This document shows positions 1 to 64,000 of a stretch of 64,000 bases of DNA, piece by piece. The first letter of the stretch is position 1; each line of letters starts with the position of its first letter. The DNA is from Amyloporia xantha (taxonomy: Eukaryota; Basidiomycota; Agaricomycetes; Polyporales; Adustoporiaceae): contig JAYKKR010000008.1 in NCBI GenBank assembly GCA_036971615.1, positions 620,001 through 684,000 on the forward strand, read 5' to 3'. The position numbers were made by a program, and so were the translations under genes. Under the pieces are notes generated by a model, which was given only the letters and a program-made list of their open reading frames with translations, was not told the DNA's origin and did not search any database.

Positions 1-1292
1 TTTGTCTTTCACATTATCTCGCGCTAAGTCATGGATCAGATACCAACATAGGCAAAGACATCATTACGCGCATAATTCCTCTCATTTCTTTTCTGAGGAC
101 TTATATTCCCATACGCATCTCAGTCCTCTTCTCCAGTGCCATTCTGCAAGAGTGTGGCCTGCCGACAGAGATAGACTGCAGAGATCTTGACAAGTCAGAC
201 GCATTCTTCGATCAGATTAAAGAGAGGTATGTGCTCTTTACTCAGAACAGCCCTGTCGTCTGATTTCACATACAGAACCTTTGCCGGACTGACGCGAAAT
301 CGTGCTCTATGGGCATCATGCCTAGTTCCTGTGAACGACAATGCTGAGGTATTGTCTCTTCATATCATGGGTAGCAATCTACTCCATGCCACCGCCTCCT
401 CCACGTCTCGTCCACCTACGCCTCTGAGCGACTCGGAGGATGAGAAAGACCACCACGATGAGTTTTCTGATAGCCATGATGATCTTTTTGTGCCCACTCT
501 TGCAGTCGCGAACCAGTTCCAAAATCCTGACTCCGCATCGCCCAACTATCATGTTCTGCGCACTCTGTTTGATTTCGATGCTCCTGCTAATCGTCATATT
601 CCTTATCCTACTGGCAACCCTGAGGCGCATGGTCAGTGGACAAACAAAGAGCGCCTTGGTGCAAGTCAGGCATATATTGTGCATACTCTGGATGACGCCG
701 CGCAATCAGTGAGTAGCTCATACATTCTTCTATTTTCTTTCTCAACATGATACGTCTTGCAGATCAATGACCTGTATTCTTCTGATGGGGTCAAAACCTT
801 TGCTGAAGACTATGTGCGTTTGGAGCATGACATGTTGCAAGAGTAAGTCATTCGCCGCATTCTTGTTCATTATCTCACCATCTACTTAGGCAAGAGATTG
901 ACATACGAGACAAGAAGGACAAATTGATGGCTTTCATAGCGTGCGACATGCCTCAAAACATGCGTGAAAGTTTGATGCGCAACATTCGCACCGCACTTGC
1001 TGTCGGTACAAAGGAAGGTTATTCCTTGCAGGATATGGACAGTTCCCATCAGGATGGGAGTGCAGAGAGGCGGTTTCCTTGCCTTCATTTCTCCTGGTAT
1101 GCGCGCAACATCACAAGGGTTTGTCTTTCCTATATGCATTACATGTTGTAAGATTGATTATTTCTACAGGGTGACGATGCTCCAAAAGATACACATCCCC
1201 TGCATCTGCGTCGTGCAAATGCCTCTCACACAAATCACCAACAATTTGGTGCTTATGTTTCCAAGGAGCTTCTATGCAATCAAGCTGAGTAC
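1..1292 (+). repeat. Left arm of 1292-bp inverted repeat
   Basis: This stretch reads as the reverse complement of 4320-5611; paired positions sum to 5612. The reading frames in the two arms translate identically and no mismatch was seen where bases were compared. The match stops at 1292/4320. The left arm begins at the window edge, so the repeat may extend further out. The arm is coding: it holds internal exons of the dioxygenase gene. The two arms are 3027 bp apart. Confidence 0.95.
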
Positions 1293-1822
1293 GACAATCT
1301 CTGTAACTCATTCCAAGAATTTTTTGAGTGGATACGTATGAAGGTGTGTTGCTTGCTTCTCCTTTCTGATATATTGAGTACTTAGCCATTGGCATTAGCT
1401 TGAGAGACGTCTCCCAGGGATTTGCAAGTCACTGGAGGCTTTTGTTGAATTTCTGCCAGGACGCGAGGTCTCTCCATGCCATCCTTTCAGTGGATTTGTC
1501 CTCAACATCAATGTGGCGACCAATGCTCACAGAGATGTGAAAGATCTGGAAGCCTGCCTTGTCCTTCCCATTGGAGATTTTGAAGGTGGAGAGCTCTGTT
1601 TGGTTGAAGGGACTTGTTTTGCCTTTGCAGAATGGCGATTTGGTGGTATTTCTCTCAAAGCGTCTCACTCACTTCAATTTGCATTTTAAGGGCTGTAGGG
1701 CATCCATGGTTCTTCACTCAGACGGAGCTGGAGTCAAGTACAGTGAGAACATGAGTGGTTGGATGGAGCATAAGGATATGAGGTCGTCTTTACATTTGAG
1801 TTGGCGTTTGTCGAATTTGTAG
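1..1822 (+). pseudogene. TET/JBP-like 2-oxoglutarate/Fe(II) dioxygenase, 5' end outside window, one frameshift
   Basis: The exons join cleanly at about 1-226, 276-708, 763-842, 890-1118, 1170-1343 and 1399-1822. The last exon has the double-stranded beta-helix signature: HRD (codons at 1528-1536, metal-binding HxD), then GGELCLVE, then THFN with the distal iron-binding His at 1670-1672, then CRAS with the likely 2-oxoglutarate Arg at 1697-1699. Spacing and context match the TET/JBP class of DNA-base oxygenases that expanded in mushrooms together with transposons. The frame slips by one base near 1606-1612, between the two halves of the catalytic domain, so the copy is broken unless this is a sequencing error. 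The long N-terminal part (acidic and Ser-rich near 400-490) is not a domain I recognise. A prolyl-hydroxylase-like role is the main alternative. Confidence 0.68.
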
Positions 1823-1896
1823 TGATTTGTTTGTGCGCACAAACAAATGGAATGTCATGGCGCTTGTTGGCGACACTTCTCACCCTGTCTGTCACA

Positions 1897-3843
1897 ATGA
1901 CTGCCACACGTCGATCCTCTCGTAAAAACGGTACACAGGATAAGGATCCTCCCTCTACTCCTAGTCCCAATCCTTCTGCTTCTGCTTCTTCTAAATCACG
2001 AGCTTCTCAGAGTCAAAGCAGCAGCCGCAGTAGCAAAACTGTCCAAGAAGCGACAGCTTCAGAAGTAACTTCAGATCTGACAGCCAACTTTACGGCAAAG
2101 GAGAAGGCCCTCTTGAAGAAGCTTCAAGCCAAAAGCAACGGAGCAGCTGCTGCGTTGTTGAAGGCGCAAGATGAAGGTATGTCGGTGTTGTTGCCATGGG
2201 AGAATCATTGGCTGACGTCCTCATAGACATCCGCAAGCGCAATGCTGCACTTCTAGAAGAGGAAGATACTGACAATGACAATGAAAACGGTTCACAGGCC
2301 AAGAAGAAGCAGAAGACGCAAGTCTCAGCAAGGTTGGACGATGAAGAACGTCAGCTCGCTGCTAGTCTGGGTAATCAAGACATCTCCGACAAAGGTGATG
2401 TATCCTGTCATTCATATATCATTGCGAATGAAGCTTCAACTATACACAGAGGGCTCAGATGCCGATCATGCGAGACAGAGCAGTGAGGAGAAGGAGAAAG
2501 ATGAGATAGAAATAGAGCCTTACGGGGAAGACGATCCTGACCACCCGAACAACTTAGCCTTTGATGAGGACAATGGGGTATGTACTCACTCTTTTGCACT
2601 TACAACATTATCAACACCTGTCAATAGGTTCAAGTTCGAGATCCCAAACAAGACAAGTCTAGAGGTGGAAGGCGTTCTCATTCTGTCACATCTCGTGCTT
2701 CCTCTATGGCATCTTCTAGGGCCTCCTCTCCTACTGCCACGCCCCGTGGTAGCAGTAAAGTGGTATTGACGGACTTTCCTTCTGACATACGTAGCCTGGC
2801 CAATTTGGCCAAGGCTTGTACGCGTGAGGCCATCGCTATTCAGAATGGCTTTCCAGGAGATATCGACACATTCTGCTGGGAGTCTATTCAGGTCGCAGGA
2901 AGAAGTATGGCCAATATGGAGGATGCGGTAGAGGCTGCCAATGTCGATGTGGATCTCCGTGAGCTCCTCATCACCTATGTTGAGTCAAGTTATCGTCTCT
3001 TTGGCCAGCTATACTAATGACTATTCAAAGGCAAGCTATGCCATCACTGGCTTACGTGGCGAACTCAAGAGCAAGTCCAAGTTGAAGATAGCTGGCCACT
3101 ATGGGATTTCCACCAACACGTCTGCCATAGAGGTTCAGAAGCTGGTGCGCTGGCTGAGAGAGCGCTCTAACTTCATGTTTGGAGGCATGGATCTCAAGGT
3201 ATGTCTGCCTACTTCAATTGAGCAGTCGTCTAAGTTTCATCTACAGAATCAGAAGGTCGATCGTCAGCAGCCCTTTTGCCATCCCATAATCACAGACATG
3301 ATTAGTCAACAGTGGTTTGGCAAGGGCAAGGCTGACGCTCAAGCGTATAAGAAGATGGTTGCACAAAAGAAGATCTTTGGCCGTATCATTGTTCTTACAG
3401 TCACTGCTGTACGTTTCCTGTGCCATCTGATCAGATAAGTTTACTGATATGTATATTCCAGGTTGAATGCGCCATCATGGAGTTTGAGACAGGCGTACAT
3501 CATAAAGTCGCATTCAGTGAAGAAACAATGACTGCAAGGTGACCTTTTAGCTATGCAACGATGATAGAAATCTTTACTCACTGATAGCTTAGATACAGCT
3601 TTCACTGGCAGTCGTGGTCTAAACTGGAGAGAGACTCTCCCAAATGGGCTCTCATGTTGGAAAAGAAGATGTTTATGGAGATTGTGTACGTGCGGATTGT
3701 TCATTTTATATTTGGCTAATTATATGATCAGAAACTCTTTGAACAAGTCCCACCTACATGTGGATGCCGACAATGGGGACCTTGATGATTTGGACTTTGC
3801 TCAGCTTGAAGCGTCTGCTGAGGCTTCTGTCGCTGACAGCTAG
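1897..3843 (+). CDS. DUF6532-type protein associated with the dioxygenase element
   Basis: Nine exons join in frame: 1897-2176, 2227-2394, 2450-2577, 2628-2988, 3031-3198, 3247-3408, 3462-3538, 3593-3685 and 3732-3843. The N-terminal third is low complexity: Ser/Thr-rich, then charged, with a basic KKKQK run and acidic stretches, as in a nuclear protein. The C-terminal half carries features of DUF6532, common in Agaricomycetes: an ISQQWFGKG segment, a hydrophobic helix ending in TVTAVECAIMEFETG, and a YSFHW segment. The function is unknown. The gene starts 75 bp after the dioxygenase stop on the same strand and ends about 480 bp before the element end, so the two appear to be cargo of one mobile element. 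No break was seen. Exon 4 may use a weak GTTGAG donor. Confidence 0.72.
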
Positions 3844-3929
3844 ATTTGCTGGCATAGATTTCAGTCTCTTTCGTATTAATTGCTTGTCGCACCATTATCA
3901 ATATATTGCAGTTTCTATCCTATAATTCA

Positions 3930-4321
3930 TATCACTCTAAGAACACTCTAAATGCTCGCTCTAAATGCTCGGAGAGCAAAAGTTGAATACACTGAGCCAA
4001 CTTTAAGGCAACTCTGAAAGCCTCTGCTAGCAGATCTATGATGGCTTTGAGAGTGTATCATATTACCCTTGAAGTGATTGTAGACTGCTTGGAGAGCGTA
4101 TCATATCAGCCTTGAAGTGATTGGAGACTACTTTTAGGCCCTTCCGAAAGGGCTCTGAGATTGCTCTGAGTCTGCTCTGGAGTGACCTGAGAAAATATTC
4201 TCATGTCAACTAAGTTTAAGAGCACTCTGGCTACTCTGAGTTCTCTAAAATCTTTCAAATCTCTAGGATGCTCTAGGATAGTCTCAGAGCAGCCTGGGAC
4301 CAATATGGTTTTTCCTGATGT
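3930..4321 (+). repeat. Subterminal repeat tract and 3' end of a DNA transposon
   Basis: Noncoding tract packed with CTCTGAG/GAGAG-type words in both directions. It includes a 13-bp direct repeat (CTCTAAATGCTCG, from about 3952) and two diverged 43-bp units starting at 4049 and 4092. It ends in GTTTTTCCTGATGT (4308-4321), the same 14 bases that end the Plavaka-type copy at 12677-12690 and another element at 33372-33385. Dense short subterminal repeats plus a fixed end are typical of transposase binding regions. The matching left end is outside the window. Confidence 0.7.
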
Positions 4322-5611
4322 ACTCAGCTTGATTGCATAGAAGCTCCTTGGAAACATAAGCACCAAATTGTTGGTGATTTGTGTGAGAGGCATTTGCACG
4401 ACGCAGATGCAGGGGATGTGTATCTTTTGGAGCATCGTCACCCTGTAGAAATAATCAATCTTACAACATGTAATGCATATAGGAAAGACAAACCCTTGTG
4501 ATGTTGCGCGCATACCAGGAGAAATGAAGGCAAGGAAACCGCCTCTCTGCACTCCCATCCTGATGGGAACTGTCCATATCCTGCAAGGAATAACCTTCCT
4601 TTGTACCGACAGCAAGTGCGGTGCGAATGTTGCGCATCAAACTTTCACGCATGTTTTGAGGCATGTCGCACGCTATGAAAGCCATCAATTTGTCCTTCTT
4701 GTCTCGTATGTCAATCTCTTGCCTAAGTAGATGGTGAGATAATGAACAAGAATGCGGCGAATGACTTACTCTTGCAACATGTCATGCTCCAAACGCACAT
4801 AGTCTTCAGCAAAGGTTTTGACCCCATCAGAAGAATACAGGTCATTGATCTGCAAGACGTATCATGTTGAGAAAGAAAATAGAAGAATGTATGAGCTACT
4901 CACTGATTGCGCGGCGTCATCCAGAGTATGCACAATATATGCCTGACTTGCACCAAGGCGCTCTTTGTTTGTCCACTGACCATGCGCCTCAGGGTTGCCA
5001 GTAGGATAAGGAATATGACGATTAGCAGGAGCATCGAAATCAAACAGAGTGCGCAGAACATGATAGTTGGGCGATGCGGAGTCAGGATTTTGGAACTGGT
5101 TCGCGACTGCAAGAGTGGGCACAAAAAGATCATCATGGCTATCAGAAAACTCATCGTGGTGGTCTTTCTCATCCTCCGAGTCGCTCAGAGGCGTAGGTGG
5201 ACGAGACGTGGAGGAGGCGGTGGCATGGAGTAGATTGCTACCCATGATATGAAGAGACAATACCTCAGCATTGTCGTTCACAGGAACTAGGCATGATGCC
5301 CATAGAGCACGATTTCGCGTCAGTCCGGCAAAGGTTCTGTATGTGAAATCAGACGACAGGGCTGTTCTGAGTAAAGAGCACATACCTCTCTTTAATCTGA
5401 TCGAAGAATGCGTCTGACTTGTCAAGATCTCTGCAGTCTATCTCTGTCGGCAGGCCACACTCTTGCAGAATGGCACTGGAGAAGAGGACTGAGATGCGTA
5501 TGGGAATATAAGTCCTCAGAAAAGAAATGAGAGGAATTATGCGCGTAATGATGTCTTTGCCTATGTTGGTATCTGATCCATGACTTAGCGCGAGATAATG
5601 TGAAAGACAAA
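4320..5611 (-). repeat. Right arm of 1292-bp inverted repeat
   Basis: This is the inverted copy of 1-1292. Its inner edge touches the GTTTTTCCTGATGT terminal motif of the plus-strand element. Beyond 5611 the same minus-strand gene continues to its start near 7042, so this arm belongs to a second, interrupted copy of the dioxygenase gene. Confidence 0.95.
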
Positions 5612-6475
5612 TAGATGAGTGGCTTACGCTCTTGGGGAAAGCGGAGTGCATTGCAAATGGCTTGGATTACCTCATCCTTTGTTCGCCCTAGGTCTCTGGG
5701 CATATCTCTAGCCGCTATGACCATGAGAAGATAAATAGATCCTGGAAAAGAGCTGCAATCAGTGAAAATGAGATATTGTAGATACACGACATACCTGCGC
5801 TTGCCAAAGCAGCGAACTTGTAGCCCTGAGCAACCCAATTGCCAAACGTCCACTTTGACGGCGCGCTGGGATGCCCCTTGACCTTGACCATCCACAATCG
5901 CTGTGTCGTCATCTTGGGATCATGTGCTGTGATGCTAGATCAATAGAAAATGTCGTCAAATCTCATGGAGGGTGATAGAAATTAAGAACACACCTATGCA
6001 CCTTAGCCGCAAGCTCAATCTTGGAAACTAGTCCCAGGAATGATAGGCCAGTACTCATTCCCTCAAAATAGTTGACGCGTTTGACCAAGGAAAACAGGTC
6101 GTTAGTAACATAGACAGAATTGCCTGCGTGGAGGCCCCGACGCCCTCCACCATGTTTTTCAGACTCAACATCCACTGAAGACAGTCCTCACTCTGGACGT
6201 TGCTCTTGGAGCCCTGTGCCAGATGAGACATCAGCTCCTGGGCTTGGTCACCTGCCGCGCCTCCCGCAACAGCAGGCTGGGGACTTATCCTCCAGAACCT
6301 GCCACCCTCCCAAGCCACACGCGCCTCATCATCAGGAGGAACCACTAAGGAACCCCCCCGTGGGTTGATTGGCAATGGTGTCCCTCCACGAGTGTCACAA
6401 TTCGACTTGCGAGGTTTGTGCCTCTTCGGAGGAGGCTCATCCGGATCACCCGCAACGCCGGTGCGAGCGCGTGTG

Positions 6476-6767
6476 CGAGAGGGAGTGCTAGAGCGCATCC
6501 TAGCGACCTCTTCATCCCTGGCTTCTACAGGAAGGGGAGGCCCTTGCTCCTAGTAGCATAGAATACAGATGTAGTCAGTCGAAATGAGGAGAAATCGGCT
6601 GTGGAACTTACGCCGACAGTCTGAGAGGGAGTGCTAGAATGCATCCTAGCGACCTCTTCATCCCTGGCTTCTACAGGGAGGGGAGGCCCTTGCTCCTAGT
6701 AGCATAGAATACAGATGTAGTCAGTCGAAATGAGGAGAAATCGGCTGTGGAACTTACGACAGTCTGA
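6476..6767 (-). repeat. 146-bp tandem exon-plus-intron duplication
   Basis: Two adjacent units of 146 bp are nearly identical. Their match words begin at 6485 and 6631 and end around AACTTACG near 6612 and 6758. Read on the minus strand, each unit contains one whole small exon (EQGPPLPVEARDEEVARM, then HSSTPS or RSSTPS) with its splice acceptor and the flanking intron. A complete exon of the dioxygenase N-terminus has therefore been duplicated in tandem. A 3-base difference separates the units at the exon end. Confidence 0.85.
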
Positions 6768-7125
6768 GTCCCCCTATTGGCCTCTATCTGTTCAGGAGCC
6801 ACACTGGGGCCACGGGATGGGGCCGGAGTCAAGTAAGCATGGCTGTTGGACACAGCTGAGACATTAGGGGTAGCCAAGGGAGTCACTCCAGACAGAGAAG
6901 TCGAGGTGGCAGCATCGAGGTTGTTGAGGACAGTAAGCACAGCAGGTGGGAGAGTGTGCGGAGGCTGAGACCTTACAAACTCAATGAGAACAGCAAGGTC
7001 TGAGTCCGAGAGCTCCAACGAATCTGGAGTGCCGCCAGCCATGCCAGAGAGTAGGTGAAAACGCGAGGAACGACGACGGCGCAGGTGAACGTCGAATGCG
7101 CAAAGTGAACTTCGAACGCGCAAAG

Positions 7126-7183
7126 GCCTTCCCAAAATGGGTGCCAGTTTGTCGCGACAAACTGGCACCCATTTTGGGAAGGC
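7126..7183. repeat. Perfect 58-bp palindrome with TGTCGCGACA core
   Basis: The two 29-base arms meet with no spacer at 7154/7155; the outermost matching bases are 7126 and 7183. The centre is TTGTCGCGACAA. It lies 84 bp upstream of the minus-strand dioxygenase start, at the edge of the pyrimidine-rich repeat field. It may be a promoter palindrome of the element, two terminal repeats joined head to head, or a cruciform-forming junction. Confidence 0.95.
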
Positions 7184-7259
7184 AGTCTCTCGCTGCTAAT
7201 TCAATGCGCTCCCTTACCTCTCGTCCCCGCCGTTCTGGCCTCTTCGACACTTAATCTCT

Positions 7260-9300
7260 ACACTACTGACACTCTCCATGCCGACGCGCTCTCACCTTCA
7301 AGTTTGCTCCTGGCCACTGCTGTCCTCGACGCTCTCGTCGACGACGCGGGCTCCCCGCCGACATGCTCAAGTTCAACACCCCGGCTCCGTTCTCACCCCT
7401 TTGGTGATGTTCTCCGCGCCGACGCGGTCTCCGCACCCGGCTGAGGTTGAGGCAAAGTGGTTAGAACAGCGTTGGTATGAGCAGCAAAGGTGCGTCCCCT
7501 GTGCTGCTTCTAGCAAACCCGCTGTACTCACCCCCTGCCAGACCTTGCGATGGCGCGGTTGTCACCCGCCCCGCCCACGACTTCGCTTTGCGCCGCTGTT
7601 CCTGCTCAGCCCCCGCCGCGGCCGCTGTCCTAAGCAGCTTGCGCTGGCTCCTCCCCGACGCTCTGGCTCGACCTGATCATTCTCCTCGCACCGCTACTCC
7701 CCGCCGCTCCTACGACCTTCGCTCTCCTACGACCTTCGCTCTCCGCCAACAGTCTCGCACTGCCGACATTCTCGAACTGCCGACGTTCGCTCCCCGCTGA
7801 TGCAACCTCGCCCCACCAACGCCTGCTGGACAGCACTGTGTGGGAGCCGCGCACGCTGCTGTCATTGCCACACAGCTGTTCTCGCCCTGCCGCCGTTCTC
7901 GCCCCGCCGTCGATCTCGCCCCACCGTCGATCTCGCCCCGCCGTCGATCGTGCCCCGCCGACGTCGTCTCGCACCAACGACGTTCTCGCCACCCCTGCTG
8001 CTCTCTTCGCGCCCCCCGCTGCTCTCTTCGCGCCCTCCCGCTGCTTTCTTTGCCACACAGCCTTTTGCACCCCGCCGACGTCCTCTCGCCGTTCTCGCCC
8101 CACCGCCGTTCTCGCCCCACCGCTGTTCTCGCCCTGCCGTCGATCTCGCCCCGCCGTCGATCGTGCCCCGCCGACGTCCTCTCGCACCAACGGCCTTTCG
8201 CATCGACATTCTCGCGGCAGGCATCGCTCACCGTCACTTACCAAGAGGGGAGGGAGAAGGGATCAGGGAGAGAGCAGGAGGAAATTGGGAGAAGGAGAGG
8301 AGAGGAGAGGAGAAGAGAAGAGAGAGAACACATCCGAGTCTCCAGGTCCTTCCTCCCCCGCTTCTCGCACCACAGCCTCATGCTTGTACGCGCTGGCGGG
8401 GTCTCCTCCCGCCAACCTCATCTCGCTCTGCCGCTGCGCTCTTCGCGCCCCGCTGACGTCCTCTTGTCCTGCCGACGTTTGCGCCCGACCAATGTTTGCG
8501 CCCCGCCGACTGCTCTTCACTTTCTCGCCACACAGCCAATCGCGCCCGACGACCTCATCGCCCCGTTCTCGCCACACCGCCATGGTTTCCCCGACCCTCG
8601 CCCAACCCACCTGCGCGGCCGACGTCCTCTTGCCACACAGCCGATCGCGCCCCGCCATTCTCATCGCTCCGTTCTCGCCACACCGCCATGCGTGCCCGCC
8701 GACGTTCGCGCCCGACAAACGTTCGCGCCCGACAAACGTTCTCGCCCGACGAACGTTCTCGCCCGACAAACGTTCTCGCAGCGAACAGCGCTCACCGTCG
8801 CTCACGAAGAGGGGAGAGGGAGGGGAGGGAGAAGGGAGAGAGGGCGAGCAAAGAGGGAGAGGGTCTGCGCTGCCCCCGCTCTCGCTCGCGCCGACTCCCC
8901 ACCCTGCCCCGACACTGATCTCATGCAGCGTCTTGTCCGAATGCCTGGGCGAGCGCTGTGCGAACAACGTGCGCTCCGAACCGGCCGACTGGGGGTATGA
9001 GGGCTGGGGGCTGTGGCGGTGGTCATTGTTCGCCCATCTGGCGGTCTCGGCATGCTCGTCGTCTTCCGCGTCGAAAATCGTGCGAATGGGCTGCATCGGG
9101 CGGTTACGCCTCTCGCGACCCGAAGATCTTGCTCTTGGACGCTGCTCGCCGACGTGCTCTCGCCCCGCCTCTCGTCCCGCCGACTCTGTTGCATCGCCGA
9201 CTCGCTCTTCTCTTCACATTGATGCCCTCTCCTCCCGCCGACAATGTTCCGTCCTTGAAGTTCTCTCCTCTACGCTTGTTTCAATTCATGGTTTGTTCGC
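7260..9300 (+). repeat. Pyrimidine-rich degenerate repeat field, no convincing gene
   Basis: About 2 kb is built from shuffled words such as CTCGCCCCGCCGTCGATC, GACGTTCTCGCC and GCCACACAGC. The densest arrays are at 7880-8170 and 8440-8780. A clear 17-bp tandem array (TTCGCGCCCGACAAACG type) runs 8705-8772. Two longer related blocks, each ending in GAAGAGGGGAG or CAAGAGGGGAG followed by a purine run, start near 8226 and 8791. All three frames stay open for hundreds of codons on one or both strands, as expected from composition. It may be an expanded transposon leader or a decayed retroelement. Confidence 0.7.
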
Positions 9301-9330
9301 TCACTCATGCATGTCGATCACTAGCTCTAG

Positions 9331-9350
9331 ACTAGATTACGTAATCTAGT
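9331..9350. repeat. Perfect 20-bp palindrome
   Basis: ACTAGATTAC is followed at once by its reverse complement GTAATCTAGT. It lies 83 bp before the transposase start codon at 9434, and could be a regulatory or transposase-binding site of the Plavaka-type element. Confidence 0.6.
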
Positions 9351-9433
9351 TGCGGTGTATAGGCAATGTTATCATGTTTGTGCCCATCCACTCTGTGCGC
9401 CTTCATCTGCCTGATTGAAGATCTTCATCCACA

Positions 9434-12400
9434 ATGAACCTTGTCGATGACGAAAGAATCTGTCCTGCCTGTGGGCGCAGCTTTGCCACCAGAAAATCGT
9501 GCAACATGCACATGTCGCGGGCCCAATCTTGTGCTTGGTATCGTCGAGGCAAACTGGCCGACCTGGGCCCCTTGGATCTTGAAGGGGAAGGAGGCGATAT
9601 AGAGGCTCTTGAAGATGTGCAGACCCCTGGAGAGCAATCTTCCGATGAAGAAGATTTGGATGACATCTTCGATGAGGGCAGGGACCGCGAGCCTTTCCAT
9701 TTCATTCCCATCGAGAATCTCCCTCCGCCTCATGAATACGGGATTGGGGAGGCAGGACCAGGGCCTTCCACCGTGGCACATAATCACCAGGTCCAACATC
9801 GTGCACTCGACGACGATGATGATACACGGGTGGAGGATGAGGATGGGAGTGTGGGGAAGGTCATTCGCATGAATGATAACCTTCATAGGCGGTGGCATAA
9901 GCTGTTCGGTGCGGGAGATGGAGATGCTATGGACGTGGATGAAGACATAGAGGAGCCATCTTTCTTCCATCCTTTTGCATCCGAACTCGATTGGCGCATT
10001 GCGAATTGGATGGTCAAGGACAATCCTGGTCACAACGCATTCAATCGGTTACTATCCATTCCTGGGGTAAGTGAGACAAACTCTGTTTAACAGTCCGAAG
10101 AGACTGATGTCCATTCAGGTCAAGGAGAAACTGGGGCTCTCTTACGACAATACAAGAGCTCTCCACCAAATAGTCGACAGCATACCTGATAGGGCTGGCC
10201 AATGGCATGTCAAGCACCTCACATTTCAAGATCGCCCACATGAAATTCATACAATCCGTTATCGTCACATTCTAGCTGCCATTCGCTCTTTGTGGGGAGA
10301 CCCATCGCTCTCAAAATACATCGTATATCGTCCCAAGAAAGTATTCTCCGATGCATCAAGGGAGAATAGGATATACAATGAGATGTGGACAGGTAGTTGG
10401 TGGCACGCGGTCCAGGTAAGTCAGCAGTATGTATATATCAAAACTGGTTTGTTTAAGCTGTCTTGCAGAGTCGCTTACCCCCTGGGGCTACGTTGGCCCC
10501 TCTTATTATCGCTACCGACAAAACCCAGCTCACTCAGTTCACTGGAGGCAAGTCGGCCTATCCAGTCTATCTGACGCTGGGCAATCTTCCAAAATCTGTG
10601 CGACGCAAGCCTTCCCTCCATGCATGTGTCTTGCTGGGGTATCTTTCGGTGGACAAAATCACAAGAGAGAAGCTTACGCAACAGGAACAGCGAGCACGTA
10701 ATCAACGCCTGTTCCACGAGTCGATGCGGGTCATTTTGGAGCCCTTGTTGGAAGCAGGGAAGCATGGCGTCGAAATGACTGGAGGAGATGGAGCAACGCG
10801 AAAGGTCTTTCCCATCATTGCTGCTTATGTTGCCGACTACCCAGAGCAATGCTTGGTGACGTGTTCAAAATACGGAACATGTCCCAAGTGTCGCTGTCCT
10901 GCTAGCGATCTGGGAAACCCAAAGGCGCATCCTCTTCGCACGCAAGCTTGGACACTGGAAGTCATTCAGGAGGCGAGGAAAGCTACAGAGAGTGTGGCTC
11001 AGTTTCACAAGATATGCATGGAGCAAGACGTCTCAGGAAGTGTTTACAAACCTTTCTGGCATGGATTCCCTCACACCGACATTCACCTGTCTATCACCCC
11101 GATGTACTCCACCAGCTTTATCAAGGTGTCTTCAAGCATCTTGTGAATTGGTGCACACGCATCATGAGCGCTGAAGAATTGGACTATCGTATTCGCTCAC
11201 TTCCTCCTGCGTATGGTGCTCGCCATTTCAAGAATGGCATTTCGGCACTATCTCAGATATCTGGTACAGAGCGAAAGCAGATGGCCAAGATTCTGCTGGG
11301 ATGTCTTGTCGGAGTGTTCCCCAAGAAAGCTCTCCTTGCCTGTCGCGCGCTGTTGGACTTCATTTATCTTGCTCAGTACAGCACACACGACGACATTACT
11401 CTGGGCTATTTGCAAGACGCGTTGGACACGTTTCAAAAAACAAGTCCTATTTCATCGACACCGGCGTACGCGAAGACATGAACATCCCCAAGTTCCATTC
11501 TCTCATGCACTATATTCAGTCGATTCGCATGCTGGGCACAACCGACAATTACAACACAGAAATGTTCGAACGTCTGCATATTGACTTTGCAAAGGAGGGC
11601 TGGCGCGCTTCCAATCACAGAGACGAATTCCCTCAAATGACTCTCTGGCTGTCTCGCCAGGAAAAGATGGCCGCATTCCAGAACTTCATCACCTGGAAGG
11701 AGTCTTTGCAACCACCTTCAGATGCCCGCCAAACCGCTTTGAAGTCTAAAGGGAGTGGACTGGCTATTTCTCTGCCGAAATTCCCCACTCAGTCCAGGAA
11801 ACCTATTGCGCATATAGAGCATCAACACCATGCTCCAGGTTTCTCACTCCGCCTCAAAGAGTATCTCAATTCCTTGCTACAGCATTCTATTTCCAACAGA
11901 AATGCGATTCTACACAGTCTTCCATTTGATCGCCTCGACATCTACCACACTCTCAAATTTCATCCTCCTAATCTTGAAGACGGAGAAGAGGAATGTGATG
12001 TCCTCAAGGCAGTTCCATCCACCAGTCAAAATGCTGGACGTTTTGATACGGCTGTCATTTTACACAATGAAGATGCCGAATCAACAGGGCTAGAAGGTGA
12101 GACATATACATCATTGATATTAACCGATTCTAATCAAGCTTTAAAGGAACACGTATTGGACGGCTTCGAGTTATTTTCAAATTGCCAGAACATCTGGACA
12201 ATGCAAATGCACCATCGTTTTGGCCCAAATGTCCGCTGGCCTATGTGGAATGGTATACTAATCTGAAACCGGCTGCAGAGCCTGCTCACAATATGTATGT
12301 TGTGAAACAGCTGCTTAGACCAGATGGATCTCCTGCGGGTGCAATTATTCCTCTCACCAGTATCCGTCAGAGCTGTATGTTGATTCCAAACTATGGTAAT

Positions 12401-12460
12401 AAGGCTCAACCCGACTTGACAAAGGAAAATGTCTTAGATACGTCTTCTAGCTTTTTTTGA
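9434..12460 (+). pseudogene. Plavaka-type transposase, three frameshifts
   Basis: The protein opens with a C2H2-like finger (CPACGRSFATRK, then HMSRAQSC), followed by an acidic linker. The typical core of mushroom Plavaka transposases comes next: RHILAAIRSLWGDP, NEMWTGSWWHAVQ, PLIIATDKTQLTQFTGGKSA, a CSKYGTCPKCRCP knuckle, PDVLHQLYQGVFKHLV, and FIDTGVREDMNIPKFHSL then NYNTEMFERLHIDFAKEGW. Exons 9434-10066, 10119-10415 and 10469 onward are joined by GTAAG introns. The frame then breaks three times by one base: near 11099-11102 (in ACCCCGATG), at an A6 run near 11433-11438, and near 12174-12182. Two of the three are at or beside short homopolymers, so sequencing error is possible, but a dead copy is the simpler reading. 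Confidence 0.82.
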
Positions 12461-12509
12461 ATAGTTGGACGTCTTTGTATACATACAAAACCATCTGGTA
12501 ATAATATCC

Positions 12510-12690
12510 TGCTTTGTAAGACCGTGAGAGACCCTCAGAGCAGTTATAGAAGTGCGCATACCTCCCAGAGCACATGAGAGTGACTGAGGCTACTCGCAAT
12601 TGCTCTGAGCTAACCTTATGTGCTCTGAGAAATCCGCATTATCTGAGAGTAATCTAGAGTACCCTAGAGAAAAAGTGTTTTTCCTGATGT
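12510..12690 (+). repeat. Subterminal repeats and right end of the Plavaka-type element
   Basis: After the transposase stop, CTCTGAG, CTCAGAG and GAGAG words recur through 12520-12670. The tract ends in GTTTTTCCTGATGT (12677-12690). The glutathione S-transferase relic begins directly after it. A matching left end (ACATCAGGAAAAAC) was not found by eye between 7000 and 9434, so the left side may be truncated. Confidence 0.65.
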
Positions 12691-13020
12691 CTGGAACGAG
12701 TGCCTGAACGACGACAACCTCATCGCATGCAGCATGCCCGCGGGGACGGGTTGTGGCTCATGCACGGACACAAGGTCACGGTTAGCGCGGTGGAGATTGT
12801 GTATCGAGTGTATATTCCATGCGGATAAGAGCCTGACAAGAGTATGATGGTGTCGAACAGGTAAACGTCCTTCTCGGTCAGCTGGTCGCCAATGAGGTAC
12901 ACCTTCCGCAGCGGGGCCAAAGCCGAGCATTGCCTCGTGCGCGGGTAGCAGGTGATCAAGCACGCTGCTGAGCGTTACGAGCTCTCGTTGTTCAAGGTCG
13001 CTCCACAGTTTGATGTACAT
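12691..13020 (-). pseudogene. Glutathione S-transferase fragment (ECM4/omega-like), disrupted
   Basis: On the minus strand one frame reads LRKVYLIGDQLTEKDVYLFD, which resembles the YLVGDQLTEADVRLF motif of the C-terminal helical domain of omega/ECM4-type glutathione transferases. The preceding segment (KLWSDLEQRE) is in another frame, and the thioredoxin-fold N-terminus is absent. The fragment ends at the transposon terminus at 12690, which suggests the insertion cut the gene. It could also be an older relic. Confidence 0.45.
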
Positions 13021-13164
13021 TTACGGTCGTCAGGTCGCATCAGCTAACGTAACTACCGAAAAGAAATAATATCAGTGCTGGGCGTGCAAGAATGTAATTA
13101 GGCGAACCTGGGTTGTCTGCTCTGGTAAGTTTCATATCTGCCAAAAGCTGTGAAGTACGCCGCT

Positions 13165-13907
13165 TCAGTGACTAAGGATGTTCATTTCAGCAACGGAAAC
13201 ATGTACAGCCTCCTGCACAAAGTGCAATTCTCCTTGCACTGCGCTAACCCTCAGAACTTCCCCTTGACTTTCAAGACATAGCGCCGTTATGTCTGCTTGT
13301 AACGACCTAATCGCCTTCGCAGCCCGGTCTAGAGTGGCTTGCTGGGCCCGTACACGCTCACGCTGTACGTGAACCTGCCTCGCAAGAGCTGTAGCTCGCC
13401 GCAAAAGGCCATCATGTTTATCTTGCAAAGAGTCTTGCTCTGCTTTCAGTTTCGACATCTCACTGTCACAAGAATGTCAATGCAAGCTCGCAGAACAACT
13501 GACCGACACGAATCATGGCACGAATCATGATTCACCGAGAACATGACACATACCTACGCAAGACATTACCAAAGAAATCTGTATCCTTATAGACGTCGCA
13601 GAGCTTGAGGGAAATGACCTTGAGATCTTCCCAGCCTAGTATCGAACCGCGACAGATCGGGCAACTTCGACCATGTTCCTGCGTGAGCAACATTTCCATA
13701 CACTCCGCACATATGGCATGTCCTATGTGCTGTCAATAAACTTCGGTGATAGGACGGAGGTATGAGCTCACCACATGCAGTACGCACTACTAAGGGACTG
13801 GTGTCAGCGGTACAGATGGTAAGACAGACAGGGCAATAGGCTCGCATCTCGAAAGAGAACTGAGACAGAGGTAGTAGCACCTGTCGGAACAGCTGTAGAT
13901 GAGCCAT
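13165..13907 (-). CDS. RING-finger / coiled-coil protein, probable E3 ubiquitin ligase
   Basis: Three exons on the minus strand (13907-13772, 13722-13554, 13462-13165) join in frame to 200 residues. Residues about 25-77 form a C3HC4 RING: CPVC, eleven or so residues on a CGH split by the first intron, then AICAEC and, 14 residues later, CPIC. The segment after the RING (GWEDLKVISLKLCDVYKDTD) leads into a Gln/Arg/Leu-rich stretch with heptad spacing (KLKAEQDSLQDKHDGLLRRA onward), a likely coiled coil. RING-plus-coil proteins usually act as ubiquitin ligases with the coil as dimer or substrate arm. Both introns are short (49 and 91 bp). An unspliced reading would destroy the RING, which supports the model. 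Confidence 0.8.
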
Positions 13908-14340
13908 TATCTAGCAACATTCGAATTCGCGCGGTTATCGTCCAAGGAGAGCAACAACGTAAAGATGAAAGGGGACTAGTTGGTCTGTCTACGCGCACAA
14001 GTGACAAAAGACAGGATGGCAAATGGAAGGGTCGGCAACGTATCTGTGGCCGAACCTCGCGATCGATCACGCGGATCATTTGCATCGACCTCAGTACCTG
14101 CTCTTGGATTGTCTTTCCTGCCGCGTGTTAATCGCGAGGAATCATTGGACAACTTGAATTTCTGTGATTCGTGCTCGTGCCGGTGCCACTCGGGATGAGC
14201 ATAGTCCATTGTCTCCGCATAGCCTTGGGTTGATTGTGCACGAACTAGTACTGTCTGACGATTGCAGCCACACCGTCATACCTTCCCCCGAACTTGGCAC
14301 TTGGAGTGCGTCGTCCTACATCCCTTCGTATCCGACTAGA

Positions 14341-16240
14341 ATGTCCTCTACCGCATATGTTCACTTGCACACCTTGGTCGAAGGCCACAGTGACTCGATC
14401 AACGTTGTTGCTTTCTCACCGGATGGCGTTTATCTGGCCAGTGGAGCGGATGACCACACTGTAATTATCTGGAGTGCGTCCAAGGGCCATTTCTTGTACC
14501 GTATGATCTTCGACAGCCCTGTCGACACCCTAATTTGGCACCCACTGGAGAACGAAACCATCATTCTCGGGTGTCAAAAGGGATCTATCTATCAAGTGCG
14601 TTCGTTCTCGCTGGTAAGTGTCCGTTGCCTCAAGTTCTAGCCGACTTATCCGGCTGGACTGACACCTTATGCTTATGTCTCGACATTCGCCCTAGACACG
14701 CAATGAGTATCACGACATCAATCTTGGAGCGCGAGGTGCTGTGTACAGCTTAGACTACAATGTTGCAACTAGATGTCTTGCGGCTGCCATGGGACCTGAG
14801 GTGCACGTTACATGCGAGCGTAGTCCCGGTACGTGCCATTAGTTTCTATTGACGTGCATGAATTTTTGCCAAGCGTTTGCAGATAAGTATTCGGGTGACC
14901 TGAGACTCCCACACCCTCATGGAGGCGAAGTTTCGGATGATTCTGACGACGCTCGTGATCGTGCCGTTGCCGTCCATTTTGAGAAAACTGGACAAGGCCT
15001 CATTGTGTCCTATCTAACACATGGAATTATGTAAGTGTATTGTTTCTTTACCTGTGGACTGGTTCTAATGGCCGATGCGCATATAGCTGCTGGGATCTCA
15101 AATCAGGAGGCGTACTCTGGCGTATCACGCCGCCTGCCTCCTTTCCCAAGATGTAAGCCTGCATCTTCATTACCCCGCATACTTTAACACATTAACGTCT
15201 TCCTCGTTGTGTCAGCGGGGGTTCCGCTCTCAGTCCAAACTTTCGCAACATTGTGGTGTACAACTTCAAAGGTGGCTTACTTCATTACACGATCGGGAGA
15301 TTTGATCAGTCCAAGTTTCGACGTCTCTACAAATTCGATACGCCGCCTTCCAGCAGGCACTTCTTGCGACTCGAATTCCTGCATAATGGACGAGCGCTTG
15401 TATGTGGGACCACGACAGGCAATGTGTGCATTTGGCAAATGGATTCAGGCGATTATTTCCAACAATTATCACATGATGGTGAGTTTCGACCCTTGACATA
15501 ATAGGAGATCATCATTGATGGTCATCTTAGAGGATCTCATCTACGCCGTCTCGGTAACATGATTCGCGCGTCGTACATGAAGCATACTTACACTTTCCTA
15601 GGGATGCCAACGCGGAAGCCATAGCTATATAGCAACTGCATCCGCCGGCAAAGGCAAGGACACATATATCAAGATCTGGCGTGCTAAAATTAGTAAGTAA
15701 TCACAGCGCCATGTTAAATCTTACTGAGCAACGCATGATCAGCCGTTGAAGATACTGTGAAAACTACCAGCTCATTTTCAGAAGCCTTTCTTGCTGCTGT
15801 GACGGTATGTATTCACGCCCTATGCATCATCAGGGGAGTAATATTCTTTACAGTCGAACAACTTATTTCAGTCAAGAGATGAATTCCAAAGGGGTCTTTT
15901 GATGTTAGCCACAGTCATTGCATGCATTTCACTTGCATGGGCTTCATACAAAGTCGGTTCGCTCATCCCCTGGCGAACTCTAACCAACTTTGCATTCTGG
16001 CTGGTAAGATCGCACACTTGGTCTCATGTACCTATTTCTAACAACACGTAGAGCATGTGGGGCATTGGGATGTTACAGCAGGTGGGTAAAACTGGGTGGT
16101 TACTCTTGCTCCGTGGAAATTCCATAGCCATGGACTTCATGGAGGTTGTCACCGAGCATATTATAGAATGGGCTCGAGTTACAGCACTGGGCGCGTTGGG
16201 CCTTCCACCAGATATTCTCGACAGGCTACCTCCGGCTTAG
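14341..16240 (+). CDS. WD40-repeat protein with C-terminal membrane segment
   Basis: Ten exons join in frame: 14341-14613, 14696-14828, 14883-15030, 15087-15152, 15216-15478, 15531-15553, 15602-15692, 15743-15804, 15854-16003 and 16052-16240. WD40 blades are visible: EGHSDSINVVAFSPDGVYLA then SGADDHTVIIWS; GQGLIVSYLTHGIICWDL; RALVCGTTTGNVCIWQMDSG; and IATASAGKGKDTYIKIWRAK. After the propeller comes a hydrophobic stretch (LLMLATVIACISLAWASYKV, then FAFWLSMWGIGML) that could span a membrane once or twice, so the propeller may be tethered. Exon 6 is only 23 nt. Partner and role are not evident. The first donor could also be 18 bp earlier in the same frame. Confidence 0.8.
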
Positions 16241-16977
16241 TAGACTCGACTACCCGCCGTTCGCACTCGCTTGCCCCTTCGTCTTTTCCCGTTGCGATCA
16301 GTTCTGACTTCATGTGGCAAGGATTAACCTAGAATGAGGCCATTATCGACAATTATTGTTTTTGATACCGTAATTGTACCGCTTGAAATAAACTGCAGAT
16401 TGACTATGTACTGCTACATCGTGCGATGTACTCATTATACAGTCGGCCGTCATGTCATGCCTATTTTAGTCTTGGCCTTTCGACCAGCTTTCCAACAACG
16501 TTTAACCACGCCTCCACTAGTACTGCCCTCCCTCAGGCCTCGTGGCATACACGACTTGGCCTTTAACATAGAGTCGGCACTAACCAGATTCCTGTATATT
16601 GTTCCGACATAAGCACTCTGTTCACGTGAATCGTCACTCTTCCTTTCTGCATCGTAACTGCTGGGTCCATTGAGTCGCGAGGCTACTGGCAGTACAATGT
16701 ATTCCCTATGGAGCGAGGCTAACCCCACAGCACAATGTATTCCGTATGGAGCTATTCATCCGGTCAGCATCGATACCACTGCCGTCTGCAACTAGCTTCT
16801 GATACATGCCGATTGGCACAGCGGGCTCGGATGATTGATGAATACTCATTCTTCGCCGGTGGCAGGGTAAGTACGTGTGTATAAAAGGTCTCAAAACTGT
16901 CTTCGGTGTGCACTCATCAGCACACCTGTATATCAGCCGTTCAAGATACTGCCCTTATATCCAAGCTACTCATACAG
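16241..16977. other. Intergenic stretch, nothing recognised
   Basis: Between the WD40 stop and the next candidate start there are only short unconvincing frames. ACAATGTATTCC followed by TATGGAGC occurs twice, at about 16694 and 16732, as a small direct repeat with one-base differences. No RNA gene or transposon end was seen. Confidence 0.5.
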
Positions 16978-18393
16978 ATGTCTAACTCTTTACCTGGACG
17001 TTCCGCCGTCCCTCTTCGACGTTCTCCCCGTCGATTGGGCTCTACTGCTGCCTCTATCGGCCGGCAGTGAGTCCTCGAAGATGCAACACATTCCATGCCT
17101 AGTGACTCTCGATGTATCACTGACATGTCTGTTAATCCAGACATGCTAGTGGTTGGGCACGAGGAGAGAGACAATCGCACAGCGCGTGGCAGCAGTATTG
17201 TTGTGAGTTTTTACATCGTGATCGTGTCATTCCATCCCACTCAGAGCTGTGAATCTGCCAGCCGAGAATGGTCGCCATCATGGCTTGCCTTGTAACGCTT
17301 GCAGCACTCTACCCGAGCATCAGCGACAGCTATATCGCTTGGTTCACGGCTGAATCTCCCTATGTCACCATGTTCCGCTTTCTTTCGAAGAGGGCCCACC
17401 GAGTGGGACACTCCACATGGCCTACGGTGTGCATTTTCGACCCATTCTGCCATGTCCTGGCAGAAGAATCAACAAATGTCAATACGGCCAACTACGTGGA
17501 ATTGATTGTATCCCAGAGCTCTCTAGTCGATGATCTAGTTGAGCAGAGTCCTTCGCGGCTGGGTATAGCCCTTGGTTTGCATTCGGCGTCCGAGCAGCTA
17601 CGGCGTATTTCCTCAGCATTGTCTACTAACCAGGACGCTGAAGACATACACAACTCTATCTTGCCCTTCGTCGTATATGCTACAGATGCTGCTGTACAGC
17701 TCGTCGAACTTAACAATGCCGTCGGAAGCATTGCTAGAGGGTAAGTACCAATCTTTTGCTGTCTGTCACAAACTCACAAAAGATGCTGGTCACAGTATCG
17801 TCTCTGTCCAATCGAATCTCCTTCGCAGTATCCAAGTGGCGATGTCGAGAAATACAGCACTCTCCTCTCTTCTTGCACCAGGCGTGGGGCGGGTAGTGAC
17901 GCAAACGTTCGAGACGACAGCGGCATCGATTATGCTACCAATAGAGCAGCTTTTCGCCGATCTCGAAGTCATGCGCATGCTGATAACCAGGCTTGGGACG
18001 TCTTTGAGCAATCTAGAGCAACAGACGGTGGACTACTGCTCGCCGAGGCTGCTTCCTAGGACCTTTTTCCTTCGTGCGCTCTTTTTGCACGACGATGCCA
18101 GCAATGGCTGCCATCATATCATACATACCGTCGACCTCGCTCGAGCAGAGACCGAAGCGACCGTTTCCTCCATACAGTCGATTTCGGCAGTGTTGCTTGA
18201 CATGCAGCTCAAGATGCGTGATCTTCATACAAGGACCGATGCTCATGTTCGGACAGACGATGGACTGATCGAACTTAGCGTGATCATGACGCATATCATG
18301 GACGAACTTGCACACCTTGGAAGGGCCGCTGAAGGGATGGTGAGGATAGAAGCAATGGAGTTGTTCAAAGGTATAACTTCTCGCGCATTCTAA
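16978..18393 (+). CDS. Unrecognised helical protein, 5' end unresolved
   Basis: The main body is two exons, about 17268-17740 and 17796-18393, joined in frame by a GTAAGT intron. The product is rich in helices with regular Leu/Ile/Val spacing (LVDDLVEQSPSRLGIALGLH; SIQSISAVLLDMQLKMRDLH), so it may form long coils. A hydrophobic stretch near its start (MVAIMACLVTLAALYPSI) could be a membrane anchor. Upstream, an ATG at 16978 opens a short Ser/Arg/Pro-rich exon (16978-17066) followed by a possible exon 17141-17202, but I found no acceptor that enters the main frame without a stop. The start is therefore undecided between 16978 and 17268. No family was recognised. Confidence 0.5.
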
Positions 18394-18768
18394 ACAGTTT
18401 CCGTGCTATACCCGTTTGTACATCCATGGTCGACTGGGAAATTCTCCCTTTCCTCACTACGTTCCGCCACGTGAATCCATTGTTGTGTAATAAGACTGGT
18501 ATACTATGATATTATGATACGAATATGATCTGTATGTAGTATGATCTGCATGACTCAAATGCCTGTCCATTGCCGAACTGTTGTTCCCTGAATCCGACAT
18601 GTCTTAAGGACAATGAAATGGCAGAGTCATTCCAAACGCCGCGTGTTCGTCCATGATGCGGTCTGCTGAGCACATATGATGGACAAGGTTTACTCAGAAT
18701 ATGGTGGAGGGCGCTTGTAGTTGTAGATAAACGTCGCTCTCACCAAAGTGATAATATACAAGAGCGGG

Positions 18769-19344
18769 TTACCGGCGGAGGATTTGAGCGGGGCGGCGGA
18801 GGAAGCGGCGGGAGGACTCGAATGCATAGCCGCGGCAAAGGAGCGCAAGACCTGCGGCTTCGACGGCCACGCGGGAGCCGGAGGAAAGCAAGAAATGATG
18901 TCCTTGGGGATCTTGTGCGGTGGCTTGGAGAGTTTTGGCGACGTGAGTGTCGAGGGCGCAGGTGCGGGTCACGTTGGGGCGACGCGGACCACCCGGATGC
19001 GGAGGGCGTTCTTCATCGTCGGTGCTCAAGGGAAGGGTGACAGAGGGCGCGAGGCGAGCGACTTCTTGCTCGAGACGGGTGCGGGTTTCGCGGGTCGGGG
19101 GCGATGCGGACGCATTGAGGCGGGCACTCGCCGGAGACGGGAGACGACGTCCGCGAGGTCGTCCATGAGGAGCTGCTCGTCGGGGGAGTGGGGAAGACAT
19201 GCATGCGCACGCGAGGTCCCAAACGAAGGTGATGTTCAAGAGGGCGCGCGACGGGAGGATTCGCGCGACATGCTCACGTGCGCGACCCGATAGGTTCGAG
19301 TCTCCATTCTTGCGCAAAAATATCTGAAATGTATCGATTGTCAT
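18769..19344 (-). other. GC-rich island with broken coding fragment
   Basis: A sharply GC-rich 0.5-kb island lies between AT-richer flanks. On the minus strand pieces look protein-like, such as DEQLLMDDLADVVSRLR in one frame and ETRTRLEQEVARLAPSVTLP in another. No single spliced model connects them. It may be a gene fragment or foreign insertion. I do not recognise the product. Confidence 0.3.
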
Positions 19345-19399
19345 TCATTTGTGATCAGTCAGCAACGGAGACTAGCAAAAATAAGCACTTTCTCAGTCG

Positions 19400-21640
19400 G
19401 CTTGATCGACGCACGTATGGATCGCATGGCCCGTCTTGGGTATGTATCTGTCATCTTGTACAGGTCTAACCTGAGAAATTTGGGATAACCTCGTCTCGAT
19501 TGTTAGGATTGGATCTCTCTCTGAAGAACTTCTTGTATGATAATGTCTCCTTTATAATCTTGCAGCAGCCACGTCGCGCCCCCGAAAGACAGGTCCTGCA
19601 GCGCTAGCTGCATCTAGCTTCACGAGCTTGACGCCATCCGCATTGATATCACGTGCTCTTAAACCTTCTGGCCGGCCTGGCTCTTGGCGGCATCCAAGAA
19701 ACGTCTTGAGCTTGTTCAGTCCACGATTCTGTCTTTCTCGCTCGATTTCTTGTTTCCTCTCTCATTGAAAGTCTTCGATGTCTTCAATTCCTCGGAGGGA
19801 CTATTCTTGTTGACTACCACCTTTCTGCTCCGACCACGACCCGGATCACGTCAAGATACACCGATCGCGAGCTCATATTTCCTCAAATGTCAGAAGTAAG
19901 TAATCGGATCCTATCTAAATGGATTACATTAATCGGACCGGAATTACAGCCAGGGATGGACAAAATGAACACGATCGTATTTGACCTTGTTTGTTCTCAA
20001 CTGCGTCGTGTACGGGGAGCCATACAAGAGCGCGAGATCATGTATCTCGCGTCCTGGGTCAAAGATCAAGCACAATACCATTTATTTCTCTCGCTGCGCC
20101 ATTTGTAACTAACTATCTGAGTCAAGCCAGTCGAATTTAGATTCCAGACGAATGAGCACTGTTAAACTATGTTAGATCGTTTGAGAACTCGAAACGAACA
20201 TGTACAGCTGACGCACGCTGTAGTCACCCCCGGTAAAGAATCCGCTGGCGTGATTCTTCCGACATTGGATATTGTCATACCAGGAAGGCTGGTGACATCA
20301 ATGGGTATGGCCCGGACGTACAGATCAAGCTGATTTTCTAGGATTTCAGCATGTTGACGAGCGAGGTCAAGCCCGTGCGTAAAGGATCGAACAAGGGATG
20401 TGAACTTGAAGTGGTTCCTCTCGTAAAGGTGGAAGTGGTATCCAATGTTGTCTGCGGGAGTAATCCAACCAAGGACTCGTTGCGTCTAAGGATGGTTGAC
20501 ATGTTCGGCACTGGCACAACAGATAGATACACATTATCATGCCCACCTCATTGCAAACGGTAATCTTCCACTCGGCGCCGAATGTAGCTTTGTAGGTCAA
20601 ACTTCCATCGGTTTGATTGACAAGGAAGATTGCGACTGAACACACAAATATCAGCTGTGCAGCTTATGAAACCAATTGGCTCGAACGTGCGCTTGTGGGG
20701 AAGTATCTCTGCTATGACAATCTCGCAAGGAATCCAAGTGTCGTTTGGCCGGATACTCGAAGTAGACGACGTATAAGACCCAGATGAGACAAAACGTATC
20801 GTGTCTCTGCACTTGTTCGTCATATTTGAAGCGATTAGCAGGGTAACAGGGACTCACATTGGCACTATGGTCATGGTAGCACAAATGCTTCGGAATCCGG
20901 TATGGGTACGTATACAAAGGACCAACTCTCGATACTGAAGGCAAGTATATTTATGCAGCATACTCCTCAGACGGCGTCCTCCGTGATGATACGCAGAACC
21001 TACCCGCCGATCCGCATGCCACTCGATTGTTCGTAATCACAGCACTCAAAAGACGGCGATTCTAGTCCCAGTTAGTGAGTATGTATCTCTTTCAAGACCA
21101 GATTCGAGGTATTCGCATCTAGATCTGACGGCGGATCCCGAATTGTACTGAGCGTTCCGCATGCCCTCATTGCCCTCAGACTCGGAATCCGAATGGACTG
21201 TACATCGATCTAGATCTAGAGATCGATAACGCACCATCCCCTGCGCCTACCATGCATTGTATGATTCGTCTCGTGGTATACGTATGTGTTTGTTTTGTTG
21301 CCCTCGTGTCTGAGCTCGCATTGTCTGGTACCACCATTTCTTCAAATCATGCCTGCATTGTCTTGCGTTAGTACCCTTGCTCCCATCGAAGCGTGGAGGC
21401 TTGCATTGTCTTGCATTCATGTGTGTGTTCACGTCACGGTGAGTGCTCTTTGTGAAACAAGTTTCGAAAAGCGTCATGCGGCGTTCACTCCAAAATCAAC
21501 ACTAGTTAGCAGCTAAGAGGTGGCCGGTAGCGAGATCGATGATGGCATGTTCAGGTAAGTTGGATTTCAAATGTTTGGTGCCGTCAATGTTATACAGGTC
21601 ATCGCAAAATTCTCAACGCCCTCACTTCCTTCCCCAGGTA
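19400..21640. other. Gene-poor stretch with possible minus-strand relic at 20170-20830
   Basis: Most of this 2.2-kb stretch has no convincing gene. On the minus strand, segments at 20645-20560 (DGSLTYKATFGAEWKITVCN) and 20480-20190 (GYHFHLYERNHFKFTSLVRS, then LDLYVRAIPIDVTSLPG) keep protein-like composition in different frames and may be exons of one gene or a relic. No family was recognised. CTAGATCTGACGG and ATCTAGATCTAGAGATC near 21118 and 21210 form small palindromic sites. Confidence 0.3.
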
Positions 21641-21649
21641 TTGACAGAC

Positions 21650-24600
21650 ATGTCGAATTCCGAGATAGAGGAGAACAACGGTCCGCCGTCTTCACCAAGC
21701 ACAGCGGAATCGTCTCCATTGGGTACTCCCGCCCTAGATGTTCCCCCAGACACACCTCCATCGAATAGGCCTTTAGCGAGTCCCCATCTGTCGGCTACGC
21801 CTCCTCTTCCTGAACCCTGCCCGGCAATTCCAACAATTACACTCGATCCACCCCCTTCTCCCCCGCCCGATATAGTTCCAGTCAAACGCGCGAATCATGA
21901 TATTGATGAGACAGGTATCCGTTATCGCGATGACATTGGCAATACAGTCGTGATCCCAGCTATCACACCGAGGATCACACCGAGCACACGTAGAGTCGTA
22001 CATTTGCGATGTGCGCATGTGTCTCCCGAATTCGAATTCGATCCGAATCAGCTCGACGCCAGCTGGTATAAGAGCATTCAGGACAGCGGTACAGTAAGTT
22101 TATCTTTATTCTTTTGGAGGTAGCATATCTCACTTATTGCCTAGATTATTTCGCCACCAATCAAGAGGCTCAAGGGAATGACCTGGGCCCTGTTTTCAGG
22201 ATTTTCCAACTTGGTACATTTCCACCTTGGCACTTTTGTCCTCAATTTGAATTACCCTTTGTAGATCGGCATTGCTCCCCGGGCTGAGAGCACACAGGAA
22301 AGCCCTGCGAATGGAGAAGAGGCTGAGTCCCACACTGTGCGCGTTCCACCGCTTCTTGGGATAAATTATTGCGCATATTCATGATGATGACAGAGTCTGC
22401 CTTCCGGTCCTATACCAAATGTGGATGATCAATCGTCACAGAACGGAGAAGTTTCGCAGGTTGTGAGTAAGATGGTATTGTCTCAAAATCGGTCTGCATT
22501 TATGATATCCCTTTTCATCAGGATTCTCCTGCAATGCAAGTTGATATGAATGGAGGAGATGCTTCGTCAGCACTGAGCCAAAAATCACAGAGCGTGACTT
22601 CTTCCAGCAATGAAGCCATGTCTGTTCTTCCGGCTGACCCTCAGGTCGGCTCTGCTTCGGACCCTGGTAATGTATATATTCCTGTTTTGTCGCCGTTGTC
22701 TATATATGACATACTCTGTGAAGACGGATCTTTCAACAGAGACTTCCCAGAATGCCGGTCCACCCCCGCCAGAACATGATTCAAGAGAGACTTCCCAGAA
22801 CGCCGGTCCAACCCCGCCAGAACGCGATTCAACAGAGACTTCCCAGAATGCCGGTTCACCCCCGGCAGCACATGACATATCTTCGCAAACGGTGAGTAGC
22901 CGTCATTCTTACAACCATTTGAGTTATGTGACCCAAATTGACCATCAATCCATCGCAGATCAACAACAATCCATCAAACGCCGTGCGGAGCGCACTATCT
23001 GGAACATCAGATAATAACCAAACTTCTCGGACTGTAAGTAACAGTGTTCTCAAATTCGTGTATCGAGTATAACAACTTCCTTGTAGGTTTCCCTTGTGTT
23101 GCCCGATGCGTCTGAAAATGGAGCATCGAACCATTATGTAGCATCTGTGAACGTGAGTGTGCCAATGAAAACACGGCATCGCTCTGACATTGAACTCAGA
23201 AGGGCGGTGCTCCTTATCCCGCTACAACATCCGGTACACCTCATCTTGATCTTATCGACGAGGACGTAGAGATGGTACGCAGTCGCTATACCTCAATAGC
23301 AGACATCATGACCGACATGTGGCAGGGTCAAGAGGATCGTGCTATTGATGGAGAACCTTCGCGCCAAGCCGATGTTAATTTGGAGAGGAGAAGCAACTTT
23401 GAGGTGAGTATATATTCAATAGGCAGATTCATAAAGGTGAATCGTGCGAGCAGGGCGAGCAATCCTGTGAACCCGTGAGGACGGCGGACGTTATACCGTC
23501 TGTTCCTTCTATACATCAAGCCAACACTGAGACGTCACAACAATTTCTGTTCCGTCATCCAACACCTTCCCTTCAGTCAGAGACACCTTATGGGTACACG
23601 GCTCAGTCCTCCCTCTCTTTCAGCACGGGTAGGGCACAGGAACTCCCGAGGCCATCAGTCATTCAGTATCATAGCATGCACGCAGGAGGAAGATATGTGG
23701 GTGTGGCAGCTCGCATCAAATACACGGCTTATCACTAACCTGTTTCTCTAGAATGGGATCTCCGGCGCATTTGCATTGCGGGACGAAGTTCGAAACAGCG
23801 CCGTCACCCAATCCGCTTTCGAGGAAGCTCACGACGTGCCTCAAAACCGAGACAAGGGAAAGAGTCGAGAAGTACAGCTTGATGGAAGTCCTCCGATACC
23901 CACCCTCAACTCTACAGAATCGCACAATGTTGCATCACAACTCTCAGTGGATCGTGGCGATGCAAACACGGGTACAGACCCAAGTGTGAGGGCAACTCTA
24001 GTGTTATGGCAGTACAATTGATGATCATTGATATTCCTGATAGGCCGACCGTGTCAGGGATTCAACTTCCATGAATGAACAGAGTATTCCGCACAGTGCT
24101 GAGCCCATACCGACACTGGTGAGGTACTTTATAGTGTATTTTAACTGACCAGTGTTTGAATGTCTCCGTGCAGCAAGTAATCCCCCCCTCGGTCCCTGAA
24201 TCGGTCGCATCTGTAGGATCGCTTGCTGGAGCCTCGCCTTCATCGCACAATCAACCAAGTGAACCATGCCAAGCCGGACCGAGTAATGCTGCAATGGACT
24301 GCTTGAGCAATGGCAATGAAGACGCTGTAACAGAGGAGGTAAGACGACCGAGATCTGACACGCATACTGTAACATAATGCCGTCGTCTCCTTCGGCGGGC
24401 TTTACAGATAACTGAACAAAATGTAACCCCTGCAAGTTGTCTTGTGAGCTTCTCGTACTCTTGTACGCATTTACGGCTGCGAACGATTACCTTTTGCAAA
24501 CGCAGATTGTGCCTCGCACTCCGCGACAATTCCCACGACCTGTAACGGCTCAATTCCACTCCTCATCTACTGATTCTTCCATAGACGAAACGAGCCAAGC

Positions 24601-26254
24601 AGGCAGGATAGAATCAGAACGCGTGAGACCTTACTCTACGTCAATCCTACAACCTGGTAGGTCAGCAACAGATAGTCAAACGATAGCAGTCCACGAACAA
24701 CCCGCATCATCGGTGATCAACCCTTTCCCAATATCTCGGAGTCTCCCAGGAACACAGGTAGCGGCTCAAGACCGGTTACTACAGGATTCACGGTCCCCGG
24801 TAGGTTGCTGTTCTTCCAGATTCAGAAGCCCGCCGTTGATATGACCCCTTTTCAGAACTCTGCCTCGGGTACCAGTCGCGATGGAATCGACTTGACGCCG
24901 CTCACTCGTCAAGATCTCACAGTCCTGCAACGATCCATCGACGCCAAGTTTACAGCGCTGAGCGAGTCATTATTGACTAATGTCACGTCTCTTCTCCACC
25001 GTGCATTACCTGCGTTTGGTTCTACCGGTACCGGCACGGCCGCAGAATCTCACCCCTCGAGCTCAAACGATGGACCTTCCGCTTCAGATGCTGGAGGTCC
25101 TGCAAACAATCCCGAAGATGCTGACATAGAAGATCACGAGGACGGCGAGGACTTTCCCCCATTGCCAAAACGTGGGTCTGCACCCAGGCATCGGAGCACT
25201 GAGAGCAATTCCCTGCAGGTACGCAATAATGTTAGTTATTGTCCACGCGGCCTAAACATATTGACAGAGCGCTGTTCGCCTGCATGGTCTCGTGCTGATG
25301 AAACGCCTGAATCATAAATCACCGTTCTCTAACATCCCGACGGTGGAGACCGTGGCAGCGTATGATCCTCGCAGTGGGAGAGAGTGCTGTACAGCAGATG
25401 ATTTCCAGTTCAATGTGCGTGACACTCCTAGATCCGAGTGGAATCGGTCGGTCGCTCGTGTTTTCGCACAAGATTTCATCGACAAGCATCCGGGACTTCC
25501 ATGCACCATTCCTCAAGTAACAGAGATGTGGTATCGTCATTCAGAACGGCTCAGGGATCAATACAACGAACAATCCAAGGCCGAAGCGGAATTAGCCACA
25601 GCGCAACGGCTGCATCGTCGGAAGGAGCGAAAGCGAGGGGTGCGTCCTCATAATTATTATTGTTATCATTCATTTCTGATAATTGTGTAGCTCTATGAGC
25701 GCCGCCGACAAGCTGCCTCTCTATTGCAAGAGTTGCAACCTCACGCTATTACTCTTGTGGAAGCGCTTGGAGTCGAAGGCATGAGCACAGACGAATCGGA
25801 TCATGAAGTCGGCAGAGGAGAACCGACATACTTTATCTGCCGCAAGACATGGTGCTCCCCTGAAATGACTGCTTGGCTTCGGGTATTGGATTCTATCCAT
25901 CTTTATGGTCGGTATAAAGGCAGGTTTCTGGCGACCGCCGGAGGATGGCCTCATTTTCGTGCCCCGGATATATCCCGCACTAGCCGACAAAGTCCACTGA
26001 TTGGATTGCCGAGAAACTGCTACTCCACTGCCTTGGAATTCGATCAGTTCCAAATGGCTTATCTCGCACCGATTCCGCGCGACATCGACCTTACACATCT
26101 CGACAGTGTTTTGAAGTACGTCCCTGTATTATTAGGTGCCTCGCCTGTCTCCGTCTCATTTTATAATGACAGGAGGGCAGAACCTTATGACCTCTCCAAC
26201 CGTCTGTTGGTGACTGGGCGCTCTAACCCTGATCCTGACCGTACTATCGACTGA
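21650..26254 (+). CDS. Large Ser/Pro-rich protein with C-terminal GMSTDESDHE domain, hypothetical
   Basis: The reading starts at the ATG at 21650 (MSNSEIEENNGPPSSPSTAE) and the first exon ends at 22093 with a GTAAGT donor. Many short exons rich in Ser, Pro, Gln and Asp follow through about 24840, so the middle is probably disordered; not every boundary could be fixed. From about 24840 the protein becomes ordered: LTPLTRQDLTVLQRSIDAKF (helical), an acidic EDADIEDHEDGEDFPPLPKR segment, and then QVTEMWYRHSERLRDQY with a basic coil ending at 25637. The last exon (25691-26254) reads ERRRQAASLL, GVEGMSTDESDHE, WLRVLDSIHLYGRYKG and GLPRNCY. That tail matches a hypothetical family I know as multicopy in Agaricomycetes, without assigned function. 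A transposon or nuclear association is possible but not shown. Confidence 0.55.
22735..22870 (+). repeat. In-frame tandem repeat of about 48 bp inside the Ser/Pro-rich gene
   Basis: Three consecutive units read ETSQNAGPPPPEHDS, ETSQNAGPTPPERDS and ETSQNAGSPPAAHDI, with period 48 bp (16 codons). The DNA units (GAGACTTCCCAGAA word) are nearly identical, which indicates recent repeat expansion within a disordered region. Confidence 0.8.
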
Positions 26255-27298
26255 GTGAACGGCGGAACCGTGATCCTCTCGAAAGTGAACGATATATCAT
26301 AGACGTGTAGCTACGACGGGGGTCTGTACTGTTCGTTATTTAGACTGATCACGACCTGATGTATAATTTGGTACTCGTTCGAATGTGAATTGGCCGAATC
26401 AGCACAGAATAGCTACACTATTCGTCAGGGCAATGGACCACCACTGAAGCGTGATTGACTGTGATTAAATGTCAAAGACTTCTAGTAGACAGTAGTAGAT
26501 AGTGATTATGAAGACGCGATGGAATTGACTCCTGGGATTCCAAAAACCCTCATCAGCTGCTATATGGCAATTTTATGATTAATCGTACGCGTCAGATCTA
26601 CAGGTACCATCCAAACTCAAAATGAATTCGATTTTTATTTCGCATCGTCTTCTGAACTACTTGTTGAAATTAGTCAAAGGTGTATTCACCCAGTAGCTGA
26701 AATCGGTAATAGAGCCTACAATTCAATGTCTTAGCACGGACAATAAATACTACATTCCCTATCTGGTGACCGAATGCCACCGTCTGACCTCCATGCGCAT
26801 CCCTCGATGTATGTATAATCTCAACTTCTCGATCCCCGCCTAACAGACATGCATAAACAGGCGGCCGTCATGGGACTCGCACTCAGCGTCTCACTTCCTG
26901 CTGGTCACATGCAGATGTGATAGGAGCGCTTGCATCCGCTGCCTGTTATGCACGGCACAGAGGATTGAGTCACGGTGAATGTGGCGAGGCCGGCAGAGGT
27001 AGAAGAACTCACTGAAACATAGCATGCGGGTGGCCCTATACAGGAAAATAGGCGTAACAGCGCGCACAGGAAACCGATTGCTTAATAAACGTTAGCTTTG
27101 CAGAGCGCGCGAGACTTGGAGGGCTTTCGGAGATACTTGCGAGAGTCAAGATTGGTGAGCGCAATGCATATGATCATCGATCATGATATGCACGTGCTCA
27201 CTGTGTAAGCGCTCAGAGCAGTACCAAGTACGCGTTGCATTATGGTCATGGACACTAGCAATTACCTCGATAGCTTTCATTGTCTGTGCACAGCTAAT
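26255..27298. other. Intergenic stretch, no gene seen
   Basis: About 1 kb with no protein-like frame or RNA gene recognised. A near-palindromic ATGATCATCGATCATGAT word lies at about 27171-27188. The stretch separates the Ser/Pro-rich gene from the Heh1/Man1 homologue and probably holds the promoter of the latter. Confidence 0.5.
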
Positions 27299-27344
27299 GG
27301 CAGCCGGGAGGAATCATCCTTAAAGACGATTCCTCCCGGCTGCC
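27299..27344. promoter_or_regulatory. 17-bp perfect hairpin before the Heh1/Man1 gene
   Basis: GGCAGCCGGGAGGAATC (27299-27315) pairs perfectly with GATTCCTCCCGGCTGCC (27328-27344) across a 12-base loop. It ends 73 bp before the likely start codon at 27418, so it lies in the 5' UTR or core promoter. In RNA it would be a very stable stem in the path of the scanning ribosome. An alternative is the footprint of a small transposon. Confidence 0.75.
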
Positions 27345-27417
27345 TATGATAATGAGGACCCACTTCTCGACTTGCTTAGCAGTTATCACCCTCTTCGTCG
27401 CCCAGGCCTTCCACACC

Positions 27418-29784
27418 ATGCCGCGCAAGACGGCGGCCGAAGTTATCGCAATTGGCGAATACCTCCAGCCCGACTTCGATCCATCAACATTGACCGCTGC
27501 TCAGCTACTGAACATATTCAACTATCATGATATCAAATATCCCACTCAGTACACTAAACCCAAACTCGTTCAACTCTTCAACGCGGAAATCAAGTCTAAG
27601 GCAGATCAACTAAAGCAGGGGAGGTCTAGGAAGGATCACGGACAGCCCAGTGGTACTGGAAACAAGGAAGATTTCACTAGCAGGTCGATTAGCAAGGGCA
27701 AAGAGGTATGTACGTGAGTTTGGCTGCTATTGCATCTGTGTAATTTTACGGCCAGTTCAAGCGATCATTGTCTGCATCTCTCCCTCCATCTCTCCCACTT
27801 TTCCCCCAAGATTCGGGATGGGAATACAACAATGTCTTCCAATCCGGTGCTACAACTTCATTTCGCGCCCGACCATCTCCCGAACATGCCCGTCCTAGCG
27901 TTGCTCTTCGGACCTCTTTGAAATCACACGAATCGAAGGTATCTGACGCCCTATCCTTGCCTCCGGCTCCCCCATCGTCTCACACTAGCGCCTCTTCTCC
28001 TATCAAGTTACGCAAGTCGACCTCTGCATCTCAGCACACGCATAAGAGAAGTCAGGATGCGGAGGCGCACGAACGTGAAATAGTCGATGAAGAACAGGAG
28101 GTATTTGAGGCCGATGAGCGAGTTGTTGCTCCGTCCCAGCACCTTTCCGAAGGTAGCCAAGTCGCACGGAGGAACCGCTCATCAGGACACGGCCCTTATC
28201 TGCTCAAACGGCTTTTGCTTGCACTCCTCATTATGGCTGTGTTGAGCATCTTGCGCGAGTACAAGCACGACTCTGCGGAGATTGGATTTTGTGATGCTGG
28301 CAAATCGACTAATGCGATTCTCGATAGCTACATGGCTCTGTCTGCGGCCATCGACAGCTGTAATAAAGAAAACAGGACAACACTAAACCCGATAGATCCT
28401 ACAGTGTCTACGTTCTCATCGGAGGTTTCGGCGGAAGGCATTCAGTCACAGCGTGAAGTAACGGACGATGTCGGTGGGGAAGCATGCCCGCCACTGCCCC
28501 TCATACCGCTCCCCCATCCACTTACCTGTTCACCATGTCCCCAGCATGCAGTTTGTACGCCCTCCACAATGACCTGCGAGAAAGGCTTCATTCTCCATCC
28601 GCATCCCTTGCTCTATTTTGTCCCGATCCCCAGCGCTCCGACTCTGTCCACTCCGTTTCCAACGACGCCAACGACATTTACACGTCGCCGGAGCTTGTCC
28701 TTCCTCAGCATGAATATTCCAGAGCTAGTCTATTTTGCAATATCTCTTGTACTGGATGGCGTGCCTGGAGTAGGATCAGTTGCTTTCCCACCGCGATGCG
28801 TGACGGACCCGCATCGCAGTCTCCACATTGGTGTCTTGGTGACCAGAGTGAGGGGTATGCTCGCTGCTGAACATGGGAGGCGCTTGTGTGAAGCCATGGG
28901 TGTGGAAACAGATGATGACGAGGACACCGATGCGAAAAGATGGGGTGTCGAACTACAGCAGCTCAAAGATAAGCTCAAGGATCAACTAAAGGACAAGGTG
29001 AGCCTACTGAGGCTATCAGTATTTATCCTTCTTATTGTGTGCTGATTGCAAATATGTGGACACAGCCGAAGCTACTGCTTGCATTAGAAGATACATTCAA
29101 TGAAGTGATCCAGCAACTGATACAACAGGATGGTGTCTTCATGGACGAAGATGCGCGGTATGAATGATCTCACCCTCAAATCTGATGTTCCACTGACACC
29201 TGATTTCATAGGGGTAAGCGCTACCTTGCGCATCGGACACCTTCCATAGACTGGCACTGCGCTGTAAAGTTCAAAGTACGAGACGCCTGGAATGAATGGC
29301 GAAGGGCTATCTTTGGTATGTCCATTATTGTTCTTTCAGAGCATAATGTCGTCGTCCGGCTCTTACATATAATCCCCTTCTAGGTGGTGCTCTTTTCGTG
29401 GTGACTGTATTGGTAGTTAGACGTCGTCATGCCCAGAATGTGGCCGAGAAGCAGCGCGTCGCGGCTCTCGTCGGAATCGTGCTCGATCTCCTCCGAGACC
29501 AGGAAGCAGCACATCACATAGATCCGGTGACTGCACCACTACCATACCTATCTTCGTTACAACTGTGTGACCTCGTTCTGCAGGATGAGCATTCCGTCCA
29601 CGTTCGTCGGCGGTTATGGTCGCGCGTAGAGCATGTCGTCGAAGGGAACGCGAATATTCGCACAAGTCTCGAAGAGGTGGAAGGCGGCGATGAATTGAGG
29701 GTATGGTGCTGGGTAGGCAGGAGCCGTACGATCAGTTCTATCTTCGGCAGTCTGAGGGACATTGCTTCTGACAACAGTACCTGA
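27418..29784 (+). CDS. Inner nuclear membrane HeH/LEM protein, Heh1/Src1/Man1 homologue
   Basis: Five exons join in frame: 27418-27705, 27756-28997, 29066-29157, 29212-29315 and 29384-29784. The N-terminus (PDFDPSTLTAAQLLNIFNYH then YTKPKLVQLFN) is a helix-extension-helix (HeH/LEM-like) fold that contacts chromatin. A Ser-rich basic linker leads to a membrane segment near 28203-28250 (LLLALLIMAVLSIL). A lumenal Cys-rich part follows (CSPCPQHAVC), then a second hydrophobic stretch (GGALFVVTVLVV). The Man1-Src1 C-terminal winged-helix domain closes the protein (LCDLVLQDEHSVHVRRRLW; RVEHVVEGNANIRTSLEEVE). This order is diagnostic for Heh1/Heh2/MAN1, which anchor rDNA and telomeres and help nuclear pore quality control. 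An in-frame ATG at 27346 would add a signal-like 24 residues; I prefer 27418 because it starts the HeH domain directly. Confidence 0.88.
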
Positions 29785-31090
29785 TTTGCTTCCGGTTCCT
29801 GTAACTGACTCAATCTTCACATCACATCTTAAAGACCAGTCATTATCCCAACTTCTGTATGAAGTGGTCGTCCGGACACACGCCGGGCGAACACACATAG
29901 AAAAGAATTGAAGTTGGTGACAAACTGAGACATACTAGTAGGACGAGAATGAGGTATGGTTTATCGATTAGCATGTCAGACAACCCACAACTCGGGAATT
30001 TGTTAAACAGTGCAGACATGTTTGCCATGTGAAGGGCCCTATTATTCTCGCAGCTCTTCGATGCACTCATTCGGACTTCGGATTCTAGGACCATATCTCT
30101 ATGTGTCGTTTGAATTTGCGCTTGACAGCTTTATACCGTACAGCCCCTCCGGTACCGCCTCAAGGACGAGCTACGCCTGTATAATTGTAACTGATGTCCT
30201 CGTTAAAAGAATTCCACCTACTGCACACTCTTGCTGGCTTCTGAGCAGAATGAATCGCTTGGCATTTAATCGTTCACCTCAATCTTGTGCGTTCAATACG
30301 GCGGTGAGCAAACTCTTTTCTCTAGAGATCCGTGCGAACCAATGATTCATCCATTGTCAATGTAGGATCCTTGGAGCCGGTCTTTCTGGGAAGCGAGCTT
30401 TCCGTGCGCACAACGTCGAATTGGAATCACAAGTTCGCCCTGCGGAGGAACCAGAGCGTGCACTCCGGCGAGCTGTAGGGGTGGTGGAAGACCCGCATGA
30501 GCCTCGCCGTGTTGGAGCTGTGGCACAACCGAAAAGCCCGGCAGCGACTTGCAGAGAAACGGATAACTGGAGGAGAGCAACGCGCTGTGAGTCGACGTCT
30601 CTTTGTGACATATGACGCTATCTGGGGTACTGGATTCGCGTTGTCTTCTTTCATCATGATTGATATTCCGACGTCCGCGGCCAAGAACGTGCTGATGCCT
30701 CGTCTGAAGACCAACGTTAACATTGAGAAAACATTTGATCTCCCGAAAACGGCGAGTTTCCTGGCGTCGAGTGGAGCATTTATGATGTTGGCGGTGCACA
30801 GCCGCAGCGACAGGCTTGAACGCCGTATTTCGATGATGGTGAGCCTGTTCGATCGTGTGCGACCGACGCCAACGCAGTGCGAATGTCTCTCGAACTTTTT
30901 TCCACAGCGCCATTATCTTTTTCGCACCCATCAGCACTTTTGATCAAAGCCCTAGTTCTTTTCGTCTTCCAAGGTTGAAGAGGCACTCATCACCGTCGCA
31001 CATTCATTTGGACCCTTCGCCGTTTCAATGCCAGCAACACAAGATCTTTCAAACAACTAGACCCGTGTTGTACCGACATCAGCGTTGATG
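29785..31090 (+). other. Mostly noncoding; possible exon at 30497-30840
   Basis: A plus-strand segment from about 30497 reads smoothly (RRLFVTYDAIWGTGFALSSF; KNVLMPRLKTNVNIEKTFDL) and meets a GTGAGC donor at 30840. I could not connect it to a convincing start or downstream exon. The opposite strand is also open over the same stretch, so the coding strand is not certain. No family was recognised. The rest holds no gene I can support. Confidence 0.25.
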
Positions 31091-32250
31091 AAAGTGAGTG
31101 GGGTATGTGGTCTGAAAATGCCGGTCTGACGGTCTCGTTTTCACGATATAGGAGCTACGATATTTATCTCGGCAGACTGAAGAGACCTCTGCAATGTTGT
31201 AATTGTACGGCGGGTAACTGTTAAAGTCATAATTGATTGTCATATGTGCAAAACCGGCCTACCTAGACATCCCTGAACCGATGCTCGAATCTTAGAGTCA
31301 AAGGTAGCTCTGAATCTTACGATGGTGGGCATAATTTTTGTAGCCGAATCATGTATGTGAATCGTATCGCAAATCGCAACAAGAAGCGCGATATGAATCC
31401 GACAAGATTCGGGCATGAATCGGACGCGAAACGCGCATCGGTGGGTCGAGAATCGTGCTGACGAACTCGTGGAAACGCGAGATTCAGCTTTCCGCAAAAA
31501 ACTAATGTTCGGAGAAGAAGCATTGTGCGGAGAGTACAAATATCAGTGTTCCGAACATCGGATATATTGCTAGGATTTCCGCGGGGTTCCCGATGCTCGA
31601 AGATATGTTATGTCAAATAAATGGTCATGAAATGTTTGGACATCGGACGTTTACAAAGTCTTTAGCATGTGCGTATCCGGGACACTGCATTGTTCTCGAT
31701 ATGTCCGTGACATGTTCGGAGAGCGGACAGGCCATCTGATGAGAACAAAAGCTTGATAAGAACATCTCACAGACATTACCAATGGCCGACCTGTGTCCCT
31801 CTTCCGGACATTTCAAGAACATGTGACGAAAATTCGGAGCACGAACAAAGTAACTATTCGTATGCTGTGCGTAGCTCCGAACACGCGACAGACAATGTTC
31901 CCGTTCTTCTCATTTTCGGCATCCGCAAATCGCGAGAAAATGACTTCCCTAACGGAGGATGTCCGGGTGGTGTTCGGCCTCCGGACACCGGGTCCTGACC
32001 GCGGTGCTAACAAGGCTTGGAATTACATGCAACCTGATATATTATAATGGTGGAGTCTATGCAATACTATTTGACATTGTTTTGAAGATAATCAGCATTG
32101 CATAGGTCTGTATCTGAATTGGTATTTCCCTAATCTGGCTTCATTTGACTCAATATAAAAGAAGTCAAAAAGTCGAAATTTGTTGAAGTCCAAATAGATT
32201 GAAACCCTTGGAGAAACTTCAGACCATAATGTTTAAGTAGTTTGATATAT
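31091..32250. other. Gene-poor, AT-rich towards the right; nothing recognised
   Basis: Only short frames are open and none resembles a protein. GAATC/CGAAT words are frequent at 31270-31500 (many copies of ATGAATCGGACGCG-like words), suggesting a decayed repeat. The AT content rises after 32040. Confidence 0.4.
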
Positions 32251-32253
32251 TTA

Positions 32254-32330
32254 TGGTCTTGTGGTGTAGTGGTCAAACTTAATGTTTACTTCTCGTTTGT
32301 CTATGTCTTGGGGTTCAATTCTGTATGAGT
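32254..32330 (+). repeat. tRNA-like pol III promoter relic (SINE-like)
   Basis: TGGTGTAGTGG at 32262-32272 fits the tRNA A box, and GGTTCAATTCT at 32312-32322 fits the B box apart from the last base. Their spacing (39 bp between boxes) is that of a tRNA gene. The whole segment lines up loosely with eukaryotic tRNA-Glu, but the acceptor stem (start GGTCTTG, end region GTATGAG) does not pair. This suggests a tRNA-derived SINE head or a dead tRNA, not a functional tRNA. Confidence 0.6.
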
Positions 32331-32450
32331 GCATTTTATTTTCCTTATTATATTCGGTTTTAAACTAATGTCCCTGTGGCCTGAAGGCTCTGACAGCCTG
32401 ACGAAATTATGTCAGGGCTGTCAGGGTGTCAGGAATATGCAAAAGTGCTG

Positions 32451-32531
32451 ATGCACTGCATCGTTCGCATTGCGCGCACCGCATCGTTCGCATTGCACGC
32501 ACCGCATCGTTCGCATTGCGCGCACCGCATC
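32451..32531 (+). repeat. 23-bp tandem repeat, about 3.4 copies
   Basis: The unit GCATCGTTCGCATTGCGCGC plus ACC repeats with exact 23-bp spacing (TCGTTCGC at 32461, 32484 and 32507), followed by a partial unit. One internal base differs (GCGCGC against GCACGC). It lies just after a CTGACAGCCTGAC / GTCAGGGCTGTCAG inverted pair near 32390-32425. Confidence 0.9.
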
Positions 32532-32694
32532 GCATGCACCTCTAATGACACCGATGAGGATGATGACTGAAGACGCCACCACCGCTGACGGATGACTCGC
32601 GAGGACAGGTAAGTGCGTGCGCTCATCCTTTGCATCGCCCCCACGCCTCTCTGCAGCACTACAACTCAAGAACAAAACAGCATAACACTGACGG

Positions 32695-33065
32695 ACGACG
32701 ATTACAGCAACGCCGACGATGATGCCGACAGACGACTGATGCCGACGATGACGACGACGGTGGACGACGGACAACGACGACGATGGACGACGGACAGCGA
32801 TGACGACGGACGACGGTCGATCGATGACCAACAACGAACACCGGACGACCGATGACCGATGACCAACAACGAACAACGGACAACGGACGACAGATGACAA
32901 CCAACGATGAGTGACGGATGACTACGGATTACGGACGACAGACGACGACGGACGACGGATAATGACGAGGAGGGTCGATGGACAACGACAGACGACAATG
33001 GATGACGACTGACGACTGACGACAGACGATGATGAGGAAGGACGATGACGAGGAGGGACGATGGA
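32695..33065 (+). repeat. GACGA/GATGAC-rich simple repeat tract
   Basis: About 370 bp composed almost entirely of GACGACGG, GATGACGA, ACAACGA and similar words. It gives Ser/Val/Arg-rich spurious frames on the minus strand. It behaves as a cryptic simple repeat with strong purine skew on the plus strand. Confidence 0.85.
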
Positions 33066-33371
33066 CATAATAATGTATATCTCTTTGTTGTATATACTGT
33101 CAATTAATATGTACATTTCGCCATTCAATACTATCCATTGTGAACAAGAATATGAGGAGTAAAGCGGTGCAATACATGAGCCAAATATTTGAAACCCATG
33201 CTGCTGAATTGTGGGAAATTTACCTGAATAAACTGCGTTTTTCGGGAGGGGGACCGCAGAATCCGCAACAATAGGTAGTAATTATGGATAATGGCCGGAA
33301 TGGAGATAATTGTATCTATTATCTGGAATTTAGCTACATTGTGGTACATTCCTCATAAATTACACTGGGAG

Positions 33372-33385
33372 GTTTTTCCTGATGT
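33372..33385 (+). mobile_element. Third GTTTTTCCTGATGT terminus
   Basis: The same 14 bases end the elements at 4321 and 12690. Here the motif overlaps the first bases of duplicated segment copy 1: the copy 1/copy 2 match begins at 33384/52932 and the flank to the left differs. An element of this terminal family therefore inserted at, or truncated, the left edge of copy 1. Its left end was not identified. Confidence 0.6.
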
Positions 33386-35240
33386 AGCTGTGAAATTGGC
33401 AATGCATACGTAAAGTTTGAGGCTGATTAGTATCTACCAGTTATCACCACTTGGCTTATCGAACGGGCGTCCTAGTGCGGTCGGCATACCCTCAAAGAAG
33501 ACCTGAAAACTTAAAACGTGCATATCGATTCCACGCGCCCATCACGCCCCGAGGAAGCTTCCTACACCCTGAATCACGTAACGCTGTCCTCGTCACCCCC
33601 ATACGGCTACTATTAGGATTCGTGTGTCATATCCTCCTATGTGCGGACCATTTCTATTCTGGACAATGCAGTGAGCTGGGCCGTTCTCTCATTCCTGCCT
33701 TAATCGATGACTGCGAACTGTCGGCGTCGACGAAGACACTAGTAGGGTTTCAACTTTTAAATTTATCAATGCTCGTTCTGTCCGTTTCTTGTACCGCCTC
33801 CCAGTCCGCGAAGAATCCAACAGCGCTTCAAACCCACTCTTCCGGTCCCAGAGCTTACAGTCAGATCTAGACAATCATATACACGGATTGCATCCTGTGG
33901 TCGAGCTGTTACCCTATTGTCCCGTGTTCTAGCACTATTGAACCACCAACTGCCCGTCTCCTTTCAGGCACATCATCGGACCTTCCTTCGTGGCAGCGGC
34001 ATTCCCTTGGATAGCATTTGCGTCGATATGTCATGCTTGGGGGAAGAGCTGTACGCATTTATTCACTAATCTTGCCCCAATCTTACAACCGGCTTCCCAG
34101 CCGTTCCCTATGCGGAGATAGAGGAGCCCTACGTCTAAGCCTTACGGACGATCTGCAACAGGTTCCTTCATTACGTTGATTTCTGCTCAAGAGTTTCATC
34201 CGTTGGTGCCCGACATGAATCGCAGACAGCCCAGGTCACACCTAAGCCTCCGAGACATTGCAGCAGAGACGCAGGAGCGCAGGAGCGCACGAAGGTGAGC
34301 AGCTGTATATTTACTCGCCTCCGGCCAGCACTTAGGTGCGACATGTGCGTGAGTTCTGAGCCTGTTCTGCATGATGGTCCTCCTACGAGGCAGGACGGTC
34401 CTTGTGGTATACACTGTCGATTACTCGTGGCTATGATCAGGACATTCGCGCACAGTGTCGACTCGGTGGGCCACTCAGGATTCTCGCATTCCATTTATAT
34501 TTCGAGTAGTCCGGTCCCAAAGGCAGGAATACATGGTATAATTTAGCAGAGGCCGCCCGCAGCTGTCAATACAAACCATATTGAGGTACGCCGGCCTATG
34601 ATTGGGCTGGGAAATGTAACTCGACGTGAGATGCAGGAGACGGGGTAAGAGGAAGAAATGGCTCGTGGCCTGTCGTGACGTGGGCCAAGCGTAGAACGTT
34701 ATCGAGATTGAGGACGCGTCGCTATGGATCTTAGTGCTATATGCGATACATCGAGGTTGTAAATATACTGGTTACAATGATATATGTCCGATCGCGTCCT
34801 GGAAACTCTTGTAAGCAGAGAAGAGCTGTACAATAGAACCATAAACACCACTCAATCATTCGCATTCAGTACCATAATCATCATTTCTATCAGCCACGAG
34901 ATAACATCACAGCGACCTAGACTTGAGTGCGTATCGTCCTATAGGTTGGGGGCCGCGGAATGCCTGAAGAAAGTCCTGCTCTCGGCTTTGTAGCGTACAT
35001 TGCGTTGACGATCCATGCGAACGTGCACCTAGTTCGGATGCCGCGGTGCGTGTGTACTCATCGACAATTCAGTAGGACTCAACATAGCAGGCAGAAGGTA
35101 AAGAATACAACGAAGGGCATACTATGGGGCTGGAGCAGGATACAGGATTGAAGCAACTGCAATCATGTTTTCAAGCGAAGGATGCGAAAGATACCCTGTA
35201 TAATGTGAGATTCAAGATCAGGTCAAATATGAATCGACAG
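33386..35240. other. Flank of F-box A1 with decayed repeat-unit sequence
   Basis: The first 600 bp (to about 33950) are a diverged version of sequence found downstream of F-box B1 (41740-43900). Shared words include GGCTTATCGA(A/C)CGGGCGTCCT and CTCAAAGAAGACCTGAAAA. This shows the array grew from one ancestral F-box unit. Open frames here, such as 33451-33870, are not protein-like. Nothing else was recognised. Confidence 0.5.
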
Positions 35241-36717
35241 CTATAGTAGGACACAAACGCACCTCAGGATACCTCGTTTGTATAATGTAGGCATCTGAGA
35301 CTGCACCAGTGTCTCCATTAGAGTATATACCACCTGAGTTTGCTGATGGTGCTGATGTCGAAGTGTAATCATGACGAGTGTAAGGTTGTTAAACACAGGG
35401 CACGCAAACGTCTGGTCGAGTTGAGGGCAACAGGCACGAGACAGCCTTGTCAGGATTGCATCAAGCTCCTCCGGTTCGTTCAATGACACGGAATGAATGT
35501 CAAATTCAATGTGGATCTTGTCCATAATTTGGGAGGTGAGCTGAGAGAGCAGCCGAGGTGCGCAGCCGATGTTGAAATCTGTGTTGCTGAAATTGAGCCT
35601 AAGAGTGAACGATTTGAGCTTTGTGTTATGGGAAATATCAACGGGATACTCTGGAGACATGGATCAGACAGCTTCGAGGATTGAGAAAGGAGCTGTGTGG
35701 CTCACCGTCGGGCATCAGACTCAGTGATAGTTCTTCAAGTGAGACAGCGGCCGACAGCATGAGACGCTGCATACTTCCGGACAGAAAGCCCTCGGGGCAG
35801 AAATGCGAAGGCCTATAATCGATCGTTACCAACATCGCACCCAGGCGTATGCTGGTCAGCTTGGCAGAGATGTCCGTGCACAGGAAGAAGCGTGTGATGT
35901 CGTTGATAGAAGTCCTGTCCAAGTCGTAGAAGGTGACAGACCGGAGCTTCATCGCATCAGCACATCGCGGAAACACAGTGCGATCGAAACGACGCGTCCT
36001 GAAGCTCAGTGTAGTGCATTCGAGCTCCTCCATGGCGGGCAGGGCGCAGACAAGCCGGCCGAACATGGTTATTGAGGGGAATGTGATGTCATAGAGACGC
36101 AATGATGTGATCCCGGTAAACACGGAGAGGTTCTCGAAGACGTCCGGCGGCATGTCCCAGGCTCGCCACGCAATGGACAGACCGAGCGTCTCTGTCCACC
36201 TTGCGCCGAACATCGCTGCGAATGTGCCCAGGTGCAGGATCGGTCCCCTCTCGTCCTTGTTATGCTCACCGCCGCTGACGTACACGCTGACTGGTCCTGT
36301 CCAACTACTCTTCATCACTCCTATCCGCGCCACCTCCTTCCAATTCGAAAATGTAACATGATCTTGTCCGTATTGTGGCGGCACATACTTGCTAGCTCTC
36401 TCGTGCCATCCGCGTCCAGAATAGGCCTTGCGGTACGCTAGCAGCGCGTCGAGGTCGTATCGCAAATAGGAAACAATGTGATCCCAAAGTTCGGGCGGGA
36501 GATATCGAGGAGTGGACTGCGGAACGAATTTCACGATATGGTGAGCTCGATCTAAGTTGTAGCTAGATCTACCTACCTCTCTTGCCTCCCTTGCCTCCCT
36601 TTCCTCTCTTTCCCAGTCGGTCTCCTTGCCCGCGTCGAAAGCCGTCCCCAACTCCTGAACCAGCCGTCGCTGCATGAAAGTCAGATGTGGGAACTCATTG
36701 TTGGAGCTGGATGACAC
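35241..36717 (-). CDS. F-box protein A1
   Basis: Exon 36717-35706 and exon 35650-35241 join through GTGAGC and CTCCAG to give PDEYPVDISHNTK across the junction. The F-box motif (RYLPPELWDHIVSYLRYDLD) lies about 70 residues in, after a charged EREEREAREAREV segment. The rest is a chain of Leu-rich strands (LSVFTGITSLRLYDITFPSI; LTSIRLGAML), as in the large mushroom F-box family. Such proteins present substrates to an SCF ubiquitin ligase via Skp1. The frame stays open upstream of 36717 to an acceptor near 36784, so an earlier exon (MSQSEPEASSM, from about 36876) probably belongs to the gene. The C-terminus may read through to 35241 or splice near 35274 to a short exon near 35210. Confidence 0.75.
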
Positions 36718-39392
36718 TGATCCCCCGTCTATGTCGACAGCAAATCGACTGTCTACAAGTGGTCGGCCTCCGCTCTGCTCGTGTCTGTGGAGATATCAGG
36801 TTGCTTTCTGCCGCACTACCCGACAGAACGCCTTCCGTAGGATTCATACTCGAGGCCTCAGGCTCGCTTTGACTCATGGGCTCAGGATCGCGCTCGCGAT
36901 ATCGATGAAGGAAGACAGCGGCTGGCAGTATGAAGACGACGAGTGAGCAACTCAGATGTTGCCTATAGTACAATTCCAGGTGGCCGAGACTACACCCCAT
37001 GTCATTCGCTGGATGTATAGTACGTCTATTATGGACCACAGCCGCGTGTCCGCGTTCATTTCGGTTCTCAGTACACGTGTGATGGTACGGAGAGCCTCTC
37101 GTTCTCGCCTCTGCCCATTGCAAACTCATTCTCCCTGCCCAGTGGTCCGTCAACACGCTGTCTGACTCGTGAAGATATCGATGCTCTGCTTTTGCTACGG
37201 GGTTTCGCGAAGAAATGGTGAGTACCAACTTCCAAGTGTTTCAGAGTTATATTCCGAACATCCAGAAATAACAGTAGAGCCCCAGAGAAGATGTGAAATA
37301 CCCTCGATGTATGCAATGGAAGTGCGCACGGCCTGTGCCAAAGCTTCCGGGAGGCTGTCACTTACTGCTTCTCCTCATCAGGCTCCCTACGAGGCACGAG
37401 GCGCTTGTGGGCGCTCGAAGGCCTCCTTGTGACCCCGGCAGAATTCGTGTACTAACAGGGTTCGTGGCTGTTTTTAACGCAGTTCAAAAATCTCGCGCCA
37501 TCCGTCTTCCGTCCTGCGAATTTGCCGCTGAGGTGTCAACATACTGGAAAGGAAGATCCGCCAGCGCTTCGACAGCACACAGGCTCGAGCTATCTTCGCG
37601 CCATGCGCTTTGCGGTGATCCTGCAGCGATGAGCAACCGGACGCACCAAACCGAATCTGGAGTCGTGGTGTGCCTATTGGTGATAGCTGCAAGCGGAGAT
37701 GTAGAGCATAAAACACTCCGCGCAGAAATAGGCTAAGCAAGTAAGTACACAAGTATGTTCTGTGATGGTTTTTCGTTCTTCTAGTTCTCCATAGATACAT
37801 TGACGGATATCTGCGTGTTAGCGAAATCGTTACATCAGGTTCTAGGCAGCTCCGTTCTTTTTGCGAAACTTGAAATTTGAATCTATGTTACACAGAGACT
37901 GTGACAGAGTACTGTCGTCTCGAAGGTGTACCGCACCCTGTGCTCTCCATGCTGACTTGCAGTATTATTCTCTGTCATTATTGTGTGTCCAGTAACTCCA
38001 GTTGCAATAAGTATACTGCACATACTTCAATGGAGTCGGGATTGGCGCTTGCGGCCGCTACGATGGTGATAGCTGCGGGAACTGATCACAGATAGTGCTG
38101 CGCCTCTCATGCAGGCAGCGTCGGCAGTGGCGCGTTTCCGCACTCTGGCAATTGAACTATTAGGAAACATGTCCAGTAATACAATTCCGGAATGCATGTC
38201 ATCGTCCTTGCATCTCTCTCCTTTTCTATCGTGGTGGCTGTACAGATCTCATCAGAACCGCTTTATGGTTGGTCGCGTTTTGGCGTGATATCGATAGTTC
38301 CCACCACCCATACTGTCATCCAACTTGCCGTCCGGCCCTCCTTACCCAGCGGATCTGGAGCAGGTGCGCATTTTACAGTCTATTAATGAAGATTCTCCAC
38401 TACTGACGACGCAAAGATGATAAAGCACGTTGTGGAGAGCATGCTCTAATTACTCGAATGCATGACGTTTCTGTCACGTCGAGCACACCATCGGTTCGCT
38501 CTACATGTAGACCACACTTTTAGGAATTCGTCGCTATCACCACTCCTGACGGACCCAAAAGGCTCCCGAGTCATAGCCTGCGGTCTTGAGAGTCGCGGTC
38601 TTGCAGCTTCTCGCCGGGGCATCACAGGATATGTAGTAGTACCTATGGACAAGACAATTGACAAGAGGTACATAGATCTGTCCGGGTCTTTCAACGGCCC
38701 TTGCAGTGTTTGATGGGGACCTTCCGAGCTTCGACTGGTATGTTCGAATGTCTCTCGCTTGAGGCTGTGTGTGTTGTCTAATAACAATCTCACGTCACAG
38801 CAATAATCCAAATAGTCCATTGTGAGCGATAGGAATGTATACAGCCTAGCAAAGTATCTCGTACAGCTACATGACACTAGTATGAAACCAACACTGCCTG
38901 TTAAATACACGGGCCGTCAAGATAGTTACACATATACACCGTCCGATCGTGTCGTCGAAATTTGCGTAAAGTAAGAAACAACCGTACAATAGAACAATCA
39001 TGACTACCAGATCGTTCGCACCCTATGTTACAAGCCTGTATATATCTGCCGGAAGACGACATCGCATCCAGTTATGTTTGATCGTATCTTGTGCCACGGA
39101 CCACACGTCGCGACATATTGAGAGGAAGTCCCGCTCCCGGCCTCGTGGCGGACCCTGCGTTGACAATCCACACGGGTGAAGGGCTGTGAAGGGCTAGACT
39201 GGATGCCGTAGCGCGTATATGGTCGCCAACGTTCAGTGGAAGTCAACATGGCACGCAGTAGAGCGTGCGGATAATGAGAGCGGAACGTAAAAGAGGGTTT
39301 ATAGAGTCTGTTGTCATCGTTTTTAGTATACGGAATTACCGTATTTGGTACTGTACGGCGCGAGTTCCAAGGCCAGGTCAAACGTTAGTGAA
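36718..39392. other. Spacer between F-box A1 and B1
   Basis: The minus strand near 36695-37228 probably includes upstream exons of F-box A1. The rest shows short frames that shift between the two near-identical copies, so no gene is supported. From about 38076 onward the sequence also matches 49516 onward and 57644 onward: it is the downstream flank shared by all type B units. Confidence 0.5.
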
Positions 39393-41047
39393 TCAACGCA
39401 GCCACAGCAGAACAAAAACACACCTCAGGATACCTCGTTTGTGTAATGTAGGTATCTGAGACTGCACCAGTGTTTCCAATAGAGCCCTGACTTTATTACC
39501 AAGGAACACAGCAGCACCTTCGTCAGATCGGACTGTAAATTTAACCTTTGTGAGCTTGTCAAATACAGGGCGGATAAAGATGTGGTCCAGTTGAGAACAC
39601 CAGCCATGGAGCAGCCTGGTTACGATCGCGTTAAGCTCTTCAGTTCCGTTGATATTCATGGAACGAACATCGAGTTCTATGACGATCTCGCTGATATCTT
39701 TGGAGGTGAGCTGAGAGACGAGCTGAATTATGCGGCCAGTATTGAAATCCACATCGTCGATTTTTATGTAGAGCGCAAATTCCGTGAGCTTTGTGTTATG
39801 GGAAATATCGATCGGATACTCTGGGAGCATGAATCAGACAGCTGCGAGGATTGAGCAAGGAGTCGTGTGACTCACCGCCGGGCACCAGGCATAGGTCTAG
39901 GTGTCGAAGTGCAACAGAAGACTGAAGGAAACGCTTAATACTTCCGGACAGAAAATCTCTGTGGCATAATGGATTTCCGACTAGGCCCAGGCGCACGGAA
40001 GTCAGCTTTGCAGAGATGCCCATGGACAGGAAGAAGCCTGTGATGTCGTCGATAGAAGTCCTGTCCAAGTCATAGAGGGTGACATCCGAGAGCCACATCT
40101 TAAAAGCGTATCCGCGTCGAAATACAGCACGATTGAAATGATGTGTCTCAAAGCGCACTCTGGCGCATTCGAGCCGCTCCAGGTCGGGGAGTGCGGTGGC
40201 GCAGATGAGCCGGCCGAATGTGGCAATGGAAGGGAACGTGACGTCATCGAGATCGAGCCATGTGATCCCGGTGAACGTTGCCAGATTGCGGAAGATGTCC
40301 GGCGGTATTCCCCAGGCTGGCCACTCTGCGTGCTCGATGGAAAGGTACACCGTGTTTGTCCACCTTCCGCCCAGCATCGATGCAAATGTGGCTAGGTGTG
40401 GGATGGATCCTCGCCCCTCAATGGTCACGTAGTGCGGTCCTGTCCAGGTGCTTTTCATCCTTCCTATGCGCACCACCTCCTTCCGATTCGAAAAAGTAAC
40501 ATGATCTTCTCCATATTCCGGCGGAACATACTTATAAACCCTTTCGTACCACACGTCTCCAGAGTAGGCATCACCGTACGCTACCAGCGCATCCAGGTCA
40601 CGTCGCAAGTAGGAAACGATGTGGTCCCAAAGTTCAGGTGGAAGAAATCGAGGAGTGGGCTGCAGAATAGGTGAGTTGTATTCGATAGCTTTATGTAAAT
40701 GTACCTGCCTCCCTTGGTTTCCTTGCCCTTCTTGCCACGGGGCCGTTCCACCCTGTCAACTTCATCTTTTTCGCGCTTCTCTCGTGCTCCATCTCCAATA
40801 ACCTCGGTATGACGCCGACGTCGAGCTGTTGTAATCGCCCGGGACACATTACTGCGGTCCAGCACCGCTGGTATGTTGATCATGGCGATATCAGATGGAC
40901 CCTCCACCAGCAGTGAGTCGGTGTCCTTGTACCCGTGCGCAATCATCGCGGTGCTCGTTTTTGTGCTGTTCCGTAATATGACCTCCAAGGGGTTGGATCA
41001 CTTCCCGTCGGATTTGTACTTGACGCTGAAGGATCCTTGTGATCCAT
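39393..41047 (-). pseudogene. F-box protein B1, small frameshift in 5' exon
   Basis: The main exon 40659-39876 starts right after a TGCAG acceptor and encodes FLPPELWDHIVSYLRRDLDA, then Leu-rich strands (LATFTGITWLDLDDVTFPSI). The second exon 39820-39393 joins as in A1 (PGE then YPIDISHNTK). The 5' exon starts near 41047 (MDHKDPSASSTNPT). Compared with B3, B1 lacks one G in a G-run near 40990, which shifts the 5' exon. It also lacks two bases near 40848. The F-box and repeat region are intact. The product would be an SCF substrate receptor if expressed from an internal start. Confidence 0.65.
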
Positions 41048-41999
41048 GGGCAAAGAATAGTGCTCGGTACGCGTAGTCAAGGAGTATGGCGATCGGATGT
41101 GTGCTCTCTAAAGTACAGAGAGTGAATTCCAGGAACTTGCAGGTCAGACTGCGGTCCTGCGTAATCGGTGCATATATAACTCATCTGTCAGAGACCACAG
41201 CCTCATGGCAGTGTCTACTAGACGCAGAGTGTCTAATTCGGTTCTCCGATACACATGTGAACGGTATGTTCGGCTCCAAGTTTCTCTCATTCTTGTCTCT
41301 GTTCTACCTACTCAATATTTCTTCTCAGCGGCCGTGTCGTCGCGAGTTACGGCGCGCGGCACGTTTTGACACGATGCCTCCATGAAAGGGATCAACCACA
41401 TTTCGAGCACTCGAGACCAGCGGTATCTCCAGGACAGCCCCCCAGAAGGCGACAAATACCCCTCGATTTCTGATTCGAAGCTTAAAAGAAGCTCTTAATT
41501 AAACCAGCCCCCTGCGTATAAGAGCGCTCGAAGGCTATCCTGTGACCACCGGCGAAATTCGCGCACCAGCAGAGTACGTGAATGTATCTGCTGCAGGTTT
41601 AGAATGTTGTATTATCTTTCCTTGTCGCGGTCTACCGCCACGGAGGTACTATCATTGCAGACGACAAGGTTTCATCGGTACGCCGACTACACGCCGCCCT
41701 CCAACATCGCAGCACAGTTTACGCGTTTGTGAAGCGGCGAATGCATTGACTCATGTTGCGGTGGCTATGAAGTTGGCAGTGCACGTGTCAAATTTGTGGC
41801 TGACTAGCATGTACCAGATACCACCGCTTGGCTTATCGACCGGGCGTCCTAGTGTGGTCGGTATAGCCTCAAAGAAGACCTGAAAAGGCCTTGCAACGTG
41901 CACATCGATTTCACGCGCCCGTCATGCTCCGCGGATGCTTCCTACACCGCTTCGATGAAGCGCTGGAGACTCTGGATCACGTCAACGCTGTCTTCGTCA

Positions 42000-43396
42000 T
42001 AGCGTCTCCTAAGTTCAGTTCGGTTCGGTTCGGCAGGTATTTTGGCCGAACCCCGAACCGAACCTGCATGTATATGGCTGAACCTGAACCTGAACCTGAA
42101 CCGAACCTGCTGAACCGGTTCGGCAGGTTCAGTTCAGGTTCATAACCGGTTCGAACCTTCTGAACCTGTGATTTTCTAAGTAATTTTTTTTTTTCATTTT
42201 ATGCTAGTCTACTGTACTGTACATGTCCATAGTGTGGTGATACTTGTCTGGATAAATGTAATTTCCCTGAGGTTGATCAGGCGAAGGTCGCTCGATTGCA
42301 AGTGTGAGTGCTGGCAATCCCCTGTCAGATCAACACTCGGGGGCAGCACATCTGTGGCACGACATTAGCTGTCAGCAGTAGCGGCCGCGGCGTCGCGCAC
42401 CTGTAGGGGCCCTGCTGCTACTACCGGTGCCCGAGCTTGATGCCGCAGATCGCACGGTGTCGTTTTCCTTGCCTAGCGTTGGCTGCGCAAAGAACGCGCG
42501 GATACGAGCATCACCAGCGTCACGTTCCAATTGCGCTTCACCTTCGGCTTGCCGTCCGACTCACTATCCGTGTTGGCATCGCGGACGTCGGACGCTGAGT
42601 GTTTGGGCGCTGCATCTGCCGGCCTCACTGGCCCGCTGGAGGTTGACGCTCCTGTGGGGAGAGACCAGTTCAAAAATGTCAGCATTGGTGTTGCTTTACG
42701 CGTGACACACCTTCGTCTGCACTCGCATCACGGGCTGCAGGCGCCGTGCGTTTGAGCCCCGCACCTGTCGGATTCGCACGCAAGGCGGAGCCCTCTATCA
42801 GATCGATGCTCGTGGGCGATGGATGTGCAGCGTGAGATGAGGTGGCGAACGCGCGTCCCGGCGACGCGCAATGCGGAGGTTTTTCTCTTGAGTAGTGGTG
42901 CTAGCATGTAGACGTTAGGAGCATGAGAAGAAACGCGAATGGGCGTGCGCACTTACTGGAAGGAGATTTCCCCTGTCAATGCTGCGGGAGCATCAGCTTC
43001 TTTGGAAGCGTGTCCAGGTGCCGCGTCCAGCGGCCGTTCCTTGCCTTTGTAGTGGTATCAGACCATGGCGGCGGCGTCCTTGGGTCGGCCATCCGTGCTG
43101 ACAGCGATCGAACTGAGGCATCTAGTCACAGAGAGAGCGAGGGCGCAGACCTGCGCGAACAAAAATTGGGCGAAAACGGCGAAGATTGATCTCGATCAGC
43201 TCGATCAAATCTCTTCTCCAGGTTCGCGGTTCGGACGGGTTCGCGCCGCGTTCGGGCAATGCGCTGCACGCCCAGAACCGCGGACCGAACGTGGCGGCCA
43301 GCGGCCGGACCGAACGTGGACCGGACCTGAACCGCAGGTCCGGTTCACCGGTTCGGGGTTTGGACCTCGGTTCAGGACCGAACTTAGGAGACGCTA
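42000..43396 (+). mobile_element. hAT-like nonautonomous DNA transposon, 1397 bp
   Basis: The ends are perfect 17-bp inverted repeats: TAGCGTCTCCTAAGTTC at 42000-42016 and its reverse complement at 43380-43396. Flanking 8-bp target duplications CTTCGTCA lie at 41992-41999 and 43397-43404. Copy 2 of the segmental duplication has the empty site with one CTTCGTCA. Many GAACC/GGTTC words crowd both ends (42016-42170 and 43215-43385), as in hAT subterminal regions. The interior has short frames only; a minus-strand piece near 42685-42473 (DTESEDGKPK-like charged region) is not a recognisable transposase. The 8-bp duplication and TAGxGTC end favour hAT over other superfamilies. Confidence 0.92.
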
Positions 43397-44109
43397 CTTC
43401 GTCACCCACATACAACTACAATTAGGCCTTGCTCCTCTATGCGCTGATCATCTCTGTTTAGACAATCCGGTGAGCTGGACCGTTCTCTCTGCCATTCCTG
43501 CACTGGTCGTTAGCTGTCTTCGTAGATGAAGAACACTAGTAGCGTTCCAACTTCAGGTTCTAATATCTCGTGTGTTATTGTGCATTCAGTCTATTCCTTG
43601 TACTGCCTCGGCGAAGCATCTGACAGCGCTTCAAGGCCACTCTTCCGGTCACAGAACCGACTGTTATATTCACACAACCGTATACATCCTGCGGAGTCCC
43701 ACAAGGTCGAGATGTTATCCTGCTGTTCTGCCCTTTCGCATCATTGAACTGCCAACTGTCAGCCTCAGCCCTTTTTGGGAGCCGCATTCCATTCAATAGC
43801 ACCTGTGTCGATACGTCATATTTGGGAAAATACCTGTACCCGCACATTTGCTAATCTATCCATTGCAAGCAAGAAATGCACACCGCCTTCCTCCACGCTT
43901 CGAGAAGCCCTCCTCCGTCCCCTCCGTCCCCTCCCAACCCACCTCATCTCGTGAATGTGCTTCCCCACAAAACGCACAAAGAACGCCCTCTCCGACGACT
44001 CCTCCGCCCCAAACAGCCCTCTAACAAGGATTTGAAGCCTACCTCTACGCCCTCCGCTCCCCCATCCTCTGCCCTCGCACCCGTTACCACTCCCGCACCC
44101 GCCTCAGCT

Positions 44110-44779
44110 ATGGCCCCCAAGATTGCCATTGTCATCTACTACATGTACGGCCACATCGGCAAGAGTTCGTACCCCGTACCCCCCTCCCCCCCTTCCCCCG
44201 TCTATCCCGCTGACCCTCCCTTCCTTCACCAGTGGCCGACTCCGTCAGGGCCGGCGTCGAGGGTGCCGGCGGCGCAGCGACCATCTACCAGATTGCAGAG
44301 ACCATCCCCGAGGACATCCTCGCCCAAATGGGCGCGCCCCCCAAGCTCCCCTACCCCGTCCTCGCCCCGGCCGACCTCCCCCAGTTCGACGGCTTCATAT
44401 TCGGTGTCCCCACCCGCTACGGCACCATGCCCGCCCAGTTCAAGGTACGCCCGTGTCCCTCTCCCCCCGTCTCCGCCCTGCATACATGCTACCCCCCGCT
44501 CCCCCAGGCCTTCTGGGACGCCACCGGCGCGCTCTGGGCCTCCAGCGCGCTCGCGGGCAAGTACGTCTCCGCGTTCGTCTCGACTGGCACCCCCGGCGGC
44601 GGGCAAGAGGTCACCTGCTCAACATGATCTCCACCTTCGTCCACCACGGCCTCATCTTCGTCCCCCTCGGCTACAGCGAGACCTTCGGCCAGCTCGCCAA
44701 CCTCTCCGAGGTCCGCGGAGGTGAGTGACTGCGGTTTGGCGCGCATATATGCAATGCGCCGTGGCTGATCGCCTGTGTG

Positions 44780-44841
<62 letters not shown>

Positions 44842-44984
44842 ACTCGTGCGATGCAGGCTCGCCATGGGGCGCAGGCACGTTCGCGGGCATAGACGGCTCA
44901 CGCTTGCCCAGCGAGCTCGAGCTCGAGGTCGCCAAGAGGCAGGGCGAGCACTTCTACAGCGTGCTCGCCAAGGTCAAGTTCTAG
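44110..44984 (+). pseudogene. NAD(P)H:quinone oxidoreductase (WrbA/Pst2 type), copy 1, frameshifted
   Basis: Exons are 44110-44164, 44233-44444, 44508-44720 and 44857-44984. The flavodoxin-like fold is clear: MAPKIAIVIYYMYGHIGK (FMN phosphate loop), FGVPTRYGTMPAQFKAFWDA, and STGTPGGGQE (isoalloxazine loop). Then HHGLIFVPLGYS and the C-terminal [12 protein letters not shown]. The enzyme reduces quinones by two electrons using FMN and is usually peripheral to membranes or eisosomes. In exon 3 the frame breaks by one base just after GGQEVT (near 44612-44620): the old frame hits TGA, and the downstream frame resumes as LNMISTFVHHG. A Pro-rich frame upstream of 44110 may be an N-terminal extension, as seen in other mushrooms. 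Confidence 0.85.
44780..44840 (+). repeat. CTTT microsatellite in intron 3 of quinone reductase copy 1
   Basis: Uninterrupted CTTT repeats, 61 nt, between the donor at 44721 and the acceptor at 44856. It sits where the polypyrimidine tract would be and probably serves as one. The second copy has exactly the same length. Confidence 0.95.
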
Positions 44985-45900
44985 AGGCGACGATGATGCA
45001 TCGTGATCGTGTACGGGTCTGAACTATTGTCGCAAGGTTGTTGTATCGATACATACTCCTATATTCATTTTCTCAGTCTGCGAGCATTCGCGGTGACTGC
45101 GGGTGGTCGTGAGCTGCGTGCGCGAGCGCTGTGTTCGATACTCGGTGCCGGCTCTGGACCGGGGACCAGGGTATCGCTCAATCGTGTATGTAAGGAAGGT
45201 TTTATGCGCTTGCAGTTCATCCAGGTCCCTGAGGCTTGATGTCATGTGTCAAGGAAACACCCCAAGCAATGGTCAAGTTGCTGAAACGTGACAAGTCATT
45301 GCATGTTCAGGCTTTTGGTAAGCACTACAGAACGTCAAATTTGTGTACCGCCTGTTCGACGAGTCGGCTTATCGTCGACGGTGCCACGAAATGATACATC
45401 TTTAAACTGCATTCATGAAATTGGGAGTGAATATCCCATCAACATCCAAAAGTTGACAGCTGCGAGCTATTGCTGAACCGTGTATGTACGCGCTAGCGAC
45501 ACACGAGTAATCCAACGACACCTTGTATCCACATCGAATATCTCCCAGTAGGATTATCAGGCCTGCAGAGGAGCCCATGGTCTCGGACGCAGGCCTGGTA
45601 GGTCTCATCGCCCTGCCGGTCTCACCTGCAGCTGACGACTCACACTTGCGCATATTCGGGAAAACAAGTAACATTGGTATACTGCGCCTCTGAAAGCTAG
45701 TGTAACGTTTGGCCCGAATGATGCACTACTACCAGGCATGGGACACACATCGATGAGAACGTGATTCAGATGAATATACACTCCATACCTCCCTGCGAGA
45801 CAGGATGGCTCGTGCTCTCATCGAACGCCATGGCTGTCTTTACAGACGGCCACACTGGAGTCTCGCGCCTTCGCGCCGTCACTCGTGGTCAAAGTAGCAA

Positions 45901-47990
45901 TCAGGCGGGGATGATTTCATGGATGCACCAGCCGCTCGGGTTGACGATCAACGTAGCATCATCGCTATAGACCGGTGGGATGTGCTGAGAATCAGCGTGG
46001 CGACAATGGGCATCCCGGTCGCACAATGTCCTCCGTTGACCGTTCCAGAAATAGCGTAGCTGGGATATCTCAATGGGAGAACTCTTGCAGACGTTACAAG
46101 AGAAGGGTTGGTCGCGAGATTGATAGAAGTAAGATGGCGCAGTATGTAGTAACGGTCTGCTAAGGGTCACGTCAATTGATGCATCGTAGAGATTACTCGC
46201 GAGTGATATCAGCAGCGATTGCGAGAAGGGCTGCACAGCATGGCCAAGGAGTCGTCTGGTCCAGCGCTGGCTCGGACAGAATAGTGACATTGAGGACATT
46301 GAGGATCTAGAGAAGACGTCAGATACGAAGACGCTCATTCGACAGAATGCACCTACCAGCATCTACTAGGGTGGTCCAGAGATTATGCGGAAGTAAGTCC
46401 TCTGCCATAGGCGTTGTCTGTAGGTCTACACATACAAGACCCGCTGGGATCAACGACGGAAACGACAAGTTGTGGTCCGTTGTAGAATCAAAGGTATTGT
46501 AATGGAGGGCAATACCGTCGGTGATATGTGCGAGCTTATTAGGAGTGGACCGAGGACCAGCTCGGATACCTGGCAGATCAAGATAAGATGGCGAGCGGCG
46601 AGCATGGTCCACGGTGATGAGTAGGCTCTCCGTCTCAATTGAGTCGACTCTGCCCTGCCTTGCTCTTCCGGATACTCCCTCAGCACAGCGCTGTAAAACA
46701 GGTCATCGGCAGCGTGTGATGCAGGCCGCTCGAGACGAACAACTCTGCCGTCTACTGCGTCGTGTCTCGCGCCTCTGCATGCAGCTTGACGGCAAGCTCG
46801 TGAGAGCCGTCAACGGTACGTCGGTGAATGAGAGATACGAGACACGGTTTTACGTCACCTCATGTAGTCTACCACAACGCTGTGGATCACCAAGCAGGTC
46901 AGCGACATCAACAACCATAGTGATCTACGCAGACACCGACTTGAATTCTGCCTATGCACAGCGAGTCAGACAGAAGTGTTCCTCGGTCACCTCATACCAC
47001 ATATGGTTATTCTCCCCGTATTCGCAGTCTCTGGCTATTCCGAGTATACCATAAGTGGTCTGAAAAGATGCCCATATCGGTGAAGGAGGTTCGCGATGTC
47101 CCCCAGTGAGTTGCGTTTTCTCGCTGCTATCCCTGGAGATGCATGGCAGTGGCCAATGGACGGTACGTCATAAAGCACATGCGCACGAGAATAATTTCTA
47201 AAACGAACGAGCAAGAGGATTGGCATAGGCATTGGGAGGAGGAAGGGCGAAGATCCATCTTGCGGTGCACAAGATATTGCCGTTACGTAGATAGAGTACG
47301 AGGATGAGGACGCCAACCGATGGAACCGTTGACAGAGCGAGAAATCCGATCTGACACAGTCGAGCGTCTGGACGATTCGATGCGGGGAGCTACCCAGCGG
47401 GCTCCAGCCATCCCCGCGCTATGCTAGTAGCATGACAGCGAGAGCGCAGCTGAGTCTATCACCCCCGCAGCCACGTTTGTACATCAATACCGCGAATAAA
47501 AACATCAGCCATAGTCCTATAGCTATCGATGCAGACAGACGGGATAAAGCCCACAGTTAGACGGACATGATAATCCTGCTGAAATCTCCGGCAGGCTGCA
47601 GCGGGGATGGTGATGTCACAGAGCAAGAGATTAGGAGCACGTGGTCAGATCGAGGAATAACGCGATCATGGGCGTCTCTCCGCGCGTCCCATTGCATCGA
47701 AACCAAGTTCACGATTGTCCTGCGCTCGTTGTACTAGCTGCTGTCTATAACAACCATCTCCCAGCAACGTATTATGCAGCTCCGGGCCCACTACCTCCCG
47801 CGAATGCGATAGCTTCACCCAGGGCCGTTCCCCGTAGAAATAAAAGCCCCTCGCCGTGTGCTTCTAGCTTCTACTGTGTTATGATCGAAACACCTCGCTC
47901 CTCGCCAACGACGCGTCCAGGTCGTATCTGAGGCAGTCAATGAACTTGTCTCAAAGCTCTACGGGAATGGACGGCTTTGAAGTGCGAACT
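45901..47990 (-). pseudogene. Degenerate F-box gene
   Basis: On the minus strand near 47975-47885 one frame reads KPSIPVEL, a stop, then DKFIDCLRYDLDASLARSEV. This is an F-box like PPELWDHIVSYLRYDLDALLA, with the Trp codon turned to TGA. Further down, KLAHITDGIALHYNTFDS (about 46535-46480) and RWTRRLLGHAVQPFSQSLLI (about 46255-46195) look like repeat-region pieces in separate frames. The fragments lie in order on one strand, so this is probably a worn-out member of the F-box array. Exact ends are uncertain. Confidence 0.45.
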
Positions 47991-49515
47991 CGCGATTGGC
48001 AACCCCCCGTCGGACTCAGACCATGGGTCCCGTTCTCATGACACGCAGACTGGCGGGGATGGCTGCTCTCATCGCTCGACGCCTTGCGAGCAGAAGACGT
48101 TAGGTACGACGACATCACCTGCCTATTACGAGAAGCAGTCCTGGTCGGCCCAGTCCCCGTCTAGTCAATCTCCTGTTGAAGAGCACAGCCCTGTGGCATT
48201 GTATTACCGCACTTGTGATCTCTCCCCTAAGCTCCGAGTATCTGCTCGCCTTCTCATTACCCAGAACACCTCTCGCTGCATGATGCCCATGTCTTCACCT
48301 CGCCGGCTTCGCATACATTCACGAGATATCATACTATGGGGCGACGCTGATAGCAGAGTAGCGAACGGGTAAGTTGTAAGTGTTGCACGTACTTGACTAC
48401 CGTTCTCTTCATCTTCTCATTTCCCGATCCTTACCCGGGGTTATATCAAGAATCATCCAGTGCGGCCTCAAACAGTCTGGACGCGGGACATGATTTGTCA
48501 TTGTCGTCTTCTTGTTTCGCAGTCTTATCTTCTCCACGGCTCCCTTGTCGCTCTCTGGTACTACGCCCACTACTTCGGCAATATCGTTGAAAGCGCTACT
48601 TCGGCGACCCACATACAATCACATGCAGGGCCTGGAATAGTATATCAGATGCAGCATATCCGACTCTTGCTCGTAGCGCCTTCCACACTCGATAGTTTGT
48701 TTCTCACCGCCATCATTCCTACCGTCCCAGCCATCTCTGAAGTTACTTATTACCACGTCCATCCCTAAGTGCGCGTACCTAAACCGGCAGGCCTCATTGT
48801 AGTTCATTGACTTGTGAAGCATGACGTGACAAAGGTGGACTGCGGTTGGAGGTATGGATAAGGGGCTATGGCAGTGGTATGCGTGCTGCAAGGGAGTGTG
48901 ATCGACGAACGTCAGTGCCCGTGCTATGTCCATCGGGCTCGCGCTTTCGCGTCTGCACACAGCTATGTGCGTCATGGCGCTCTTGTTCCATCACACACGC
49001 CTGGTCTATGGTAGGTTAGCGGGCGACTGCACGCCCTAGTTGCCGATGCAGACACGCATCTGAGGGACTGGGCAACCCGACACACTGAAGCAGTGTACAT
49101 ACGAGCGTGTGACTTTGGGTGATGCGAGAGAAGAACGGAAGACACGACGCGGTGCGTGCATTCTGTACTCAGAGAAAGTCCGAGCTGATTCTCTTTCGGT
49201 GTAGCCTGCTTTCTTTTAATCGGCCCCTGTCTCGACGAATGGGCTCCAATTGGGAAGCGCTGGGGGTCTTGTTTTGCCGTCCGCCTCCTCGTACGTGTTC
49301 CACTATTTCAAGCGTCTTCCGTTCCTAAGTCCTGCACTCTCTGCAAAGACTACTTGCACCAAGTCCAGGCGGGGGCCCATCGTCGCGTGAGTTCATATGA
49401 AATGCCCATGCGATATCGTATTCTGTCTTGGCTCGTTGGATTTTCCGAGCTCGACTGAGGGTTACTGCCTTGCAAATCAATTCTGATCAACCTCCTAGCA
49501 GACTGACGCGCCAGC
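47991..49515. other. Spacer, nothing recognised
   Basis: Short frames only. The plus-strand piece at 47977-48372 and its neighbours do not resemble known proteins. No transposon ends, RNA genes or tandem repeats were noticed. Confidence 0.4.
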
Positions 49516-52500
49516 GGGAACTGATCACAGGTACGGCTGTGCTTTTAATGCAGGCAGCGTCGGCAGTGGCGCGTTTCCGCACTCTGGAAAACTATTAGGA
49601 AACATGTCCAGTAATACAATTCCGGAATACATGCCATCATCCTTCCGTCTCGTTTTTTTACTATCGTGGTGGTTGTAAGATCTCACCGGGACCGTTTTAT
49701 GGGCGATTGCGTTTTGGCATGACATCGATGGTTCCCACCACCCATACTGTCATCCAACTTGCCGTCCGGCCCTTCTTACCCAATGGATCCGGAGCAGGTA
49801 CGCAATTTACGGTCGATAAATGAAGATTCTCCACTACTGACGACGCAAAGATGATCAAGCACGTTGTGGAGAGCATGCTCTAATGACTCGAATGCATGAT
49901 ATTTCTGTCACATCGAGCACACCATCGGTTCGCTCTACAAGTAGACCACGCTTTTAGGAATTCGTCGCTATCACCACTCCTGACGGACCCAAAAGGCTCC
50001 CGAGTCATAGCCTGCGGTTTTGAGAGTCGCGGTCTTGCAGCTTCTCGCCGGGGCATCACAGGTTATCTGGTAGTACCTTTGGACAAGACAATTGACAAGA
50101 GGTACATAGATCTGTCCGGGTCTTTCGACGGCCTTGCAGTGTTTGATGGGGACCTTCCGAGCTTCGACTGGTATGTTCGCATGTCTCTCGCTTGTTCAGG
50201 CTGTGTGTTGTTGTCTAATAACAATCTCACGTCACAGCAATAATCCGATTAGTCCATTGTGAGCAATAGGAATGTATACAGCCTAGCAAAGTATCTCGTA
50301 CAGCTACATGACACTGGTATGAAACCAACACTGCCTGTAAAACACAGAGGCCGTCAGTATAGTTACAAATATACACCATCCGATTGTGTCGTCGAAATTT
50401 CCGTAAAAGTAAGAAAGAACCGTACAATAGAACTATCATGACTACCAGATCGTTCGCACTCTATGTTACAAGCCTGTATATATCTGCCGGAAGACGACAT
50501 CGCATCCAGTGATGTTTCATCATATCTTGTGCCACGGACCACACGTCGCGACATATTGAGAGGAAGTCCCGCTCCCGGCCTCGTGGCGGACCCTGCGTTG
50601 ACAATCCACACGGGTGAAGGGCTGTGAAGGGCTAGACTGGATGCCGTAGCGCGTATATGGTCGCCGACGTTCAGTGGAAGGCAACATGGCACGCAGAAGA
50701 TAGAGTATCCGAGGAAGTGCAGACAATGAGAGCGGAATGTAGAAGAGGGTTTATAGAGTCTGTTGTCATCGTGTTGAGCGTGGCCAATCGTCACAATCGG
50801 CACTGTACGACGCGAGATTCAAGGCCAGGTCAAATGTTAGTGAATCAACGCAGCTACAGCAGAAAAAACACACACCTCAGGATACCTCATTTGTGTAATG
50901 TAGGCATCTGAGACTGCACCAGTGTTTCCCAAGAGGCCCTGACTTCATCGTTAAAGAACACAGTAGCACCTTCGTCCTATCGGACTGTAAAGTCAACCTT
51001 TGTGAGCTTGTCAAGTACAGGGCGGGTAAAGATGTGGTCAAGTTGAGAACACCGGCCATAGAGCAGCCTGGTTACGATCGCGTTAAGCTCTTCAGGTCCG
51101 TTGATTTTCATGTAAGGAACATCGAGTCGCAAGGTGATCTCGCTGATATCTTTGGAGGTGAGCTGAGAGATGAGCTGAACTATGCAGCCAGGATTGAAAT
51201 CCACATCGTCGATATGCATGGAGAGCTCAAATGTCGTGAGCTTTGTGTTATGGGAAATATCGATCGGATACTCTGGGAGCATGAATCAGACAGCTGCGAG
51301 GATTGAGCAAGGAGTCGTGTGACTCACCGCCGGGCACCAGGCATAGGTCTAGTTGTCGAAGTGCAACAGAAGACTGAAGGAAACGCTGAACACTTCCGGA
51401 CAGAAAATCTCTGTGGCATAATGGATATCCGAGTGGGCCCAGGCGCATGGAAGTCAGCTTTGCAGAGATGCCCATGGACAGGAAGAAGCCTGTGATGTCG
51501 TCGAAAGAAGTCCTGTCCAAGTCATAGAGGGTGACATGCGAGAGCCACATCTTAAAAGCGTATCCGCGTCGAAATACAGCACGATTGAAATGATGTGTCT
51601 CAAAGCGCACTCTGGCGCATCTGAGCCGCTCCAGGTTGGGCAGTGCGGTGGCGCAGATGAGCCGGCCGAATGTGGCAATGGAAGGGAACGTGACGTCATT
51701 GAGATTGAGGAACGTGACCCCGGTGAACGTGGCCAGATTGCGGAAGATGTCCGGCGGTATTCCCCAGGCTGGCCACTCTGCGTGCTCGATGGAAAGGTAC
51801 ACCGTGTTTGTCCACCTTCCGCCTAGCATCGCTGCAAATGTGGCCAGGTGTGGGATGGATCCTCGCCCCACAATGATCACGTCGTGCGGTCCTGTCCAGC
51901 TGCTTTTCATCCTTCCTATGCGCACCACCTCCTTCCGATTCGAAAAAAAAACTAGATTTTTTCCATATTCCGGCGGCACGTACTTGCTAGCTCTCTTGTA
52001 CCACACGTCTCCAGAGTAGGCCTCGCGGTACGCTACCAGCGCATCCAGGTCACCTCGCAAGTAGGAAACGATGTGGTCCCAAAGCTCCGGTGGAAGAAAT
52101 CGAGGAGTGGGCTGTAGAATGGGTGAGTCGAATTCGATAGCTGTACGTGAATATATCTACTTCTCTTGGTTCCCTCGTCTCTATTGCCTCGGCACCGCTC
52201 CACCCCGACAACTTCAGCTTTTTCGCGCTTCTCCCGAGTTCCCTCTCTGGTAACCTCTGTAGGACGCTGATGCAGGGCTGTTGAAAATCGCTACTCCGAC
52301 CGGGGGACACGTTACTGTGGTCTGGTACCGCTGGTGTGCTGATCATGGCGATACCAGATGGATCCGCCACCAGCAGTGAGTCTGTATCCTGCTTGTATCC
52401 GCGCGCAGTTGCCGTGTTGCTTGTTTCTGTGCAGTCCTGCAGATTGACGTCCAAGTAGAATGGCTTACTCTCCATCGGCTTTTGACTTGAGGCTGCAGGT

Positions 52501-52931
52501 CCCTTGTGATCCATGGGCGAAGGGTAGTGCTCGATATGGGTTGTCAAGGAGTGTGGTGATGGGTTCGTTTTCTAGTACGGAGAGTGAGTTCTACGCACCT
52601 GCAGTTTGGTCTGCAGCTCCGCGGAACCCGATGGATATATAGTTCGTCTGTCAGGGACGACAGCCTCATGGCGGTGTCTACTAGATGCATGTTTTCATCT
52701 CGGGTTTTCAGTAACTGTGTGTTTGGCTCCGAGTGTCACTTATTCTTGTCTCCGTTCATTAAAAACTCAATGGTTTATCTCAAAGCAGCCCCCTGCGTAT
52801 AAGAGCGCTCGAAGGCTATCCTGTGACCACCGGGCGAAATTCGCGCACCAGCGCCGAATACACGCCGTCCTCCAACATCGCTGTACAATTTACGCGTTTG
52901 TGAAGCAGCGACTGCATCGACTCGTGGTGCG
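49516..52931 (+). repeat. Diverged third copy of the F-box B unit (B2)
   Basis: Aligns with 38076-41770 and 57644-61340 in the same orientation, but with visibly more differences than those two show to each other. For example, about 20 bases of spacing differ near 49590, and many substitutions separate the 5' exons. The junction with copy 2 of the long duplication is at 52931/52932. Confidence 0.85.
50977..52514 (-). pseudogene. F-box protein B2, truncated by a stop codon
   Basis: The main exon ends at 51328 and the second exon starts at 51272, with the same splice words as B1. The F-box exon reads FLPPELWDHIVSYLRGDLDA and Leu-rich strands follow. In the second exon the reading VDFTVR ends in TAG where B1 and B3 have a Ser codon (FTVRSDEG), removing about 46 residues from the C-terminus. 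The 5' exon near 52514 (MDHKGPAASSQKPM) is longer and diverged. The F-box itself is intact, so a shortened adaptor is possible. Confidence 0.6.
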
Positions 52932-54787
52932 GTAGCTGTGAAATTGGCAATGCATACGTAAAGTTTGAGGCTGATTAGTATCTACCAGTTATCACCACTT
53001 GGCTTATCGAACGGGCGTCCTAGTGCGGTCGGCATACCCTCAAAGAAGACCTGAAAACTTAAAACGTGCATATCGATTCCACGCGCCCATCACGCCCCGA
53101 GGAAGCTTCCTACACCCTGAATCACGTAACGCTGTCCTCGTCACCCCCATACGGCTACTATTAGGATTCGTGTGTCATATCCTCCTATGTGCGGACCATT
53201 TCTATTCTGGACAATGCAGTGAGCTGGGCCGTTCTCTCATTCCTGCCTTAATCGATGACTGCGAACTGTCGGCGTCGACGAAGACACTAGTAGGGTTTCA
53301 ACTTTTAAATTTATCAATGCTCGTTCTGTCCGTTTCTTGTACCGCCTCCCAGTCCGCGAAGAATCTAACAGCGCTTCAAACCCACTCTTCCGGTCCCAGA
53401 GCTCACAGTCAGATCTAGACAATCATATACACGGATTGCATCCTGTGGTCGAGCTGTTACCCTATTGTCCCGTGTTCTAGCACTATTGAACCCCCAACTG
53501 CCCGTCTCCTTTCAGGCACGTCATCGGACCTCCCTTCGTGGCAGCGGCATTCCCTTGGATAGCATTTGCGTCGATATGTCATGCTTGGGGGAAGAGCTGT
53601 ACGCATTTATTCACTAATCTTGCCCCAATCTTACAACCGGCTTCCCAGCCGTTCCCTATGCGGAGATAGAGGAGCCCTACGTCTAAGCCTTACGGACGAT
53701 CTGCAACAGGTTCCTTCATTACGTTGATTTCTGCTCAAGAGTTTCATCCGTTGGTGCCCGACATGAATCGCAGACAGCCCAGGTCACACCTAAGCCTCCG
53801 AGACATTGCAGCAGAGACGCAGGAGCGCAGGAGCGCACGAAGGTGAGCAGCTGTATATTTACTCGCCTCCGGCCAGCACTTAGGTGCGACATGTGCGTGA
53901 GTTCTGAGCCTGTTCTGCATGATGGTCCTCCTACGAGGCAGGACGGTCCTTGTGGTATACACTGTCGATTACTCGTGGCTATGATCAGGACATTCGCGCA
54001 CAGTGTCGACTCGGTGGGCCACTCAGGATTCTCGCATTCCATTTATATTTCGAGTAGTCCGGTCCCAAAGGCAGGAATACATGGTATAATTTAGCAGAGG
54101 CCGCCCGCAGCTGTCAATACAAACCATATGTGGGTACGCCGGCCTATGATTGGGCTGGGAAATGTAACTCGACGTGAGATGCAGGAGACGGGGTAAGAGA
54201 AAGAAATGGCTCGTGGCCTGTCGTGACGTGGGCCAAGCGTAGAACGTTATCGAGATTGAGGACGCGTCGCTATGGATCTTAGTGCTATATGCGATACATC
54301 GAGGTTGTGAATATACTGGTTACAATGATATATGTCGGATCGCGTCCTGGAAACTCTTGTAAGCAGAGAAGAGCTGTACAATGGAACCATAAATACCACT
54401 CAATCATTCGCATTCAGTACCACAATCATCATTTCTATCAGCCACGAGATAACATCACAGCGACCTAGACTTGAGTGCGTATCGTCCTATAGGTTGGGGG
54501 CCGCGGAATGCCTGAAGAAAGTCCTGCTCCCGGCTTTATGGCGTACCTTGCGTTGACGATCCATGCGAACGTGCACCTAGTTCGGATGCCGCGGTGCGTG
54601 TGTACTCATCGACATTCAGTAGGACTCAACATAGCAGGCAGAAGGTAAAGAATACAACGAAGGGCATACTATGGGGCTGGAACAGGATACAGGATTGAAG
54701 CAACTGCAATCATGTTTTCAAGCGAAGGATGCGAAAGATACCCTGTATGATGTGAGATTCAAGATCAGGTCAAATATGAATCGACAG

Positions 54788-56270
54788 CTATAGTAGGACA
54801 CAAACGCACCTCAGGATACCTCGTTTGTGTAATGTAGGCATCTGAGACTGCACCAGTGTCTCCATTAGAGTATATACCACCTGAGTTTGCTGATGGTGCT
54901 GATGTCGAAGTGTAATCATGACCAGTGTAAGGTTGTTAAACACAGGGCACGCAAACGTCTGGTCGAGTTGAGGGCAACAGGCACGAGACAGCCTTGTCAG
55001 GATTGCATCAAGCTCCTCCGGTTCGTTCAATGACACGGAATGAATGTCGAATTCAATGTGGATCTTGTCCATAATTTGGGAGGTGAGCTGAGAGAGCAGC
55101 CGAGGTGCGCAGCCGATGTTGAAATCTGTGTTGCTGAAATTGAGCCTAAGAGTGAACGATTTGAGCTTTGTGTTATGGGAAATATCAACGGGATACTCTG
55201 GAGACATGGATCAGACAGCTTGGAGGATTGAGAAAGGAGCTGTGTGGCTCACCGTCGGGCATCAGACTCAGTGATAGTTCTTCAAGTGAGACACCGGCCG
55301 ACAGCATGAGACGCTGCATACTTCCGGACAGAAAGCCCTCGGGGCAGAAATGCGAAGGGCTATAATCGATCGTTACCAACATCGCACCCAGGCGTATGCT
55401 GGTCAGCTTGGCAGAGATGTCCGTGCACAGGAAGAAGCGTGTGATGTCGTCGATAGAAGTCCTGTCCAAGTCGTAGAAGGTGACAGACCGGAGCTTCATC
55501 GCATCAGCACATCGCGGAAACACAGTGCGATCGAAACGACGCGTCCTGAAGCTCAGTGTAGTGCATAAGAGCTCCTCCATGGCGGGCAGGGCGCAGACAA
55601 GCCGGCCAAACATGGTTATTGAGGGGAATGTGATGTCATAGAGACGCAATGATGTGATCCCGGTAAACACGGAGAGGTTCTCGAAGACGTCCGGCGGCAT
55701 GTCCCAGGCTCGCCACGCAATGGACAGACCGAGCGTCTCTGTCCACCTTGCGCCGAACATCGATATCGCTGCGAATGTTCCCAGGTGCAGGATCGGTCCC
55801 CTCTCGTCCTTGTTATGCTCACCGCCGCTGACGTACACGCTGACTGGTCCTGTCCAACTACTCTTCATCACTCCTATCCGCGCCACCTCCTTCCAATTCG
55901 AAAATGTAACATGACCTTGTCCGTATTGTGGCGGCACGTACTTGCTAGCTCTCTCGTGCCATCCGCGTCCAGAATAGGCCTTGCGGTACGCTAGCAGCGC
56001 GTCGAGGTCGTATCGCAAATAGGAAACAATGTGATCCCAAAGTTCGGGCGGGAGATATCGAGGAGTGGACTGCGGAACGAATTTCACGATATGGTGAGCT
56101 CGATCTAAGTTGTAGCTAGATCTACCTACCTCTCTTGCCTCCCTTGCCTCCCTTTCCTCTCTTTCCCAGTCGGTCTCCTTGCCCGCGTCGAAAGCCGTCC
56201 CCAACTCCTGAACCAGCCGTCGCTGCATGAAAGTCAGATGTGGGAACTCATTGTTGGAGCTGGATGACAC
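54788..56270 (-). CDS. F-box protein A2
   Basis: Near-identical copy of A1. The main exon ends at the same GTGAGC donor (near 55253) and the second exon begins at the matching acceptor near 55197. The F-box is RYLPPELWDHIVSYLRYDLD. Compared with A1 it has a 6-base insertion adding two residues (AAISMFGAR against AAMFGAR) and several substitutions (ECT to LCT, NDIT to DDIT). Most differences keep the frame, which argues against immediate decay. The N-terminal caveats of A1 apply. Confidence 0.75.
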
Positions 56271-58963
56271 TGATCCCCCGTCTATGTCGACAGCAAATCG
56301 ACTGTCTACAAGTGGTCGGCCTCCGCCCTGCTCATGTCTGTGGAGATATCAGGTTGCTGTCTGCCGCACTGCCCGACAGAACGCCTTCCGTAGGATTCAT
56401 ACTCGAGGCCTCAGGCTCGCTTTGACTCATGGGCTCAGGATCGCGCTCGCCACATAGATGAAGGAAGACAGCGACTGGCAGCATGAAGACGACGAGTGAG
56501 CAACTCAGATGCTGCCTATAGTACAATTCCAGGTGGCCGAGACTACACCCCATGTCATTCGCTGGATGTATAGTACGTCTGTTATGGACCACAGCCGCGT
56601 GTCCGCGTTCATTTCGGTTCTCAGTACACGTGTGATGGTACGGAGAGCCTCTCGTTCTCGCCTCTGCCCATTGCAAACTCATTCTCCCTGCCCAGTGGTC
56701 CGTCAACACGCTGTCTGACTCGTGAAGATATCGATGCTCTGCTTTTGCTACGGGGTTTCGCGAAGAAATGGTGAGTACCAACTTCCAAGTGTTTCAGAGT
56801 TATATTCCGAACATCCAGAAATAACAGTAGAGCCCCAGAGAAGATGTGAAATACCCTCGATGTATGCAATGGAAGTGCGCACGGCCTGTGCCAAAGCTTC
56901 CGGGAGGCTGTCACTTACTGCTTCTCCTCATCAGGCTCCCTACGAGGCACGAGGCGCTTGTGGGCGCTCGAAGGCCTCCTTGTGACCCCGGCAGAATTCG
57001 TGTGCTAAAAGGGTTCATGGCTGTATCTAACGCAGTTCAAGCATCTCGCGCCATCCGTCTTCCGTCCTGCGAGTTTGCCGCTGAGGTGTTAACATACTGG
57101 AAAGGAAGATCCATCAGCGCTTCGACAGCACACCCGGGACGGTCCAGCAGGCTCGAGCTATCTTCGCGCCATGCGCTTTGCGGTGATCCTGCAGCGATGA
57201 GCAACCGGACGCACCAAACCGAATCTGGAGTTGTGGTGTGCCTATTGGTGATAGCTGCAAGCGGAGATGTAGAGCATAAAACACTCCGCGCAGAAATAGG
57301 CTAAGCAAGTAAGTACACAAGTATGTTCTGTGATGGTTTTTCGTTCTTCTAGTTCTCCATAGATACATTGACGGATATCTGCGTGTTAGCGAAATCGTTA
57401 CATCAGGTTCTAGGCAGCTCCGTTCTTTTTGCGAAACTTGAAATTTGAATCTATGTTACCCAGAGACTGTGACAGAGTACTGTCGTCTCGAAGGTGTACC
57501 GCACCCTGTGCTCTCCATGCTGACTTGCAGTATTATTCTCTGTCATTATTGTGTGTCCAGTAACTCCAGTTGCAATAAGTATACTGCACATACTTCAATG
57601 GAGTCGGGGATTGGCGCTTGCGGCCGCTACGATGGTGATAGCTGCGGGAACTGATCACAGATAGTGCTGCGCCTCTCATGCAGGCAGCGTCGGCAGTGGC
57701 GCGTTTCCGCACTCTGGCAATTGAACTATTAGGAAACATGTCCAGTAATACAATTCCGGAATCCATGTCATCGTCCTTGCATCTCTCTCCTTTTCTATCG
57801 TGGTGGCTGTACAGATCTCATCAGAACCGCTTTATGGTTGGTCGCGTTTTGGTGTGATATCGATGGTTCCCACCACCCGCACTGTCATCCAACTTGCCGT
57901 CCGGCCCTCCTTACCCGACGGATCTGGAGCAGGTGCGCATTTTACAGTCGATAAATGGAGATTTGCCACTACTGACGACGCAAAGATGATCAAGCACGTT
58001 GTGGAGAGCATGCTCTAATGACTCGAATGCATGACTTTTCTGTCATGTCGAGCACAACATCAAGGTTCGCTCTACAAGTAGACCACGCTTTTAGGAATTC
58101 GTCGCTATCACCACTCCTGACGGACCCAAAAGGCTCCCGAGTCATAGCCTGCGGTCTTGAGAGTCGCGGTCTTGCAGCTTCTCGCCGGGGCATCACAGGA
58201 TATGTAGTAGTACCTATGGACAAGACAATTGACAAGAGGTACATAGATCTGTCCGGGTCTTTCAACGGCCCTTGCAGTGTTTGATGGGGACCTTCCGAGC
58301 TTCGACTGGTATGTTCGCATGTCTCTCGCTTGAGGCTGTGTGTGTTGTCTAATAACAATCTCACGTCACAGCAACAATCCAAATAGTCCATTGTGAGTAG
58401 TAGGAATGTATACAGCCTAGCAAAGTATCTCGTACAGTTACATGACACTAGTATGAAACCAACACTGCCTGTTAAATACACGGGCCGCCAAGATAGTTAC
58501 ACATATACACCGTCCAATCGTGTCGTCGAAATTTGCGTAAAGTAAGAAACAACCGTACAATAGAACTATCATGACTACCAGATCGTTCGCACCCTATGTT
58601 ACAAGCCTGTATATATCTGCCGGAAGACGACATCGCATCCAGTTATGTTTGATCGTATCTTGTGCCACGGACCACACGTCGCGACATATTGAGAGGAAGT
58701 CCCGCTCCCGGCCTCGTGGCGGACCCTGCGTTGACAATCCACACGGGTGAAGGGCTGTGAAGGGCTAGACTGGATGCCGTAGCGCGTATATGGTCGCCAA
58801 CGTTCAGTGGAAGTCAACATGGCACGCAGTAGAGCGTGCGGATAATGAGAGCGGAACGTAAAAGAGGGTTTATAGAGTCTGTTGTCATCGTTTTTAGTAT
58901 ACGGAATTACCGTATTTGGTACTGTACGGCGCGAGTTCCAAGGCCAGGTCAAACGTTAGTGAA

Positions 58964-60621
58964 TCAACGCAGCCACAGCAGAACAAAAACACACCTCAGG
59001 ATACCTCGTTTGTGTAATGTAGGTATCTGAGACTGCACCAGTGTTTCCAATAGAGCCGAGACTTTATTACGAAGGAACACAGCAGCACCTTCGTCAGATC
59101 GGACTGTAAATTTAACCTTTGTGAGCTTGTCAAATACAGGGCGGATAAAGATGTGGTCCAGTTGAGAACACCAGCCATGGAGCAGCCTGGTTACGATCGC
59201 GTTAAGCTCTTCAGTTCCGTTGATATTCATGGAACGAACATCGAGTTCTATGACGATCTCGCTGATATCTTTGGAGGTGAGCTGAGAGACGAGCTGAATT
59301 ATGCGGCCAGTATTGAAATCCACATCGTCGATTTTTATGTAGAGCGCAAATTCCGTGAGCTTTGTGTTATGGGAAATATCGATCGGATACTCTGGGAGCA
59401 TGAATCAGACAGCTGCGAGGATTGAGCAAGGAGTCGTGTGACTCACCGCCGGGCACCAGGCATAGGTCTAGGTGTCGAAGTGCAACAGAAGACTGAAGGA
59501 AACGCTTAATACTTCCGGACAGAAAATCTCTGTGGCATAATGGATTTCCGACTAGGCCCAGGCGCACGGAAGTCAGCTTTGCAGAGATGCCCATGGACAG
59601 GAAGAAGCCTGTGATGTCGTCGATAGAAGTCCTGTCCAAGTCATAGAGGGTGACATCCGAGAGCGACATCTTAAAAGCGTATCCGCGTCGAAATACAGCA
59701 CGATCGAAATGATGTGTCTCAAAGCGCACTCTGGCGCATTCGAGCCGCTCCAGGTTGGGGAGGGCGGTGGCGCAGATGAGCCGGCCGAATGTGGCAATGG
59801 AAGGGAACGTGACGTCATCGAGATCGAGCCATGTGATCCCGGTGAACGTTGCCAGATTGCGGAAGATGTCCGGCGGTATTCCCCAGGCTGGCCACTCTGC
59901 GTGCTCGATGGAAAGGTACACCGTGTTTGTCCACCTTCCGCCCAGCATCGATGCAAATGTGGCCAGGTGTGGGATGGATCCTCGCCCCTCAATGGTCACG
60001 TAGTGCGGTCCTGTCCAGGTGCTTTTCATCCTTCCTATGCGCACCACCTCCTTCCGATTCGAAAAAGTAACATGATCTTCTCCATATTCCGGCGGAACAT
60101 ACTTATAAACCCTTTCGTACCACACGTCTCCAGAGTAGGCATCACCGTACGCTACCAGCGCATCCAGGTCACGTCGCAAGTAGGAAACGATGTGGTCCCA
60201 AAGTTCAGGTGGAAGAAATCGAGGAGTGGGCTGCAGAATAGGTGAGTTGTATTCGATAGCTTTATGTAAATGTACCTGCCTCCCTTGGTTTCCTTGCCCT
60301 TCTTGCCACGGGGCCGTTCCACCCTGTCAACTTCATCTTTTTCGCGCTTCTCTCGTGCTCCATCTCCAATAACCTCGGTATGACGCCGACGTCGAGCTGT
60401 TGTAATCGCCCCGGGGACACATTACTGCGGTCCAGCACCGCTGGTATGTTGATCATGGCGATATCAGATGGACCCTCCACCAGCAGTGAGTCGGTGTCCT
60501 TGTACCCGTGCGCAATCATCGCGGTGCTCGTTTTTGTGCTGTTCCGTAATATGACCTCCAAGGGGGTTGGATCACTTCCCGTCGGATTTGTACTTGACGC
60601 TGAAGGATCCTTGTGATCCAT
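58964..60621 (-). CDS. F-box protein B3
   Basis: Exons: 5' exon from about 60621 (MDHKDPSASSTNPTGSD) with an undetermined donor, main exon 60230-59447, and last exon 59391-58964. This is the most intact of the three type B genes: the 5' exon is open without the base loss seen in B1, and the C-terminal exon lacks the B2 stop. It carries the F-box FLPPELWDHIVSYLRRDLDA and Leu-rich strands. Differences from B1 include FDRAVF against FNRAVF and KMSLSD against KMWLSD. Confidence 0.7.
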
Positions 60622-62280
60622 GGGCAAAGAATAGTGCTCGGTACGCGTAGTCAAGGAGTATGGCGATCGGATGTGTGCTCTCTAAAGTACAGAGAGTGAA
60701 TTCCAGGAACTTGCAGGTCAGACTGCGGTCCTGCGTAATCGGTGCATATATAACTCATCTGTCAGAGACCACAGCCTCATGGCAGTGTCTACTAGACGCA
60801 GAGTGTCTAATTCGGTTCTCCGATACACATGTGAACGGTATGTTCGGCTCCAAGTTTCTCTCATTCTTGTCTCTGTTCTACCTACTCAATATTTCTTCTC
60901 AGCGGCCGTGTCGTCGCGAGTTACGGCGCGCGGCACGTTTTGACACGATGCCTCCATGAAAGGGATCAACCACATTTCGAGCACTTGAGACCAGCGGTAT
61001 CTCCAGGACAGCCCCCCAGAAGGCGACAAATACCCCTCGATTTCTGATTCGAAGCTTAAAAGAAGCTCTTAATTAAACCAGCCCCCTGCGTATAAGAGCG
61101 CTCGAAGGCTATCCTGTGACCACCGGCGAAATTCGCGCACCAGCAGAGTACGTGAATGTATCTGCTGCAGGTTTAGAATGTTGTATTATCTTTCCTTGTC
61201 GCGGTCTACCGCCACGGAGGTACTATCATTGCAGACGACAAGGTTTCATCGGTACGCCGACTACACGCCGCCCTCCAACATCGCAGCACAGTTTACGCGT
61301 TTGTGAAGCGGCGAATGCATTGACTCATGTTGCGGTGGCTATGAAGTTGGCAGTGCACGTGTCAAATTTGTGGCTGACTAGCATGTACCAGATACCACCG
61401 CTTGGCTTATCGACCGGGCGTCCTAGTGTGGTCGGTATAGCCTCAAAGAAGACCTGAAAAGGCCTTGCAACGTGCACATCGATTTCACGCGCCCGTCATG
61501 CTCCGCGGATGCTTCCTACACCGCTTCGATGAAGCGCTGGAGACTCTGGATCACGTCAACGCTGTCTTCGTCACCCACATACAACTACAATTAGGCCTTG
61601 CTCCTCTATGCGCTGATCATCTCTGTTTAGACAATCCGGTGAGCTGGACCGTTCTCTCTGCCATTCCTGCACTGGTCGTTAGCTGTCTTCGTAGATGAAG
61701 AACACTAGTAGCGTTCCAACTTCAGGTTCTAATATCTCGTGTGTTATTGTGCATTCAGTCTATTCCTTGTACTGCCTCGGCGAAGCATCTGACAGCGCTT
61801 CAAGGCCACTCTTCCGGTCACAGAACCGACTGTTATATTCACACAACCGTATACATCCTGCGGAGTCCCACAAGGTCGAGATGTTATCCTGCTGTTCTGC
61901 CCTTTCGCATCATTGAACTGCCAACTGTCAGCCTCAGCCCTTTTTGGGAGCCGCATTCCATTCAATAGCACCTGTGTCGATACGTCATATTTGGGAAAAT
62001 ACCTGTACCCGCACATTTGCTAATCTATCCATTGCAAGCAAGAAATGCACACCGCCTTCCTCCACGCTTCGAGAAGCCCTCCCCTCCGTCCCCTCCGTCC
62101 CCTCCCAACCCACCTCATCTCGTGAATGTGCTTCCCCACAAAACGCACAAAGAACGCCCTCTCCGACGACTCCTCCGCCCCAAACAGCCCTCTAACAAGG
62201 ATTTGAAGCCTACCTCTACGCCCTCCGCTCCCCCATCCTCTGCCCTCGCACCCGTTACCACTCCCGCACCCGCCTCAGCT

Positions 62281-62950
62281 ATGGCCCCCAAGATTGCCAT
62301 TGTCATCTACTACATGTACGGCCACATCGGCAAGAGTTCGTACCCCGTACCCCCCTCCCCCCCTTCCCCCGTCTATCCCGCTGACCCTCCCTTCCTTCAC
62401 CAGTGGCCGACTCCGTCAGGGCCGGCGTCGAGGGTGCCGGCGGCGCAGCGACCATCTACCAGATTGCAGAGACCATCCCCGAGGACATCCTCGCCCAAAT
62501 GGGCGCGCCCCCCAAGCTCCCCTACCCCGTCCTCGCCCCGGCCGACCTCCCCCAGTTCGACGGCTTCATATTCGGTGTCCCCACCCGCTACGGCACCATG
62601 CCCGCCCAGTTCAAGGTACGCCCGTGTCCCTCTCCCCCCGTCTCCGCCCTGCATACATGCTACCCCCCGCTCCCCCAGGCCTTCTGGGACGCCACCGGCG
62701 CGCTCTGGGCCTCCAGCGCGCTCGCGGGCAAGTACGTCTCCGCGTTCGTCTCGACTGGCACCCCCGGCGGCGGGCAAGAGGTCACCTGCTCAACATGATC
62801 TCCACCTTCGTCCACCACGGCCTCATCTTCGTCCCCCTCGGCTACAGCGAGACCTTCGGCCAGCTCGCCAACCTCTCCGAGGTCCGCGGAGGTGAGTGAC
62901 TGCGGTTTGGCGCGCATATATGCAATGCGCCGTGGCTGATCGCCTGTGTG

Positions 62951-63012
<62 letters not shown>

Positions 63013-63155
63013 ACTCGTGCGATGCAGGCTCGCCATGGGGCGCAGGCACGTTCGCGGGCATAGACGGCTCACGCTTGCCCAGCGAGCTCGAGCTCGAGGT
63101 CGCCAAGAGGCAGGGCGAGCACTTCTACAGCGTGCTCGCCAAGGTCAAGTTCTAG
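62281..63155 (+). pseudogene. NAD(P)H:quinone oxidoreductase (WrbA/Pst2 type), copy 2, frameshifted
   Basis: Exons 62281-62335, 62404-62615, 62679-62891 and 63028-63155 mirror copy 1 at an offset of 18171. No coding difference from copy 1 was seen. The same one-base frameshift follows GGQEVT near 62783-62791, so the break is older than the duplication or arises from one shared sequence error. About 200 bp upstream, copy 2 has two extra bases in a CCGTCCCCT repeat (near 62082), changing the frame of the Pro-rich leader relative to copy 1. Confidence 0.85.
62951..63011 (+). repeat. CTTT microsatellite in intron 3 of quinone reductase copy 2
   Basis: Sixty-one nucleotides of uninterrupted CTTT repeats, the same length and position as in copy 1. 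Tetranucleotide arrays normally change length fast, so equal length marks the duplication as very young. Confidence 0.95.
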
Positions 63156-64000
63156 AGGCGACGATGATGCATCGTGATCGTGTACGGGTCTGAACTATTG
63201 TCGCAAGGTTGTTGTATCGATACATACTCCTATATTCATTTTCTCAGTCTGCGAGCATTCGCGGTGACTGCGGGTGGTCGTGAGCTGCGTGCGCGAGCGC
63301 TGTGTTCGATACTCGGTGCCGGCTCTGGACCGGGGACCAGGGTATCGCTCAATCGTGTATGTAAGGAAGGTTTTATGCGCTTGCAGTTCATCCAGGTCCC
63401 TGAGGCTTGATGTCATGTGTCAAGGAAACACCCCAAGCAATGGTCAAGTTGCTGAAACGTGACAAGTCATTGCATGTTCAGGCTTTTGGTAAGCACTACA
63501 GAACGTCAAATTTGTGTACCGCCTGTTCGACGAGTCGGCTTATCGTCGACGGTGCCACGAAATGATACATCTTTAAACTGCATTCATGAAATTGGGAGTG
63601 AATATCCCATCAACATCCAAAAGTTGACAGCTGCGAGCTATTGCTGAACCGTGTATGTACGCGCTAGCGACACACGAGTAATCCAACGACACCTTGTATC
63701 CACATCGAATATCTCCCAGTAGGATTATCAGGCCTGCAGAGGAGCCCATGGTCTCGGACGCAGGCCTGGTAGGTCTCATCGCCCTGCCGGTCTCACCTGC
63801 AGCTGACGACTCACACTTGCGCATATTCGGGAAAACAAGTAACATTGGTATACTGCGCCTCTGAAAGCTAGTGTAACGTTTGGCCCGAATGATGCACTAC
63901 TACCAGGCATGGGACACACATCGATGAGAACGTGATGCGGATGAATATACACTCCATACCTCCCTGCGAGACAGGATGGCTCGTGCTCTCATCGAACGCC

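Follow-up and report, generated by a model that had tools for sequence, protein, structure and literature searches.

What a dioxygenase gene and a DUF6532 gene are doing side by side near a transposon end is the question raised by the left edge of a stretch of Amyloporia xantha DNA (the window, 64,000 nucleotides). The earlier note had described a mobile element with a possible two-gene cargo that could be linked to DNA-base oxidation. Window 1-4320 was found to hold the right-hand portion of a Plavaka-type DNA transposon 11.39 kb long. The reading that we consider rather probable is that of a PlavakaB element whose enzyme would oxidise 5mC in the element's own DNA against host silencing, with DUF6532 as a DNA-binding helper of the transposase.

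The left edge of the window belongs to a Plavaka-type transposon

That the element is mobile is supported by its ends, its target-site duplications (TSDs) and near-identical copies in the genome. As a whole the younger element occupies C59:612931-624320 and measures 11,390 bp, of which 7,070 bp on the left fall outside the window. Its genes code for a Plavaka transposase, a dioxygenase of TET/JBP-like kind and a DUF6532 protein. Full-length near-identical matches to window 1-4321 occur at eight places in the genome, the window itself counted. The 13-bp terminal inverted repeats, CATCAGGAAAAAC on the left and GTTTTTCCTGATG on the right, were present in 9/9 copies compared, and in the same nine the 2-bp target duplications match on both flanks; a tenth copy, C60, is truncated on its left and was kept outside this comparison. 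These ends follow the PlavakaB terminus pattern, 5'-CATCA..TGATG-3', in all nine copies, and the identical 2-bp flanks agree with the PlavakaB TSD of 2 or 3 bp. Sibling copy C21 has 12 plus 1 CTCTRR-type repeats in its right-hand 460 bp; the gene part averages about 0.43 per strand over the same length.

An 8-bp TSD, read from overlapping match ends, was rejected: the flanks show TA. A KDZ transposon, suspected from the TET link, was also rejected, since the TSD is 2 bp and not 7-8 bp and the transposase is that of Plavaka.

Gene order is fixed among copies: the transposase gene is divergent from the TET-DUF6532 genes, and a CpG-rich block lies between. The transposase of the younger copy sits outside the window; in the spliced model of C21 the Plavaka domain PF18759 was found with E 1.8e-62 (211.9 bits, cut-off 26.3). 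The transposase frames are broken up in most copies, including the window's own (453 + 241 codons). Between the second D and the last E, PlavakaB transposases have the motifs C(2)C and H(3-4)H; in the C55 transposase frame CPKC and HSLMH, read by eye, are candidates for them. The En/Spm (CACTA) transposase clade is related to that of Plavaka (PMC12730594).

The younger copy is inserted in the dioxygenase gene of an older copy of the same element, which has its own TSD (TC/TC) and whose other piece is C59:609899-612930. The block between the older copy's divergent genes has a GC content of 0.64-0.67 and a CpG o/e of 1.05-1.23, and is a possible two-way promoter. The features are collected in Table 1.

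Table 1. Features located in the window
Feature	Position	Strand	Basis
Younger Plavaka-type element, right 4,320 bp	1..4320	+	termini, TSD TA/TA, copies elsewhere in genome
TET/JBP-like dioxygenase gene, 3' part, multi-exon	1..1822	+	gene model; Pfam Tet_JBP (sibling C21); fold of a relative
HRDVKD: Fe ligands H and D, plus Asp at H+5 aligned with TET2 Asn1387	1528..1545	+	alignment
THFNLHFKGCRAS (THFN...CRAS): third Fe ligand H and putative 2-oxoglutarate-binding R	1667..1705	+	intact siblings' frame
DUF6532 gene, nine predicted exons, 512 aa	1897..3843	+	PF20149; exon borders from sequence alone
DUF6532 exons	1897-2176, 2227-2394, 2450-2577, 2628-2978, 3031-3198, 3247-3408, 3462-3538, 3593-3685, 3732-3843	+	
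Subterminal CTCTRR-type repeats	3946..4290	+	also in the element's left 200 bp
Right terminal inverted repeat GTTTTTCCTGATG	4308..4320	+	flank reading, copy comparison
TA target-site duplication	4321..4322	+	its partner TA abuts the element's left end, beyond the window
Older copy of the same element	4321..12689	-	genome matches, flanks
GC-/CpG-rich repeat block between the older copy's divergent genes	7290..9090	.	position projected from C21 (sibling copy) 3601-5400
Older copy's Plavaka transposase gene, in divergent orientation to the dioxygenase gene of that copy	9434..12460	+	approximate end; stops or unmodelled introns interrupt the frame

The DUF6532 gene and its genomic neighbourhood

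The spacing of 75 bp given in the earlier note proved to be 74 bp: the dioxygenase stop in the siblings' frame is at 1822, the DUF6532 gene starts at 1897, and both are on the + strand. The latter gene ends at 3843, shortly before the repeat-rich transposon end, which stops at 4320, as had also been described. Its identity was confirmed by the PF20149 profile, which matched positions 2-192 of 194 in the C21 protein with E 1.1e-36 (127 bits, cut-off 24). The fold model of the protein was unusable (pLDDT 38), and a PDB profile search returned one chance match (E 0.82).

Across the genome, 41 DUF6532 matches were merged into 32 loci, and in 20 of these a TET-like gene lies at most 3 kb upstream; the expected number is 0.12, a value that assumes uniform placement, and the copies are not independent observations. 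All 20 pairs have the same strand, the same order and a midpoint spacing of 1.5-1.9 kb, and by sequence identity they fall in four diverged groups. The two families are thus recurrent neighbours, and one Gymnopilus protein model even joins a TET-like and a DUF6532 part. Neither of the outcomes that the earlier note had named as refuting it was seen: the best domain and fold matches of the dioxygenase are TET/JBP, and the two genes adjoin each other elsewhere too.

This constant arrangement, the Gymnopilus model and the low dN/dS of both genes (see below) would also suit another explanation, namely that DUF6532 partners the dioxygenase and not the transposase and guides the enzyme to the element, the two together forming a dedicated anti-silencing module. 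We regard this as unlikely. Two DUF6532-bearing Plavaka elements were read, in which no TET motif was found, and three further DUF6532 loci lie 3.2-6.0 kb from a divergent Plavaka but gave no TET-like match. Within 3 kb of the Tet_JBP matches above the Pfam cut-off (79 among 114), DUF6532 occurs in 0/79 cases. Plavaka itself gave at least 139 matches, of which a subset was typed, making 69 loci after merging.

Because DUF6532 elements without TET exist, DUF6532 appears to go with the Plavaka transposase and TET to be an addition; together with the 0/79 count, the TET-less elements indicate that DUF6532 follows the transposase and not TET as such. The dedicated two-gene oxidation cargo of the earlier note is not upheld by these observations. 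Judged by its company and by the repeats, DUF6532 is likely to be the second, DNA-binding protein of the transposase.

The dioxygenase is TET/JBP-like and carries Asp at H+5

The gene model places the start of the dioxygenase gene some 1.4 kb to the left of the window. The window copy lacks 2 bp that its siblings have, and this deletion shifts the frame of the last exon (1399-1822). Of the 9 copies compared, the remaining 8 have this exon open; copy C16 has different last few residues, and its enzyme model is short (733 aa). The earlier description of the element was right as to dioxygenase and DUF6532 but incomplete, the 11.39-kb element also having the transposase, and the dioxygenase gene starting outside the window and being frameshifted in it.

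The HRD, THFN and CRAS motifs are present, as first noticed, at 1528 (HRD) and 1667 (THFN...CRAS). The R of THFNLHFKGCRAS presumably binds 2-oxoglutarate, the role known from the TET/JBP family. The HxD...H...R active site is invariant in 9/9 aligned sequences of proteins whose overall likeness is 28-35%.

The identification as TET/JBP-like was supported. TET/JBP is the best domain match, but the Tet_JBP profile scores of 28-30.9 bits (E 1.5e-6 for C21 and 1.8e-7) are below the Pfam gathering cut-off of 34.9. The predicted fold of a relative is closest to CcTET, NgTET1, TET2 and CMD1, other 2OG oxygenases being less similar to it than TET/JBP, in a model of mean pLDDT 52 (in blocks of ten residues, 64-93 at 221-330, 35-53 at 331-400 and 42-86 at 401-530). 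NgTET1, TET2 and CMD1 share the fold and the Asn/Asp position with the window family, at 10-15% identity in structural alignments, but these three are not transposon genes. PDB sequence searches gave no match with full-length relatives, and with the trimmed domain eight chance-level matches (E 0.27-0.44; three TET2 constructs and five unrelated).

In a viral-library fold search, phage and giant-virus JBP/TET proteins were among the best named rows.

In the window family H+5 is Asp and H+11 is Val. Since Asn or Asp at the former position holds N4 of 5mC in TET2, NgTET1 and CMD1 (PMC11040006), the dioxygenase is predicted from its sequence to oxidise 5mC. A different substrate (thymine, 6mA or RNA), with the enzyme marking element DNA and not demethylating it, seems to us decidedly unlikely. 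The sequence is far from the characterised TETs, and CcTET is active on 5mC and 6mA alike (PMC11040006); however, CcTET has Gly where the window family has Asp, as NgTET1 and CMD1 do, and in the three strong TET matches read in the same genome H+5 is instead Ser and H+11 is Asp. The mutation pattern of the copies, described next, also points to 5mC as an available substrate.

Selection and CpG changes among copies

CpG-to-TpG/CpA changes, which are of the methylation type, are in excess among the copies, from which we infer that element copies are methylated in the host. The dN/dS ratios of the two genes were low (0.11 and 0.16), the enzyme's being that of its catalytic half; comparisons with C9 and C49 were not used, their dS being saturated (>=1.6 or not computable), and for DUF6532 all C16 rows were left out and the C21-C41 ratio comes from 395 codons, exon 4 of C41 being missing.

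That both genes are passengers of a transposon that moves without them, persisting by hitch-hiking, is highly improbable: the genome has a TET-less Plavaka element that retains both ends and is flanked by a target duplication, and the enzyme gene is broken in the window copy, but both ratios, and an active site invariant among such dissimilar proteins, speak against it.

Proposed function and its implications

In the favoured reading, a PlavakaB transposon with a self-directed oxidase and a transposase helper, the host would methylate element copies, and the TET/JBP-type enzyme would oxidise 5mC on the element's own DNA. Oxidation may reopen the CpG-rich block as a promoter, by which host silencing would be countered, while DUF6532 would bind the subterminal repeats and assist or direct transposition. 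Several observations weigh against this reading: the profile score of the enzyme is below the cut-off, its gene is broken in the window copy, the transposase frames are split in most copies, and the two families also occur apart. A DUF6532 gene was not found within 3 kb at 9 of the 29 TET-like loci (the places covering the catalytic exon, out of 113 matches), nor a TET-like gene within 3 kb at 12 of the 32 DUF6532 loci. A bolder and doubtful version makes of DUF6532 and the HxD dioxygenase a two-protein, sequence-guided demethylation machine, in which DUF6532 would read the CTCTRR repeats and direct an oxidase specific for 5mC to the CpG-rich promoter block. A selfish element would then have rebuilt a TET pathway like that of animals, complete with a targeting factor of its own.

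DUF6532, a domain of unknown function, is here tied to one transposon lineage, which gives it a testable context. The genome holds two kinds of TET, the Plavaka enzyme, where H+5 is Asp, and the three strong matches, where it is Ser and H+11 is Asp; if the substrate prediction is true, they offer a ready comparison of 5mC-only and 5mC/6mA chemistry. Whether transposon TETs protect their carriers becomes testable, because within one genome some Plavaka elements have the enzyme and others lack it, and near-identical copies carry methylation-type changes.

Comparison with known systems

The earlier note had seen here a candidate for an undescribed system, which does not apply to the whole: TET-bearing PlavakaB transposons are in print from Agaricus bisporus and Gymnopus confluens (Kojima 2025, PMC12730594). 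Common to these and to the present element are the Plavaka transposase, CATCA..TGATG termini, a 2-3 bp TSD and an internal TET/JBP gene, but the published enzyme is of the PE type with HxE, whereas here HxD with Asp at H+5 was found (HRD in 9/9 sequences). A text search of the main text of PMC12730594 gave no DUF6532, and our literature searches found no published report of a DUF6532 partner in TET-bearing Plavaka.

AG-type TETs are also carried by transposons (PMC12730594). With CcTET and the AG-type TETs of Kyakuja (KDZ), the window family shares the TET/JBP fold (the best structural match), HxD and transposon carriage. It differs in the AG-type signature, Gly/Ser at H+5 and Asp at H+11, which is absent from it, and in its carrier, Plavaka and not KDZ.

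En/Spm (CACTA) elements have a TnpA and TnpD pair, and so a second element protein, together with subterminal repeats. A second protein and subterminal repeats are the likeness to the present element. VANC is a sequence-specific anti-silencing protein and is not known as a TET-type oxidase. The VANC of plant VANDAL transposons (PMC5735166) and the present enzyme would both be transposon-encoded counters to methylation silencing.

Structure of the element and its copies

A search of the 46.8 Mb genome found positions 1-4321 of the window at full length in 8 places, including the window itself, with ~100% identity, besides more diverged copies. The nearest database matches of its proteins are to mushrooms, and the host is probably a mushroom. 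Reading of the flanks of nine copies, 11.09-11.40 kb long, revealed sharp termini, CATCAGGAAAAAC on the left and GTTTTTCCTGATG on the right, each copy being bordered by an identical dinucleotide that differed from copy to copy. A tenth copy, on contig C60, was excluded from this count as its left side is truncated; there, the right end of an element (...CCTGATG) runs straight into the interior of the next copy, a tandem arrangement left by truncation or recombination.

The left 7,070 bp of the window's own copy lie outside the window. This younger copy was inserted, with duplication of TA, into the dioxygenase gene of an older copy on the opposite strand, which has its own duplication, TC. A tandem duplication of ~149 bp was seen within the dioxygenase gene of the older copy.

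Spliced gene models were obtained by script and by sequence reading, and their exon borders are those of the models. CTCTRR repeats, a motif chosen after inspection of the element ends, occur at both ends (12 + 1 in the right 460 bp, 4 + 2 in the left 200 bp), whereas the gene part has 0.43 on each strand per 460 bp.

Features of the element, its copies and sites with related ends (C numbers denote contigs of the same genome and the element copy on each)
Feature	Location	Strand	Description
Plavaka transposase gene	leftmost gene	minus	PF18759, E 1.8e-62
GC-rich block	after transposase gene, 1.8 kb		17-bp repeats, GC 0.64-0.67, CpG observed/expected 1.05-1.23
Dioxygenase gene	right of GC-rich block	plus	~900 codons (final model)
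DUF6532 gene	74 bp past dioxygenase gene	plus	512 codons, PF20149, 127 bits
Younger copy	C59:612931-624320
Older copy, right piece	window 4321-12689
Tandem duplication in older copy	window 6477-6768
Fused copies	C60:139084-139103
Flanking dinucleotides	nine copies		C59 TA, C55 TG, C21 TC, C27 AG, C45 TT, C23 AA, C32 TA, C16 TA, C41 TA
Example TTTTTCCTGATG pairs	C4:117402-119038, C7:242282-243882
Matches to last ~170 bp	C25:329299, C23:835379, C11:193203, C9:326246, C34:553769, C22:263147, C5:200487

Neighbourhood of the dioxygenase and DUF6532 genes

Scans of the same genome gave 41 DUF6532 matches, 114 Tet_JBP matches (79 over the Pfam cut-off) and at least 139 Plavaka matches; the catalytic half of the dioxygenase matched 113 times. 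The earlier note had proposed that the dioxygenase and DUF6532 genes form a two-gene cargo. As a recurrent neighbourhood this was borne out: the enzyme was found within 3 kb of 20 of the 32 merged DUF6532 loci, where uniform placement expects 0.12, and in all 20 pairs the two genes shared a strand, with the enzyme 1.5-1.9 kb upstream. A dedicated pair was not supported, however, as the remaining 12 DUF6532 loci had no enzyme within 3 kb (one of them, C37:177k, has it at 3.9 kb).

These loci are copies, the fair unit being the lineage; the pair was found in four groups, with enzyme identity down to 68-72% in the catalytic exon and ~60% in the preceding exon. Three-gene elements of other groups had both termini on C9, with flanks TT/TT, and on C49, with differing flanks (GC, CT). 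A 1,475-aa protein model of Gymnopilus junonius matched the enzyme (E 5.7e-24) and then DUF6532 (E 2.6e-21), its Tet_JBP part reaching only E 0.023 in Pfam; the model represents either a genuine fusion or the joint annotation of two adjoining genes.

Five of the 12 DUF6532 loci had a divergent Plavaka transposase at 3.2-6.0 kb. In the two of these that were read, the C3 and C20 elements, transposase and DUF6532 were present and no TET motif was found; the C3 element had both termini and a CT duplication, and the left end of the C20 element was looked for and not found. Conversely, 9 of 29 TET-like loci had no DUF6532 within 3 kb, some being truncated or split copies. Near the Tet_JBP matches over the cut-off, which the element's own enzyme does not reach, DUF6532 was found in 0/79 cases within 3 kb and 1/79 within 5 kb; several lie ~2 kb from KDZ transposases (e.g. 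on C26, C41, C51, C22 and C4). Because of these TET-less DUF6532 elements and strong TET hits without DUF6532, we conclude that DUF6532 accompanies the Plavaka transposase and that the enzyme is an addition. The sole strong hit with DUF6532 within 5 kb (C55:1974344 and C55:1978922) may reflect an independent capture or chance proximity.

TET-bearing PlavakaB elements are already known (PMC12730594), and no DUF domain is mentioned in the main text of that paper. Full-text literature searches for DUF6532/PF20149 returned, in the text retrieved, only its listing beside Plavaka and KDZ among the domains of two Ganoderma genomes. As far as these searches show, two things are new: an enzyme with HxD and Asp(H+5) in a Plavaka element, and its standing association with DUF6532.

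Coding constraint and CpG changes

Between C21 and C41, the catalytic half of the enzyme gave dN 0.103 and dS 0.94 (ratio 0.109), and DUF6532 gave dN 0.0195 and dS 0.121 (ratio 0.161; 28 synonymous and 18 non-synonymous changes). The divergence of C21 from C41 and C16 is a mosaic: for C41, dS is 0.94 in the enzyme against 0.12 in DUF6532, and the left part is 94-96% identical. Recombination between element groups is the probable cause. The last enzyme exon was open in 8 of 9 copies, with a frameshift in the window copy only. The transposase main frame was unbroken in C55 (615 codons) and C32 (603 codons); in most copies, including that of the window, it was split.

Among seven near-identical copies, 24 substitutions were clear of gaps, those within 5 columns of a gap and 312 gap columns being left out; 19 were transitions. 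Twelve fell at CpG, to which 10.6% of positions belong (p 1.5e-6 for the excess), and all 12 changed a majority C/G to T/A. Left of element position 5600 lay 300 of the 341 variable columns. The CpG pattern in the aligned copies is of the kind that 5mC deamination produces; base-calling errors at methylated CpG could be an added source and would likewise imply methylation.

An anti-silencing role for transposon TETs in general has been proposed (PMC12730594). In the favoured reading, host CpG methylation would fall on the element and its own enzyme would oxidise 5mC, most plausibly across the CpG-rich block between the divergent genes, which would keep transposase and cargo expressed. DUF6532, the usual companion of the Plavaka transposase, would bind the repeat-rich ends or aid the transposase.

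Probable shorter elements with related ends

Genome-wide, TTTTTCCTGATG occurred 231 + 235 times (466 places), whereas its reverse, used as a control, occurred 1 + 4 times. Of the 100 places listed, many lie 1.4-3 kb from another on the opposite strand, and such pairs probably mark numerous shorter, non-autonomous elements that have PlavakaB ends. Seven places matched only the last ~170 bp of the element, with 85-88% identity; these are likely ends of such shorter elements, since those on C5 and C11 are paired with another terminus at 2.7 kb. A further terminus-like site, at window 33366-33384, ends in TTTTTCCTGATG and is followed by TAGCTGTG.
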